A program made the position numbers and the translations under genes. A stretch of DNA of 64,000 nt from Cordylochernes scorpioides (taxonomy: Eukaryota; Arthropoda; Arachnida; Pseudoscorpiones; Chernetidae): NCBI GenBank assembly GCA_030710605.1, contig CP092876.1, forward strand, positions 67,022,115-67,086,114, written 5' to 3'. Every line of letters begins with the position of its first letter. Positions within the stretch are counted from its first letter, which is position 1. A model generated the notes under the pieces. It was not told the origin of the DNA. It did no database searches and saw only the letters and a list, made by a program, of their open reading frames with translations. This document shows positions 1 to 64,000 of this stretch, piece after piece.

Positions 1-386
1 AGTTGAATAAAATCAATATTAATTGGTTCCCTCGGTAATTGGAAGTTAAAGGAATAGTATCTTTCCTTGGAATTGTATCATTATTCTTGTCTCAAATAAA
101 TTGCCGTGTCATCCTGAATTTTGTCTTTCCTAATTTTCTACATTACAAAATCATCGTATCATCATGATAATATTTAGAGCAGATTGTTGAATTATAACAG
201 ATAAATTAGAATATTTATCTTGATTATTTTTAGACGAAAAGTTATTTCAAAAATTTTATTTGCTAGAAACCTTCCCAGTACTATACTAAATAACTTCCCA
301 AAGTTTCATGGCGTTCCAATGAGTGGTTTGGTCAGGCATAAAGGACAAACAGACACACATACATCCATTTTTATATATATAGATGA
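1..386 (+). repeat. 3' portion of a dispersed element (CTAG-head family)
   Basis: The stretch ends in a GGACAAACAGACACACAT-type tract followed by a run of TATATA and AGAT. The same ending occurs at 33040-33101, and its internal module (TGTCATCCTGAATTTTGTC, near 112) recurs at 32290. I read it as the distal half of the element seen complete at 31984-33101. A 99-residue open frame across 220-519 falls in this repeat and is not treated as a gene. Family identity (LINE-derived or SINE-like) is not settled by sequence alone. Confidence 0.6.
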
Positions 387-739
387 ATCTTATCCCAGTA
401 CAATATCACATTTGTACTATTTTTTCACAATACAATATATCGCCAAAAAGGACACGGAGATTTGTTGTTTTGTGTTTTCTCCTATAGTCGTGTCGTGTCC
501 GAAAGATAGATATTTGTGAATTGATATGAAAAAAAGAAACGTATACCTAGATGTTTTCAATTTAATATAATATTGATGCAAGGGATTATTTCAGTGAATA
601 CTGATTACTGTGGAAATCTCGAGTTTATTTCAACTGCCAAAATGAGTAACTCTACAATAAGTAGGATCCTCCACAATACAGATCGAGCAGCCAATCGAAC
701 TATCGCTACAAGACTTACAATCCCAGCAGTAGACAGTTC

Positions 740-1010
740 AAGAAGAGTCGGCGATAATTAGCGACCGACGCCCAGCTCCAGGAGTGAGATAAGGGCGATC
801 TTCTCATGGGAACTCGCTAAGGGGGTCAGCAGCTTCCGGATTTCTTGTCAATTGGGGCAATTAGCACTGCGATATGTGCCATCTCGGAGTGTCATTAGAT
901 CGGGGGACTTTCACACGTCCTGTCTGTCTATCTCCGTGTATGTTTGAATGGCGAAACTTGTCTCCTGTTGTTGATGTTTATCTCTGATTTGATCTTATAG
1001 AGCGTGTAGG
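740..1010. promoter_or_regulatory. GC-rich non-repetitive island, candidate regulatory element
   Basis: A balanced-composition block in otherwise AT-rich DNA, without long open frames, terminal repeats or similarity to other parts of the window. It holds homeodomain-type ATTAG cores and GATA-type sites (GATAAG, TTATCT). The flanks 387-740 and 1010-1790 are AT-rich with nothing I can identify. Function is inferred only from composition and from the recurrence of such islands before the Sox exon. Confidence 0.3.
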
Positions 1011-1791
1011 TCTTGTAGACTTGTTAGTCTTTGTCATTTTGCATGCCCTCGAACCTCTTGGTATTTTCTCTTCTACCTGTTTACATTCTTATATTTGTGG
1101 GCTCTTTCATTTTATCTACCAGGTATCTATGCCGATGTCCACTGTCTACTTGACTGTCGAGTTAAGAAATTTACTTCAAACTTTACAACGAGAGGAATAA
1201 TATCAACGTCCACTACAACCCTATTGTTTCAAATCCCTCCATTGAAAAGCCTTTAATATTTTTTAATTATAAAAGATTCGTATATTAAGCGCGGCGCAAT
1301 ATTTAGATATAAAATTTAGCCCAAAAATAAAAACATTTTAGCATTTTAGCGCAGCAAACGTATAATTTAAAAAATTCCTCAAGGTCTTAGACATTTACCC
1401 CATCAATTTTAAATTTCTTTTTGAAACATTATTTTTGAATTTTAAAATAAACATAAAATGTTTCCTACAAGTTTATAGTTAAAAAATGAAGCATTTTCCC
1501 TTGATATATGATTTAATAAAAAGAATGCACCTCTGTGTGGGATGAAAATAATATTTTGGTATAATAATAAGAGATGCTTATTTTTTTTAAATAGGGGATG
1601 AGGAAAAGTCAAATATCTTATATTCAATAAACAATGCCATTAGAAGCATTCAAAATTCCAATATTCTAAATTCGACGATTTTATTTGGAACGTTAGCATG
1701 TTCAAACAGTCTTAATAAGTTATAATCAAACCTAGAGGTACCATCTTCATATAAAGAACAAAAGAGCTTTTCAACAGATAATCAACTAGTG

Positions 1792-1993
1792 CAGGGGTCG
1801 GAAAACCGTTAAGTCGGAAGAGTCAAAAATTTCAATTTACATAATTTCAAAGTTTTTAAATAGCCACAAATTTTCTTGCCAACAATAAATAGTACTCGGA
1901 TAAATAATATTTGATTATGGAACTATATAAATAGCCGCAGCTTCACATCCAAAGAGCTGCATGTGACTCGCAAGCCTCAGTTGCCGATCCCTA
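1792..1993. mobile_element. hAT-type MITE, copy 1
   Basis: It begins CAGGGGTCGG and ends CCGATCCCTA, the classical hAT terminal inverted repeat with one decayed end base. It is flanked by 8-bp duplications AACTAGTG (1784-1791) and AACTAGTA (1994-2001), seven of eight bases matching, as expected for hAT insertion. There is no coding capacity. A second copy lies at 44059-44266. Confidence 0.9.
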
Positions 1994-2093
1994 AACTAGT
2001 AGAATCAAATAGATAATTCAATATAAGAATCCCAGTCATGATTATACTCCCATTTAATTTTCATTTTTTGAGTTTCCCGCAACAGCCACAAAA

Positions 2094-2270
2094 CTATGTT
2101 TCACTAGTGCGTGAATTTGGCATCAAACATTGAACAGCTCCAAATGACAAATGTGGTTCCCCAGACGGTGGCGGTTCCACGGTCCGGTGATCCCACGGAG
2201 AGAGTCGGTCCCTTGCCCCACTCCCCAACTTTCCTCTAAACCCCACCTTGTTACTTTCCCACACAAACTC
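2094..2270. promoter_or_regulatory. GC-rich island
   Basis: About 180 bp of GC-rich sequence with no repeat relative in the window. A 61-residue minus-strand frame crosses it without recognisable motifs, so I do not call a gene. Possible regulatory element, by composition only. Confidence 0.2.
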
Positions 2271-2454
2271 TAAAAACAAAACTTCAGCCTGATTTTTTTT
2301 CTGTCTTGACAGAATATTTATAAAAGTTAATAATTTCTATAAATAACTCATCTATATTTATTACAAATATTTTTATTAATGTGAAATTTAAACTATTTTA
2401 CACACGCTTATGATTTTTTTTCTTATTAAACAATTCTATTCTGTCATTACTGCA

Positions 2455-2640
2455 AGGATAGAATAATTAAACTGACCAAATCGCTAGGAGAGTTCACCAT
2501 TAATGAACCAGGCTTTCCCATTAATATATCATTGCAGTAAGGGCAGTAGAAAATGGTTTAATTTTAAAAAGAATCATACGCGTCTAAAATAGTTTATATT
2601 TTTTATAACAGATGGCGCGCTAATGCATCATATTATAATT
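2455..2640 (+). repeat. Hairpin repeat family A, copy 1
   Basis: Contains the family core (TTCACCA-TTAATGA-CCAGG-TTTCCC, then CATTGCAGTAAGGGCAGTAG) and the family tail AATCATACGCGTCTA...AACAGATGGCGCGCTAAT. The full order core-then-tail makes this one of the most complete forward copies. No open frame; 3' side ends in GATGGCGCGCTAATGCATCA. Confidence 0.8.
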
Positions 2641-2791
2641 TATTAATGTGCATTACTTTTTTAAACGTTTTCAACATGGAAAAACATTTGAATGCTACCT
2701 TCAACAAAATGTAAACTGGTCATGCCTTCTTTTCACCAATATAATTCACCTATTCTGTGTGTGATCAATAATTTTATTTCTCATATATATG

Positions 2792-2971
2792 CAGTTAAAC
2801 CTGTCTATAGCGCCCCCTCTAAATAGCGCCTTCCTCTCTATAGAGCCCGATTTTAAATACGTAGTACGATGCGTTTTATATCAATATTAATCAACCTGTC
2901 AATAACACCCCCTCTCTATAGTACCTTATTTTGGCGAGTCCCAAGAGGGGCGCTATAGACAGGTTTAACTG
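2792..2971. mobile_element. pogo/Tigger-like MITE
   Basis: A 180-bp element bounded by near-perfect inverted repeats: CAGTTAAACCTGTCTATAGC at the left and its complement at 2952-2971. CAGTNNAACC ends and TA target sites are typical of pogo-class Tc1/mariner derivatives. TA follows the right end; the left flank reads TG, probably mutated TA. A relative is nested in the array at 22472-22649. Confidence 0.85.
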
Positions 2972-3289
2972 TATATATACGGCGCGTTATTGCCTTATAA
3001 TAAAAAAAATCATTTTTAAATCAACATCCAATAACGACAAATAGCGCTTTTTTATTTGATGCAGCAAGTTATACGTTTTCCGTGCAAGAATTCTTTATTC
3101 AAATTAGAACTTTTCTAATTGTTGATTACAAGAATTGACTATCCTTGATCATCGTGACAGAATTATTAAGCAGATTGTGCTTGTACGAGGACTTTATTTG
3201 GATGCCTCGTACTAACATCTCAAGAGAATCCTCACAAAAGATAGACATAAGAAGTTTGATCCCTAAACAGGGACTATGGAATAGTTTTT

Positions 3290-3450
3290 ATTGTAAACAC
3301 TTGGTGACACTCCGCGGACCTTGCTAGAGTGATGAGAGGCGGATGGCACCGGTGAAGAGGCGCAGGTGTTTTCTGACCTCACTGCCATTGTCTTGGTTGT
3401 CACTACTGTCGACCCTGACTTGTCCAACTTGGCTCAAGCTTGCTCGCTTG
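3290..3450. promoter_or_regulatory. GC-rich island
   Basis: Short GC-rich stretch (CTCCGCGGACC... through GTCGACCCTGAC) with E-box-like CAGGTG. No repeat relatives seen. The following 3450-3950 is AT-rich and featureless to me. Confidence 0.2.
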
Positions 3451-4039
3451 TAGCTACTATTATCTTCCTAAGCTAAAATAATAACAATAATAATAGAATT
3501 GAGATAGAAAATACTGACTAATATTACCACTAGGACTATCAATGCGTATCTCTATTGAGTTAATAAACAGACAAACATTTAATGAATAAACAGTTATGGC
3601 TTTTTAATCGATAGTATGAGACTAGATTGTTGGATAAGTCAGTATAAGGAGCTTTAACTTGCTTACCAGTTGCACAGCCATATGCTTACTGTAGTCATCG
3701 GTAGCGCTGACTTGTCCTGATAGATCTTAGCGGCTTTGTATGCAAATAGAACATTATTTGCTTATTTCGACTCAGGTATTTGACTGATGGTATTTTGAAC
3801 CATGATTTTTCCTTAGCAACATATATATAGATTTAGAAATCTCTATACTTTCTAATTGCCTTTAGGCCGCGATAACACTGGAAGAATGGACTAAGATCAA
3901 CTACAGTTGTTCTATGCTAATTTCTTCTTGACTTTAACCTTCCTACCAGTTTGATAGAACGTAGTTCAGTTCTGTGATGGAGTCTTAGTCCTAGATTTAA
4001 CTAGGGACGACTGAGTCGATTTAGATGAGACGTATCCAA

Positions 4040-5605
4040 TACAGATCGTCCTAGTTTGGAGTATAGTCCAATTAATAAGTCCAGCCGTGACATATTCAAT
4101 ATACAGATCATCCTATGTGGGATTATAGCACTAAATAGATCAGGCCGCGGATATTCCAATCAAGATAGTCCTAGGATGTACTATAGTCCAATAAAGAGTT
4201 CCAGCCGTGGATTATTTAAACAGACCGTCCTGAGAAAGTTGGGTCCAATGAAGAAGTTCAGCTGTGACATATCGAATATACAGACCGTCCTATGTCGGAT
4301 TATAGCAATAAATAGGTATTCCAATCTAGATAGTCCTAGGATGTACTATAGTCCAATAAAGAGTTCCAGCCGTGGATTATTCAATCCAGACCGTCCTGAG
4401 AGAGTTAGGTCCAATGAAGAAGTTCAGCTGTGACATATCGAATATACAGACCGTCCTATGTCGGATTATAGCAATAAATAGGTATTCCGATCTAGATAGT
4501 CCTAGGATGTACTATGGTCCAATAAAGAGTTCCAGCCGTGGATTATTCAATCCAGACCGTCCTGAGAGAGTTAGGTCCAATGAAGAAGTTCAGCTGTGAC
4601 ATATCCAATATACAGTCCGTCCTATGTCGGATTATAGCAATAAATAGGTATTCCAATCTAGATAGTCCTAGGATGTACTATAGTCCAATAAAGAGTTCCA
4701 GCCGTGGATTATTCCATCCAGACCGTCCTATGAGAGTTGGGTCCAATGAAGAAGTTCAGCTGTGACATATCCAATATACAGATCGTCCTATGTCGAATTA
4801 TAGCAATAAATAGGTATTCCAATCTAGATAGTCCTAGGATGTACTATAGTCCAATAAAGAGTTCCAGCCGTGGATTATTCAATCCAGACCGTCCTGAGAG
4901 AGTTAGGTCAAATGAAGAAGTTCAGCTGTGACATATCCAATATACAGTCCGTCCTATGTCGAATTATAGCAATAAATAGGTATTCCAATCTAGATAGTCC
5001 TAGGATGTACTATAGTCCAATAAAGAGTTCCAGCCGTGGATTATTCCATCCAGACCGTCCTATGAGAGTTGGGTCCAATGAAGAAGTTCAGCTGTGACAT
5101 ATCCAATATACAGATCGTCCTATGTCGAATTATAGCAATAAATAGGTATTCCAATCTAGATAGTCCTAGGATGTACTATAGTCCAATAAAGAGTTCCAGC
5201 CGTGGATTATTCAATCCAGACCGTCCTATGAGAGTTGGGTCCAATGAAGAAGTTCAGCTGTGACATATCCAATATACAGATCGTCCTATGTCGAATTATA
5301 GCAATAAATAGGTATTCCAATCTAGATAGTCCTAGGATGTACTATAGTCCAATAAAGAGTTCCAGCCGTGGATTATTCCATCCAGACCGTCCTGAGAGAG
5401 TTAGGTCCAATGAAGAAGTTCAGCTGTGACATATCCAATATACAGTCCGTCCTATGTCGAATTATAGCAATAAATAGGTATTCCAATCTAGATAGTCCTA
5501 GGATGTACTATAGTCCAATAAAGAGTTCCAGCCGTGGATTATTCAATCTAGACCGTCCTGAGAGAGTTGAGTCCAATGAAGAAGTCCACAACCGCAGCTA
5601 ATCCA
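4040..5605 (+). repeat. 166-bp higher-order tandem satellite
   Basis: About eight to nine head-to-tail units of 166 bp. Landmarks such as GTCCTAGGATGTACTATAG recur at 166-bp spacing. Each unit is itself three diverged monomers of roughly 60, 59 and 47 bp that share a GTCCTA...CCAAT...CAGC-GTG...ATTCAAT plan. At the left edge (4096-4160) the third monomer is full length and carries AGATCAGGCCGCGG-like sequence that the later units have lost. Both edges decay into more divergent monomers (3960-4040 and 5605-5665). Open frames inside it shift by one base per unit, so they are not coding. Confidence 0.95.
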
Positions 5606-5664
5606 ATCGAGACAATCCCGTGAAGCAAGCGCTGCTGAAAGGTCGCGGATTATTCACGTATTGT

Positions 5665-6147
5665 TCGCAAGCGGCCGGCCGGCCACTCGAGCGAACACCT
5701 CAAGGTCTAGGCTTAACCTAAATACTCGGACATTGCCTCCTAATTGGACAGAAAGTGAGAAACGTCCTCTACATCTGCCACAAGTCTTCCTTCCTATCCC
5801 AGCGGCCTTCAAGTTATTGATTGATAAATCTCTTCTTTAAACGTCTCTCTCGATGACATTTCAATACTTTCTAAGCTGATACCTGTAGTGCTTGAATATA
5901 TTTCAAAATGTATCTTAATGATGATATTTAGGATTAAATGTATTTTCTATATAAGAGATTCTCTTAAATATTTCGTCTAATAAAAAATAAGTCCCAAAGT
6001 AAGCCGACACAAGGACATTGCGTTTTCTTCATATTTAGCTATAAAAAAAGGCACCAAGAATTTGAACTTTTAAATTTTCTATCAATCCAAATTTTTCCAT
6101 CATTCCAAATAGTCATTCCAAATGTTTACACTTGAGACGGATATATA
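5665..6147. other. Intergenic, no gene seen
   Basis: A short GC-rich opening (GGCCGGCCGGCC at about 5674) passes into AT-rich DNA with no terminal repeats, long frames or RNA motifs that I can recognise. Confidence 0.6.
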
Positions 6148-6300
6148 CACTCGTGGACAAAACTTAAGGAAGTTAAAAGTTATTGATATCACTGATCGTT
6201 TATTTATTCATTTTTTTTAAGGAGACAGAGGCAAATTTGTTCACACCTGGTTCACACTTGGTTACCGTGTAATCAAATCACCAAAGGCGAGTTTAAATAG
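6148..6300 (+). mobile_element. Tc1-type MITE family B, left part
   Basis: Starts after TATA with CACTCGTGGACAAAACTTAA and runs through the family-internal GGAGACAGAGGCAA and CACACTTGGTTA. The right terminal repeat is absent; the sequence passes directly into a mariner-like coding fragment. Best-preserved relative is 9948-10160. Confidence 0.75.
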
Positions 6301-6302
6301 GG

Positions 6303-6473
6303 CGATACAAACCTCGCAGGCGAAGTGGTCGACTATCAAATTTCGACGACCGGCCACTTCTAGCAGCCGTGGTAAAGGACGAAAGCTTGACAACGTTAAT
6401 GTTGGCCGAAAAATACAATTTGGACCATTTTACCATTGTTCGTTGTCTCTACAAGCTCAGAATCTGTAACTGA
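6303..6473 (+). pseudogene. Mariner-type transposase fragment (helix-turn-helix)
   Basis: A frame beginning upstream of 6318 reads RRSGRLSNFDDRPLLAAVV, then DESLTTLMLAEKYNLDHFT, then a stop at 6471-6473. The pattern RSGR-S-DD followed by a second helix-turn-helix (E-LT-LA-K-N-HFTIVR-L) matches the DNA-binding half of mariner transposases, which normally continues into the catalytic domain. Here everything downstream is missing. It sits immediately after a MITE left end, so it may be the remnant of a longer element that gave rise to family B. Confidence 0.6.
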
Positions 6474-6559
6474 AGCTGTGATTGTAAATATGCTTCTGAA
6501 TAATCATTAAAAAAACCTACATTGTTGAAAAAACAAGTCGCAATAATTATACACCTGTT

Positions 6560-6915
6560 CAATATTCACCAGAATTTCATCCAATGCATGAAATATTCTA
6601 GCGGACATGCTTCTTGTGTGTCCGCCGGTACAGCGGATATAGATTCCGTGTCAGCCCCCCGCGCCCAACAAGCGTGTCGAAGGCCCCCGGAGTTTCCGGG
6701 CAACGTGGGGATACATATTTTTTTTAGGGAGGGAAGGGAGGGGCAGATAACGGTCCGTGTGGCAGTTCTGGGAAAGGTCTGTCTTGCCTTTCTGAGCGAC
6801 CACATCTCTTCATGTCATCGCAAATATCAAACACTAATTACCCGGCCGGTCGGTCTCTGCGTCATCCCGAACGACACCAGGAAAATCTCGGCCGTTCCAA
6901 GATATATTTCCTTCT
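6560..6915. promoter_or_regulatory. GC-rich island with no clear coding signal
   Basis: A 350-bp GC-rich block with open frames on both strands (6522-6938 plus, 6566-6805 minus). The opposing frames cover the same DNA and neither shows a domain, so they are read as composition artefacts. A purine run (GGGAGGGAAGGGAGGGG, about 6728-6744) could form non-B DNA. Candidate cis-element upstream of the Sox exon. Confidence 0.3.
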
Positions 6916-6973
6916 GTGGCAGTAGATATTATTTCTAATGTCATGGTTACTTCTAATATATAACGTCCATCTG

Positions 6974-7659
6974 ATAAGGCACAATTTGGATTGTAGATTA
7001 TAAACACAAGGTAATAAGACCAAATCCAAATGAATAGTATCTAAACACTATTTACTACTTACACTTTTACTACTACAATTTACAATATACCACTTACACT
7101 ACAGTTTTACTACTACAATTTACAATTTAGTACTTACACTACACTTTTAATACTACAATTTACAATTTAGTACTTACACTACACTTTTAATACTACAATT
7201 TACAATTTAGTACTTACACTACACTTTTAATACTACAATTTACAATTTAGTACTTACACTACACTTTTAATACTACAATTTACTACTTACACTACACTTT
7301 TACTACTAAAATTTTCTAATTACACTACACTTTTACTACTACAATTCACAATTTACCACTTACACTACAGTTTTACTACTACAATTTACAATTTAGTACT
7401 TACACTACACTTTTAATACTACAATTTACAATTTAGCACTTACACTACACTTTTAATACTACAATTTACTACTTACACTACACTTTTACTACTAAATTTT
7501 TCTAATTACACTACACTTTTACTACTACAATTCACATTATCACATACAATACTTACACTACAGTTTTACTACTACAATTTACAATTTTACTACTTATACT
7601 TACCTACACTATAAACACTATTTATTTATCTGGATTTGGTTTTATTACCTTGTGTTTAG
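6974..7659. mobile_element. MITE family C carrying an internal minisatellite
   Basis: Inverted repeats of 28 bp with one mismatch, TAAACACAAGGTAATAAGAC at 7001 and its complement ending at 7658, enclose a tandem array. Outside them, AACGTCCATCTG (6962-6973) and AACGCCCATCTG (7660-7671) are near-identical direct repeats that could mark the insertion. The left outer segment also matches the compact copy at 50360-50505, so they are one family. Confidence 0.75.
7041..7610 (+). repeat. 40-bp AT-rich minisatellite
   Basis: Units of exactly 40 bp in the central part (TACTTACACTACACTTTTAA then TACTACAATTTACAATTTAG), with shortened and variant units toward both edges, about 14 in all. No spacers distinct from the repeats, so this is not a CRISPR array. 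It fills the interior of MITE 6974-7659. Confidence 0.95.
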
Positions 7660-7727
7660 AACGCCCATCTGCATTGTTAGGATGGAATTAGTCAATGCTA
7701 GTTTAAAATGAAAATTTGTTCTCCTAG

Positions 7728-7965
7728 TTGAAGGAATCCACCAAAGGGCGTTTCGTGATTATAAACCTGACATAGGATGGTCTCTATAATGATTATTGTA
7801 ATAATAACAAGTGTTTGATGAACTTAGACCGAGCTGAATATGTGAATATTTTGGGAAATTTATCGAAATATATTCAATTCACTGTAAGTAGCTTTTCTCT
7901 CTCTTTTTAATACTGATTTATTTGGCCTTTGTATTTGCGTATACGTAATTTTTATTATTATAAGG
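7728..7965 (+). repeat. Dispersed repeat E, copy 1
   Basis: Shares order and sequence with 26888-27160: GTTGAAGGAATCCA, TATAAACCT-AC, GACCGAGCTG-ATGTGTGAATATT, and a final TTTGG-TTTGT-TTGCGT. Same orientation in both. No terminal repeats or coding frame found; family unidentified. Confidence 0.65.
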
Positions 7966-8284
7966 TGAAAACTTCTCCAATAAGTGATGTTGAAATGAAA
8001 TATTTGGAATATTTATATTGGAATTTTGGTGTATAGAAACTAGATTATTTTTATATTAAACTTCACATAAAGCGTAAGTTTCTCTCACCAGGTTCTTTAT
8101 CAGACGTTACTACACAAAATCTTATCTATCTACACCAGCCTTTCCTTATTTAAACAGTTACACAAATTTGTATGTGTTTGAGAGAAGAAATAAATATGTT
8201 ATTCAAACTATTAAATATGAGATTTGCACAAAAAGGCTACTATTTTAAATATTATTATAAGAAAACTATTGTATTTATCATTTT

Positions 8285-8380
8285 TCTGTAATAAAAATAG
8301 ACACTTCGGCCAGTTAAAGTTTTATTTTATTAACGTTTCAACAATAATCTTCTGTCTTCGTCAGAAGATATGGATAAAAA
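8285..8380 (-). repeat. Penelope-like motif, copy 1
   Basis: On the minus strand, CTGACGA (8358-8364), a weak stem GACA/TGTT, then GAAACG (8334-8339), followed by an A/T-rich segment and ACTGGCCGAAGTGTCT. This order resembles the decayed hammerhead-type terminal motif of Penelope-like retroelements. I could not find a good third stem or cleavage triplet. The same flank (ACTGGCCGAAGTGTCT) is at 15955-16135. Confidence 0.5.
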
Positions 8381-8689
8381 TATAAATAGAAAACATTTGG
8401 AAAGGCTTTAATTTTTTTTCTGAGGTTGCAAGGGTGTTCTCACGCGATTTTTCGAATTTAGTACAAATTTATCATATCCGGTATTCTCACGATAATGACT
8501 ATCTTCTGAATGTAAAGGCAAACAACTGTTCATAGAATATCGAGTATATATATTAATTATGTAAATATGGCAATCAATAGATTGAAGTACACATGGTTGT
8601 GTTCGCACCAGCCATTTCAATATAACTATCACAGAATGTGTAGACGGACAAATAAGAAGAAAGCTATTGACGATAATGTTCTTGGAAAG

Positions 8690-9240
8690 ACACTGTGAAT
8701 AATGCATCGGTCTGTCGACTCTGTACAGGTCATCAATAACTTTCTAGCCCTCGATGACAAACCGGGCTATAATTTACAGATTACTCCACACACCTACTAT
8801 GATAAGCATATGGAAATGTGCAGCTGCCGTTGTCCTCCGGGACAGTAGGCGCCACACCTTGTTGGTCGACACCGAGACGACCTAAGGGCACCAACCCGGA
8901 ATCCTCTGACTCCATTAAGCTGGACGCTGCCAATTAAACTGACAATGGCGGGAGCGAGGGAGTCGGATGCTTTCGATGAGCGTTTAATGCCTACGCCGAA
9001 CAAGTCGGGCAAGGTCATTACTCCGCTAAAAAAGACCCTAATACCTCGGCGATGCCATTAAAAAGTTATAACTGGAAATGTCTTGAGCCTGACCACACGG
9101 CGAACTTCTGAGAACGTCGTCCTCGTCTGCTAATCAATTATTGCTTCTTAATTAGCCCCGTGTCGTTCCAGAAATTGATACTTTTTATTTGGGCGTATTT
9201 TCTTGGCCTTGTACGTTCCTGGCTCAGCAAGGTCTTTCGT
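8690..9240. promoter_or_regulatory. Large GC-rich island, candidate conserved regulatory element
   Basis: The longest non-repetitive balanced-composition block near the Sox exon. It contains homeodomain-like TAATTA/CAATTA cores (AATCAATTATTGC, TTAATTAGC) and E-boxes (CAGCTG near 8821). Frames are short and opposed. Candidate enhancer by composition and position only. Confidence 0.35.
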
Positions 9241-9947
9241 TCGTTTTTGCTGTTGAAGCTTTCTCTCTCTCTCTAGGCAGCGAACTTTTGACGTAAAATT
9301 TGTATGGCCTTTACTCACATGCCTTCTTGACTTCTATGCATTTCAATAAACAGTACAGAACTATTCTCAATCTAAATATACTTACAAATTGAGTATAAAA
9401 AGACCAATTTTTTGCAATATGTTTCGTTATTAAAATTCGGAATGCTTTTAAACGTTAACTCCTACTGAATTTTGATAAAACTCTTCTATCAACCTATTTA
9501 TATTGTTGTCTTCATGCTAAATCAACATTGATAGGTTCAAAAGAAAGATATAGACATCTACATTAAACGATTAAACAATTTTTTAAATGTATATATGAAA
9601 AATATATTTTATATTCTTTCTTAATCAAAAAATATTATTGTTATTAATTTTTTTTATCGAGAATATATATACTAAAAAAAATAAATAAACAAATTCTTTT
9701 CATAAAAAACTCATAATTCAATCAAGTTTCAGCAAATTAGCGAATCTCAAATATTTAGAATTGCGTAATGGGAAACCTGGGTAACAGGTAGTTGTATACA
9801 GTAGTATATATCTGAAAGTCATTCTTCCTTTTTTGATATTTTTTTTCTTATTCTTAGACTCCTTAAAGAGTTTATTCAAGACGGAATGTCTTAATAAAAA
9901 GCTTTTGTTGTAGTAAACGTATTTAATAGTATAAGGTTCATTATATA

Positions 9948-10160
9948 CACTTATGGACAAAACTTAAGGAGGTATAAAGTCTTTGACGTCATCTTTTTTT
10001 TTTTTTTTTTTTTAAGGAGACCGAGGCAATTTTGTTCACACTTGGTTATCTCGTGTGTCTTCAATGAATTCATTGTGTATCATATATCTTTTAGAGGTAT
10101 AATATGAATCCCGATATACATGCTAAAAGGTACAAATTCCTTAAGTTTTGTCCATGAGTA
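9948..10160. mobile_element. Tc1-type MITE family B, near-complete copy
   Basis: Terminal inverted repeats CACTTATGGACAAAACTTAA (left) and TTAAGTTTTGTCCATGAGTA (right) with TA on both sides. Internal landmarks: GGAGACCGAGGCAATTTTG, CTTGGTTATCTCGTGTGTCT, and ATGCTAAAAGGTACAA. 213 bp, no coding capacity. Serves as the reference for copies at 6148, 20511, 53445, 54664 and 55269. Confidence 0.9.
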
Positions 10161-10486
10161 TACATGATACATGGATATATATGGTGTAAGATTATATACG
10201 TGCAGAATATCATTCGATAGATGGGAATCGCACTAAATAGAAGAAGATTGGTAGTTAGGTTTGGTTTAAGTTGGATGAAATTAAAGATAATTATAAATTT
10301 TAAAAGGCTAGGAATTAGCCTGTTGATAACTCCATTAAGATATAAAAACAATCTATTTCTCGATTTATTATTTTATGTATATCTACTGTCCTCAAAGCTT
10401 ATGTCTATATTTCATCTAAATTACTCATTCCAAGAGCCTAACATCAGTATTAGTATAAAAGGAAAACCGAAAAAAACAATATTATA

Positions 10487-10640
10487 GCGGTATGGTAGAT
10501 TAAACTGACAAAACCGCTGGGAGGGTTCACCAATGATAAGCCAGGGTTTCCCATCATTTTATCATTGCAGTAAGGGCAGTAGAAAATTGATTTAATTTTA
10601 AAAGAATCATAAGCGTTAAAAATAGTTCAAATTTCTTATA
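10487..10640 (+). repeat. Hairpin repeat family A, copy 2
   Basis: Very clear core: AGCGGTATGGTAGATTAAAC, AAACCGCTGGGAGGGTTCAC, GATAAGCCAGGGTTTCCC and CATTGCAGTAAGGGCAGTAG, then AATCATAAGCGT. AGCGGT and ACCGCT bracket the 5' part as a short inverted pair. Confidence 0.85.
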
Positions 10641-10679
10641 AGGTATTTGATGAGGATTATTAAAACAGGATCGCTTCAC

Positions 10680-10990
10680 ACGAGTGATACGTTCCGAAAT
10701 GACTTAAGTGGAGTCCAGTCTTTAAATGAAGTTAAAGGCGATGGGAGCTAGTTCCGCCATTACCGCGGAGTTAATGGCAAAACGTGCGGACCACCGCCCC
10801 AACTCACGGAAATCAATACGCCGTAAAAAGTAATCCACGCCGCTACAAAAACGGCATAATAAGCGAAATAGTGGCAATTTGCTGCTCCTGGCTTTCTGGA
10901 ATGTCGAATTGGATTAGTCCCTAATTCCTCTGGACACTTCAGACTTACCTCCATTTTTTTTGTCAAATTCTTTGACATATGTCCCGTCTA
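10680..10990. promoter_or_regulatory. GC-rich island
   Basis: Non-repetitive block with CCGCGGAGTTAATGG and repeated CGCC-type motifs, bounded by AT-rich repeats. No domain in its 72-residue minus-strand frame. Candidate regulatory element about 2 kb upstream of the Sox exon. Confidence 0.3.
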
Positions 10991-11084
10991 CCATAGTCTT
11001 ACTACCACTTAACTATATTCATTACTAGTTAACAGTATCGTAAAGATAGTGGCTGTCTGTGGCCGGCATTCATAGAATTTAGAA

Positions 11085-11235
11085 TTAAAGATACTACGGC
11101 CAGTAAATATTTTTTTAGAATAATTTCTAAAGCCTTGCCAAATGTTTTAATATTTATTTGCTCCTGAAAAGGACAAAGATTTTTGTCGAAACGTCGACAT
11201 AATAAAAATATTTACTATTTGAAGTATCTTTAATT
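11085..11235 (+). repeat. Penelope-like motif, copy 2
   Basis: Plus-strand order: TGCTCCTGAAAAGGACAAAG, ATTTTTGTC, GAAACGTCGACATAATAAAA, then the flank. GACAAA/TTTTGTC forms the best stem of all copies, immediately before GAAACGTC. The left side (AGATACTACGGCCAGTAAAT) mirrors the right side, so the locus is a small palindrome. Confidence 0.5.
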
Positions 11236-11799
11236 TTAAGAACTAGTTAACAGTAGTGTTAATAAAACTTTTAAAATAGTATTAATATCGTATTTGGTCA
11301 ACACACATAAATGTAGGCAAATTAATCTGGCGAAGAATGTGGTAATAAAAACTGAATTCTTTATAAATTTATTCTTTTTGTATATGCATATGTGAATATT
11401 ATAACCAATCTTTTTACCCGATATATCAATGCCTTTCTCGTGACCATTAATAACGTTAATACATGGTGTAGGTGGAGAAAATAAATCAATATTTTCTAGA
11501 AAATTTCATGTTCTAAGTATTTTACATATATAATTGATAAAATAGCGCTAAAAGTACATATAAATGGCGCGCTAATAGCTTATATGTAATTAATATATAC
11601 TCTTTCCAATATGCAAATTGAATTTTCGACAATCTATGGTTGTACTCTCAAGAATAATGTGATATGTCTTACTTATGACATATTGAAATGAATTATAGCT
11701 AAAAAGAACCTATAGAATCCCATCATAAACTTTATTAATGAAGAATGTGTGGTTTTTAAAGGTCATAACAATTCTAATTAATCACTTCCTTCACGCTTC

Positions 11800-12235
11800 T
11801 CTCTTCGCATCAAGCAATGTATTTAAATCACCGCCATAAATAACACGGCCGTTTATAAATTAAGGTCTAATGTATAGGGACTTATTTACATCCTCCGACA
11901 CTTTCAACTTCAATGCCGCCTCGTAAATGTCGAATTCATCTTGAGAGATGAATTTATGCAAATAGTAATCCTGAAGGATGGCTTGAAATACTCAATTAAG
12001 GCGGTTAATTGATCAATTTAAATTTGTACTAATTAGGAATGGGAGATGATAAGCATTCCAAGGAGAAGAAGAGAAATGGCAGACTGGAAGGTGATAAGAA
12101 AATATAGCATCGTTTTTCATCCGGCTGAGTACTTATCTGCTACTGAGTCCAAGGAATTCGATAATGGCTAACAGCCACTTGTCATGCAAATATGCAAGTA
12201 GCTTCTGTAATCGAATTCCGTGGGAATCGTAATTT
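11800..12235. promoter_or_regulatory. Single-copy island closest to the Sox exon
   Basis: Contains repeated homeobox and POU-like sites (TTTATGCAAATAG, CATGCAAATATGC), GATA-like GATAAG/TTATCT, and CAATTAAGGCGGTTAATTG, an imperfect palindrome. Lies 0.7-1.2 kb before the 3' splice site, inside the presumed Sox intron. An intronic enhancer is plausible but unproven. Confidence 0.35.
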
Positions 12236-12404
12236 TAGGAAAATCAAGATATTTCCCTATTTTATTTGAGCTTTTTAGCATTTTTACTTAAACCTTTCTC
12301 TTGTTTGATTTTATTACAATTATTATCAACTATTGCCACTGGACATAGGTCGGACCTGGATGCTGTTGTTGGGTTCTGCGCTGACTGGAGTATAGGACCT
12401 CCAT

Positions 12405-12470
12405 CTATGCTTTCTTTCTGTGGTGAATCTGTATAAGACCGGTGGTCTTAATAAAGGTGTGTGTGTATTA
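12405..12470 (+). repeat. Hairpin-tail retroposon end, copy 1
   Basis: GAATCTGTATAAGACCGGTG then GTCTTAATAAAGGTGTGTG. TAAGAC/GTCTTA forms a small hairpin directly before AATAAAG and a GT-rich tract. The same layout occurs at 18890-18940 (plus) and 39850-39915 (minus), which suggests a 3' end of a retroposed element. Confidence 0.6.
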
Positions 12471-12744
12471 ACTGTTGCCTATATATCCAGATAGAATAAA
12501 CGTGTATAGTAGATTTGATTAAGATGTTGAGAATATATATTATTGTTGTTTTCTCTACCTGAAATTTCCTTTTGTTTTTCTTCAAGAAATAACAAGTATC
12601 ATCTTATATTTTAGCGATAATGTATGATGTAAAAATTTATTTAGATTCCCCCCTGTAGATGATGGAAATATTGAATGATATTATTATTTTTTTTTAATAA
12701 AGGACGAATTTATACTATTAGTGAATTGAATATGAACAAGAATT

Positions 12745-12800
12745 GGGAAGATTTGCCTCATCATTGAACCTTCCCAGCGATTTCGACAATTCACCAGATA
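12745..12800 (-). repeat. Hairpin repeat family A, fragment
   Basis: Short minus-strand core: TGCCTCATCATTGAACCTTC then CCAGCGATTTCGACAATTCA. It matches only the central hairpin part of the family. Located about 165 bp before the Sox exon. Confidence 0.6.
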
Positions 12801-12918
12801 GCTATATAGCTGTGTTAAGGGAGAAAATAAATTTTAATTTACAGTGTTTCTGAATTCTACTGGTTCTATATTAATATAACAGTAGTGTTTATATGTCACA
12901 ATCTCTACTATTGACCAT

Positions 12919-12965
12919 ACTATGCTTCTGAACCCCCTCTAAGTTGTTGGATGGTGTGTCTGCAG
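12919..12965 (+). promoter_or_regulatory. 3' splice site and pyrimidine tract of the Sox intron
   Basis: TGCTTCTGAACCCCCTCT supplies a pyrimidine tract and GTGTGTCTGCAG ends the intron at 12965. The exon resumes at 12966 with GA, completing a glycine codon (phase 1) within the HMG box. The frame upstream of this point does not continue the HMG box, which supports an intron here. Confidence 0.85.
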
Positions 12966-14104
12966 GAAAGAAGTGGAGGAGCCTGGCTCCATCAGAACGC
13001 CAGCCCTTCGTGGAAGAGGCCGAGCGACTGCGGGTGCAGCACATGCAAGATTATCCTGATTACAAATACCGCCCACGGCGCCGCAAGAACACCAAGCGGA
13101 CGCCTAGAAAGGGGGGCCTACCCTCGCCCCCTCCCCCGAATCTTGGAGGCCATATGCCCCCTGATTGCCCTCCAGATTACTTCCCTGCTGGCTATGGAAC
13201 CTCAGGAGATTTCTACGGCATCCAGACTCCAGAATCCTCTCCTCATGGAAGTCCTTGCTCGGATGCGGCCGCTGCTCGGAGGAACGAGACAGGTGCAGCG
13301 TATCGTTGTGCCGCGGAGTACAACGCAGAGGCCTCGGCCATGGGCGGTGCTGGACTTCCCATGGAGTCGATCCGGTCCCTGCCGACGCCAGAAATGTCTC
13401 CAATGGAGCCTGACCAGGAAGGAGCCTATCCTTACACTGCCAAAGAGGGCCCCAGCGGCTCTGCCATGGATCTGTCTCGAAGCAACGGTGGCGGCCAAAC
13501 ACCAGGCGACCCTGTGAACCAACTGATTACGAGGTTTAGCGATTCCTCTTCATTTTTGAAAAATATCCGGCCGCCTTATAAAGCGGGTAGCCATCCTCAC
13601 AGTCAGGCTTCCCAACTGCGCCCGCTCATGCCAGGAAGTGCCACGTATACTCTATCCCACTCGGGCGGTTATGCCTTCTACCCGGGCAGCTTCAAGATGG
13701 AAGATCCTGACCGTCCAGCCTGCGCCATGCAGCTGAGCACAGCAGGTTACCGGGGCTATCCCACGACGTACGATGACCAGCCTCACTACTATACCACCGA
13801 GGTATACCACAGCAGCGCAGATACCCAGGAACTGGCCGAGATGGACAGCAGTGAATTCGAACAGTACCTCAAGTCAAGTCACCCTACAACGTCAGCCTAT
13901 ACACACCCGCATTTAGCTACCTCCTCTTACACCTTGGCCTTCTCGCAAGAGGCAGAGCAGAATGCAACATTCTCTACACAGAATACAGATGTGACAGGCT
14001 ATCTAGGACAAACCACCAGTGGCAGTTTGTCCCCATCCAGGCAAGAACAGGACAGCGAGAGCTTCCTAGATGTCCTGGCATCCACAAGGCAACTGATGCA
14101 TTGA
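12966..14104 (+). CDS. SoxF: SoxF-group HMG-box transcription factor, 3' terminal exon (5' partial)
   Basis: The exon encodes about 379 residues, ending QLMH and a TGA at 14102-14104. It opens with the second half of the HMG box: [20 protein letters not shown], then [20 protein letters not shown]. The RVQHMQD and YKYRPRRRK signatures are those of the Sox E/F groups. Two SoxF hallmarks follow: LPTPEMSP (about 13378-13401) and EFEQYL (about 13853-13870), the latter matching the conserved beta-catenin-contacting motif of vertebrate Sox7/17/18. The linker is rich in Pro, Ser, Tyr and Gly, as usual for Sox transactivation regions. The phase-1 intron inside the box, just after LG, agrees with my recollection of the SoxF intron position. 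A nuclear DNA-bending activator role is known for the family. The first exon is not in the 12.9 kb upstream, so the gene extends beyond the left edge. The GC-rich codon use contrasts with the surroundings; antisense frames over this exon are shadows. Confidence 0.93.
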
Positions 14105-15785
14105 CCTGAGTCCAAAGGAAATCGCGAAGAGTGCAATCCTATTCCACCAAGAAAAACAAGATCCCCCATCAACGGCTAGTCAGCGCGTAACCAAAGTATG
14201 ATGGGACCCCCTCGTATAAATATAATATATTTTATATATATGTCCTTATACACACACAAAAATATGACAATTTTTTTCATTCTTCTACTCCCGAATTAAA
14301 ACACGCTTGTAAGATATAAAATATACGGACATTATATATATTTACAATCCTCCCTTTTTACAAATATTTTTTTCACTAATATTAATTATTGTTATTATAT
14401 ATTGTTCAGACATTTGTATAAATATATTTGTATATATATAAATATTAAGAATATTGAAAAAATTAAGATATATATATATTATATATTTCATTATAATTGC
14501 TCAAAATATGAAGCTCATAGAATATAACATATACCAATGATGGAATAACCATAAACCCACCGAGCCATTGTAATTTTGTGAGAAAAAAATATTTTTGATC
14601 TTTGTGGTTCTATGGAAGAAAAAAGAATCATTCTTTAACATATCGAGTGATGTCCATTTCATTACATTTGGGTGATTTTTTTGGGATATTTAGCTATTTA
14701 CCACTTTTATATATTTATATACAAAACTTCTATATAGGTGATACTATTTTTATAAATATATTCTATATTTTTATCATACTGATATATTTAAATCTGTGAT
14801 CCTGAGCGCTCTATTTTTGAAAGACATTCCTTCCAAAGAAATGCAAATGTTTATATATATATATACATACTAAGCACGAGTTCTAAAATTTTTATATCCA
14901 TTGTGGTTTTGAATTGTTGTAGAATCCATTTGTTATCTAAAATTGATTTGAAAACAACTAAAACTAAAAAAAAAATGTGATTATAAAATGTTTAAATTTT
15001 TCATGATATCATATTTATTTGAAATTGAATAATATACGTGCATTTTATTTATTATTTTTGTTCTTTGATCTCCTTCTATATTTATGTTTTTCTATGATCA
15101 GCCAGTCTTCGTCAATAAATCTATAATTCTACATATAGTTTTCTGTAAATATATATTTGTAAAAAAAAATTGTTAAAATGTATGTTAAATCTTTTCTTAA
15201 TCGGTACACAGATACAGAAAAAAATTGTCTTTATATATACTCTTATATATTTTTTAAAATATAAATTTGATGAAAAGTCATTATTTTTATATGCTATATT
15301 AAAATTGTTGTTTAGAAAGAAACGAGGAAAAAGTTCTAAAAAAATGTTTGTTCAACAGAATTCTATGAATATTTTGGAGAAAATCATATACAAATTGGTT
15401 TTAGTATATCAATAAATAACATCTCTCCATTATCTAACTCGAAAAAAACTTGGAAGTACTTATATGAAACTGTGTTTATTAAATATTTATAACAATGCAA
15501 AAGAGAACTAAGATTGTTCCCCAAAAAAGGTTAAAAATAAAGTATCAGAGATATATTTTTATAAGAATAACAATGCACTTGACTGGCATGTCAAAGAAAA
15601 TATAAACATTCCATGACATTTTAAAGACGTTGAAACAATGTTCTATTTTACTATTACCTCTCCTCTTTCATTTGTAGTTCATGTTTAGAGTTCTAAATAT
15701 CTGTGGAATGAAAATTTGTACATAGGAGGCTTCTGCTCAAATTGTACGGTTCAAAATGCAATAAATTGTTTATTAGAATTGCTTG
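14105..15785 (+). other. Probable 3' UTR of the SoxF gene
   Basis: AT-rich sequence with many TATATA runs and no gene. AATAAA occurs at 15760-15765, followed by a GT-rich stretch (GCTTGTGTTTTCTC, about 15780), a reasonable cleavage and polyadenylation site. Earlier candidates (about 15409) exist. Frames of 65 and 81 residues in it are low-complexity and not called. Confidence 0.5.
15760..15765 (+). terminator. Candidate polyadenylation signal
   Basis: Canonical AATAAA with a downstream GT-rich element 15-30 bp away. It would give a 3' UTR of about 1.7 kb. Choice among several AATAAA sites is uncertain. Confidence 0.4.
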
Positions 15786-15954
15786 TGTTTTCTCTTCACT
15801 TCTCATAATCATCACTCAAGGATTTTTGGAAGGATACCTATAGGACAATACTCAGAATACATAACAATTAAAAAAAAAAAAACGACGAGAGATAAATAGA
15901 ATCAATTGACAATTAGACAACTCCCTTATTAAAAAAAAATAATAATGAAAAATA

Positions 15955-16135
15955 GACACTTCGGCTAGTTAAAATTTCATTTTCTTAGCGTTTCAACTAA
16001 ATTATTTTGTTTTTGTCAGGAGAAATAAAAATAAAGCATTTGGAAAGGCGTTGCCAAACGTTCTCCTGACAAATACAAAAGATTTTAGTTGAAACATTGA
16101 GAAAATGAAACTTTAACTGAAGAGGTGTCTATTTT
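15955..16135. repeat. Penelope-like motif, inverted pair (copy 3)
   Basis: The left arm (minus) and right arm (plus) each carry CTCCTGACAAA...AGTTGAAAC and end in a GTGTCTATTTTT-like flank, so the locus is a palindrome of two copies. The short spacer contains GCATTTGGAAAGGCGTTGCC. The same flanks as 8285-8380 identify one family. Confidence 0.6.
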
Positions 16136-16854
16136 TTAAAAGAAATATGAATGATGGCCAGGCAAACTCTTTAAGATAACCCCATTATTGATATACATAA
16201 GATAAAGTACTAGTACATTATAAGGCAATAACGTGGTATCTATACACAAGAAATTAAACCAATAAACACAAATGTTTATTTTTCTAACAAAACAAACCTT
16301 CCAGTGTTCCCACCACAATGAACAAAAATTCAGGATGGCTTGATTTATCAATGACGAATCCTCCTGAATAACACTATGGGAGACATCATATCTTGAATTT
16401 CATTTTTGAAAATCAAAAAAATTAATCAACAGTCATTCTTTTGATATTCTGAACGGCTATTGAGAAAAATAGACTGGGTATTCTTTTCTGGGCAGAGATC
16501 CATTCAATTTGGAATGAAAGATTACAATTTAAAAGTTTTCAGTTATATAAATGTGTGTTTTAAGTCGTTATATTGTCTATAATGAAAAAAAAAAGATTTG
16601 ATGATTAGAATTTTCTTTTGACATTCGTATCATGTTAGGAAATTCATTTTGTACAACATATTGGTCTCGCAATTCTTTAGAAAACTTTTTAATTACATAC
16701 ACAAATAAAATTATTATTATTACAACTTATTTCTTATAAATTGCAAAATGAATATTCGACTAACTTGTATTATCAGGCAGAAAACACATAATTTTATATG
16801 GTATAAGCGTCTCATCTGTATTAAAAATTCTGAACCATTTAGAGGCGAATGATT

Positions 16855-16960
16855 TTTTCAACTAAACATTTCCTTACTGCCTTTATTACAATGAGAACAA
16901 TATTGGGAGGGCCTGGTTCATCAGTGGTGAATCCTCTCAGCAGTTTGGCCAGTGTAATAT
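16855..16960 (-). repeat. Hairpin repeat family A, copy
   Basis: Minus-strand core seen on plus as TTGGGAGGGCCTGGTTCATC, AGTGGTGAATCCTCTCAGCA, GTTTGGCCAGTGTA. It abuts the mariner-type MITE beginning at 16967. Confidence 0.8.
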
Positions 16961-16966
16961 CATATA

Positions 16967-17436
16967 TAAGATTGTCCCAAAAGTTCGTGTTTTTTTTCTT
17001 AGCACGTTGTTTTTTTCTGATTAATTTGCGAATAATATTTTACGGCGAATACATAATACAATTACTCTTTACATAACACAATAAAGGAATGACAATACAT
17101 CCAGATGGCACAAGAACCTACAGGACATGTAACAACTGTCCTGGTGTGGAACTAACACCTACCCACATATTCTCATGCCCAGCAATGGCCGCAGCCTTGC
17201 AGAAAATTGACATGGACCCAGAGCAGCAGCTTTATGTACCAAAGATAGTGGAGATTGCTGCTGCTGTGATAGAGATGCATGGGGACATCTGAGGCTCTTA
17301 ATTGGACACGACAACAACAACAACTCTTTTAATAATACAAAAACATTATACATAAAACAGCTAATAATATTATGGCGAACAATATATTGGTATTTCAATT
17401 TTTTGCAAGTGTTTACGAACTTTTGGGATAACCTTG
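16967..17436. mobile_element. Mariner-type MITE family F with nested LINE tail
   Basis: TIRs TAAGATTGTCCCAAAAGTTC (left) and GAACTTTTGGGATAACCTTG (right) lie between TA dinucleotides (16965-66, 17437-38). The internal flanks match the intact copy at 46921-47158 on both sides. The middle is replaced by an unrelated LINE 3' fragment (17086-17330), so the LINE landed in the MITE. Confidence 0.8.
17086..17330 (+). pseudogene. Non-LTR retrotransposon ORF2 C-terminus with CAA tail
   Basis: The frame 17089-17292 ends in a cysteine-histidine motif CNNCPGVELTPTHIFSCPA, typical of the C-terminal knuckle of LINE ORF2 proteins, then VVEIAAAV-like sequence and stop. A short 3' region and (CAA)4 repeat follow. 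5' truncation, a hallmark of LINE insertions, removes everything else, including reverse transcriptase. Confidence 0.7.
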
Positions 17437-17839
17437 TATAATTTAACGCTAGGAGTAAGAATGTACTTAGTTTCAAGAAAAAAAGAAACCTTGCTGCCTA
17501 AATATTTCAGAAGTTTAAGCACATGTTTATGATTTTTAGCGAGATTTGAGGATATTATAATGATAAATAATAAACAAAACGGCTTCCGAGGGTGAGTTTA
17601 TTGTGGTGGTGGTGTCTTGTCCATGGAGCAGATCAGATCGGTCCGTGTACCCAGATCACAATACCGGCACCCCACTTTCAATTGAGCAACAAAATATGAT
17701 ATGAGTTTCTTGTTTTGATGAATATAAAATAAAACAAGAAATTCACCTTCGAAATCTATTCTGTCAATTATTTATATATATTGCAGAAGATTTCACACAT
17801 TTATGATTATTATAATTGAAATATGAGGTTAGAATTCAA

Positions 17840-17900
17840 GTGCTTGAAAAAGGTGACAGTGAGTGACCGACACGTTGGGAAATAAAAACTTAAACATTGT
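17840..17900 (+). repeat. Penelope-like motif, divergent copy
   Basis: GTGCTTGAAAAAGGTGACAG, TGAGTGACCGACACGTTGGG, then AAATAAAAACTTAAAC. GGTGAC/GTGACC-type complementarity precedes GACACGTTGG instead of GAAACG. Relation to the other copies rests on layout more than identity. Confidence 0.3.
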
Positions 17901-17944
17901 TTATGTATCTTTTTAAAACCAACTCCCAACCAACACAAGAGTTT

Positions 17945-18155
17945 GAAACTATTATAGACGCGTATGATTATTTAAAAAATTGAACAATATCTACTTCCCT
18001 TACTGCAATGGAAAAATTGATGGTGCCAGGCCCTCCCATTAATTATCCCATTGCAGTAAGGGCAGTAGATATTGTTTAATTTTTTAAAAAGAATCATACG
18101 CGTCTATAATAGTTTAAAATTTTCATAACAGATGGCGCGTTAATACATCACAACA
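17945..18155. repeat. Hairpin repeat family A, palindromic dimer
   Basis: Two tails in opposite orientation: AAACTATTATAGACGCGTAT at left, ATACGCGTCTATAATAGTTT at right, both leading into CTTACTGCAATG / CATTGCAGTAAG. The arms are about 75 bp with few mismatches around a 35-bp centre with one copy of CCAGGCCCTCCCATTA. The right flank has the extra AACAGATGGCGCGTTAATAC. Confidence 0.85.
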
Positions 18156-18484
18156 CAAGAATCTTGCAAAATAAATATTCAAAATTTATATTTGAAAGTA
18201 AATATTAAGACTTATAATTCTCTTTTATTCCCGATAATTTAAAACATTATTCTCAAATCTTGGTTGTAAGGTCAGTAATTGCCTCTGACACAATTTTGAC
18301 AAATTATGGTCCTAATCATTATTTGTGTTTATTTCTACACACTACTTGGAAAATTTCCTTATCAGCAAATACCGTTATAAGTGAATTTTAGTGTTTCCAT
18401 CTTTTAAATTTCTGCATTTCATACAGAATATGTATAAAATAAAATTCGACTCTAATAAATTTCTTTATAATTATAATAGAATAA

Positions 18485-18655
18485 AGCGCCATCAATGTTT
18501 AGTGAATAAAACGATTAAGCACGAATGTTTATTTTACCCACAAAACGAACTTTCTACTGTCTTTACTGCAATGAAAAAATATTAGGAGAGCCTAACTAAT
18601 CATTGGGGAACCCTCCATGCAGTTTTGCCAATTTAATTCACCAGACCGCTTTATA
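18485..18655 (-). repeat. Hairpin repeat family A, copy
   Basis: Minus orientation; ordered AAGCGCCATC (tail end), TTTCTACTGTCTTTACTGCA, AGGAGAGCCTAACTAATCAT, and AGACCGCTTTATAG. The tail-core order matches the forward copies reversed. Confidence 0.75.
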
Positions 18656-18889
18656 GAGATCAAATACATATTGGACATTTATATGTTACACTGTGAGGTG
18701 GAATATTTTTTATGGTATTTAAACCATTTACTCAATAATCTACTTCTTCACTGTGTTCTAAGCATGAAAAACGATTAATATAGTCTTTTGTACATAGATA
18801 TTCTTTCCTTTTCTTCTATTTTTCTTTTCTGAGCGTATATTCAGTTTCTTCCCCTGCTTCTCATTTCTTTTTAGATTTATTTCTAACAG

Positions 18890-18940
18890 GAGAATCGTCT
18901 GTATAAGACGGAATGTCTTAATAAAGGCGTGTGTGTGTGT
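18890..18940 (+). repeat. Hairpin-tail retroposon end, copy 2
   Basis: GAGAATCGTCTGTATAAGAC, GGAATGTCTTAATAAAGGCG, then GTGTGTGTGTG. The best copy of the TAAGAC/GTCTTA hairpin plus AATAAAGG plus GT tract. Confidence 0.65.
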
Positions 18941-19044
18941 TTATGGTATTCAAATAAATTATGAACATATAAGCTTGTCTAGAATTTATATGTAATTTTA
19001 CTGTCTTAGAAACTTATGTATATAGTTTGAATAAAAGCCATAAC

Positions 19045-19240
19045 CAAGATTCCACCTTACAGTGTCGGTTATATAAGCACAATTGTTCAATACAGTATTG
19101 GAACTCTAAAAATCGATTTTGTGTTTTAAATTGGCGAAACCGCTGGGAGGCTTCACCATTGATAAGCCAAGCACTTCTAATATTTCTTTTTCGCAGTAAG
19201 AACAATAGAAAGTCTGTTTTATTTGAAAATATATTTTTTT
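19045..19240 (+). repeat. Hairpin repeat family A, copy with 5' extension
   Basis: Besides the core (GGCGAAACCGCTGGGAGGCT, TCACCATTGATAAGCC) it has about 90 bp upstream, GATTCCACCTTACAGTGT to CAATACAGTATTGGAACTCT, shared with 57380-57580. So the full element extends farther 5' than most copies. Confidence 0.8.
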
Positions 19241-19751
19241 ATTTATAAAACGTGAGCTTCAGAGTTATTAGCTAATCTTCATACATTTTTGAAACAAATC
19301 TTACTTGAAATGAACATTTGTGTTTTGGATATCAAAGATTATTAAACCTGTACAGTGTTTTACTCTAGAGACTAGAGGTTCCATAATGTTCTAAATCCAA
19401 ACAAATGTTTTGTGTAATATTGAACAATTTATATATGGAATATTCGTTTTCGATGATGATGATGAGTATATCTTAAATCAAATATTTTATTGCTATCCTA
19501 CGATATATCGACGAAGCTGAACCCTATCTTCTAGGAGCTACAGGTCTCTAGTAACTTTCTATCCACTATTGTGAATGAGAATTTATCTTTCAAATTATAC
19601 AATTCTTTTGGTCATTTAAACAGAATTATTGATTCTTATAATTACTTGTTACAGGAAAATAACTATTATCAAATAAGAGAGACATATCATAACCCAGGTT
19701 CCTGGAGCGCAGAACGCCAACTACTCGGGGAGTCCAGCTCACTAGTATGGA

Positions 19752-20080
19752 CTAGTGTTGAGCGCTTTTACTCGCTTCCTGTTTTGATTCCTGAGTTGAA
19801 CCAGTTGCCAGAAATTTCCATGCTGAGGTTGAGTCTGGGAGGCTGGCCATAGATGTAGGATTGAGGTGGGTCAGTCCAAGCAGGATAGCTGTTTGTATCC
19901 TATGTCTCAGGAATGCTGGACAGCTGAAGAGAAGATGATCAACTGTTTGTGGCTCTTTTGAACAGTGAAGGTAGGTAGGGTCTGTTTCGGGATGCACACG
20001 TGTAATGTCTGCCAGTACATGGCCATGGCCCGTGAGGATGGAGGTGGGGGCCTCTCCATGGCGGATTTTTTGAGTGGCAG
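19752..20080 (-). pseudogene. Non-LTR retrotransposon C-terminal remnant
   Basis: Reading down the minus strand from about 20080: EAPTSILTGHG, HPETDPTYLHCSKEP, then QTVDHLLFSCPAFLRHR. LTGHG followed by C-x(n)-T-DH-x4-CP is the usual end of LINE polymerases. The first cysteine of the knuckle is replaced by Tyr. No reverse transcriptase motifs remain upstream. Confidence 0.7.
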
Positions 20081-20107
20081 CAATTGATCAAATAAAGGAT
20101 AATATAT

Positions 20108-20283
20108 TGTAGCAAAGTATTGTTTATTTTATTAACAGAGTATCATTTTTTTATGTTTATATTTTGCTACTCAGCAAACTTACCTCATTGCTTATCTTTT
20201 GTTTATCATTCATAGTTTGTTCATGCCTTAAATAAATTTCTGTGTCATCCTTAAGTTGGTATTTCCTAATTTTCCACGTGGGA
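20108..20283 (+). mobile_element. Solo LTR of the TRIM-like element
   Basis: Begins TGTAGCAAAGTAT and ends TTTCCACGTGGGA, 176 bp, flanked on both sides by ATAT (20104-20107 and 20284-20287). It is colinear with both LTRs of the element at 36178-36849. No internal region or second LTR is present, as expected after LTR-LTR recombination. Confidence 0.8.
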
Positions 20284-20510
20284 ATATAATAAGGGAGTAA
20301 ATAAAGGGTAGATAAAATGTAGGGAAATATATATAGTTGTGTATGTGTACAAATTTCTTTAGCAAGGAAGGTTTCTCCACCTTGAGAGAGTTCTCCTCCA
20401 GACAAGGTCTTCTTGAACACTCCTCAGTTCCATGCCGAGGAAGTACTAATTAGAAAGATGATGGTGTATTTTGTGATATTTATTTTTGTATATTCTTCAT
20501 GTTGTATAAA

Positions 20511-20728
20511 ACACTCTAATGGAGACAAAACTTAAGTTTTATATTTTTATGTCGCCAGTCGTCTGTTTTTTTTTTTTAAAGGAGACAGTGACGATAAGTC
20601 ACACTTGGTTATCTCGTGTGTCCTCAATAAAGGTCACTGTGTATCAAATATCTTTCAAAGTTATTGACTAAATTCCGATATGCATGCTAAAAGGTACAAC
20701 TTTATTAAGTGTTTTCCATTAGTTAACA
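20511..20728. mobile_element. Tc1-type MITE family B, copy
   Basis: TIR remnants CACTCTAATGGAGACAAAAC and TTTATTAAGTGTTTTCCATT enclose CTTGGTTATCTCGTGTGTCC and ATGCTAAAAGGTACAAC. More decayed at the ends than 9948-10160. Confidence 0.8.
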
Positions 20729-21269
20729 CATATTGTAACAGAATATTTTAATTTAAAATATTTTTACTCTCTTTTTATAATACAATTAGTCAAAATTAAA
20801 AATTTAATTACAAAAAAGAAATCTAGTTTGCCCTGCTCAATAGATTATTATAAATCACACGACGTGACTTCAATCCTTTACTGTAAATATTGGGCTTTCT
20901 TGAGATTGAGGCGAAAATAGTTTTCTTATAAAAATTATATCACTTTATGACTATCCCGTCTTCTCTACAATACAGCGTTGGATCAATCTAGTATCGAAAC
21001 AAAGCCAACCATACATGAAGTTGTAACAATGTAATTTAATTTCACAATTAGGAATGTGGCACACATAGAAACCATAATTATTCAGGTTTGTTGAGCTAGA
21101 GAGAGTTAATTATATCAAATTTAGCATCAAATAACTCACCGTTCAATAGCTAGATGGAGCTGTGATACTCTATTAGTGATGCCAGCTTGCCTCTCTTACA
21201 ACCTGCGCATATAGAGGCGATGGTTAACAAGAACTCAAACTATTTCAGCGCGATTTTATATTATAAATA

Positions 21270-21365
21270 AAGCACTTTCCTACTTTATTTATTGCGATGA
21301 TAGGAAATAGTAGGGCTTGGCTCATCGTTGGCGAACCCTCCCAGTGGTTTCGCCAATTGACTTAT
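21270..21365 (-). repeat. Hairpin repeat family A, copy
   Basis: Plus strand reads AGTAGGGCTTGGCTCATCGT, TGGCGAACCCTCCCAGTGG, TTTCGCCAATTGA, the reverse of the family core, preceded by a poorly kept CTACTTTATTTATTGCGATG. Confidence 0.75.
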
Positions 21366-21609
21366 GTTTGGCTGATATGATTGTGTCAATGTTGAATTGA
21401 CAATATTGTATATTTTTTACGCCTCGTTTTGGGTGATAAACGCATGAATGAATTTATATTATCCGCACACAAAATCATAAAGATCATGTAAAATCCATAA
21501 ATGTATGTAGAAACAAGGTTTAAAATTGTATCTTAAACATAAATCATTAGAGCGCCATATATATATGAGAATTGTAATTATTTAGAGCGATTTTTTATTA
21601 TTTGTTCCA

Positions 21610-21860
21610 TCAATTAAAACCAAATATCTACTGTATTTACTGATATGAAAAATGAATCTTTGGTTAAGGAATCTATTGAGTATATAGATATAAGCTTTGG
21701 GTTCCTTTCAAGTGATGGATATATAATAATAACAGTCCAATTCAAAATTGAAGCCTTGTGGTTGATTAAACTGATGAAACGTCTGGGAAGGTTTACCACT
21801 GATGAGTAAAACCCTTCTAATATTTTTTATAGCAATAAGAATGGTATATATAGAGATACA
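21610..21860. repeat. Hairpin repeat family A, split inverted pair
   Basis: A minus-strand tail-side fragment (ATCTACTGTATTTACTGATA) and a plus-strand core (GATTAAACTGATGAAACGTC, TGGGAAGGTTTACCACTGAT) face each other over about 120 bp. This could be a decayed version of the dimer form at 17945-18155. Confidence 0.6.
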
Positions 21861-22079
21861 TTTTGTTCAATTTTATAAAAGAAACAAAAATTGGCGTCAA
21901 ATAGTTTTAATTCTTAAAATGGTATTTATGGAAAGAGAAAACGTAATTTCAACAAAGATAGTTCAATCTGGATAACGGAACTCTTCTAATTCTTAGAATG
22001 AGTTGTGCTAGCAGTCGTATATCGAGATGATGATATTCTATCATCTTCTGGGGCATTTTCTTTGTCAGTGAAAAAATGT

Positions 22080-23960
22080 AGCTATTATATTCCATTGGAA
22101 GGTCGATATAACGTAGTGAACAGTGGTGTGCACAGATATGGAAGAAGCGGTACATTCATTGATTGGTGTACAAGAACAGAAAGAAGGTATGTATGCTAGG
22201 GTGTGATAGGCTATATCATTTACATAATGGAAGGAAACAACTGCGTTAGAACCAAACAATCAGGTTAATCAGGTAAACTGTTATATTTTGTTAGGTGACC
22301 GATATAACGTAGCGAATAGTGATACAAATATCGAAGAAGAATTACATTCCTTCATTTGTGTCAACTGGAAGAAGGTATGCATGCTGGGGTGTGATAGTCT
22401 ATATCATTTACATAATGGAAGGAAACAATCGGTGGAACCAGGCAATCAGTCATAATGTTATATTTTATATACAGTAGAACCTCCCTGTAAAGGACAACAC
22501 CTAATTGCAGAGCCAAAGTGTCCTTTAGGGAGAGGTGTCCTCTTACCAGAGAGTTACTAAATAGTAAAAATGATAATTTTTCAAATGAAAACTGTCTTTT
22601 GTAGAGAGGTGTCCTCTAGCGTGAGTGTCCTCTCATGGAGGTTCAACTGTAAATTAAGTGGTGAATATATAACTTAGTTAACAGTAGTGTGCACAGATAT
22701 GGAAGAAGTGCATACATTGATTGGTGTACCAGAACAGAAAGAAGGTATGTATGCTGGGATGTGATAGACTATATCATTTACATAATGAAAGGAAACAATC
22801 AGTGGGATCAAGCAATCAGGTAAGCTGTCATATGTTATTGGGTGGTCAATTTATAACGTAATGAACAGTGGTTGGATATCGAAGAAGAGGTGCATTCATT
22901 AATTGGTGTATCAGAACTGAAAGAGAAGGTATGTATGCTAGGGGGTGTGATAGGCTATATCATTTACATAATGAAAGGAAACAATCAGTGGGATCAAGCA
23001 ATTAGGTAAGCTGTCATATGTTATTGGGTGGTCAATTTATAACGTAGTGAACAGGGATGCCTATATCCAAAAAGAGATACATTCATTGATTAGTGTACCA
23101 GAACAGAAAAAAGGTATGTATGCAAGGGTGTTGTATAGGCTACATCATTTACATAATGAAAAGAAATATCATAGTTGTAACCAAGCAATTAGGTAAACTG
23201 CTATATTTTGTTAAGAGACCGATTTAGCGTAGGGAATAGTGATGCAGATATCGAAGAAGAGGTGCATTCATTAATTGGTGTATCAGAACTGAAAGAGACG
23301 GTATGTATGCTAGGGTATGATATGCTATATTATTCACATAATGAAAGGAAACAACAGCAGCGGTGGAACCAAGCAATCCGGTAAACTGCTGTATCATATT
23401 GGGTGGTCAATATAAAACATAGTGAACAATGGTGCAGATATCGAGGAAGAGGTACATTCATTGATTGGTATACCAGAACAGAGAGAAGGTGTGTATGCTG
23501 GGATGTGATAGGTTATTCATTTACATAATGAAAGGAAACAATAAGTGGGATAAAGCAATCAGGTAAACTGTTATATGTTATTAGAGATGACCTATATGAC
23601 TAAGTGAACTGTGGTGCGCACAGATATGGATAAGAATTGCATTCATTGATTGGTGTACAAGAACAGAAAGAAGGTATGTATGCTAGGGTGTGATAGGCTA
23701 TATCATTTGCATAATGAAAGGAAACATAATCATCATAAACATGTGGGATAAAGCAATCAGGTAAGCTGTTATATGTCATTGGGTGGTCAATATATGACTA
23801 AGTGAACACACACACACAGTGGTGCGCGCAGATATGGGAGAAGAATTGCATCCATTGATCGGTGTACATGAACAGAAATAAGGTATGTATGCTAGGGTGT
23901 GATAGGTTATATCATTTACATAATGAAAGGAATCAGCGATGGGATTAAGCCATCAAGTGG
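22080..23960 (+). repeat. Tandem array with about 186-bp period
   Basis: GGTATGTATGCTAGGGTGTG recurs near 22186, 22372, 22741, 22928, 23112, 23298, 23487, 23671 and 23881. Spacing is 184-189 bp except where a MITE is inserted (22372 to 22741) and in the last unit, which has gained a CA repeat. Units contain ATTCATTGATTGGTGTA and ATATCATTTACATAATG. They diverge visibly from one another, so the array is old. No frame survives across units. Confidence 0.92.
22472..22649. mobile_element. pogo-like MITE nested in the 186-bp array
   Basis: Starts CAGTAGAACCTCCCTGTAAA and ends CATGGAGGTTCAACTG with TA on each side (22470-71, 22650-51). 178 bp. Inner GTGTCCTCTAGCG/AGAGGTGTCC repeats continue the inverted symmetry. 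It interrupts exactly one array unit. Confidence 0.9.
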
Positions 23961-23999
23961 GTCCATCTATCTATCTATCAATCAGGGGAATATATTACA

Positions 24000-24310
24000 T
24001 CGGCCTTCATGAAAGATTAATGACCTCTAATATCTCACTTATTATTTATGTCATCGCTTTTTTATAGCTGCGATGGGATCTTGTTATCCCATCGGTGTAA
24101 TTATTTTGTTAACGTGATTAAATGGAGGTAGCTTGGAGTGGACCTAGGCATTCCCTTCTTATCTACACCTCCCAAATTTTCTTCTCATTTAGATAGGTCC
24201 CGGTTGTAAATCCCCAGTAGGCCTGGAGCGGTCCTTCCCGGAGACGCTAAGACGTATAATTGACATGGGAACTTTTCTACTGGCATAAAAATAAGGATTC
24301 CTTTTATAGA
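24000..24310. promoter_or_regulatory. GC-richer non-repetitive block
   Basis: Contains a palindrome GCGATGGGATCTTGTTATCC-CATCG and several GATA-type and TAAT cores. No coding frame. Regulatory role is a guess; 24311-24880 downstream is AT-rich with nothing recognised. Confidence 0.2.
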
Positions 24311-24879
24311 ATTGAGTAGCGCCTCAACTCTCTGATTCGAATGCAAACAGCTGAATAGTCATCCTGATGAATTTATCTGGGATTTTGAAAAAACGCTTTT
24401 ATATATATGAGATATATTGATGATTAGGACTATTGAAAAGTAACGAGCAAGAAGTTTCTTTAGTTCGCCTTTAATAACTAAATCCTCTATAAAATTAAAC
24501 ACAAGGCTTCATAGAATGTGTCTCTTTTTCAATATTTATTTCCGTTCTATCTCTATATTTCCCTGTGTGCAGTACATCGGTGGCGGAGTCTTTCCAGCGG
24601 TGGGCGCCACCAATAACTACTTATATATATTATTTTTTTATCATGTAAATTGGCCATATTTTTAGTTAGAATTAGGTAATCTACATATAAGATGCCTCAA
24701 TTTTCGATTACTATTAATTTTTGTAAACTTTGACTTTAGATTACCAAATAAACTAGTCAATAGTCTTCACCAGTTCTTTTTTTCTTCTTCTAAAATATCA
24801 TCATATAACATTTATATATGTATGTATATTTATCCATTATTTTATATATTTATATCTGTGTGATCAATATTTACCAGGA

Positions 24880-25145
24880 AATTATTTGAAAAATGAACAA
24901 TAAAATTCAGGTAGATAGTTTACTTTTAATTTTGTTTTTTTTTTACAAGTTTTCGAGCAAATTTTCTGTTCTTCAACAGGCAAATACTTCTATGTACAAA
25001 TTAAAGATGATCTTCATACAAAAATAATTGAAAAGTGTGTCATTGGTATGTTATCTCTTATCTGTATTTGCTCGAGATCTTGCAAAAAAAATTAAAAGAA
25101 ACTCTTTATCTGAATTTTATTGTTCCTTTTTCAAATATTTATATC
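24880..25145. repeat. Penelope-like motif, palindromic copy
   Basis: Left arm (AATAAAATTCAGGTAGATAG, CAAGTTTTCGAGCAAATTTT, CTGTTCTTCAACAGG) and right arm (TATTTGCTCGAGATCTTGCA, TTTATCTGAATTTTATTG) are inverted. Read on minus, CCTGTTGAAGAACAG leads to TTTGCTCGAAAACTTG. The 42836-43205 copy is the clearest form. Confidence 0.6.
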
Positions 25146-25310
25146 TATTTATTCATATGTTTATCAGTATATAATCTTATTCATTCATATTTATATTTAT
25201 TCTGTTTTTAACCATATATAACCTCATATGACATTAAAATGAAGTGGTTTCAATCTCAATATCTCCCTCTCTCTCTCTCTAGATTTCGGGCTTGAAAGCT
25301 ATAGAGTCAT

Positions 25311-25590
25311 AGTTGTTGTTATGTTGTTGTTTCTTATCCCCTTGTGTAAAGATTACACGAATTCCATGAGTTCATGATCTCATGGAATGGGGTATAGGGG
25401 TACAGCTTTCGTTGATCATGGCACCATGATCCAGGCACAATTTGGTGAAAGTCTGACTTTGCCTGTAATTTGGGGCCGTTACTAACATGGAAGCCTTTGC
25501 TGCTGACTCTAACATCAGTACAGACGCAGCTCCTCCGTATCCCTGGAGTGGGACCATTGCTGAGGTCCATCAACTGGGTCAGTTGAACTC
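25311..25590 (-). pseudogene. Possible LINE 3' end with CAA-type tail
   Basis: On the minus strand the segment ends GATAAGAAACAACAACATAA then CAACAACTATG, a tail like those of other LINE fragments here. Upstream minus frames (about 80 residues) lack an identifiable domain. Called on tail structure only. Confidence 0.3.
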
Positions 25591-25641
25591 AGGAATTTTA
25601 AAGATGGAGTCATAGTAAAATATATATATATATATAGAGGG

Positions 25642-26115
25642 AAAACCCATCGGGAGGAAATCAATCCATAGAAGCAATGAGCGCTTCTCCCGTCAAAATA
25701 AACGTCAGAATCTAACGCCATCCATTGACCGTCGCCGCAACTAGCGGCCTCGGGTCGGTGACAAAGCCACAACACCAACTTTGACAAACTGATAAGCGTC
25801 CACCTAGAGACCATGGTTTCGGATAATGGCCCTCGTCAGTCTAGGGCGGACTTTATTCCATGAGATCCACACGGGATCTAATGGAATCCTCACAATCTAC
25901 CAAATAGGTGTTTTGCTGGCAATGTGGCTGGGCCAAATCTATTGGCAAAACATAGAAGGAAAACCCGCCGGGAGGAAATCAATCCATAGAAGTAATGGGC
26001 GTTTCTCCCGTCAAAATAAACGTCAGAACCTGACGCTATCCATTGACCGTCGCCGCAACTAGCGGTATCGGGTCGGTGACAAAGCCACAACACCAATTTT
26101 GGCAAATTGTTAAGC
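25642..26115 (+). repeat. Repeat family D, tandem duplication (318-bp period)
   Basis: AAAACCCATCGGGAGGAAAT at 25642 recurs as AAAACCCGCCGGGAGGAAAT at 25960, then CATTGACCGTCGCCGCAACT and GCGG--TCGGGTCGGTGAC. About 1.5 units. An inverted pair of the same family is at 41190-41653. Short frames inside are not conserved between units. Confidence 0.9.
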
Positions 26116-26514
26116 GTTCCTCTAACGCGTTATGTTTTCACCTCAAAAAGTTTCCTGTTTATTATGACCTAGAGAAAAGAAGGCCTTTTTTCTCAATCCA
26201 AATCAATAGATAACATTTTATGGCGAAAACACCAGGGGTCAGTGAATGTTTTCTTTTTGATATCAAATAAACAAGAGAATAATATTACGTGGTTGTCAAT
26301 AGACTTTATTTACATATCCGCAAATAGAATTTATAGAATTATTACTAGACGAATTACCCCCAACTCTCTGTTAGGATTTTTCCCGAAAAAATGTTTGACC
26401 CAAAAAATGTTGCTGTAACATTGTTTATTATTATTATTATATTAGGACACTTCTGGCACCGTATTGGATGAAAATTCATATTTTTTTGCTGCTTTTATTA
26501 ATTATAAAACTTTA

Positions 26515-26830
26515 AACGGGGGGTCTGTGGAAGGGTGGTCTAAATCGTTACTTTTCGACCGCTATGACCCGGGATCGAATCCCGTTTTGGATACTTTATT
26601 CTTATTGAAAAAGAAAATGCTTTAATGTCCCCCGATTCTTGCAAAAGTCCAACCTCACCAGCGAGTGAAAGTAACAAAACGGGGCTCTAGCATATTTGTA
26701 AGTGCAAAGTCGAACTGCTTTACACACGTGTAGACATGTAGTGTACTCACAGTAAAAGCAGTCGCCAACTTCTACTCACCATTATTTATCATTGCCTCTC
26801 ACACGTGTACTAGGGATAACAATAATTAGA
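26515..26830 (+). mobile_element. tRNA-derived SINE, copy 1
   Basis: The head has a tRNA-like arrangement: box A-like GGTGGTCTAAATCG and, about 35 bp on, box B-like CCGGGATCGAATCCCG. The body (CCCCCGATTCTTGC, AAAAGTCCAACCTCACCA, GTGTAGACATG, GTAAAAGCAGTCGCCA) is shared with 50905-51165. Function is retroposition by a LINE partner; no protein. Confidence 0.75.
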
Positions 26831-26887
26831 AAAAAACTTCAAATACTTCTATCTTATCAAATCAAGCCTGTCACAGGTCTCCAGGTT

Positions 26888-27160
26888 GAAGGAATCCATC
26901 GAAGATCACTAAAAGACTATAAACCTAACCTATGATGGATTCTATAACGAGGGTAAGATGGTATTAATGAGAGTATAATGTTTCTATAATTGGAGTAACA
27001 AGTTCCATCAATTTGGACCGAGCTGTATGTGTGAATATTGTGGAGAATTTCTTTAAATATATCATTGCATTCTCTATACATAGTTCTCTTTCTTTCAATA
27101 CTGATTTCCTTTGGCATTTGTGCTTGCGTGTGCGGAAATAAAGATTTTTATTCAATATTG
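26888..27160 (+). repeat. Dispersed repeat E, copy 2
   Basis: Same landmarks in the same order as 7728-7965, beginning GTTGAAGGAATCCATCGAAG and ending near TTTGTGCTTGCGTGTGCGG. An AATAAAGA-type end follows (about 27136). Confidence 0.65.
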
Positions 27161-27179
27161 ATATCTATCAAAATTCGAA

Positions 27180-27320
27180 ACTATTATAGACACGTATGAT
27201 TATTTTTAAAAATAAACAATTTCTACTGTCCTTACTGCAATCGAAAAATTATTGGGAGGGCCTGGCTCATCAGTGGTGAACCCTTCCAGCGGTTTCGCCA
27301 GTTCAATCTATCATACCGCT
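27180..27320 (-). repeat. Hairpin repeat family A, well-kept minus copy
   Basis: Plus strand: AAACTATTATAGACACGTAT, TTTCTACTGTCCTTACTGCA, ATTGGGAGGGCCTGGCTCAT, CCTTCCAGCGGTTTCGCCAG, CATACCGCTGCTATA. This gives the clearest core-plus-tail of all minus copies. Confidence 0.85.
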
Positions 27321-27377
27321 GCTATATTGCATTTTTTGATCTTCCTTTTATAGTGATAATGATGCTAAACTCCTGCA

Positions 27378-27915
27378 ATGGGCATTTTAGATGAACTATG
27401 GGACAGTAGAATTACATACACTCACTGTGTCCTGACGACCGTTGTAAACGCGTCTGGAGACTTCCTGGAAAGCGTGTGGATCTTGGTTTTAATTTCGAAC
27501 ACCACACAGGTCTACAACAGGGCGTTATGGCCTGGGGTACCATTTAATTTGATAGCAAGACCCCATTGGTAGTCATTCCTGGCACCCTGACAGCACAACG
27601 GTACGTAGATGTTTTGTTGCCGTTCCTCTCACATAAACCCGGGCTTACTTTTCAGCAAGATAATGCCTGACCACACACGGCACGTGTTACTATGGATTGT
27701 CTTCAGTCTTGACAAACTCTTCCGTGACCAGCAAGGTCGCCTGATTTCTCACCCATGGAAGGCGATTGCAACCAAACGGAATGTTGACTATTTAGCCGAC
27801 AATTGAAGACAATTTGGAAAGAAATCCCGCAGCACACCATCCGTAATCTTTATCATCAGTTCATGACACGCCGGGTGGTAGCCTGAATCCAGACCAGTGA
27901 GGATTGGAGGCTCAA
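27378..27915 (+). pseudogene. Tc1-type transposase, catalytic-domain remnant
   Basis: Conceptual reading in shifting frames gives a Tc1 transposase C-terminal half: a V-A-WG-I-like segment, LVVIPG-like and GTLTAQRYVDVLLPFL, then GLTFQQDNA, a stop in place of Arg (TGA at about 27667), and PHTARVTMDCLQS. A later TIWKEIPQHTIRNL-like end (about 27808-27850) matches the family C-terminus. The Asp in QQDNA is the second catalytic residue of the DDE triad and survives. Frameshifts and stops show the copy is dead. Its N-terminal DNA-binding domain and terminal repeats were not found. Confidence 0.8.
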
Positions 27916-27959
27916 TTTGTGACGATCAAAAAACTCTACAATAAAACAATTTTCGGGAA

Positions 27960-28800
27960 TTATAATCTTTTCCCCTATACATTTTCTTCACGTACACAAT
28001 TTTTTTATATACATATTTCCTTTTTTTCACACAAATATATATTTCAAAGTAGTGGAATATATATAATTTTGCATATAATTTAAAATAAAAAAATTATTTT
28101 GTTCCACTAGAATCTAGTGACTAGATGATCCCCTGGCAACTAGATTGCTCATATGAGCGCGTTCAGGATATGCCTTTTTTATTTTTAATAAATACATATG
28201 AAAGAAAGAAAAAAATGTATAAGATGTTAAGAAAGTTAAAAGGAAAGTAGAAAGGGTTATATTAAAAGGTTCAAAATCGTTTTAATATTTTTTTCAACAA
28301 TTTAGGGCTATAACTAGTTCACACTGAAGCCTCGGCAGTTACGCGTTATATAAACGAAACAAAAGAAAAAAAAAAGAAGAATTGAAGATAGAAAGATAAG
28401 ATAAAGAATAAAAGACAGAACCATTTTAATATATTCATAAGAACATATTCAAACTAGTAAAAGGTAATAAAAAAAGAGACAATTTGAATTTTTTATGCAA
28501 GTTTTTGGTACCAGGCCAGATCTTGTCAAAAATAAGCCTGGCGATAGTTTCGACCCTATTATTTTACTATCACACCTATTTCCCCCAACATTGGATAAAT
28601 AAAATTGAAATATAAAAAAAATAGGAAGGAAAAATATGTGGGTTTATGTGTGTGCTTGTGTGTGCGTTCTGTGTGTGTTCTTGCGTTTATATGTGTGTGA
28701 TTTTGATTGTACTGATATTATAATCATGGGTTCGTTACGCTAAAAGTGCATACGTCTGAATGCTCTCCGCATATTTAAATTGCAGTATATATTCCATATT
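27960..28800. other. AT-rich intergenic stretch
   Basis: No gene, tRNA-like structure or terminal repeats recognised. A GT-rich microsatellite-like tract lies at about 28640-28700 (TGTGTGTGCTTGTGTGTGCG). Confidence 0.6.
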
Positions 28801-28839
28801 AATTTGAAAGAGGAAAAAATCAGGTAAAAAGTTTCTTCT

Positions 28840-28990
28840 AATTTTGAATTTACAAGTTTCGAGCAAATATACTGCTCTTCAACGGGCTGATACTCTATGT
28901 ACAATCTCTTAATAATCTCTTATTAAAAGAAATTTTTGCCTGATTTTTATTTTTCCTCTTTTTCAAATAATTTCTGGGTAACTATTGCTC
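28840..28990 (-). repeat. Penelope-like motif, copy
   Basis: Left part AATCAGGTAAAAAGTTTCTT, CAAGTTTCGAGCAAATATAC, TGCTCTTCAACGGGCTGATA; right part TTTTTGCCTGATTTTTATTT. Same family as 42836-43205 but with a collapsed centre. Confidence 0.6.
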
Positions 28991-29811
28991 ACATTCCATA
29001 TTAATAATAAGTTAAATAATATAACAATATTCTGTTTAGTGATTCGTTTCTATTTACAAAATTTGTGTAAATTTCAATGAAACCTAGGTCAAGAACTCAA
29101 GGAGTTCTCATCAAGAATATTCAAAAAAATAATATAACAATTATATATATTCTATATAGATTTCTGAGGTAAACGCAGTGTGTATACCTATTATAAAATC
29201 ATTATCATGATTTATTTCATAATTTTACATGTAAAATGAAAAAATTATATTCATTTCTACCAATCTCTGCCTGGTTGGAATGATGCTTCTCCAAATTTCT
29301 ATATACTACACAATCTTATTGATGATGGATTCTTGAAATATAATATCGAGCATTCTCCCAGTATTGGGATGTTGGTCTTCCTATTTTCATAACGCTGCTG
29401 ATTGAATAGTAGAAGGAAAACCTGTCGAAGAAGATGCAGGAGAATGTCTCAAGACGAATCCAAGCCCCTATAGTTGTAGTTTGAAGACGTCGTAATGATT
29501 ATTACTTTTAACTACGATAGTTTAAGATATATATTTATAGATCATTCTAAAGTATATAATCAGATAAATGAAAGACAAAAAAAGAGTGTATGCACGATAC
29601 AAAGTCTCTCACCAATTCCACAGTTCTCCAAAGAAAGTCTGGCCGGTCGTATGTTAAAGTTAGAAGCGGAAATGCCACTGCGAGAAAAACTGTTGCATAC
29701 CACACACACACAGTTAACCAATTTTAACCAAATGCCTAATTTGTAAGAACACCTTCGAATAAAATATATATAATTCAGGTAAAATTGCAAAAGGTATTAA
29801 AATTATAAAAT

Positions 29812-29880
29812 ACTAGAAGAATGACCCGGCTTCGCCCGAGAAATCCCCCGAGTGAAGTATACTTCATACTGAAAGTACAT
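29812..29880 (+). repeat. CTAG-head dispersed element, head fragment
   Basis: CTAGAAGAATGACCCGGCTT then CGCCCGAGAAATCCCCCGAG matches the head of the element at 31984. Only the head is recognisable. Confidence 0.6.
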
Positions 29881-30068
29881 CAATAATAAATAGTAGAAGT
29901 GCCATAGAATAGCAATACAGAAGAAACACATAAACTACAGGAAAAAAAGTGTGTAATGGCAAAAATTGTATTATATTAGTGTTTAGGTATTTGATTTAAT
30001 TATTTTTTGCAATCCATTTAGTTGTTTCAAAATTAATATAATTTAAATAAATGAGTTTTAAAAATTGT

Positions 30069-30078
30069 AAAAAAAAAA
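30069..30078 (-). terminator. RNA polymerase III terminator
   Basis: A run of ten T on the minus strand directly follows the tRNA discriminator base. Four or more T normally stop pol III, so this supports an expressed gene. Confidence 0.85.
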
Positions 30079-30150
30079 TGCATCGGCCGGGAATCGAACC
30101 CGGGCCGCCCGCGTGGCAGGTGAGCATTCTCGCCATTGAACTACCGATGC
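30079..30150 (-). tRNA. tRNA-Gly, anticodon GCC
   Basis: A 72-nt cloverleaf: acceptor GCATCGG pairs perfectly with CCGATGC plus discriminator A; T arm CCGGG-TTCGATT-CCCGG is perfect; anticodon loop CTGCCAC gives GCC, decoding GGC (and GGU by wobble). The internal promoter boxes A and B are intact and a T10 terminator follows. Two oddities: the anticodon stem has an A-C mismatch at positions 30-40 (CTCAC against GCGGG), where many animal genes have G-C, and the D loop is one base longer than I would expect. It could be a functional isodecoder or a lightly decayed copy; the terminator favours the former. Confidence 0.92.
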
Positions 30151-30526
30151 TTACAAGAACTGGCCATATTTAGGTATTTATTCCATTCACAAAAGCAAAC
30201 AGTGACAGAATTGATTAAAAAGTGTTGCTTGATGACTCTGATACTTGTATATTTTATTTTTCGTATTGAGGTTTTTATGTAAGCCTTCAAGCAAAATCGC
30301 TCTTCTATTTGTTAATTTTCTAGAGTTATTGAGATAATTTCTTAACAGTCGATGCCAAAATATATTCGTCGCTATCTCGTTGATATTATCTTGTAGACGA
30401 TCTATTTCTCTTGAAATCTTGCGTTAAAAAATAAACAAGTTGTGAAAAATATATATTATCATCATATATATAATGATTAAAAATAAAGAAAGCATATCCT
30501 GACCAGGAGCACATGTGATTTTTATA

Positions 30527-30625
30527 TGGCAGAGCGTCATCTAGTGAAACTGAAATAAACTAAACGTTGATTTAACCTGTTCCCTGATATTTGGCCAACC
30601 CAATTTCTTGATTTATCTATTCTAT
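30527..30625 (+). repeat. Repeat G, copy 1
   Basis: GAGCGTCATCTAGTG, AACTAAACGTTGATTTAACC, TGTTCCCTGATATTTGGCCA, ACCCAATTTCTTGAT. Near-identical in sequence and orientation to 38262-38350. It immediately precedes the mariner remnant. Confidence 0.8.
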
Positions 30626-30639
30626 GATGTTTTTTTTCA

Positions 30640-31660
30640 AAGGCGCAGCCTGAGGTAAACAGCGATCGGTGATGGAGCTCCAGTTAAAGTCCTATGTCAT
30701 TTCAGAGACTATAATTCACTCGAAGCTAAAGTATGTGCATGGAAACGAAGCGATGGATAGAAGCATAATAGAAAGATGGACTCAGAGCTTCAAGGCTGGT
30801 GATTTTGAAATTGTTAATAAAGAGAGACCAGGTAGAGCAACCTCTGTAGTGACGGACCAAAATTTGGATCTAATAAAAGAATTAATCGAGAATAACCGAA
30901 CAATGACGACTTATCAAATAATGGAAAAACTTTCCTTATCTAAAGGAAATATTCTTAACTTATAAATGATATGGGATATCGAAAATATGTTCAAAATGGG
31001 TGACGAAACTTCTAACACTAGAAATGATGCAAATTTGGGAAAATATATATTTATAGTTCTAGAGACTTTTACTGGAGAACCTTCCCAAGTTTTTGAAGGC
31101 GGGATAACCTGTGAAGAGAATTGGATTTATAAATTTGATCTTTCTTCAAGGCGCCAATCAATTCAATAGACCCATAAAACATTACCAGTAAAGAAAAAAA
31201 ATCAAGGCTTTCTCGTTCCAAGGACAAAATCACGATTCATGGAAACTCTTGAAAGGAATTCTTCTATCAACAAGGAAAGGTATAGTAAATAATTTGAAAA
31301 TCTAAAAGCAACAATTTTAACAAAAGTCCCAACTTAAAAAAAAAAAAAACGCCCAAATCGAATTTCATCAGTATAATGCGAGACCTCACACCTAACTTTG
31401 GCGAAGATTGCAGGGTATGGGTGGACTTTGATGCCTCACCCTGCGTACATCCTTGACCTGACAACCTCAGACTTCTACTTGTTTGGAAGATTGAAAAATA
31501 TATCATGTATTAAAACATTTGAAGGTTAATGCAATTTCACTCAAAGTTGTTAGAGAGAGGTTCATAGAGTTGGATAAGGCATTTTACCAAAGTTCTTTTG
31601 CAAGTTGACATCAACGTTGGATCAAATGTGTACAGAAGGAAGGTAGATAGATTGACTAAT
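30640..31660 (+). pseudogene. Mariner transposase pseudogene
   Basis: The frame 30669-30962 encodes the N-terminal DNA-binding domain: GNEAMDRSIIERWTQSFKAG, RPGRATSVVTDQN, then LSLSKGNIL. After a stop, the frame 30966-31166 ends in CEENWIYKFDLSSRRQS, the family's first catalytic Asp region with GDE replaced by CEE. Farther on, NARPHT (about 31377) and YILDLTTSDFYLFGRLK (about 31455-31500) represent the second and third catalytic motifs. Order and spacing fit a D,D34D mariner of about 345 residues. Stops and indels between blocks show it is dead. Terminal repeats could not be placed. Confidence 0.88.
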
Positions 31661-31983
31661 TCTAATATATAGAGGACTGTTAGGAGTTATTATATAGAGT
31701 TTTATATTTATAGTTTTCCAATGAAAATTATTACCGATTTCGAATTATTTTTGACGGAACATTGTACGATGATCATCCCCCGCCGCTATATTTGACTCAT
31801 ATAATTTTTAAAAAAGGAGAGACGCGTGTGAGCTTATTTTGCAATAAAGTTTCTCAGATGATTTTTATTCTTAATTACTTTTTTTATTCAAGAAAATATA
31901 TACGAGCAATTTTATTATAATTTTAAAAGAAAATACCTTAAAAATATATTTCCACAGTATTTCACTCAACAAATTATATATAA

Positions 31984-33101
31984 CTAGCGGACGTACCCGG
32001 CTTCGCCCGAGGTTTTACCCGAGTAAAGGTTTGTCTAACGAACATTTGCCCGTGTTTTACCCGAGTAAAGGTTTGTCTAACGAATCTCTCGATAAAGTGA
32101 ACATTTTTTCCCGGTCCCTTGAAAAATATTCGATAAGTTGAATAAATTCAATATTAATCGGTACCCGAGTAAAGGTCTGTCTAACGAACATTTGTTAAAA
32201 CAATTCTCTATAGGCTTATAAAAAGAAATAGATATATTTTGATAATTTGAAACTGATAAAGTGATCATTTTTTCCCGGTCCCTGTGTGCCGTGTCATTCT
32301 GAATTTTGTCTTTCCTAATTTTCTACATTACAAAATCATCGTTTTATCTAGTGAACATTTTTTCCCGGTCCCTTGAAAAATACTCGATAAGGTTGAATAA
32401 ATTCATGGTCGTTTATGGAAGATGGACGAAGTTCCCGGAGGTCATCTTGGGCAAGCTCCCGCGAAGCTTTTTTTCTTGTCTACTTGGCATAGCTGTGTCA
32501 CCAACTCTGCCCTGATTGGTCGGTGGGTACTTTGACTGTCGGCCGGCGGCCGGGCGAATCCATTCTCGCACGGGGTCTGCCCCACTCCAAACTTTTGGCA
32601 AAGCACTTTCTAATATTAAAGATTATTGTCTTCAATAATCTTTAAGAACAAAAAGTATAATAATTGAACGATAGGAAATTATAGTAAATAATTATACTAA
32701 ACTAAATGATGTAAAAATAATTATACATGAAATTTGAAATAAGTTTTAGAAAAGTTATCGTTAAGTCCACGGGAAAAGATGTAGCCAAAACAAATAGGTT
32801 TTTAACAGTGACACGTGAGCACCCGCCTCGAGACGCGCTCCTCTCTCCTAACATTACTCCTCCTCTTGAAAAAGCCTATCTCCGTCTCAATGGTGGCGCT
32901 GCTTGCGAGTTAAAGCTACAAATCTGCAAATAACTCTAAGGATATTAAAGATATTCAAGATATTATTTTTCGTAAACCTTTCCGGAGATACACCTAATAA
33001 TATCCCAATATTTCACGGCGATTGGATGTATGGTTTTCGAATCCATAGAGGACACACAGACACACACACACAGACATTCAATTTTATATATATATAGATA
33101 A
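31984..33101 (+). mobile_element. CTAG-head dispersed element, apparently full length
   Basis: Opens CTAGCGGACGTACCCGGCTT-CGCCCGAGG and closes with GGACACACAGACACACACAC and a TATATATAGATA tail. Inside, ATTTTTTCCCGGTCCCTTGA occurs near 32103 and again near 32357, so the copy carries an internal duplication. Other pieces of the family are at 1-386, 29812 and 37246-37643. A 63-residue minus frame and a 68-residue plus frame inside have no domain. Likely non-autonomous retroposon; class uncertain. Confidence 0.6.
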
Positions 33102-33397
33102 TATAATACGGTAATATAGAGAACTCAATTTAGATGTTTGAAATAGGATATAAATATGCTATACATTTATGAGCTGCAATAAAAACGTTTTGATAAAGCA
33201 TCCTTTTTGATTTTAGTGTTGATAGAGTTGAAATCATTTTGTACAAAATTGGAATACTAGCTTGCATTCTGAGGTAATAAGGGATCATTATAGAGCTTGA
33301 TTTTATTTAATTTTTATAAGATATTTTGAGGCAATTTTATTTTAAGAAATATGAGATAGGGGTATAAAAGAGGTCAATTTATCATTTTATTCAGCAT

Positions 33398-33665
33398 ATG
33401 ACTCATATAGTGAGCGTTTTAAAGGAACTCGTGGTAAATGTATTTGGAAAAGGTTTGGTCAAATACAATGGTAGAACTGTAAAAAGATTAAACAAGCGAC
33501 CCCACTCGACAGGCTCTCACAATATGGTCGTTGTAGAAACGTCTACAATCAAAATTGACGCAAAAACTATGCGCAATCGGATAAATCTCTTCGCAATCTT
33601 AGAAAATCGAATGAGTTAAAAGCAACAGCATTAGGTTTGAGCATTTTCTGAACGCTCACCTGGCG
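33398..33665 (+). pseudogene. Possible transposase-like N-terminal remnant
   Basis: A 73-residue frame reads KRLNKRPHSTGSHNMVVV, then IDAKTMRNRIN. TGSHN and the MR-x2-IN spacing loosely recall the helix-turn-helix region of IS630/Tc1-type transposases. No downstream catalytic motif follows in any frame I could read. Weak call. Confidence 0.3.
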
Positions 33666-34835
33666 ATTATAGTTTCGAGCCTTGGCCTTCGTTATTCCAG
33701 AACACCTAAAATCCTGCTATACAAGGAATTCTATAGAAGCAATGGATGTCATTTTTCTCTGTTTTAGTCATGCGATTCCGAGTCCAATCATATTTTACAC
33801 GATACCCGATTATAAGGGTGGATATAACTCTGGTCAACTTTATATGATAAGTTTTTATATCCCAAAGTTTCGGTGATTTACTGGCACAACTTCAAAGGTA
33901 AAACGGACATTCGTTTTGATTTAAAATGGTAGCAGTGGGTCACCGAAACGTTTTATAGTAAAAATGTATTACTTAAAATTTATAGTTGAGTGGTTTATCC
34001 ATTAATATGTTAACTCTTTCTCTCTCTCTCTCTCTATCTCTAGCCTGCAGGTATGGTTCAAACAATACTTCCGATTGCCAGAAGACCAGGTCATATCGAC
34101 GGCCAAAGTAAAGAAACGTTGATATCTCTGAGAGCATGTTGGATTCTAGCTGCTTCCATAAGTGAGCGACCGTTATCGTATTGAAAGAGATTTCCTAAGA
34201 TATTGTTCTCGAAAGAGAGGATCAAATATCTTCATTCAGGAAATATATAGATGAGGGGGCGCAAAGGTCTGATGTGAAAGTCAGCACTGATGGTGCTCAG
34301 AAAGCTTAACACCGAGGAATCCTGCGATCGTAACAAATAAGTACTCAAACAAGATGTCATGGATTTGACAAGCATGTTTTTGCCGGAACATATCTACAAC
34401 ATTACTTCAATAACCATTTTTAGGAATTGCGTAGAACCATCACTGGAACTAGATATAGAAACGTCTCTCTTATCATTAAACAGAAGGTAATTTATTCTTC
34501 TACTCACAGCACTAGCTAGCATTGAATCATTGAGAAAAATTTGATGGAAAAGGGAGAAAGTGATACAATCGCGTTCAAAATAATACCTGGTTGATATTTT
34601 GAACATCTTTATTGGTGTCCCCTCTCTCTCGACATGTGAAATAATTCAAGAAACAGTAAAAATAAAAATGTAAAATAAATAGACTGTGTACACAATAATT
34701 TACAGTCAAGTATAAACCTCCATGGACGAAGAATCCTCCTCCAGAACAATCGGAGAGGTTTTTATGATTTTCCCTCACATTAAACTCAGTAAAACTATAA
34801 ATAAATATGTTTTTTTGACGCGAGAATGGAAAAAT
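33665..34835. other. Intergenic, no gene recognised
   Basis: Contains a TCTC microsatellite at 34017-34036 and a moderately GC-balanced stretch 34050-34360 without identifiable motifs. Small frames (60-70 residues) show no domain. Confidence 0.5.
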
Positions 34836-34842
34836 ACTTCAA

Positions 34843-35115
34843 TTAAAAAAGGAAGGTTAGGTGGTAGGGACTTCTGTGTGGAGTGACAGACAATGAAGTA
34901 TTGACGTGAAGGAAGAAGACCTCTATAAACCAGAGAAAGGTCGGGTAGTAGGGACTTCTGTGTGGAGTGACAGACAATGAAGTATTGACGTGAAGGAAGA
35001 AGACCTCTATAAACCAGAGATAGGTTAGCTGGTAGGGACTTCTGTGTGGAGTGACAGACAATGAAGTATTGACGTGAAGGAAGAAGACCTCTATAAATCA
35101 AAGGAAGGTTAGAAG
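34843..35115. repeat. 84-bp minisatellite
   Basis: GGGACTTCTGTGTGGAGTGA recurs at 34867, 34951 and 35035, exactly 84 bp apart, followed each time by ATGAAGTATTGACGTGAAGG. About three and a half units. Because 84 is divisible by three, a minus-strand frame (34775-35215) repeats a 28-residue block, but another frame is open as well, so coding is unsupported. Confidence 0.95.
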
Positions 35116-35119
35116 GTGG

Positions 35120-35470
35120 GGGACGCCGTAGGATAATGGGCCGTGGCGGCGACAGTCCCGTCGACACGAAATTACAGTCCACGCGGCGTAATGACGGCGA
35201 GCGAGCGATTAGCATGCGGACGTAGCAGGTGGGGGCAAATTACCCCATCGGACTGGAAATAAACACATGCTTTTACATGGGGCACCGAGCGGAGTTTCCA
35301 TAACTTTGCATCTATTACATGCAAATATTGGATTACCCCCATCTAACTCCAAATTCCCTAGGTCAGCAAGCCGTCATCAAATATCTAGCATTTAATTAGA
35401 AGGTCAGTGATTGAGCCAACTGACGTCGCTCTGGCGAAATTCGATTCTGAAACACGGGGTGACGCCCATT
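35120..35470. promoter_or_regulatory. GC-rich single-copy island
   Basis: Starts just after the minisatellite. Holds ATGCAAAT (POU octamer core), TTTAATTAG, and TGACGTC (CRE-like) sites. No tandem or inverted structure. Resembles the islands upstream of the Sox exon in composition. Confidence 0.3.
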
Positions 35471-35609
35471 TCACTACGATATTGACATTCTACAATATCA
35501 ATTAACTCATTTTAAAGGTATTTAGATTTTTAATGCGATAGCACAAATTTTTCACAATAAAAATACTTTCTTTGGAATAAATATTCAAAATTAATAGTAT
35601 GATAATAGA

Positions 35610-35680
35610 AAAATTAGATGAGAAGGCTTGGCAGTGATGAACCCTCTCAATGGTTTTGCTACATTAATCTCTAATCAACG
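35610..35680 (-). repeat. Hairpin repeat family A, core fragment
   Basis: AGGCTTGGCAGTGATGAACC then CTCTCAATGGTTTTGC on plus, the reverse of the family core. Tail missing. 35690-36170 beyond it is AT-rich without features. Confidence 0.65.
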
Positions 35681-36177
35681 TACTATAGTATATCGTTTGT
35701 ATTGTATTTAGGTTCGTAGAAGATTTTGATGGTTTATTCGAAAATAATTATTAGTGTAAAAAACGCTAATTCTTTATCTGATGGATGGCCTTTAAAAATT
35801 CAGTTTTTTATATTATTTTATAATTTAACTCTCTCAACGAAATGAAACAGAAATGTATTCGTAAATACAGCGATGATATTCTACACACACACACTTTAGA
35901 TGGTGATTTAATAATATACAATCATATAATATTCAATTTTTTTTTATTAAAGCACTCTTCGTTGGGCAAAAATGTACTCGGGGAGAACTCGTGCGGAGAA
36001 GGATCAAAATATATAATTTTAACGAATATTCTAAAACTTAAAACATCATTTTAATTTATACATATAGTATCCGGTTATAATTTTACTCGGATAAAGCCTG
36101 GTTGTTGTCCTGTTCATTCGGCTAGTTGTGCATATATTGATCAAATGGACAAAATATGGTTATATTATTTAAAATAT

Positions 36178-36849
36178 TGTAGCAAAGTATTTATTATTTT
36201 ACTAACAGAGTATCATTTTTATGTTTTCTATTTTGCTTCTCTGTAAACTTCCCTCATTTATTTATCTTTTGTTCATCATTTATAGTTTGTTCTTGCCTTA
36301 AATTTCTGTGTCATCCCGACGTTTGTCTTTCCTAATTTTCCACGTGGCATTTTGGAGGAGATGCTGGGTAAATTAGGGAATCCAAACTGAAGATCGCCGA
36401 GTAGACCTAGAGGCTATGGGTGCTGTGATCTAATTTTCTGAAACTGGCTTCCACCGCCGTGTCAAAGTCAAGACTTGCCTCCAAGATGACGATGTCCCTA
36501 TAGACGATACGACGACAGAGCTGCTCTTCACGCCGCAAGAAAAAATGACGCAAAGGTACTAGGGGCAAAGTTACAAGACTTTGATGGAATCTTTGGCAGA
36601 AGAACGTCAGATCCATGTCAGTATCTACAATAATTGATAGCTGTGAGTCACAGCTCCCATAGAGAAGGAGCTATGTAACAAAGTATTTATTATTTTACCA
36701 ACAGAGTATTATTTTTTATGTTTATATTTTTCTACTCTGTAAACTTCCCTCATTTACTTATCTTTTGTTTATCATTCATAGTTTGTTCTTGCCTCAAATA
36801 AATTGCTGTGTCATCCCGAAGTTTGTCTTTCCTAATTTTCCACGTGGCA
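36178..36849 (+). mobile_element. TRIM-like miniature LTR element, copy 1
   Basis: Direct repeats 36178-36349 (172 bp) and 36674-36849 (176 bp) both begin TGTA-CAAAGTATTTATTA and end TTTTCCACGTGGCA. ATAT flanks the whole on both sides (36174-36177, 36850-36853). The 324-bp interior starts TTTTGGAGGAGATGCTGGG, in the primer-binding position, and ends with a purine-rich CATAGAGAAGGAGCTA before the right LTR, where a polypurine tract belongs. No gag or pol is present. A 69-residue minus frame in it is not a gene. Mobility would need enzymes from another element. Confidence 0.85.
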
Positions 36850-37245
36850 ATATGATACAATTCAAAATATTCCGAATGATTGAATTGTCATAGCGAGTGA
36901 GCAAGTTGAAAAAATATTCTGATATATGTATAGATGGTAAAATTTATATAAATCTTCTTGACTTGAAAAAAATAAGAGGATAGATAGAACGTCAGATGAC
37001 ATTACATATATTGGGTAAATAGATAAAAGAATTATATAAAATATTATATCTTAATAATCAGTTTTTAACATCAATTTACATTTGAAAATCCATTAGCGAA
37101 AAATATAGTTACACATACTTTTTTTAGAGCTTTTTAATAAAGAAAACTTTAATAAGCCTTAGAACTGGTTGGCATTCAAGACCTGTTCATAGAACATACT
37201 AATGTTCTAATATTACTATAAGAAAACATTACCAATCAGAGGGAT

Positions 37246-37643
37246 CAAGAGCCCCCCCGTCCGGCCGACGGCTAATCAGAGGGATTAAGAGGTCCTGGCG
37301 CGCGGGGGGCGGGTGACCTCCGGGAACTACGTCCATCTTCCATAAACGACCATGATTTTATTCGACTTATCGAGTATTTTTCAAGGGACCGGGAAAATAT
37401 GTTCACTAAATAAAACGATGATTTTGTAATGTAGAAAATTAGGAAAGACAAAATTCGGCATGACACGGGAAACAGGGACCGGGAAAAAATGTTCACTTTA
37501 TCGAGAGATTCAAATATACGAGTTTCAAATTATCGAAATATATCTTTTTTTATAAGTTTATAGAGAATTGTTTTAACTAATGTTCGTTAGAAAAACCTTT
37601 ACTCGGGTAAAACCTCGGGCGAAGCCGGGTACGTCCGCTAGTA
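37246..37643 (-). repeat. CTAG-head dispersed element, 5' 400 bp on minus strand
   Basis: The right end reads GCGAAGCCGGGTACGTCCGC-TAG, the exact complement of the 31984 head. TTTCCCGGTCCC modules and the GGTCGTTTATGGAAGATGG block are shared with 32400. At the left it breaks into a GC-rich segment (GGCGCGCGGGGGGCGGGTGA, 37297) unlike the full copy. Confidence 0.75.
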
Positions 37644-38261
37644 TTACTATAAGAAAACATTACCGATCGTGATACAGAAATATTATCATTAAAATTTCGG
37701 ACGGTAAAATAAACAAATTAGTATGATATTTGAATATTTTCAAATTCAGAGGATAAAAATTCCTTTCATATCTAATCATCGTTTTTCTATAAGAAAATAT
37801 AAATTAGTTATTGGTTTAATTTGAATAGGTTTTGTATAGGCTATATTTTAACTTTATCTTCTTCTATTTATCTACTTGTTGAAATTATAATCTCAACTTG
37901 TATGTTCAATGGAAAAGAAAGTTATAGTGGCCTTTGAACTTTACTTTTATATTTTCTGGCTCTTCAACCGAGTTCTACCCTGGTGAATGTTTCTCTGAAA
38001 GAATTTTATTTATTCTCATCAATCATGATTCGGCAATACCATCAGTTTATGACCACACACACACAAAGGTTAAATAGTAGACTATTATCTAGTACTTTAT
38101 TAACTTGAATTTTCCTCGAATGAAAATCTGACAAAGACATCTCTAGACTTGACTCTATATACTGATAAAATTTCAGCCAGATTGGTTAAATGTTGAGGTA
38201 ACGTATACGAAATATATAGTGAATAAACAAATAAATATATGCACATATATGGTGTAAATAT

Positions 38262-38350
38262 ATGGTAGAGCGCCATCTAGTGGAATAGAAACCAACTAAA
38301 CGTTGATTTAACCTGTTCCCTGATATTTGGCCAACCCATTTTCTTGATAA
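38262..38350 (+). repeat. Repeat G, copy 2
   Basis: GAGCGCCATCTAGTGGAATA, ACTAAACGTTGATTTAACCT, GTTCCCTGATATTTGGCCAA. Followed by the small palindrome TTTTCTTGATAAATCAAGAA. No mariner next to it here, unlike copy 1. Confidence 0.8.
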
Positions 38351-39319
38351 ATCAAGAAAAGCCAACCACGAATGCGTTTTAGGCTGTTGGCCCTCGACAG
38401 CGTGGTGCAGACTGTACCACTCTATTTTATTATATACAACTACTTGTATTACTTTACATTTTATGTTTCGTGCTTTATTTTGGAAGGGGGTGTAGCGATA
38501 CAAATATTACATACCTTTATATCGATGATCGATGTGCATTTTACATCTAAGTGAAACATTGAAATTATTTTTAAGCACTTCAGGGAATACTAGAATATTT
38601 TCTAATGAAATATGGGTGAAATATAAGTGAGGATATCAAGAGATGCTCGTTACCTAGCGACCAGTCCATTGTTGTAGTTACTTTGAGCCTAAATTTGCTA
38701 CGACTTGTTGTCCTCTGAAATTTCCTAGTAAATACATTTCTTTGTAACTAACAACAACAACAACAAGAATGGGATCCTGTTTAAGTAAGTGTCGCCATGT
38801 CAGTTTCCACTCCCTTCTAACCGATGTTGTTGTTGCAGGTTGTTCGCGCCGATGCTAGGTAAGAACTGCTTTTTGAATTTTACTTTCTCCTTTTGAGTTG
38901 AATACAGTCTTTTCCTTTATTGTGTATGTTTTGAAAACCGAACTTGAATTCTTAAAATTTGAAATTTAAACAGTTAATTCGCTATCTCTATTTTTACCAA
39001 CTATAGCAGACACATTTCATCATAAATTTGTAGTAGTTTAATAACGAGTCGTAAAAGAGAGTGGGAAGTAAACACAGCGGGGAACCTACACAAACCCTCG
39101 CAGTCTGATAGCTCATGTTAGCTATGTTTGTTTATAACCGCATTCATCTGAGTTTTATAAATACCGGAATATTATACAATTCAAATGTATTGTGTTGAGT
39201 GACCTCAAATATCTGAATATAAGAATCTTATATGTTTGTGAAAATATCCTTTTATTATATTCTAATTGTTTTCCTAAAAAAAATCAAGGGCATGAAAATA
39301 ATAAGAAAATACACAAAAC

Positions 39320-39490
39320 AGTTTGGAAAGCTATGGGACTAGCTTCCCTTGGTTTAATAATTTTAACCTGAACCTATCCTAACCTCACATAACCTTTTCA
39401 CTAACACACACTCACATGGCTTGTGTAAACCCTTTACACTAGATTTGGGTTAGTAAACCAGGGAGTTAGTCCCAAGACCTCCAAACCGCT
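39320..39490. mobile_element. MITE with long inverted repeats
   Basis: Left CAGTTTGGAAAGCTATGGGA-CTAGC (39320-39357) and right GTTAGTCCCAAGACCTCCAA-ACCG (39453-39490) are imperfect inverted repeats of about 38 bp. The centre contains CCTAACCTCACATAACC. Target duplication not resolved. 38351-39319 before it has a CAACAACAACAA run at about 38751 but nothing else I can name. Confidence 0.65.
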
Positions 39491-39747
39491 CTTTACCAAT
39501 CAATTATTTCTCTTAAAACCTGTGAGGAGATATCTTTGAATATTATTTTTTCTCAGTAAAACATTTTAAACAATAATAAATTAATATAGAAAAAGAGAAA
39601 TATCTATTTAAAGCGTTTTAAAAAAATCATATTTTGGTTTATAAAACATTCTCCCGCAATATAAAAAGTAAATTGTAAATAAAAAAACCATACAGCGCAA
39701 TTAGAATTACTAGAGTAAATCACTGTTTTAAAAAAAACCTCTAATAT

Positions 39748-40631
39748 TGTCACGTATAAAAATGAGAAGCGGCATATTTAAGGATGACAAGTCAATTTAT
39801 TTTTATCAAAACAATTTAAAATATATTGGAATGAAATAACAAAACAAACAACAACCAAAAGCTTTACTAAGACCTTTTAGTCTTATACAGATTCTCCAAT
39901 CAGAAATGTTTGGATACATGCAGAAAAAAGGTAATAGTACCTTAATGGCAATATGGTATTCATATAACGGGAAAAATTATATAAAGACAATCAAGCTAAT
40001 AAATTAGTTAGTCTGGGTAAATTGGAGGAAAATAAATTTATAGTATTAGAATGAAATAATGGAAAGTAATAAAATAAAAATATACAGAATAATAATATTA
40101 ATCTATATATAAATTAATAATCTGCGAATAAAATAATAAATATTCTGTTTTAAAACTCCTTCACTATGGGAGTTGTGACCCAAAGCTTGCAAATATTGTT
40201 GTTACTGGCTTGGGCCTTTTATATTTTAGTCAAAGATTTCCTCGACGTCTTGAAAGTGGTCCATAGTAGAATTAGGTTTTTTTATTGTGGCGTGAAGCGA
40301 TTTTGTAGTCAAAGCCTCTCTAGAAACGTAATTTTCTTGGAGGGAAGTCTTGAATTTGACACGGCGGTGGAATCCTGTAGTTCACAGAACCCATGGCCTC
40401 AAAATCTCATTGGCGATATTCAGTTTTTCTTCTTTAATCTACCCAGATCTTTTCCACCAAATTGTCACGTAGGAAATAAGATAAACTTAAGGATGGCAAG
40501 GCATTCTATTTTGACAGAAACAATTTCAAAATTGTTAGCATATATCAATAGAGAAGCAATAAGAGAAATATGTTGAGTAAAAATTAACGGAATAGATAAT
40601 ATGTGGTTAAAGTAATAAATATTCTGTTACA
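39748..40631 (-). mobile_element. TRIM-like miniature LTR element, copy 2, with nested insertion
   Basis: Mirror orientation of 36178-36849. The right LTR spans 40463-40631 (TGTCACGTAGG to ATTCTGTTACA); the left LTR spans 39748-40152 and is enlarged by a nested retroposon tail. ATAT flanks both ends (39744-39747, 40632-40635). The interior shares TTGACACGGCGGTGGAATCC (complement in copy 1) and CTCCCATAGTGAAGGAG-like purine tract. A 136-residue plus frame (40166-40576) is only the interior and LTR read through. Confidence 0.8.
39845..39920 (-). repeat. Hairpin-tail retroposon end, copy 3
   Basis: Plus strand CTTTACTAAGACCTTTTAGT then CTTATACAGATTCTCC, the complement of the tail at 18890. A CAACAACC stretch lies just before it. 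It sits inside the left LTR of the TRIM-like element, dating that element as older. Confidence 0.6.
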
Positions 40632-40901
40632 ATATAAATGAAAACATACTTATCAACTTGTATAGTGCTGGAATTTCACGTTTCAAACATTTGTGAAATT
40701 ATTTTCTCTCTTTAAAGAATACTATCATGGAACGCCATTTCTCTCCGCTCTTCGGAACTGTTTTCACCTCTTTTTATATTCAACTCCCAGATCATTTTAT
40801 ATAGCAATGATTGAAATAAGTTATTTCCGAAGTTGACAACACACACACTATACGTCTCTGTTCTAAAATAGAAATGGTTAGCCTCCACATAACTGTAATA
40901 A

Positions 40902-41084
40902 ATGGGCACGTGGGTTGATGTAGAGGACCGTCGTGGGATGGAGCCACTGCCAAAGGTAAGGTCCCTAACGCGGCTGATTATTTGTGTCTTCTGGTAGAGG
41001 AGTCGTCGGAGGATGATTGGCGAACGTCGAGGGAGTCGCTGTCAAGCAGCAAATGGACCTTTGGTTCAGTGGGGACGAGGGCGC
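40902..41084 (+). CDS. Candidate two small exons of an unknown gene
   Basis: ATG at 40902 opens MGTWVDVEDRRGMEPLPK (18 codons) and stops exactly at a consensus donor GTAAGG (40956). A 44-bp potential intron contains CTAAC (branch-like) and a pyrimidine stretch ending TAGAG. The next segment 41000-41084 continues in phase with ESSEDDWRTSRE and ends at a consensus GTAAGT donor (41085). If real, the third exon lies beyond. Known families do not come to mind. A 44-bp intron would be near the lower limit for animals, and the region is one more GC-rich island, so coincidence is quite possible. Confidence 0.28.
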
Positions 41085-41189
41085 GTAAGTAGTGTCTTGT
41101 AGGTGTTTCTACCATTTATTTCTTGATGTTGTAACTCTGTTGTTATATAGATGGATATTTTGCCGGTAGGATATTGGTCTAAAACGGCA

Positions 41190-41653
41190 AAGGTCACCTC
41201 TCTTTTTCAAAATAGACGCCAAAGCCAGACGCCATCTATTGACCGTCGCCGCAAACTAGCGGCCTCGGGTCGGTAAAAAGCCACAAAACCAGTTTTGTAA
41301 AATTGAAAAGCGTTCACCTAGAGACCATGGTTTCGGTATAATGGCCCTCGTTAGTCTAATGCGGACTTTATTCCATGAGATCCACAAGGGATCTAATGGA
41401 ATCTTGACAATCTGCCACAAAGGTTTTCGGCTGGCTAAGTGGCTGGAACAAATCTATGGCTAAAATATAGATGGATAGTCCGTCCTAGGCTGACGAGGGC
41501 CATTAGCCCGAAACCATGGTCTCTAGGTGGACGCTTTTCAGAATGCCAAAGCTGGTGTTGTGGCTTTGTCACTGACCCGAGGCCGCTAGTTTGCGGCGAC
41601 GGTCAATAGATGGCGTCTGGCTTTGACGTCTATTTTGACGGGAGAGGTGACCT
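41190..41653. repeat. Repeat family D, inverted pair
   Basis: Left arm 41190-41367 begins AAGGTCACCTCTC; right arm 41485-41653 ends GAGAGGTGACCTT. Both include GACCGTCGCCGCAAACTAGC and ACCATGGTTTCG-type blocks in opposite order. The 118-bp centre matches the single-strand order seen at 25860-25950. May be the complete palindromic form of the family. Confidence 0.85.
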
Positions 41654-42227
41654 TAGTCTTTTTAGGTCTGTTGTTATAGATGTTGTAACTTTGATGTTAT
41701 AGATGTTGCAACTCTGTCATGTTCCCTTGATGTTGTTTTCTCTTATTTATTTTGAACTTTGATATATTCAAAATCTTGTCAACTCTTGATTGGTTATTAT
41801 GAATCAGAATCTTACGGTGCCAAGCGGCTATAGGCATGTTATGATAGAAACTGATGGTGAGGAGGTAATTCTGCGTTTATAACGTGGGCTGTGATATAAT
41901 AGAGCTGGTCAGCGAATGGACGAGTACATCAGATCTCCTTAACTGTGGAATTTTTACAACACATACACAGGGTATATACCATTTTAAAAGAAATATTTTG
42001 CAATGCTGACGCTCGAGAAAAAAGTACGTTATTTTAGTGATGGTTTATTTATTAGAAAGTACAAGCATTGAATCCTATTTAATGATAAATCGATTTTCGA
42101 ATATTCGAAATGCCTAAAATTATTGGTCGTTTCGTAAAAGGCTTCGTTTTCAGACTTTCCGAGGAGAGATATACTCATATACCTAAATTATCTAAATTAG
42201 GGAAAAATAATATTGCTATAATTTTAA

Positions 42228-42785
42228 GTGCAGAATTACTCAAATAATATAAAGAAAAACAAAGAAAATATTGATATATATGGAATTAAGCGCAAATATT
42301 CTTCTGAAAGGCAGTGCCTGAAAAAACCCATAAACTCCAACCGAAAGAAAGATAAAGGAAATGGTTGTCAGAGAGAATCCACCTTCTCAAATAAACATTT
42401 CCACAATCACCAATGTACAAATTTCTACCGTTAAGCGTATTATCAGGGGGGATAGGCTTAAAATTACGTAAAGAGATTAAAAAGTACCTGGTAGGTTAAA
42501 ACTGTCAGAATGATACTACACTGGACGAGGAATGGGTTTACCTCAATGATAGCAACCAACCCCGTGTTCCACTTAATACGCTAAATCTTAAATAAACATC
42601 TTTCAGAACTGGGTCAAGCAATGTAAGGAAAGTTTCTCAAAGAGCTTCATGAACGTTGCCTGTTTCTGCCACAATGGTAAAAAGGCTTTGCACGAAGAAG
42701 TTAGACCCGATTTCAAGATGAATTCTCAAATCTACCAAAAACTTGTCTTTGACCCATTATTCGACAATGAGGTTCATTTTTGAAT
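42228..42785 (+). pseudogene. Tc1/IS630-like transposase remnant
   Basis: After a degenerate N-terminal frame (42228-42434), the reading at about 42505-42595 gives TLDEEWVYLNDSNQPR, matching the first catalytic Asp region (TDEKWFYL-type). About 42650-42780 reads ACFCHNGKKALHEEVRPDF, then KMNSQIYQKLVFDPLFDN, the family's G-K-L and K-N-x3-Y-x6-PLFD block. The other catalytic motifs are missing and stops interrupt the frames. No terminal repeats were placed. Confidence 0.6.
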
Positions 42786-42835
42786 CCAAGTGTGTATGTA
42801 TATATTAAAATATGTATATAATGATGTTTGTAATA

Positions 42836-43205
42836 GTTACCCAGAAATCATTTGAAAAAGAGGAAAATAAAAATCAGGTAAAAAAGTTTCTTTTGATTTT
42901 GAATTTTCAAGTTTTCGAGCAAATATACTGTTCTTCAACGGGCTGATACTGCTGAACATTCTTTATACTCCTCAATTGAGGTTGTTTCATCTTCACAACA
43001 TTTTTCTGAACACAAATGTAAATCTCTTTGTGTTCAGCAAAATGTTGTGAGGATAAAACAACTTCAATTGGGGAGTATAAAGAATGTTTAGCACGATGTT
43101 CAAAAGAGATTGTACATAGAGTATCGGCCCGTTGAAGAGCAGTATATTTGCTCGAAACTTGTAAATTCAAAATTAAAATAAAACTTTTTATCTGATTTTT
43201 ACTCT
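42836..43205. repeat. Large palindrome of the Penelope-like family
   Basis: Arms 42836-43020 and 43035-43205: left AATCAGGTAAAAAAGTTTCT, TTCGAGCAAATATACTGTTC, TTCAACGGGCTGATACT; right AGTATCGGCCCGTTGAAGAG, CAGTATATTTGCTCGAAACT. The inner parts TTTATACTCCTCAATTGAGG and CTTCAATTGGGGAGTATAAA also pair. The spacer is about 15 bp, so the sequence could extrude as a long hairpin. A minus frame of 87 residues spans it and has no domain. Confidence 0.85.
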
Positions 43206-43779
43206 TTCATATATAATAATGTAAAAATATGTATATATTAAAAATATATGCTGGAAGCCTGATGCTTCACCCTATTATATCGTTAGTGTTTATCTGTGAT
43301 AGAAACCTTGATTGTTGCCTCGGTGGAACGGCCGGTTATACCGTTGGTTCTAAAACTCGCCTTCTCTCTATCTAATAAAATATCGTTGCAAATATTTTCA
43401 ACAAAGGCAGTATCTGAAGTCGCTTCAAATAAGCATTTTCTAAAATACGAGTTTTTCATTCTAAATAAAATTGTTCATTTTAAAACTGGGAATTACGCGG
43501 ATCCTGTTTTTCTTTCTTTTGGCAATACAGACGCACGCTATCTTCAATATTTCTTTTTATGTGGTATGCATTAGACGTAATTCACTTATACGTGCACTAT
43601 TTCATGTTCAGTTGTGCGCTTTTAAACAAAAAATATTCAAATTTATATTAAACCTTTCTAAGCCACCACACAGCGCATGAAGACATTTCATACTACAACA
43701 ATATATAAGAGGATGTGGATTTCATTGAATTATTGGCAATATTTAAATAGGTCAAAACCTAACTAATAATTCTGTAAAG

Positions 43780-43975
43780 TCAATTGAAAAGTGTGGCTTC
43801 CGAAATGCAGGAAACAATGGAGATGTCAAGTGTTACATAAGGGGACAATGGCACCGCTGTTTGTTTTGATGGTACCGTGGAGCCAGACGTTACGTGATAC
43901 GTCCAGGCAATTCTCTCTGTGACAGGCGCCATATGTGTGACTCTCTCTTTATACCATCGGGTCGTAGCTAGATGT
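43780..43975. promoter_or_regulatory. GC-balanced island
   Basis: GGGGACAATGGCACCGCTGT and GTACCGTGGAGCCAGACGTT lie in an otherwise AT-rich area. No repeat relatives seen. 43206-43780 upstream has a 92-residue frame (43296-43574) without recognisable motifs; not called. Confidence 0.2.
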
Positions 43976-44058
43976 GTTCACTAGCAAATAGATCGACAAC
44001 CGGTAGAATAGGACGATATTCGGGTCTTGCGTCCATACCGACAACACTTTGTCTAACT

Positions 44059-44266
44059 CAGGAATCGGCAAACCTTTGAGTGGAAAGAGTGAAAAATTAA
44101 AATTCACAAATTTCCAAAATTTATATAAAGAGCCACAACATTTTTTTCTTGCCAACAATAAATAGTACTCGCATAAATAATATTTACATATGGAACTATA
44201 TAAAGAACCTCATCTTCACATCCAAAGAACCGCAAGTGACTTGCGACCGCAGTTTGCCCACCCCTG
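44059..44266. mobile_element. hAT-type MITE, copy 2
   Basis: Starts CAGGAATCGGCAAACC and ends TTTGCCCACCCCTG with a perfect 8-bp duplication GTCTAACT (44051-44058 and 44267-44274). Internal ATAGTACTCG-ATAAATAATATT is shared with 1792-1993. Confidence 0.93.
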
Positions 44267-44517
44267 GTCTAACTCCTTCTAGCCTATTCTCGGCAATGTT
44301 ATTTGTCAATAAATGAACATATTTAGGACGACGCTTATATAACTAAAAACATATATATCGATGAAATTTTATGCATATAAAGAGACGTAATATCTATTTG
44401 TGTCAAATTATTGTATTGTGGCATAAACGAAAAAGATGGGTTATTAAAGAATCGCCTTAATCTATATCGATTTTAGACTATGAAAAGATGTCCTTGAATA
44501 CCAAGTCGTAGTTCACA

Positions 44518-44781
44518 ATGGATATTAAGGATATTCTCCGAATGCTCAACCTTTTTAAGCAAAGAAAGAATTTGACGCAAAAAATGAACGATTTGTTTAG
44601 CGCGGTGGGCACACATCGAGTGTACAGAAAAGGAGGGGTACTAAGTGAGTTCGTAATCAAAGAGCCCAACAGTATCCACTATCAAAATGTAATTAGTGTC
44701 TTACTTATCAACTTATCCATTCTTCTTATCAAGTATATCAGGCCGCCGTCTGCGGAGAGAATTCTCATTGTGATTTAGGAA
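44518..44781 (+). CDS. Small hypothetical open frame (86 residues), unproven
   Basis: ATG in good context (CACAATGG) opens MDIKDILRMLNLFKQRKNLT and continues KMNDLFSAVGTHRVYRKGG, ending in a hydrophobic stretch VISVLLINLSILLI that could span a membrane. It is not repeated elsewhere in the window and I recognise no family. Lack of nearby exons, promoter or splice signals keeps confidence low. Confidence 0.2.
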
Positions 44782-44853
44782 ACAGATTGATTGCTAGAAG
44801 ATGCCTGGAGGAACGGGTCATGAAAATAAGCTTATAAATACATAGAGCATACA

Positions 44854-44883
44854 CCATAGCGCTTAACACGCTTATTCGGCGGT

Positions 44884-44923
<40 letters not shown>

Positions 44924-44977
44924 GGCCCCTGCGCAAGGATGACACACAAAATCGTGAAGCATTCCATAGCGCTTAAC
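44854..44977. repeat. Target-site duplication around U6 copy 1
   Basis: CCATAGCGCTTAAC (14 bp) is identical at 44854-44867 and 44964-44977, overlapping the first and last bases of the U6 sequence. Long direct duplications are typical of LINE-mediated retroposition. Confidence 0.8.
44866..44966 (+). ncRNA. U6 snRNA retrocopy 1
   Basis: Nearly complete U6: CATATACTAAAATTGGAACG, the ACAGAGA box and AGC of the catalytic centre (GATACAGAGAAGATTAGC), and CCCCTGCGCAAGGATGACAC are intact. Substitutions occur in the 3' domain (CACACAAAATCGTGAAGCAT). U6 normally pairs with U4 and U2 in the spliceosome. There is no pol III T-run after it. A TATA-like TATAAATA lies about 30 bp upstream, which would suit a U6 promoter, but the duplication favours a retrocopy. 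Confidence 0.85.
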
Positions 44978-45229
44978 GCCAAAATTCCATTTAAAAAAAG
45001 CATCATTTGCTGTTTTATGGGCATATGCCTCCTCTCTTGACCCGCGGATCCTTATATAAATAGTGAAGCTACAGACTTTCGGGATAAGGGGCTAGCGGCG
45101 AATGGTGAGAATGCCATTGACTGACAGACTAAACAATAAAGATGTTCCTAAGTGATCGAAGAGAGACCTACTGGGGAGATGAAAATAAAAGAAAGATAAC
45201 TAGAATGTTTAAAAATCTTGTCTCAGACC

Positions 45230-45274
45230 CTTGGAACGCTTCGCGATTTTGCGTGTCTTCCTTACGCAGGGGCC

Positions 45275-45314
<40 letters not shown>

Positions 45315-45334
45315 ACCGCCGAAAAAGCGTGTAC
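45230..45334 (-). ncRNA. U6 snRNA retrocopy 2
   Basis: On the minus strand GTACACGCTTTTTCGGCGGT-AC forms the 5' stem-loop, then the ACAGAGA and AGC segments are intact. Differences: GCGTAAGGAAGACACG and a C in ATCGCGAAG. It is flanked by CTCAGACC at 45222-45229 and 45334-45341 and lacks a T-run. The 5' stem here is better preserved than in copy 1. Confidence 0.85.
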
Positions 45335-45529
45335 TCAGACCATAAGAGTGGATAAAGGTATGGCTGGAAGAATGTGTGGAAGAGAGATTAGGAAGAAGAC
45401 CGATAATGAGATTCTTGGACACTATGATACCATCAAACGACCAGCCATAGAAAGTAAGCTTTGAGAGTACAGGATTACTGCCCACTGAGCTATGAGTTGA
45501 GAAGACATAGATCAATATAAGATAGAGCA

Positions 45530-45860
45530 GAGATGCTATTGAATTCGTGCAAGTGCATGTCCAGATGTCCGAGGCCGCTCGGGGAGGTGGGCGCGAGTTG
45601 GACAAGGTTGGAGCGAGGTGGGCCCACGATCAAATGGAGCAACCGCCGGCCTTCGTCATCATCATCATCAGTAGAAGGCCATCAATTAAATCCCAATTTA
45701 GATTGTTCCGCGGTAGCTGAGGGACCACACTTAGTGCCCTCACTTTAATTGTACGCCACCATGCAATTCCATATTGTGCATCCAAATGGACCGTTGGCGA
45801 GGTTTCCATATTCCCATTACCTGAAAGTAAATCAATCCGGACTCCTTCTTTGTTAATACA
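45530..45860. promoter_or_regulatory. GC-rich island with ATC microsatellite
   Basis: Contains GGGGAGGTGGGCGCGAGTTG and a CATCATCATCATCA tract (45656-45670). CAATTAAATC and similar TAAT cores follow. No frame has a domain. 45861-46375 after it is AT-rich and featureless. Confidence 0.3.
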
Positions 45861-46377
45861 GAATTTATTATTATTGAGCGTGAGAATAAATCAGTATTTA
45901 AACTTTCAATCAAAATCTACCTTAGGAAGAAAGACGTTGGTAGTTAATGTGAGAAGGTATTAAGTAACTTATACATAACGCTAAATCTATTGTCTAACGA
46001 GAACTCTTGCCCTTTTCTAAACCACCTATTAAAATTCATATAACCCATGCGGTATTGGTAGATCAATGTACAAACTCTAGACTGACCATCTCTTAGAATT
46101 ATATGCTTAACAAGTGTTTTGTTGTGAAAAAAGATGGTTAAGAGAGGTAGTTCAAAGATAAAAAATAATGATGATAAAGTTTAAGTTAGAGAGAGAGTAG
46201 AGATTATTGAGGGCATATACAAGAAAAACGCAAATTTATGGCTTGTATAAAAGGTGTAAATGAATTTTTTAAAATAGAAATAAAATAATATACAAAAAAA
46301 GAAGAAATATAAATTTATTGAAATTTAGAAAATAATAAAAACTAAAGAAATAGTTGAAACAAAAATTAAGATAAAAA

Positions 46378-46530
46378 AAGGCATCTCCTGATCGTGAAAC
46401 GAAAAGTTGCTAATGGCTTGCGCCATCTGTCGGAATAAATATCAACTAATTTTAGTTGCAAGATCAGGATATGCCTCCCCCCCCCCCCCCTTAATTTTTC
46501 CACTTGATCCCAGTACAAAAAACCTTTGTT
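46378..46530. repeat. Repeat H, copy 1, with poly-C tract
   Basis: GGCATCTCCTGATCGTGAAA at left and GATCAGGATATGCC at right form an inverted pair; CGCCATCTGTCGGAATAA and CACTTGATCCCAGTAC are shared with 51697. A C13 tract lies at about 46477-46490. Confidence 0.7.
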
Positions 46531-46920
46531 TTATTTTTCATAAAATGAAGATATTCCTCTTTGATGAGGATATTTTAGGCTCAAAGGTAAACTCTCCTGA
46601 ATACAATCTGTTGTTATTTTCAGTGAAATAAGCAACTACAGGTCGTACATACAACACGGGAGAGGAAGGGAGATGTAGATCATAGACGAGCAACTAAGGC
46701 AATTTTTGAATAGCTTTCTACCGATTGTCTGACATCTACAATTAAGACCTTCACCCAAACAACAGAACCACCTATATTCCACATGTCTTTAGATATCAGA
46801 GGAATATAAACAAGTTGGAGAAACACGTTGTTGTTTCATTTTCACTATGTTTCTCTAGGGCGGATGTTGAGAGAAGAGTGAGAGTAGAGCATCAACTGCC
46901 ATAGAGGTTCATTTCAAATA

Positions 46921-47158
46921 TAAGGTTGTCCCAAAAGTTCGTGTTTTTCTTATTACGTGGCGAATAATATTATTACGGCGTTATTCGCCGTTATGTATAA
47001 TGTCTTTGTTTTATGTATAAAGTAATTGTATTATTATGTATTATAATAATGCATTATACAATTACTTTATACATAATACAAAGACATTATACATAACGGC
47101 GAATAATATTGGTATTTCAATTTTTCGCAAGTGTTTACGAACTTTTGGGACAACCTTG
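46921..47158. mobile_element. Mariner-type MITE family F, intact palindrome
   Basis: TIRs TAAGGTTGTCCCAAAAGTTC and GAACTTTTGGGACAACCTTG between TA dinucleotides (46919-20, 47159-60). Nearly the whole element is self-complementary (TTCGCCGTTATGTATAATGT against ACATTATACATAACGGCGAA). The same family at 16967-17436 is interrupted by a LINE. Confidence 0.92.
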
Positions 47159-47194
47159 TAATTTGAATAGAGAGGATTAATGAGAATTATATCA

Positions 47195-47260
47195 ATCAGG
47201 GATTATCGTGTTATAACGGTGGTCGTTAAAGAGAGATTAAACTGTAAATAGCTGTGATAT
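47195..47260. mobile_element. pogo-like MITE end, fragment
   Basis: GGTGGTCGTTAAAGAGAGATTAAACTG-TA resembles the right terminal repeat of CAGTTNAACC-type elements. No matching left end found, so only a remnant. Confidence 0.35.
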
Positions 47261-49015
47261 TGTCATGTAGAAAATGAAGGAAGAGATAAACTGCAGGATG
47301 AAAAATCAATTCCATCTAATCAAAATAATTCAACGGTATTTTCATAAAATAAAAGACAACAACAAAGCGGGATGTCTCGCTAAGGACAATGACACCCAAT
47401 GAAAAAGAGAAAGAGAGAAAAAAATAAATCTACATATCTGAACCTATATACAGGAAATTACATTATGCTTGGAATAGGTTCTATTAGCATACTATAATTT
47501 TAATATAAACTTAAATCAAAATAGAGATCAATTATACTTAACAATTAAGAATTTTTTAAAAGTCTGATAGGTATTTTTACAAAATCGATTAAATTGAATG
47601 AATGCAAGAAACTTTGCTAGATATCAGTCCTCTTGGATCAGTAGAGAGAATACCATTATTATGTCTCTAGTCTTGAAATGTTGGGGGAACGTGAGTAAAA
47701 GATGAGTAGAATTTTGAACGTTAGATCCACAGCTTGGATCCTCCACTGCGTGAATTATTTTCAGAAAATTCTTCAAATTACAATGGGTGTTACAAAGTGT
47801 GTGTTGTAGAAATTAGGGCGGAAATAATTTGGAATACCTTGTTGAAGAAAATTTTAAATGAATCATTTGTATTATTCAATAGGAACGGCCTTTTCTTGAG
47901 TTTATATATGATTTTAATATACAAGAAATATTAAAATTGTATTTTTGTTATCCTCGAACGATATATTAGTCAATTCCTGTGTATAAATATGTTATATAAA
48001 AATTATATTTTATTTTAAAATTATAATTCCCAGATCAAATTACTCTGTAAAGTCCACCGTAAGATGTCGCGGCTTTCCCCTATATAAAACTCATTGTTGT
48101 TGTTTCCCGTTGGCCGGATCAAATCGTTTGTACATATATAAATAGGTATTTCGTTTTCATTATTCTTACGCCTTAATTCAGGTAGTACTTTATCAAATTA
48201 TGTATTTATGTTCCATAAGCTTAATTAAAGAGCTATTTCTGATCAAAACTATTTTTATTATTCTCACGACTGCAAAACAATATCATATTAATATTCATGT
48301 ATCAAGCAAATGATCAATAATTCTATATAAAATATTCTAAAATCAACAGAAAAAAATCTCTTTTTTTGTAATATATATGCGAATAAAAGATTACATGAGG
48401 AGCTTCTTTTTCGTAATTTATTTATTCGTATATATTTAAACAAAATCTACTGAGTTTATATAGCCGAATATTTTGTAATATATATAATATATAAATATAT
48501 ATATATTTATATTTTTAAAATTTATTCTATATAATCTGTAATTAAATAAGTTTGGGTCAAAAACAGTGTACACAATTGTACGATGTCTTCTTGGAAGTTT
48601 GCATACTCCATAGTAATATCAACTATTGTGTTGAATTTAATTTTTGTATAGATTTTTTTTATTTTAAAAATACCGTATGTTAAAATTGGTCTGAAAACAG
48701 AGATTTATAAAATGTAATTCGTTTTCGGGAGCTCAAATCCCAAGATTCACTGCAAAGAGAAAATATAAAACTTTCGAATCTTTAAGTTCTGATATTTACT
48801 CTATATAAAAAGAACAATTTAATTTATTTTTCTTCTATAATTCGCAATTGTTTTTCCTAAAATTTTGATTTTTTTGTGTACTGGTGATATTATTACGTTT
48901 TTAAATTAAACTGTGGGATATTTTCTCTATAATGCAAATATAAAATGTTCGATTTTTTTTTCAGAACTAATTTCCAAATTATTTTTATTACACCATAATA
49001 TTCTATATTCTTTAT
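47261..49015. other. AT-rich intergenic stretch
   Basis: No gene, RNA or terminal repeat recognised apart from a GTTGTTGTTTCCCG run near 48093. A 66-residue frame at 47734-47934 has no identifiable domain and no repeat relatives. Confidence 0.5.
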
Positions 49016-49019
49016 GCTA

Positions 49020-49205
49020 TTTTAATTGCTATTTATAGTAGGCTGTTAGATCTTCATTCCAGCATATCATTGATATTTCATTCAGATAACAGATCAACTT
49101 ACAATTGGGCACCTGAAAATCCATCAGCAAATCATTCAACAAAATTGTCCATAGAAGTGGAGAAAGCGGACCACCCTGAGAGAACATCCCTTAGTAATTG
49201 GCTTT
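49020..49205 (-). pseudogene. LINE reverse-transcriptase fragment
   Basis: Minus strand reads QGGPLSPLLWTILLNDLL, then LICYLNEISMICWNEDL. The first is the RT motif QG-x2-SP-LL-x6-DL; the second aligns with the catalytic Y-A-D-D motif but has YLNE, so both Asp residues are lost. Fragment too short to date; the R1/Jockey-like spelling is a guess. Confidence 0.75.
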
Positions 49206-50355
49206 AAAGTTGTTATATTATTATAATTTGAATATATATTTCTGGAAGAAGCTGCTGTCACAATTTCAACTAACCAATATGTAAAGTTGTTCAGTAAAAG
49301 ACTAATATGCATATTCTAATTGTTCTGCATAACCGTGCGAAGCCTGAAAATAAAATTAGAAATTTTTTTGATAACTTAAGAGATTAAAATCATATCGTAA
49401 AAATGTGTCGTAAAATTTATCGGTATTTTGGAAGAAAAATGCGCTTGGTTGTTATAAATAATGCGACAAAATAAAATCTGAAAGAGCTGATAAATGTATG
49501 ACCAATCCATTCCTACGACGACCCACTTTATAACATTTTAAAAATATTTGTTGAAGATCTTATTCGACTTATCTCAACCAGAGGGATATATCCCTACAAA
49601 TATAAATAAAAGTTCAGTGTATTTATTAAAGAGCACCTAGCGTCCGTTAAAAAAGACGTTGGATGCATGCACTGCCATCTATTAGCACTTTCTATAACTA
49701 TTCTAAAACAATCACCAACATCTACAAAAATACGATAGTATATTTATAAATATATATAATATTTAACTTTTAAATAAAAATAAAAATAGGCTATATATTA
49801 TATGAATAAATAAATTTATTTCGAGTAAATTCTTGCATTTAAAACAAAAAATAATTATAATATTTACCATGAATACCAAGTCGAATGGTTGCTCGATCCC
49901 TATACAAATTTTACAAAGCAGTGTAAGTAGAAAAATAACTTGGATTTATTATTTTCTCTTCCACTGAATGATGGGTGATTGATTATCGTGAGGATATCGC
50001 GCATTATTGACTTATAACTAACCATTGTCTCTTTTGTCCTATCATGATAACATTTATAGATGAACCGCTCAAGAAGAGTGACTGAGTGAAAATACCAAAT
50101 CTTTCAAACATAAAATTTAGAAAATTCTAATAGCCTCAACAGATAGTGTTCGTTCCTTAATAAAAATGCTTCGCATTTGAAAAAAGTGCTGAAAAAAAAT
50201 CAGATGAATATTGCAATATGTGAACAAATGGTAACACTTCCCTCTTCCTCTTTTAAAAATTATTCCCAGTATATATGGTATAATCAGTATGTTGAGCAAA
50301 TTGTAATTGAATAAAATTTAATCATGACTAAATTTTCTATATATGATGACAAGTA
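49206..50355. other. AT-rich intergenic stretch
   Basis: No gene or recognised element. Frames are short and low-complexity. Confidence 0.5.
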
Positions 50356-50359
50356 CTTA

Positions 50360-50505
50360 ATAAGGTGCAGTTTGTATTATAGATTAGGAACACAATATAA
50401 TAAGACTTATCCAAATTAATTAATGTATTATTATGCATACCATTTATTAATTTGGATTCGGTCTTAATAAATTGTGTTTCTAATCTATCATACAAGTTTT
50501 TAATT
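50360..50505. mobile_element. MITE family C, compact palindrome
   Basis: Left GTATTATAGATTAGGAACAC, AATAAGACTTATCCAAATTA and right AATTTGGATTCGGTCTTAAT, GTGTTTCTAATCTATCATAC pair over about 60 bp. The left end matches the outer left segment of 6974-7659. It lacks the 40-bp minisatellite. Confidence 0.8.
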
Positions 50506-50904
50506 ATCAAGTAATTGTATTTATAGAGAATGCAATAATGATTACATTTTATCCAACACTAGATACAGACCATGATATTCATGGCGGGTAGCGGTTGGCG
50601 ACTGCATCCCTCTTCCCTGAATGGAATTGAGGTAAATATGGAAATACCAATTAGAGTATCTCTAGTTTCCTACATACATGGACCTACTATGAAATTTCCT
50701 TCATAGAGTAAAGAAAATGGACCTGAGAAAGCCCTAGTGGGAGTCAAATGCAACTTTGATCATACATTTGTTATTGGTCATTGGACGAGATATGCTCAGA
50801 ACGGCAGTGCATATAGCAGTAAACAAGCTAAGCCTCACTATATATAGACGACATATACAAACTACAGCTAAAATGACTATAATTATGGCTATTTTTTTAC
50901 AGTT

Positions 50905-51165
50905 ACTACCCGTGATCGAATCCTGAATTGAACCTTTTTTTTTTCTTAAAGAAAAATTAGCTACAATGACCCCCGATTCATGCTAAAAGTCCAACGCCAT
51001 CACTAAGTGCAAGTAACCAAACAGAATTGTAACACACTTGTAAGTGCAAAAGACGAACTGCTCTTTTAACGTGTGTAGACATGTTGTGTACTTAGGGTAA
51101 AAGCAGTCGCTAGCACTTCACCATAGTTATCATAACCTGTAACAAGCGTACGGGAGATAATACAA
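50905..51165 (+). mobile_element. tRNA-derived SINE, copy 2
   Basis: Box B-like CGTGATCGAATCCTG then CCCCCGATTCATGCTAAAAG, TTGTAAGTGCAAAAGACGAA, GTGTAGACATGTTGTGTACT and GTAAAAGCAGTCGC. The 5' head is more decayed than in copy 1. Confidence 0.7.
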
Positions 51166-51696
51166 GGGTCACATCAAAGGTTTTGCAATCAATTATGAAT
51201 ATTTAAAATATTAAAATCAAAAGCATGGTATGCTTCATCCAAAGATGGTGGACATGGTTCACATTTTTCTTCATCACTCTCTGAATCATCTGGTCCAACT
51301 TTAAATATTTTATTTTGCACTTTCTTAATTTTTTTTTGTTAGATGGTTTTTCTTAAAAAAATAACATAAAATCATCTATCTCACTATACAAGTAATATAT
51401 ATACTTGTAATAAATTACAATAATTGTAATAAAAAGAATGAATGTGAGATACCGATTTACTTCAACTAACTTCCCTACAAACTGCGCAAGGAAAAGAGGA
51501 TGACAAATACTGACAATACATCAACCAAATCTTACATCTCAACAGTACATAATCCACGATATTATTGTGTGAGAAATTGTGTGTATACATTAGCAAAATG
51601 CATTTTATTCATAAATGTTTTTAATATTTGTTACTATATAAAAGAATATAATAAAAAAATAATTTGAATTTTAATAAAAGTAATATCTATAGAAAA

Positions 51697-51885
51697 GGGC
51701 ATCTCCTGATCGTTCAATTAAAAGTTGCTGATGGCTTGCGTTATCTGTCGAAATAAGTATGAACTGTTGATTTTCAATTATTCCATAATAAATTGCACGA
51801 TGAGGAGAAGACCTTTTCTCAATTAATCCACCTGATCCCAGTACAATTTCACTTTTGTACTATTTTTTACAAAGTAATATCTGTC
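51697..51885. repeat. Repeat H, copy 2
   Basis: GGGCATCTCCTGATCGTTCA, TGGCTTGCGTTATCTGTCGA, then CACCTGATCCCAGTACAA. The last block (CCCAGTACAAT-TCAC-TTTGTACTATT) also occurs at about 391-423. Confidence 0.65.
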
Positions 51886-51889
51886 GCTT

Positions 51890-52406
51890 ATTATGGTGTA
51901 CACAAACTTATAAAACAACTATCTATAGTTGTGTGCATACCCTTGCAAATATTCCTTTGATTACGGATTATATGGAATCCAGAAATATAAAATATGATCT
52001 GAATAATTTATCGATTGAGGACCAACAGCGATATGACTAGGATATTCCAGACATAAGTGAAAAGTTTATAAAATATGAAATGACACTTTTGAAGAAAAAT
52101 ACTAATCAAACATTACAACGTTTCTTTCCCGCTAATATTCCGAAATATTTTCGGGCAAATTTCCACAACTCTCAATTTAATTACAAATTACGGAAAGTTT
52201 AAAGCTTTTTAAAATTCATCAAAGCAGTGCAAGATTCAAGATGCTTCTGTGGATGTGAGGAACAGACTTCTATTCATCTGCTGCTAAATTGCCCCGTCTT
52301 CCAAGAGTATAGAATAAACAATGGACTAAATGTATCGAACCCGTTTGATCTAATTTCAACAAAAGACAAATATATAAAATTCAACTCATTTTGCAGATTA
52401 TTTTGA
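51890..52406 (+). pseudogene. LINE ORF2 C-terminal remnant
   Basis: A mostly open reading (51972 on, one stop at 52038) runs through RNIKYDLNNLSIED, then after a stop near 52201 SRCFCGCEEQTSIHLLLNCP (about 52237-52300), a C-x-C-G-C...H-x4-C knuckle as in LINE polymerases, and ends near 52406. The 5' reverse transcriptase portion is not present. Confidence 0.55.
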
Positions 52407-53004
52407 ATTTTATAAAAAACTACTAAATTCTATTGGAACACTTTTATTTAGAAATTAATTCTTTTTAATATTGTTTTAATTGAATAATTCTCTAATATCT
52501 AGCATATTTCCATTCAAAAATATTCCTTAAAACTTTTTTTTAAATCTGTAAATTGCTTTTCTCGAATACACACAATACTTTACAATTTGATTTCATTTAA
52601 CTAAATTTGCATACCAACCCTTTGTACATATTTCAATTGTGTTGATATATATATTTTTTATATTTTCATCTAAAAAACTAACTCGCATACTAATTCTGTA
52701 CATATTTAAATTTCTTTCTTTTCTTTCAAATTTTTGTTTATGTTTAAAGTACAAGTGTCCCTAGGGGGACATAGCGCTCTAAGTCGAAATAAAGAAATCT
52801 ATGGCTCTGAGTTGGTTTATAAGCAATGTAATGCCTTTACAAATGTTGGCGTTCAACCAACTGAAATATTAGCAAATAAATCTTTTATTCAATCTAATAT
52901 ATGTCCTTCTATTAACAAATGATTTAAATATGGATTTCTCTATTTTTAAAAGTAATATCTGATCTGGCTTTTCTCATTAGATATTCACAATACAGGTGAA
53001 TTGG

Positions 53005-53200
53005 AAAAATCAAAACATTCCCGAAATGTCACAAATGCGATTCCTAACTAGCCAGTCCTGAACATCTGTTGAATTGAATCAAATCCTCCAAAAATAACTC
53101 TGGGAAAACCTCAGGACTATAATAGAAAAGCTGAGACAATGGAACCTAATGGATATCGTTTAAACGACTTGAGGAATGAGCAACAACAACAACAGGTGAA
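53005..53200 (+). pseudogene. LINE tail with CAA repeat
   Basis: Frame reads CHKCDS, stop, LASPEHLLN, then NLRTIIEKLRQWNLMDIV and stop. This is a C-x2-C...H knuckle at the end of a LINE polymerase with one stop codon. AGCAACAACAACAACAGG follows, the usual 3' tail. Confidence 0.65.
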
Positions 53201-53444
53201 GTGACGTCTTCTATTGGAATATTTGCTCGAGCTGTTGAATATGTCTGGAGTTTGGAACAAAGAAGGTTGTAAGATGTGTCTCCTGGTTATTATTCAATAT
53301 TTAATGGCTCCCCAATTTGGTCATGTCTACATATATAGACTACATGACTATAGTCGGAACAAAAACAACACTCCATGAAGGGGCAACAATACAACTTCTT
53401 AATTGGACATGTATTTGCTAAATAAATTATACACTCTAGAGAGA

Positions 53445-53625
53445 TTGAGAGAGACAAAACTTAAAGAAGTTATACCTTTTAACATATATATCTAGATTCA
53501 GACACTAATTACGAAATACATATATTTGACACACAGTGATCATTGAAGACACACGAGATAACCAAGTGTGAACACAATTATTTTTGTCACTCTCAAAAAA
53601 AAAAAATAAATAAATAAATAGACAA
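53445..53625 (-). mobile_element. Tc1-type MITE family B, copy
   Basis: GAGACAAAACTTAAAGAAGT at left, GAAGACACACGAGATAACCA and AGTGTGAACACAATTATTTT inside. The right terminal repeat is lost after an A-rich run and AAATAAATAAATAAAT. Confidence 0.75.
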
Positions 53626-54663
53626 CCGGCGATATTAAAACTCAATAATATTCTGATTAATGATTTTAATCGAATACAAATTTGTAAGTTGATTCTGTTT
53701 TAGTGCGTGATCTACTAAGAGGAAAATAGAGCTATAGTTTTTGAGGGCTTTTGGTGTTGATTCGTTCTTTCTTCCAACGTTTTTCCTGTCTTTTTTATAT
53801 ATGTCATTGGGCAGGATTAGCATATATTTCTGTAAATTATGATCGATTTTTGACTATTTTTTGGATTATCTTGGTATTGGGAAGTGAGATGGCGAAAAAG
53901 TGTTATTAAATTTGAAGGTGTCTGGTATGTTGTTTTGATATTAAATTTCTTGAGGGCTCTACTGATTCTCTCAATACCGTAGCTATACAGGAGAGAGAGT
54001 GAAGTATGGTTGCTGAGTTTGGTATTGTTGAAAGAGGTGAATGTTAAAAAAAATTGTTGAAAACTTTGAAATAAAGATATTGACTAACGACAATTTCACA
54101 GATCAGCACTCACTCCTCGTTTCAATAGCCAAACTCAGCAATCATACTGCACTCACCCATACAGCCATGGTATTGGAAGTATCATTTGACTTCACAAGAA
54201 ATGCAATATAAAAACCATATGCCAGATACCATCAAATTTAAGAACGCTTTTATGCCATCACGCGATATACCAAACACGATCCAAACAATAATCAAAATCG
54301 AAACTCATTCAAAACATTTACAACTGAAAAATTTCATTATTATAAGTTGGTTTATGATCAATTGAAGATAGAAACTTATCAAGATTCAAAATCTATTAAC
54401 TGTCGTTTCAGCCACCCATTGTCACATTTTTCAAGGTGGAAAGCTTAACCTGAAGTTGACTTTTGAAAACATCCACTATCGGTGTTATCGCAGTTCCTCT
54501 TAGACATTTATATATTGGAATATATATTATATGATCAAATAATCACAAGAGACGCTTTAAATACAAAAGTGAAATACGAAATAATTTGGTAGACGTATTG
54601 AAAAAGAGAGAGAGAAGCTATTTTAAATATCTTTAGAAAACATATATTTTCAGTTATAAGGTA

Positions 54664-54815
54664 TTTTCCTATATATTCATGAACAAAACGTATTGAAGTT
54701 GTATCTTATAGCATGTATATCAGTATTTAAGCAATAACTCTGAAATATATTTGATACACACTGAACTTTTTTGAAGACACACGAGATAACCAAGTGTGAA
54801 CAAAACGTGTTATTT
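54664..54815 (-). mobile_element. Tc1-type MITE family B, in left arm of duplication
   Basis: TATTCATGAACAAAACGTAT, TATAGCATGTATATCAGTAT, GAAGACACACGAGATAACCA. The left end of the plus-strand family is missing. Confidence 0.8.
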
Positions 54816-55268
54816 ACTGTAATTATACTATAAAGTCACAACTTTGTGTTTCGCTCTCTGTTTTGAAAGGGTGAAAGTAGGTCGTCGAAATGACGGATAA
54901 TATATTTTGAAGGTTGATGTGTTTCTATCTCTTATTGATCTACAGATTAAACTATATTCAATAGTTTTCGGGGAATATCTTTTTCCAGCGTACATAACAA
55001 ATAAATTCACTCAAAACCCTCTAAATCACAACGAGAGATAAAAAATGAATTCAGGTGCGGACGGAGTTCACTGAAACAATGTCTACAGACAGGAGGAATG
55101 GATGAAGATTGTTTCAATGACACCATAGAAATATAATGAATCCCCCACTCAGGAAAGTTTTCTTAAACGACAGATTAATTTTAGAAAACACTTTCATAGA
55201 ATAACACATATAATTCTAAAAAAAGTGCAAGAATAGATTATTTCTAAATGTTATTCATAAATTAGCTA

Positions 55269-55500
55269 TATACACTCATGGATAAAACTTAAAGAAGTAG
55301 AAAGTCTTCGATCACAGGTTGTCTGTTTTATTTAACCTTTATTTGAAGGTAATAGAGGCAATTTTGTTACACTTGGTTATCTCATGTGTATTCAATAAAG
55401 GTTACTGTGTATCAAATATCTTTCAGAGTTATTGCTTGAATCCCGATATAAATGCTAAAAGGTTCAACTTCCATATGTTTTGTTCATGAATATATAGGAA
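55269..55500 (+). mobile_element. Tc1-type MITE family B, in right arm
   Basis: CACTCATGGATAAAACTTAA at left and ATGTTTTGTTCATGAATATA at right; internal ACACTTGGTTATCTCATGTG. Nearly full length, unlike its partner. Confidence 0.85.
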
Positions 55501-55779
55501 AATACATTAAAACTGAAAATATGTTTTCTAAAGATATTTAAAATAGCTTCTCTCTCTCTTTCAATCTGTCTACCAAATTATTTCGTATTTCATCTTTGTA
55601 TTTAAAGCGTATCTTGTGATTATTTAATTTTATAATATATATTATACAATATATAAATGTCTAGGAGAAACTGCGCTATCACCGGTAGTGGATGTCGACA
55701 AAAGACTTGACTTTACCTCAAGTCGGTAGCTACATCACATGTGACGATAGAACAAAATTGGGTTTAAAAAAATCTGCTA

Positions 55780-56000
55780 ATCATCTTCTCTAAATGCAAT
55801 AAGGCGAATGCTATTTCGCCGCGAAACCACCCAGGTCGCCGCCGCCAATTCTGGGGAAAAAGAAAAAGACAAAAAAAAAAAAATGAAGAGCGGAATCTGT
55901 CGATGGCGTCAGGTCGTCGGTGGAGTTCTCCGTACGTGGCGTCTGGATTCTTCTTTGGTAGATCTCTTCATTTGACAGGATGTATCGACGAATACCATCG
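55780..56000. promoter_or_regulatory. GC-rich island
   Basis: CGAAACCACCCAGGTCGCCG then GATGGCGTCAGGTCGTCGGT. Two small frames on opposite strands (63-67 residues) overlap here and neither has a domain. Otherwise like the other islands. Confidence 0.25.
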
Positions 56001-56835
56001 TCTCGATGTATTTCTCTCTATACTTACAGGGCTGCGCGATAGAAGAACCATTGAGAAAAGAGAGCCGTATGTAAATGGATATGTAAATATGAACGATCAC
56101 CTGTAAATAATTTACTCATCCTTTTTCTAAACAATTATACAAATGGGAGAATCCTGTGTAGGGCATAGGTCCCCAATAAAAGGCTTGTTGTTGTATTACC
56201 CTCAATTAAAAAATGGATCCTAAAAATATCTTGACAACTTGTGGATAGCCAATTTGAAACATCATTTTTGTAAAACACACTAATATTGTAGCGCGCATAA
56301 AATTTATATTGAATAAAGCTTGTTAATAACGCTAAAACATCTACACCTTTTAAGGTGCAATTATCAGGTGCTCTTCCAGGAATAAGTTTCTTTCAAAAAT
56401 TTTGATATTCACAAATCTCTATAGCTTTCGGGCAGGAAAGTCCTTCTACAGGAGAAAATATGATTCAATAAATCGCCATAAGGACAATATTTAAAATAAT
56501 AATATCATTCTCTTATTAATATCTTGCGTACTTCGGTAAATTTATTGTATCGTGCTTTCTTCTGTAGAAGAACATTCGTGCTAGAGAGATAGAGAGAATT
56601 GTTAATTTAAATTTTTAAAAGAAACCTATATATACCTGGAGGCCTGAATTTTCTCCTTAATATTGAGAGATACAAAGGATTATTTTATCTAATTTACACT
56701 TTTAACTTTCGAAATACTTCTTTATCAATCCCCCCAAACTTATTATAATTTGTTGATATGAATTCATAAAACTAATGTATTCATTTAAATAGATAATTGA
56801 TCATTCTAAAATAATATCTATGTATTGAATAAGAT

Positions 56836-56970
56836 GCATCGGGGCGCCATCTGTTATAGAAAATGTGAACTATTTTACAGTGCGTATGTTACTTTCCAAA
56901 GAAAACCGTTTTCTCTACTTCCCTTACTGCAGTGATAAAAATAAAGAGATTCTGTTTCATCAGTGATGAA
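56836..56970 (-). repeat. Hairpin repeat family A, minus copy with full tail
   Basis: GATGCATCGGGGCGCCATCT, AACTATTTTACAGTGCGTAT, TTTTCTCTACTTCCCTTACT, GCAGTG, then TTTCATCAGTGATGAATATC. It defines the reverse of the tail end GATGGCGCGCTAATGCATC at 2612-2630. Confidence 0.75.
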
Positions 56971-57379
56971 TATCTTCTTTGTATTTATATGTATTTATAC
57001 ATATAAGTTTTATTTCTATAAGCTTTGAGTTTATAACAAAAGTTCACTTATATATAAAAACCCCTTTTCCAAGTGTTCATTTTCTGCACACTTTATACAA
57101 TAAAACAGCCAAATCCAATATTTTGAGGAGAAAATTTTTCTATAAGAGAATCCATTTATAGAGAATTATTTATATTTTAAATATTATCTAATATAGTGCT
57201 CTTCATTGTTCAATGCAAACACTGATCTAACGAAAACACTTTACACGCTGATTGACTAATAACTGAATTCTAATTGGCTGATTAAGGTCACGTGTTAGTA
57301 GAGAATCCATATTTCCGGGCAAAGAAAAACACCAAATAAATATTAAGACATATATCATATGTACATAAATACCATTTCT

Positions 57380-57580
57380 AAAATTCCACCCTTCAGTGTA
57401 GCGTATATAAGCAGAATGATCCAATACAGTATTAGAGCTCTAAAGAAGCAGTCTGGTAGATTAAATTGGCGAAATAGCTAGGAGGGTTCACCACTGATGA
57501 GCTAAGCCCTCCCAATATTTTTTTCATCTCAGTAAGGACAGTAGAAGTTTGATTTATTTGTGAAAAGAAACATTCGCGTC
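57380..57580 (+). repeat. Hairpin repeat family A, copy with 5' extension
   Basis: TTCCACCCTTCAGTGTAGCG, CAATACAGTATTAGAGCTCT, GTCTGGTAGATTAAATTGGC, GAGGGTTCACCACTGATGAG, CCCTCCCAATATTTTTTTCA. Extension and core both match 19045-19240. Confidence 0.8.
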
Positions 57581-57892
57581 TTAATGTTTTCATTTGTTAT
57601 ATATACCATGTTGTTCCTGTGAAGAAACTGAACAAACCACCTTATCTACGACTGTTCGAACTTTACAGAAGTGAGACATCAATTGTTCCCTGATCTAAAT
57701 GATTTATTTCTCTTACATCAATCACTTTGTTTATAGAAATTATATTAACTCTGTCGATTATTACATGAAAATTTGTAAATTTTTAATTCTAAGTTTTAAT
57801 CTGTTTGTTTTGTTTGTTTCCTCTGTAATAGGCGCAAATATAAATATCGCGCTTGGTTAATTAATAAATAAATACGATACCTTAGAGCGTAC

Positions 57893-57990
57893 CATCTGCA
57901 GTAGGGATAGTAGAAAATTATTTATTTTGAAAATAATCATACGCGTCTAAATTAGTTTCAATTTCGCATATATCATAGTAGACATTTTAA
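57893..57990 (+). repeat. Hairpin repeat family A, tail fragment
   Basis: GCAGTAGGGATAGTAGAAAA, AATAATCATACGCGTCTAAA, TTAGTTTCAATTTCGCATAT. Core missing. Confidence 0.7.
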
Positions 57991-59470
57991 ATCATTGATA
58001 AGACATGACAAGAGTTGTATAATAGTTTAAACACACACACACACACACCTCAATTTTATTTTATAAATCAAAAATACGTACTTGCTTTTCTTATCTTCAC
58101 TCAATCATATTACGGTATCAAGTTCGTAAAGTTTGATATCAGACGAACTTCTTAATGACTTCTGATAACTTATTTTAACTATTTAGGAGTTTTTTCACGG
58201 GCAAAAATCAGACGTCATTATAAGATTTAATAATAGTTATAAGCATTGGTTTTATCCAAGTTCTCTCAGCAGAAACACAAATTGTCTTTCTTATTTTATG
58301 ACTAGCCGTTTTTTATAGCATAGAGAATCCTCCAATAAATAAAACTACATATAAATAAAGCCTAATCACAGTTACCAAGATGGTACTTTCATCCTACAAA
58401 AAACTACCTGAAGAATAAATTTTTGCGTATATCATGAAAACATCATTAAACGCCATTTACTAAATGACAGAATCGTTTAACAAAAACTGATAGCATATCA
58501 AAATTATAGGATAAATTGCAGTATGACTTTTAAGAAATAGATATTGGCGCCGGTGAAAAGAAACAGAAAAAAAGAAATCTATATCCGTTAAAAATTCATC
58601 AAGCGGTTCTGAGATGAGATTTTTCTTTAATGTTCTTTTAATTGATGGGCGTGTTTGTTAGTAGAGGTGCCAGGCGGGATTTTTTACCAAATGTCATTTC
58701 GAAGAAGTCAAAAGGGTTGAAGACAATTACATCAAATCCAACACTGAGAATTGCTGCTGAGGTGAAGTACCGCTTTAGACAGTTTCTCATCTTATTGGAA
58801 GCAGGTCTTTAGATCATTCTGAACTTAAACATCATGTAAAGAAAAAGCCTCCATTTATCTAAAGACTAAGGTTGGAGTTTAAGCTTTTTTTCAATCATAT
58901 ATCGAACAATGAAACCTCAATCTTCCAACGAACCAGAAAAAAAGACGTAAATTGAAGAGTGTTCACCAATAATTGATAGTTACAACCTATCATATAAAAT
59001 ACGATATCTCAAAACCGACACTAAAAGGAAATCTAAAGAAAATAAAAGAGATTTTGTTAAATAATATTATAATTAATGGTTAGAGAATTATAATGATTTT
59101 ATTAATCATTTAAAAAACGCAAAATAAAACTTTTGATAAATTCAAATATTCTCTACAGCTTACAAATTAAAATTTGATCCTATTGAAAAACGATTATCGC
59201 TTTAAAGGTAGCTTTTTAATATGAAAAGAAACTCATTGTGAGAACTATTTGTAGTTTTTAAACGCTTTTCCCAATTTTATCTTGAATCATTGAAAGAGAG
59301 TTAAAGCTTTAAGATTTCTATAATCCTCCAAACACTAACTGGAAAAGGCAGAAAACTGAATTCTGATAATGGTATTCCGAAAATGACTAAAGATCCTACC
59401 AGAGGAGTGGTTGTCAGTTCTGAAGATGAGAGAATAACATTGAGAAGCAGGGTTGAAATTTAATAAAATA
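57991..59470. other. AT-rich intergenic stretch
   Basis: A CA microsatellite lies at about 58029-58049. A slightly GC-richer piece 58640-58830 has no frame or repeat relative. Nothing else recognised. Confidence 0.5.
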
Positions 59471-59479
59471 AATAATGCT

Positions 59480-59560
59480 TCCAAGGCTCAAGTTTCTTGT
59501 ATAACTTTTTATTTTCAAGCTTTCGGACTTGTCAGCCCTTCAACAGGAGTATCACATTAA
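59480..59560 (-). repeat. Penelope-like motif, copy
   Basis: On minus: CTCCTGTTGAAGGGCTGACA, AGTCCGAAAGCTTGAAAATA, AAAAGTTATACAAGAAACTT. Keeps the CTGTTGA...CGAAA order of 42836-43205. Confidence 0.5.
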
Positions 59561-59869
59561 CGAAAAGAAGAATATATATATGTGGTATAATAAATTTGGC
59601 TCAGCTTATTATTATATTAAGATGAGAGATTAATTGAAGGTTCTTTTGAGTACATGAGTACGCAATGGTATTGTTTGTAGTCGTGTAATCGTGAAAGAAA
59701 AGCAGAATGATAATTACTTACTATAAAGTAATTTTATCTTAAATCACTAGAAGAAAATTACAATAATATATTTTTCACAGTTATATATGATTTATCAAAT
59801 TATTCTATAGTAGTGAATTTTATAAATAGGTTAGTTAACACTCTACATATTTACAATAAGTATTAAAAG

Positions 59870-60170
59870 TGGCATTGAATCGAACTGGCTTTGGCCTCCT
59901 GGCACTAAGGAGGAATCACCGCCTAATTCTTATTTTAACGCTGGTTTTAATTATATGCTTCTTGACTCAGCGAGCTAACTATAACTCCTTCAAACTTGAA
60001 TAACTGCTATTGTCTCGTCTCACCAATTCTAACGACTCAACCACGTATACATTAATAACTCACACTTTATTTTCTAAAATTAAGATTATATACATTTCTA
60101 AAATTTACATAATTTAACAATAATTAACAAAAATAAATTCTAACAATTTTGCATATTTAAGGCTGGAACA
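59870..60170 (-). repeat. 3' LTR of the BEL/Pao element (approximate)
   Basis: On minus the LTR begins TGTTCCAGCC just after the purine tract. It contains AATAAAGTGTGAG, a polyadenylation signal, and probably ends ..CAATGCCA near 59870. The 5' LTR is beyond the window, so ends cannot be confirmed by comparison. Confidence 0.55.
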
Positions 60171-63100
60171 TACTCCCCCCGGCCGCTGAACCCTGGTTCA
60201 GATTTGAAGGGAAGCGGAGACAACTTCGTAATAGGTCGCAGGTAGACTCCGGTAGCAGCCCGAACTTGGGCAACTCGCACCTTCTGGTCAGAGCTGCAAT
60301 AAATGAACTAGTTGAGAGACCAGTCACCATTTCCAAATGAATTGCCTTGACCGAAAAACACACAAAGAGAATCACATAGCATTTGATCATCCCTTTCGAT
60401 CTAGTCAGACTTGGTTTTATTTCGTAAGGTCCTGCCAAATCGACTCCAGTCTTGGTAAACGGTCTTGATGGATTTACTCTATCAGCAGGCAAATTCCCCA
60501 TAATTTGTACTGCAGTTTTTGCCCTGAATCTGAAGCAGTTTATACACTGTTTAATGATTCTTCTTACAATGTCTCTACCCCCCATGATCCAATAACTATT
60601 TCGTATTAGAGATAAGACTAGCTGTGGACCAGCATGCAAATATCTCGTGTGAAAATGAAGTATTATTAATTTGGTAAAGTGATGACTTTTCGGTAATAAC
60701 AGTGGGAATTTTTGATCAGGGTTTACATTCGCGTACTTAATCCTACCACCTACCAATTATCCTGATTCTGAACAAAGTTGTTATCTTTCAACCAAGTCGG
60801 TCCTTGCCACCACAGTGTATGTCCAGATAACGCAGCAGGCAATATTCCCCTAGAGGCACAATCGGCGGGATTATCCTTCCCAGACACATGACGCCATGAG
60901 TTTCTGTCAGACAGTTGCTGTATTTTCACAACTCTATTGTGTATAAAGGTCCTCCATCTGTTAGGATCTGATTTGATCCAACTCAATGAGATCTGAGAAT
61001 CTGACCACAAATATGTCCTGCCAATATCAATCTTCAATGAATCAACAACAGATCTGTAGAGCTGAGACAGGAGGAGAGCCGCGCACAATTCCAATCTTGG
61101 TAGAGTTAGAGACTTACATGGGGCAACTCTGGTTTTTGCTGCAAGCATTGATATATGGACTTGTCCATCCAGAGAGACTGTTCTTAAGTAGCACACAGCC
61201 GAATAAGCTACACTTGACGCGTCACAAAATCCGTGGAGTTGAACATCTCGATCCTTTTCACATGCCCATACGTATCTTGGGATACTCAACTCCCCTAATT
61301 TTAGTAATTCGGCTCTAAAATTATTCCACTTTTCCTTGATGTCGTTCGGAATATGCTCATCCCAGCCTGTCCCACTTCTCCATAACTCCTGCATTATTAT
61401 TTTCAAAGCCACTGTAGTAGGTGAGAGGAAACCAAGTGGATCGAAAATCCTCGCAATATTGGAGAGAAGATCTCTTTTGGTAACAACTTCTTCAGGAAGA
61501 GTTATATTAACTCTAAACGTATCTTGTACATGATCCGATACAATTCCTAAAATCTTGGATATGGCTCCTTTCTCCAAGTTAATTTTCTTCTCTTCGTTTA
61601 TTTCCTCGACATGAGACACTATCTCGTGGCAATTTGAATTCCACTTTCTTAAGTGAAACCCTCCCTTTTTCATTAAGTCTGTTAATTGGTCTATTAGTTC
61701 TTTGGTTTCAGCAATCGTTTGAGCTCCTGTTAGCAGATCATCGACATAGAAATCATTCAAGGTCACCCTAGAAGCTCCAGGATAATCTTGGCCGTCATCT
61801 TCTGCTAACTGTTGTAATGTTCTCATTGCCAAAAATGGAGCCGAAGTTGTACCATAGGTAACAGTCAGTAGTCGATAGTCCACCACAGGCTCTTCTGGCG
61901 ATGGTCTCCACAATATCCTCTGATAGTCCGCATCTTCTGGATGAATTCTTATCTGGCGGTACATCTTTTCTATATCAGCAGTTATGGCGACAGGATACGT
62001 TCTGAATCTGAGGAGAATGAAAAATACATCCTGTTGGATTTTTGGTCCCTTGTGCAAAAATTGATTTAAAGAAACATTATTTTCAGATTTAGCTGATGCA
62101 TCAAACACAACTCTCATTTTTGTTGTAGTGGATTGCTCTCTAATTACTGGATGATGAGGCATGTAATAGCATCTGTACAATTCTCGCTTCACTTCTGCAA
62201 TTGGGACCTTTTCCATGTGGTTTAAGTGTTCATATTCCTTCATGAATCCCCGGTATTGGTCATATAATTTCACATTCTTACACAATTTTCCTTCCAACGA
62301 AAGGAACCTTCTTAAAGCCTTTTCTCTTGATTCACCCAGAAGCGGTCGATGTTGTCTGAATGGCAATTTTACCCAATACCTTCCATGGCTATCTCTGCCA
62401 TGGTTATTCGAAAATAACCTTTCACAATCTTCGTCCTGTGTACAAAGATCCGGTGACGGCACAGATTCAGTTTCCCAGAATCTTTTCAATACGAATTCTA
62501 GTTCTGGTTCAGATTGTAAACTCAGGTTACAGACTTCTGTATTACTCTCCGATGTTCCCATTGCTTTTCCTAGAAGTACCCAACCTAGTCTTGTATTAAT
62601 AGCCATTGGCAATCCTTCTCCGAGAGATATAGGGCCATTCAACATAAGTTCAGTGTATATATCTGCTCCCAATATCATATCTATTGGGGCTTGTATGTAG
62701 AACTCTGGGTCTGCCAATTTGAGGCTCTTCAAAGTTGGCCAATTAGGGTCTTTTAACCTGAAGTTCGGAATTTCTGAAGTGAGCACTCCCGAGACTACTG
62801 CCTCTACCGAGAATTCCTCAGAATTTTCAGTGGACAAAATGTCACACTTACTGTCGATGAAGAATGCTGCACTGGTGTGTTTCCAACCCCTATAATCATC
62901 CGATCTGATTTCCTTTGGACAAGTCCCAATCTTTCGCAGCATCCTTTTGTTATCATGGTGACTTGGGAACCGCTGTCCAGTAGGGATCTGCAGGTGCATA
63001 ACTTTCCGAGTCCATTTTTTATCTTGATTCTAGCTGTTGCGAGTAGTACGTGGCTATCATTGCAGTTTGCCTGTTGAGTATTAGTTAAATTGATAGCACT

Positions 63101-64000
63101 TTCATGTTCCTTCGGAGTTGTGTTCTCAACTTGGGCCGAAGCGCCTTCCGTGCTCGGTTTATCATAATGAATCATCGTGTGGTGCTTCCCCTTGCATACT
63201 TTGCATCGTTGGTTCAGCCTACAATTCCATGAGAAATGGCCTTTCCTCAAGCAATTGAAGCATAATTTATGACTCTTTACTACATTTAATTTTTCTTTTA
63301 AAGGCATTTTGCAAAATAAGTTGCACATGTATAGTGGATGATGCTTAGATTTGCATAGTATGCAAGTGTCCGATTTCTCAATTAGCATCCCATAGCTTTG
63401 GCATTTGGGAAATCTCGATCCGGTGGTTTCTTCCCTTTTTGAACATTCCTTGACAGCACAAGACATGCTTCTCGCTTGTCTGGAAATGAACGCTATGAAC
63501 TTGTCATAAGAAGGAAGAGTGTTGTCCACTGACAGTTCCCAATCCAACCTTAGATTTTCACTCAACTTCTGCTGGAGGAAGTGCACCAGGATCACATCCA
63601 CTAATTGATTTCTCTTCAATTCCAGCGTTTCTAAGTTTCTTATGGCTTCATTACAAACATCCATGAATTCATGGAGACACTTAGCCGATGGATTCTTAAT
63701 TGCCCGGAGAGAAAATATTTTTGACACCTGGGCATAAGCTAGCTCTCTCGGGTTATCATATCTTGATAACAGTGTATTCCATGCTTGGCCATAATTTTCA
63801 CTTAGTAATGGGAAACCCCTTATTAATCTGGCCGCTTCGCCTTTTACTGCAGAATTCAAATATTGTAACTTCTGTATGTTAGTTAACCCTGGATGTGCAT
63901 CGATGGTGTTGATCCAAGTGCCCATATCTCCATCATATATCGGTAAGTCAAATTGAGGCAATTTTATATTTGCCTGAGAGCCATTTGGCTTTATGTCCGC
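60157..64000 (-). pseudogene. BEL/Pao-type LTR retrotransposon gag-pol, defective and partial
   Basis: Minus-strand order: gag-like region (LPQFDLPIYDGD, 63943 and below; open to the window edge), zinc knuckle CFNCLRKGHFSWNC (about 63215-63260), aspartic protease LLDSGSQVTMI (about 62985-62955), Pao-type reverse transcriptase (YVDDLLTGA, about 61730-61760), RNase H (DSQISLSWI, about 60980-61005), then a zinc-type H2C2 and early integrase (CINCFRFRAKT; KTGVDLAGP, about 60440-60460). Defects: a one-base frameshift near 62845 between the gag/protease frame and the RT frame; a junction near 60752 where RNase H passes directly into VGGRI with the usual connecting segment missing; and another near 60280 where the integrase runs from FIAALTRR into a shifted VRVAQVRAATGVYLRPI, the extreme C-terminus of such integrases. 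So the catalytic core of the integrase is deleted. Not autonomous. Confidence 0.92.
60171..60184 (-). promoter_or_regulatory. Polypurine tract
   Basis: On minus CCGGGGGGAGTA lies directly before the presumed LTR start TGTT. Such tracts prime plus-strand DNA synthesis in LTR retroelements. Confidence 0.7.

Follow-up and report, generated by a model that had tools for sequence, protein, structure and literature searches.

Among described elements, the closest to the family reported here is PbTRIM of Pogonomyrmex barbatus, with elements of 480–781 bp, LTRs of 152–184 bp and TG...CA ends, a primer-binding site (PBS), a polypurine tract (PPT) and no coding capacity (PMC3532108). Its 4-bp target-site duplication (TSD) most often reads ATAT, solo LTRs (159) are more numerous than complete elements (67), and an autonomous partner is reported not to have been found (PMC3532108). 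The same is reported for biv-TRIM of bivalves, while for certain other TRIMs autonomous partners have been put forward (PMC6934838). ATAT is also the target motif of the Drosophila Ty3/gypsy elements 297, Quasimodo and Transpac, and is weaker in the 412 clade (PMC3276498).

The present family shares with PbTRIM its size, TG...CA ends, PBS, PPT, non-coding nature, ATAT-preferring 4-bp TSD and solo LTRs, but the primer site is of tRNA-Leu type in PbTRIM and of tRNA-Ala type here, and two published 20-base PbTRIM LTR primers matched 36 of our TRIM copies no better than shuffles did (PMC3532108). It resembles biv-TRIM as a small animal TRIM that also occurs in truncated and tandem forms, whereas biv-TRIM lacks a typical PBS and a clear tRNA-Ala PBS is present here (PMC6934838). 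With Helenus, Ajax and Cassandra (TRIMp3) it has the TRIM architecture in common, and animal Helenus elements also have 4-bp TSDs (PMC10886601); to the ATAT-targeting gypsy elements of Drosophila, 4-bp TSDs with an ATAT core, it is likened by target alone (PMC3276498). In a literature search, judged by titles and opening abstract lines among the papers listed, no paper on a TRIM with a tRNA-Ala primer site was found. The family is a new TRIM of a known type, notable for its abundance and for a candidate partner. Very probably it is a non-autonomous element of ~0.68 kb, presumably moved at ATAT by Ty3/gypsy enzymes, with the gypsy family GYP1 or a close relative as the likeliest supplier.

Copies in the window and in the genome

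The window, i.e. the whole stretch of 64,000 nucleotides of Cordylochernes scorpioides that was analysed, had been described in a first-pass annotation as holding two full copies and one solo LTR of a TRIM-like family, and all three were recovered from the sequence as parts of a non-coding LTR element of ~0.68 kb. Copy 1 (36178-36849, plus strand; sequence and alignment) consists of a 5' LTR of 172 bp (36178..36349), an interior of 324 bp (36350..36673) and a 3' LTR of 176 bp (36674..36849), and the aligned LTR pair has 160 identical columns and 11 substitutions. Its interior, the one tested for coding capacity, has stops in all six frames and none. The PBS lies at 36353..36368, 3 nt past the LTR, and agrees in 14 of 16 bases with the tRNA-Ala type TGGTGGAGATGCCGGG; the polypurine tract AGAGAAGGAG at 36661..36670 is followed by CTA and then by the 3' LTR, and purine tracts of the type AGGAAGGAGCTA precede the 3' LTRs of other TRIM copies. 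Copy 2 (39748-40631, minus strand; alignment) has a 5' LTR of 169 bp from a more diverged subfamily (40463..40631), an interior of 310 bp with a decayed PBS (40153..40462) and a 3' LTR of 405 bp (39748..40152), which owes its greater length to an inserted stretch of ~230 bp. The solo LTR (20108..20283, plus strand) measures 176 bp and is 89% identical to the 3' LTR of copy 1.

The annotated lengths, 169–176 bp for paired LTRs and about 310–324 bp for interiors, as well as the enlarged LTR, the purine tract and the homology of the interiors (70% identity), thereby stand. TG...CA ends, which had been claimed for the two full copies, were found in the 5' LTR of copy 1; the 3' LTR of copy 2 starts with TA, and the solo LTR ends with GGGA. 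As annotated, ATAT directly adjoins copy 1 (36174..36177 and 36850..36853), copy 2 (39744..39747 and 40632..40635) and the solo LTR (20104-20107 and 20284-20287) on both sides.

A genome search with the element, which had been proposed along with the annotation, yielded tens of thousands of insertions by pattern count. Abundance was estimated by counting patterns against reversed controls: with at most three mismatches, the LTR end plus ATAT occurred 31,893 times (control 1) and the LTR-PBS junction 5,902 times (control 1), so that the counts exceed the controls by at least three orders of magnitude. For PbTRIM 270 matches were reported, obtained by a method different from that behind our 31,893 LTR ends (PMC3532108). 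From 9,351 first-look candidates, 40 scored matches represent copy 1 itself and 39 others, the latter being 86–91% identical to it across 656 or more of its 672 bases. Because of these near-full-length non-self matches and of pattern counts far above the reversed controls, the family is not due to chance.

LTR pairs with more than 120 aligned bp were present in 44 of 49 full copies (alignments of 147–222 bp), the other five having no pair within the DNA fetched. Element span ranged from 595 to 803 bp in 40 resolved copies, and LTRs measure ~175 bp, or ~217–222 bp in a younger subfamily. Three of 14 measured copies with an exact PBS (L077, L078 and L080) showed no LTR substitution over 217–222 bp, which suggests that some copies were inserted recently. 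AATAAA was found in 28 of 29 scored 5' LTRs, and 16 of 20 fetched LTR matches were solo LTRs. In one set of 20 loci 19 were classified, L096 being left out as its stretch lay off-centre. The assignment to TRIMs is thus upheld: LTRs occur in pairs and also singly, a primer site of tRNA type and a purine tract are in place, coding capacity is missing, and empty sites reveal a 4-bp duplication.

Primer site, hairpin and a candidate gypsy partner

A site complementary to tRNA-Ala lies just inside the 5' LTR of the TRIMs, behind a spacer of 3 nt. Its exact 16-mer occurs 320 times in the genome (control 0), and 19 of 20 fetched loci with this 16-mer were TRIMs; a tRNA-Ala-like pattern matched at 45 places, and all three that were checked are tRNA-Ala(tgc). 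In copy 1 the site is enclosed by a predicted hairpin with its 5' arm in U5 (36321..36338, plus strand) and its 3' arm in the leader (36370..36387, plus strand). Folds of four relatives gave z-scores of -6.9 to -4.0, and copy 2 does not fold in this way (z +1.95). Covariation above shuffles was not detected in 46 stretches (of 58; 12 near-duplicates or similar copies were left out by choice), where 89.9% of cells pair and shuffles do equally well, and an alignment slid out of register paired in only 36–61%. The TRIM form of the hairpin was not seen in GYP1 and could be the TRIM's own device for capturing primer or enzyme.

GYP1 is a Ty3/gypsy family of 5.4 kb in the same genome. In its copy L081, three overlapping frames, translated without correction, gave Pfam matches to gag, PR, RT, RNase H and IN, and their order, gag followed by PR-RT-RNase H-IN, is that of Ty3/gypsy; the LTR pair is identical in 309 of 310 columns, with ATAT on both sides, and ATAT flanks GYP1 in 63 of 67 cases. 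GYP1 and the TRIM have the tRNA-Ala primer site, the 3-nt spacer and the ATAT target in common. Over the first 15 LTR bases 14 (TGTAAC form) or 13 (TGTAGC form) agree, over the last 10 only 4–5, and the interiors gave no match above chance outside the PBS region. A tRNA-Ala PBS and ATAT are likewise found in GYP2 (L090/L091), a second gypsy family, whose LTR end fits the older TRIMs better than that of GYP1 does (7–8 of 10 bases); the role of partner could therefore fall to a different element of this lineage. Judged by sequence features (PBS, LTR start and target), movement by the enzymes of an autonomous element is plausible, and GYP1 appears to be the best candidate source.

The TRIM LTR, holding AATAAA, would accordingly be transcribed in such a scheme, and the RNA would be packaged and then copied from a tRNA-Ala primer beside the U5/leader hairpin. 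A Ty3/gypsy integrase would then join the cDNA to ATAT sites, the enzymes coming most likely from GYP1 (L081) or a close relative, and recombination between LTRs would leave solo LTRs behind. Tentatively, a non-coding LTR parasite may have become some thirty times as numerous as its gypsy host element even when exact matches alone are counted (3,945 exact LTR starts for the TRIM versus 128 for GYP1). It would have retained just those features on which recognition by the enzymes of the host depends, namely the beginning of the LTR, the tRNA-Ala site and the 3-nt spacer before it, and strict targeting of ATAT, and may be active still or have been so until recently; if true, this would be an animal LTR equivalent of a SINE/LINE pair. 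One genome contains both a seemingly recently active TRIM, inserted at tens of thousands of places, and a recently active gypsy family that agrees with it in primer site, LTR start and target, and hence cross-mobilisation of a TRIM becomes testable, with the strict ATAT target as a clean site for an integrase assay.

The ATAT target and alternative explanations

The first-pass annotation had left undecided whether ATAT is a duplication with strong target choice or part of the element. Empty sites and variable flanks demonstrate that the four bases belong to the target and are duplicated when the element inserts, and that they are mostly but not always ATAT. In the flank table that the annotation had called for, 40 of 49 copies were resolved at both ends, the other nine being left out and copies in duplicated segments counted apart; ATAT stood on both sides in 33, on one side in six and on neither in one. 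The 3' flanks read ATAT in 77 of 84 cases and the 5' flanks, among the LTR starts listed, in 77 of 95. Per base, the preference amounts to 95–100% in the 84 3' flanks, in contrast to 56–74% in PbTRIM (PMC3532108). Empty relatives carry the four positions once at four sites, those of a full copy (L029), two solo LTRs (L042 and L057) and the gypsy copy L081, and sometimes read ATAA, ACAT or TCAT instead; part of the repeat inserted in the LTR of copy 2 (39874..40041, plus strand) is an uninterrupted relative of the L081 insertion site with a single ATAT. Excluded from the empty sites were other junction-spanning alignments: self or duplicate matches (L002, L008, L010, L023), alignments that were weak or had gaps (L058, L059) and, for L042 and L057, further relatives that aligned less well and with gaps.

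That ATAT is very common on both sides would also suit a DNA transposon-like element with invariant inverted ends (ATATTG...CAATAT), the direct repeats of which are chance tandem duplicates. However, this reading is refuted by the empty sites, since they show the four positions once, and was rejected provided those alignments hold; the flanks that differ from ATAT (7 of 84 on the 3' side, 18 of 95 on the 5' side), the frequent solo LTRs, and a primer site and purine tract placed as an LTR element requires likewise make it extremely improbable. Paired repeats and a high copy number in a small non-autonomous element are expected as well of a retrozyme or of an LTR element with a pol III promoter, such as Helenus, Ajax or Cassandra, yet we regard this as almost certainly wrong. 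LTRs of the latter three carry tRNA or 5S sequence (PMC10886601), whereas neither these nor a hammerhead ribozyme were detected by Rfam at gathering thresholds within the elements or LTRs of the two copies tested here (L002 and L080), the sole tRNA match in L080 lying upstream of the LTR and outside the element; moreover, the family has a purine tract and primes from a standard tRNA-Ala site, as judged by sequence.

Instead of being cross-mobilised, the TRIM might descend, by internal deletion, from one particular autonomous gypsy element whose LTR is, or once was, that of the TRIM. Its agreement with GYP1 in the LTR start, the spacer of 3 nt, the primer site and the target speaks for such a descent, which we nevertheless consider rather unlikely: the TRIM interior matches L081 at the primer site only, and eight gypsy-type primer sites were found, all with other LTRs. 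Furthermore, the first 100 LTR starts listed of the 3,945 were preceded by target-like flanks in 94 cases, by a GGAG-type purine tract, recognised by that motif, in five and by another sequence in one, so that these starts gave no sign of an interior of another type. For the 3' part of the LTR, a chimeric origin from Helitron-like elements (annotated by their CTAG head) had been suggested. The shared module is real, with 36–61 bp in common at 80–92%, and LTR 3'-end fragments lie in three Helitron-like copies in the window (81..147 and 32287..32332, plus strand; 37425..37466, minus strand). Derivation of the LTR from these elements did not hold up and is judged quite improbable, given that the upstream limit of the module varies between elements and that it reaches the exact LTR terminus (..TTACA) of older TRIM subfamilies in L018, L035 (one of ten random 10-kb genome regions, L031–L040, fetched out of 120 drawn) and L061, and stops there. 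This precise end point makes the LTR the more probable donor, and transfer probably proceeded from the LTR to the Helitron-like element.

Copies in the window and extent of the family

The genome holding the window comprises 2.62 Gb in 24 contigs, with the window at C14:67022115-67086114. Two full copies of the TRIM, a non-coding LTR retrotransposon of about 0.68 kb, and a solo LTR (20108-20283) had been described in the first-pass annotation, and alignment bore these out with refined borders. Copy 1, on the plus strand, consists of a 5' LTR (36178-36349), an interior (36350-36673) and a 3' LTR (36674-36849), its LTRs being 11 substitutions apart (6.5% corrected). Copy 2, on the minus strand, has its 5' LTR at 40631-40463, its interior at 40462-40153 and its 3' LTR, which holds an insertion, at 40152-39748; with an interior 70% identical to that of copy 1 it is a more diverged relative.

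The TRIM is a family and not a set of chance matches. In a whole-element search with copy 1, the best 40 of 9,351 first-look candidates were scored and proved to be the copy itself and 39 others that align with 656 or more of its 672 bases at 86-91% identity. The LTR end together with ATAT matched 31,893 places in the genome with up to three mismatches, and the junction of LTR and primer-binding site (PBS) matched 5,902, the reversed-pattern control of the former and the control of the latter giving one match each. As the former count exceeds the latter, about four solo LTRs per full copy are suggested, provided that both patterns are equally sensitive. Among 20 examined LTR matches of 40 listed, 16 were solo-like and four were parts of full copies, and a random sample (10 of 120 drawn 10-kb stretches) held one full copy, two near-full LTRs and three fragments.

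The 30 matches closest to copy 1 had a median corrected LTR divergence of 7.2%, and copies with the exact PBS (14 measured of 19) one of 2.5%. A younger subfamily (L066, L070, L073, L076-L078 and L080 among others) has LTRs of about 216-222 bp, and three of its members (L077, L078, L080), all among the 14 measured, show zero LTR substitutions over 217-222 bp. The family is new, very abundant and recently active, with strong choice of ATAT and probable priming by tRNA-Ala; elements of this kind are already known, and its scale and the evidence on a candidate gypsy partner are the points of moderate interest. In L080 a tRNA gene match (43-113) lies 35-65 bp upstream of the copy without LTR substitutions, in a stretch that repeats the LTR start motif.

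Target site and primer site

ATAT directly adjoins all six ends of copy 1, copy 2 and the solo LTR, which had been read either as a 4-bp duplication with strong target choice or as part of the element. At a distance of twelve bases from the LTR, both the LTR-start and the LTR-end pattern admit only A or T; among the first 100 exact LTR ends listed, 16 belonged to 5' LTRs and ATAT followed 77 of the other 84, and among the first 100 exact starts, five were preceded by a GGAG-type purine tract and ATAT preceded 77 of the other 95 (68 of 83 distinct 12-mers). Where both ends of full copies were resolved (40 of 49, copies in duplicated segments counted separately), ATAT was found twice in 33, once in six and at neither end in one (L065). 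Empty relatives are known for the sites of a full copy (L029), two solo LTRs (L042, L057) and a gypsy element (L081), and each carries the four positions once; the nearest read ATAA, ACAT, ATAT and ATAT, respectively, and a second relative of the L081 site reads TCAT. Because the positions occur once in empty relatives and the flanks are mostly, not always, ATAT, the four bases are target DNA that is duplicated, with ATAT strongly chosen, and the reading of ATAT as element sequence falls. Among Drosophila elements, 297, Quasimodo and Transpac have an ATAT core as well, according to passages of PMC3276498.

In most copies seen, TGGTGGAGATGCYGGG lies three bases past the 5' LTR. The PBS form with CCGGG occurs 320 times in the genome (control, 0), and 20 such sites examined were 19 TRIMs and one gypsy element. 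A tRNA-Ala-like pattern ending in GGCATCTCC had 45 genome matches, and ARAGORN called tRNA-Ala(tgc) in all three that were checked. Since the final CCA is not encoded in animal tRNA genes, the 16-mer represents a primer site rather than a tRNA gene.

Leader hairpin and shared LTR end

U5 and leader are able to pair as a stem of about 19 pairs enclosing the primer site. Fold z-scores were -6.9, -5.6, -5.4 and -4.0 in four relatives and +1.95 in copy 2 of the window; GYP1, a 5.4-kb Ty3/gypsy family, has its own, different fold (z -2.6). Across 46 of 58 prepared copies, 89.9% of cells paired and covariation was no higher than in shuffles. The hairpin is present in the sequence. At L105 (C1:82268500-82270200), the hairpin region of the TRIM (U5, primer site and leader) is the 85-bp unit of a minisatellite, repeated about 17 times over positions 1-1432.

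The module that the first-pass annotation saw in both the LTR and the CTAG-head elements is present: 42-67 bp of the LTR 3' end lie inside three Helitron-like elements of the window, so called for a CTAG end and hairpin that we take to be features of such elements. The possible origin of the LTR from such an element fared less well. In three older LTRs (L018, L035, L061) the common stretch continues right up to the LTR terminus, so that uptake of the LTR end by a Helitron-like element would be the likelier course. Judged by eye, 37220-37641 looks like a Helitron-like end, with a hairpin rich in GC and a terminal CTAG near 37640.

A candidate gypsy partner

GYP1 (L068/L081) has LTRs of 310 and 309 bp, identical in 309 of 310 columns, ATAT on both flanks, and frames matching gag, protease, RT, RNase H and integrase. 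At the LTR start GYP1 reads TGTCACAAAGTATTT and the TRIM TGTAACAAAGTATTT, with 14 of 15 bases in common, against 13 of 15 for the TGTAGC form of the TRIM; once the shared TGT is granted, random AT-rich 12-mers equal the 14/15 comparison at a rate of about 1.7 per 100,000, uncorrected for the several elements compared. The exact GYP1 start occurs 128 times against 3,945 for the TRIM, about thirtyfold in a like-for-like count. Among 100 listed of the 128, 33 had a purine tract in front (AAGAGGGAGTAA or, in one case, AAGAAGGAGTAA), and ATAT preceded 63 of the remaining 67 (52 of 55 distinct); four 5' LTRs viewed directly had ATAT three times and TTAT once.

A search excluding most TRIMs gave 747 places, of which 100 were listed and 20 examined; after L096 was dropped as off-centre, the 19 left were six GYP1, two GYP2 (a second gypsy family), ten TRIMs and one unclassified. 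GYP2 shares the ATAT flank and the primer site of GYP1 and the TRIM; both examples (L090, L091) are gypsy-like, with a tRNA-Ala primer site, the spacer AAG and ATAT ahead of TGTGAAATATG. The interiors of GYP1 and the TRIM showed no match above chance past the primer site, and their LTR 3' ends agree in only 4-5 of 10 bases. From these sequence comparisons we infer that the TRIM may be cross-mobilised by the gypsy lineage of GYP1, the latter being the best-matching member seen and hence a candidate partner.

Downstream of the gypsy element in L081, units of about 115 bp are repeated in tandem (6689-7373). Elsewhere, an open frame of 731 codons that includes a zinc-knuckle-like segment (L032, 4217-6412, plus strand) resembles by eye ORF1 of a non-LTR retrotransposon, and a TTAGG array extends from C1:4116714-4117377 onward, within the contig and 4.1 Mb from its start.
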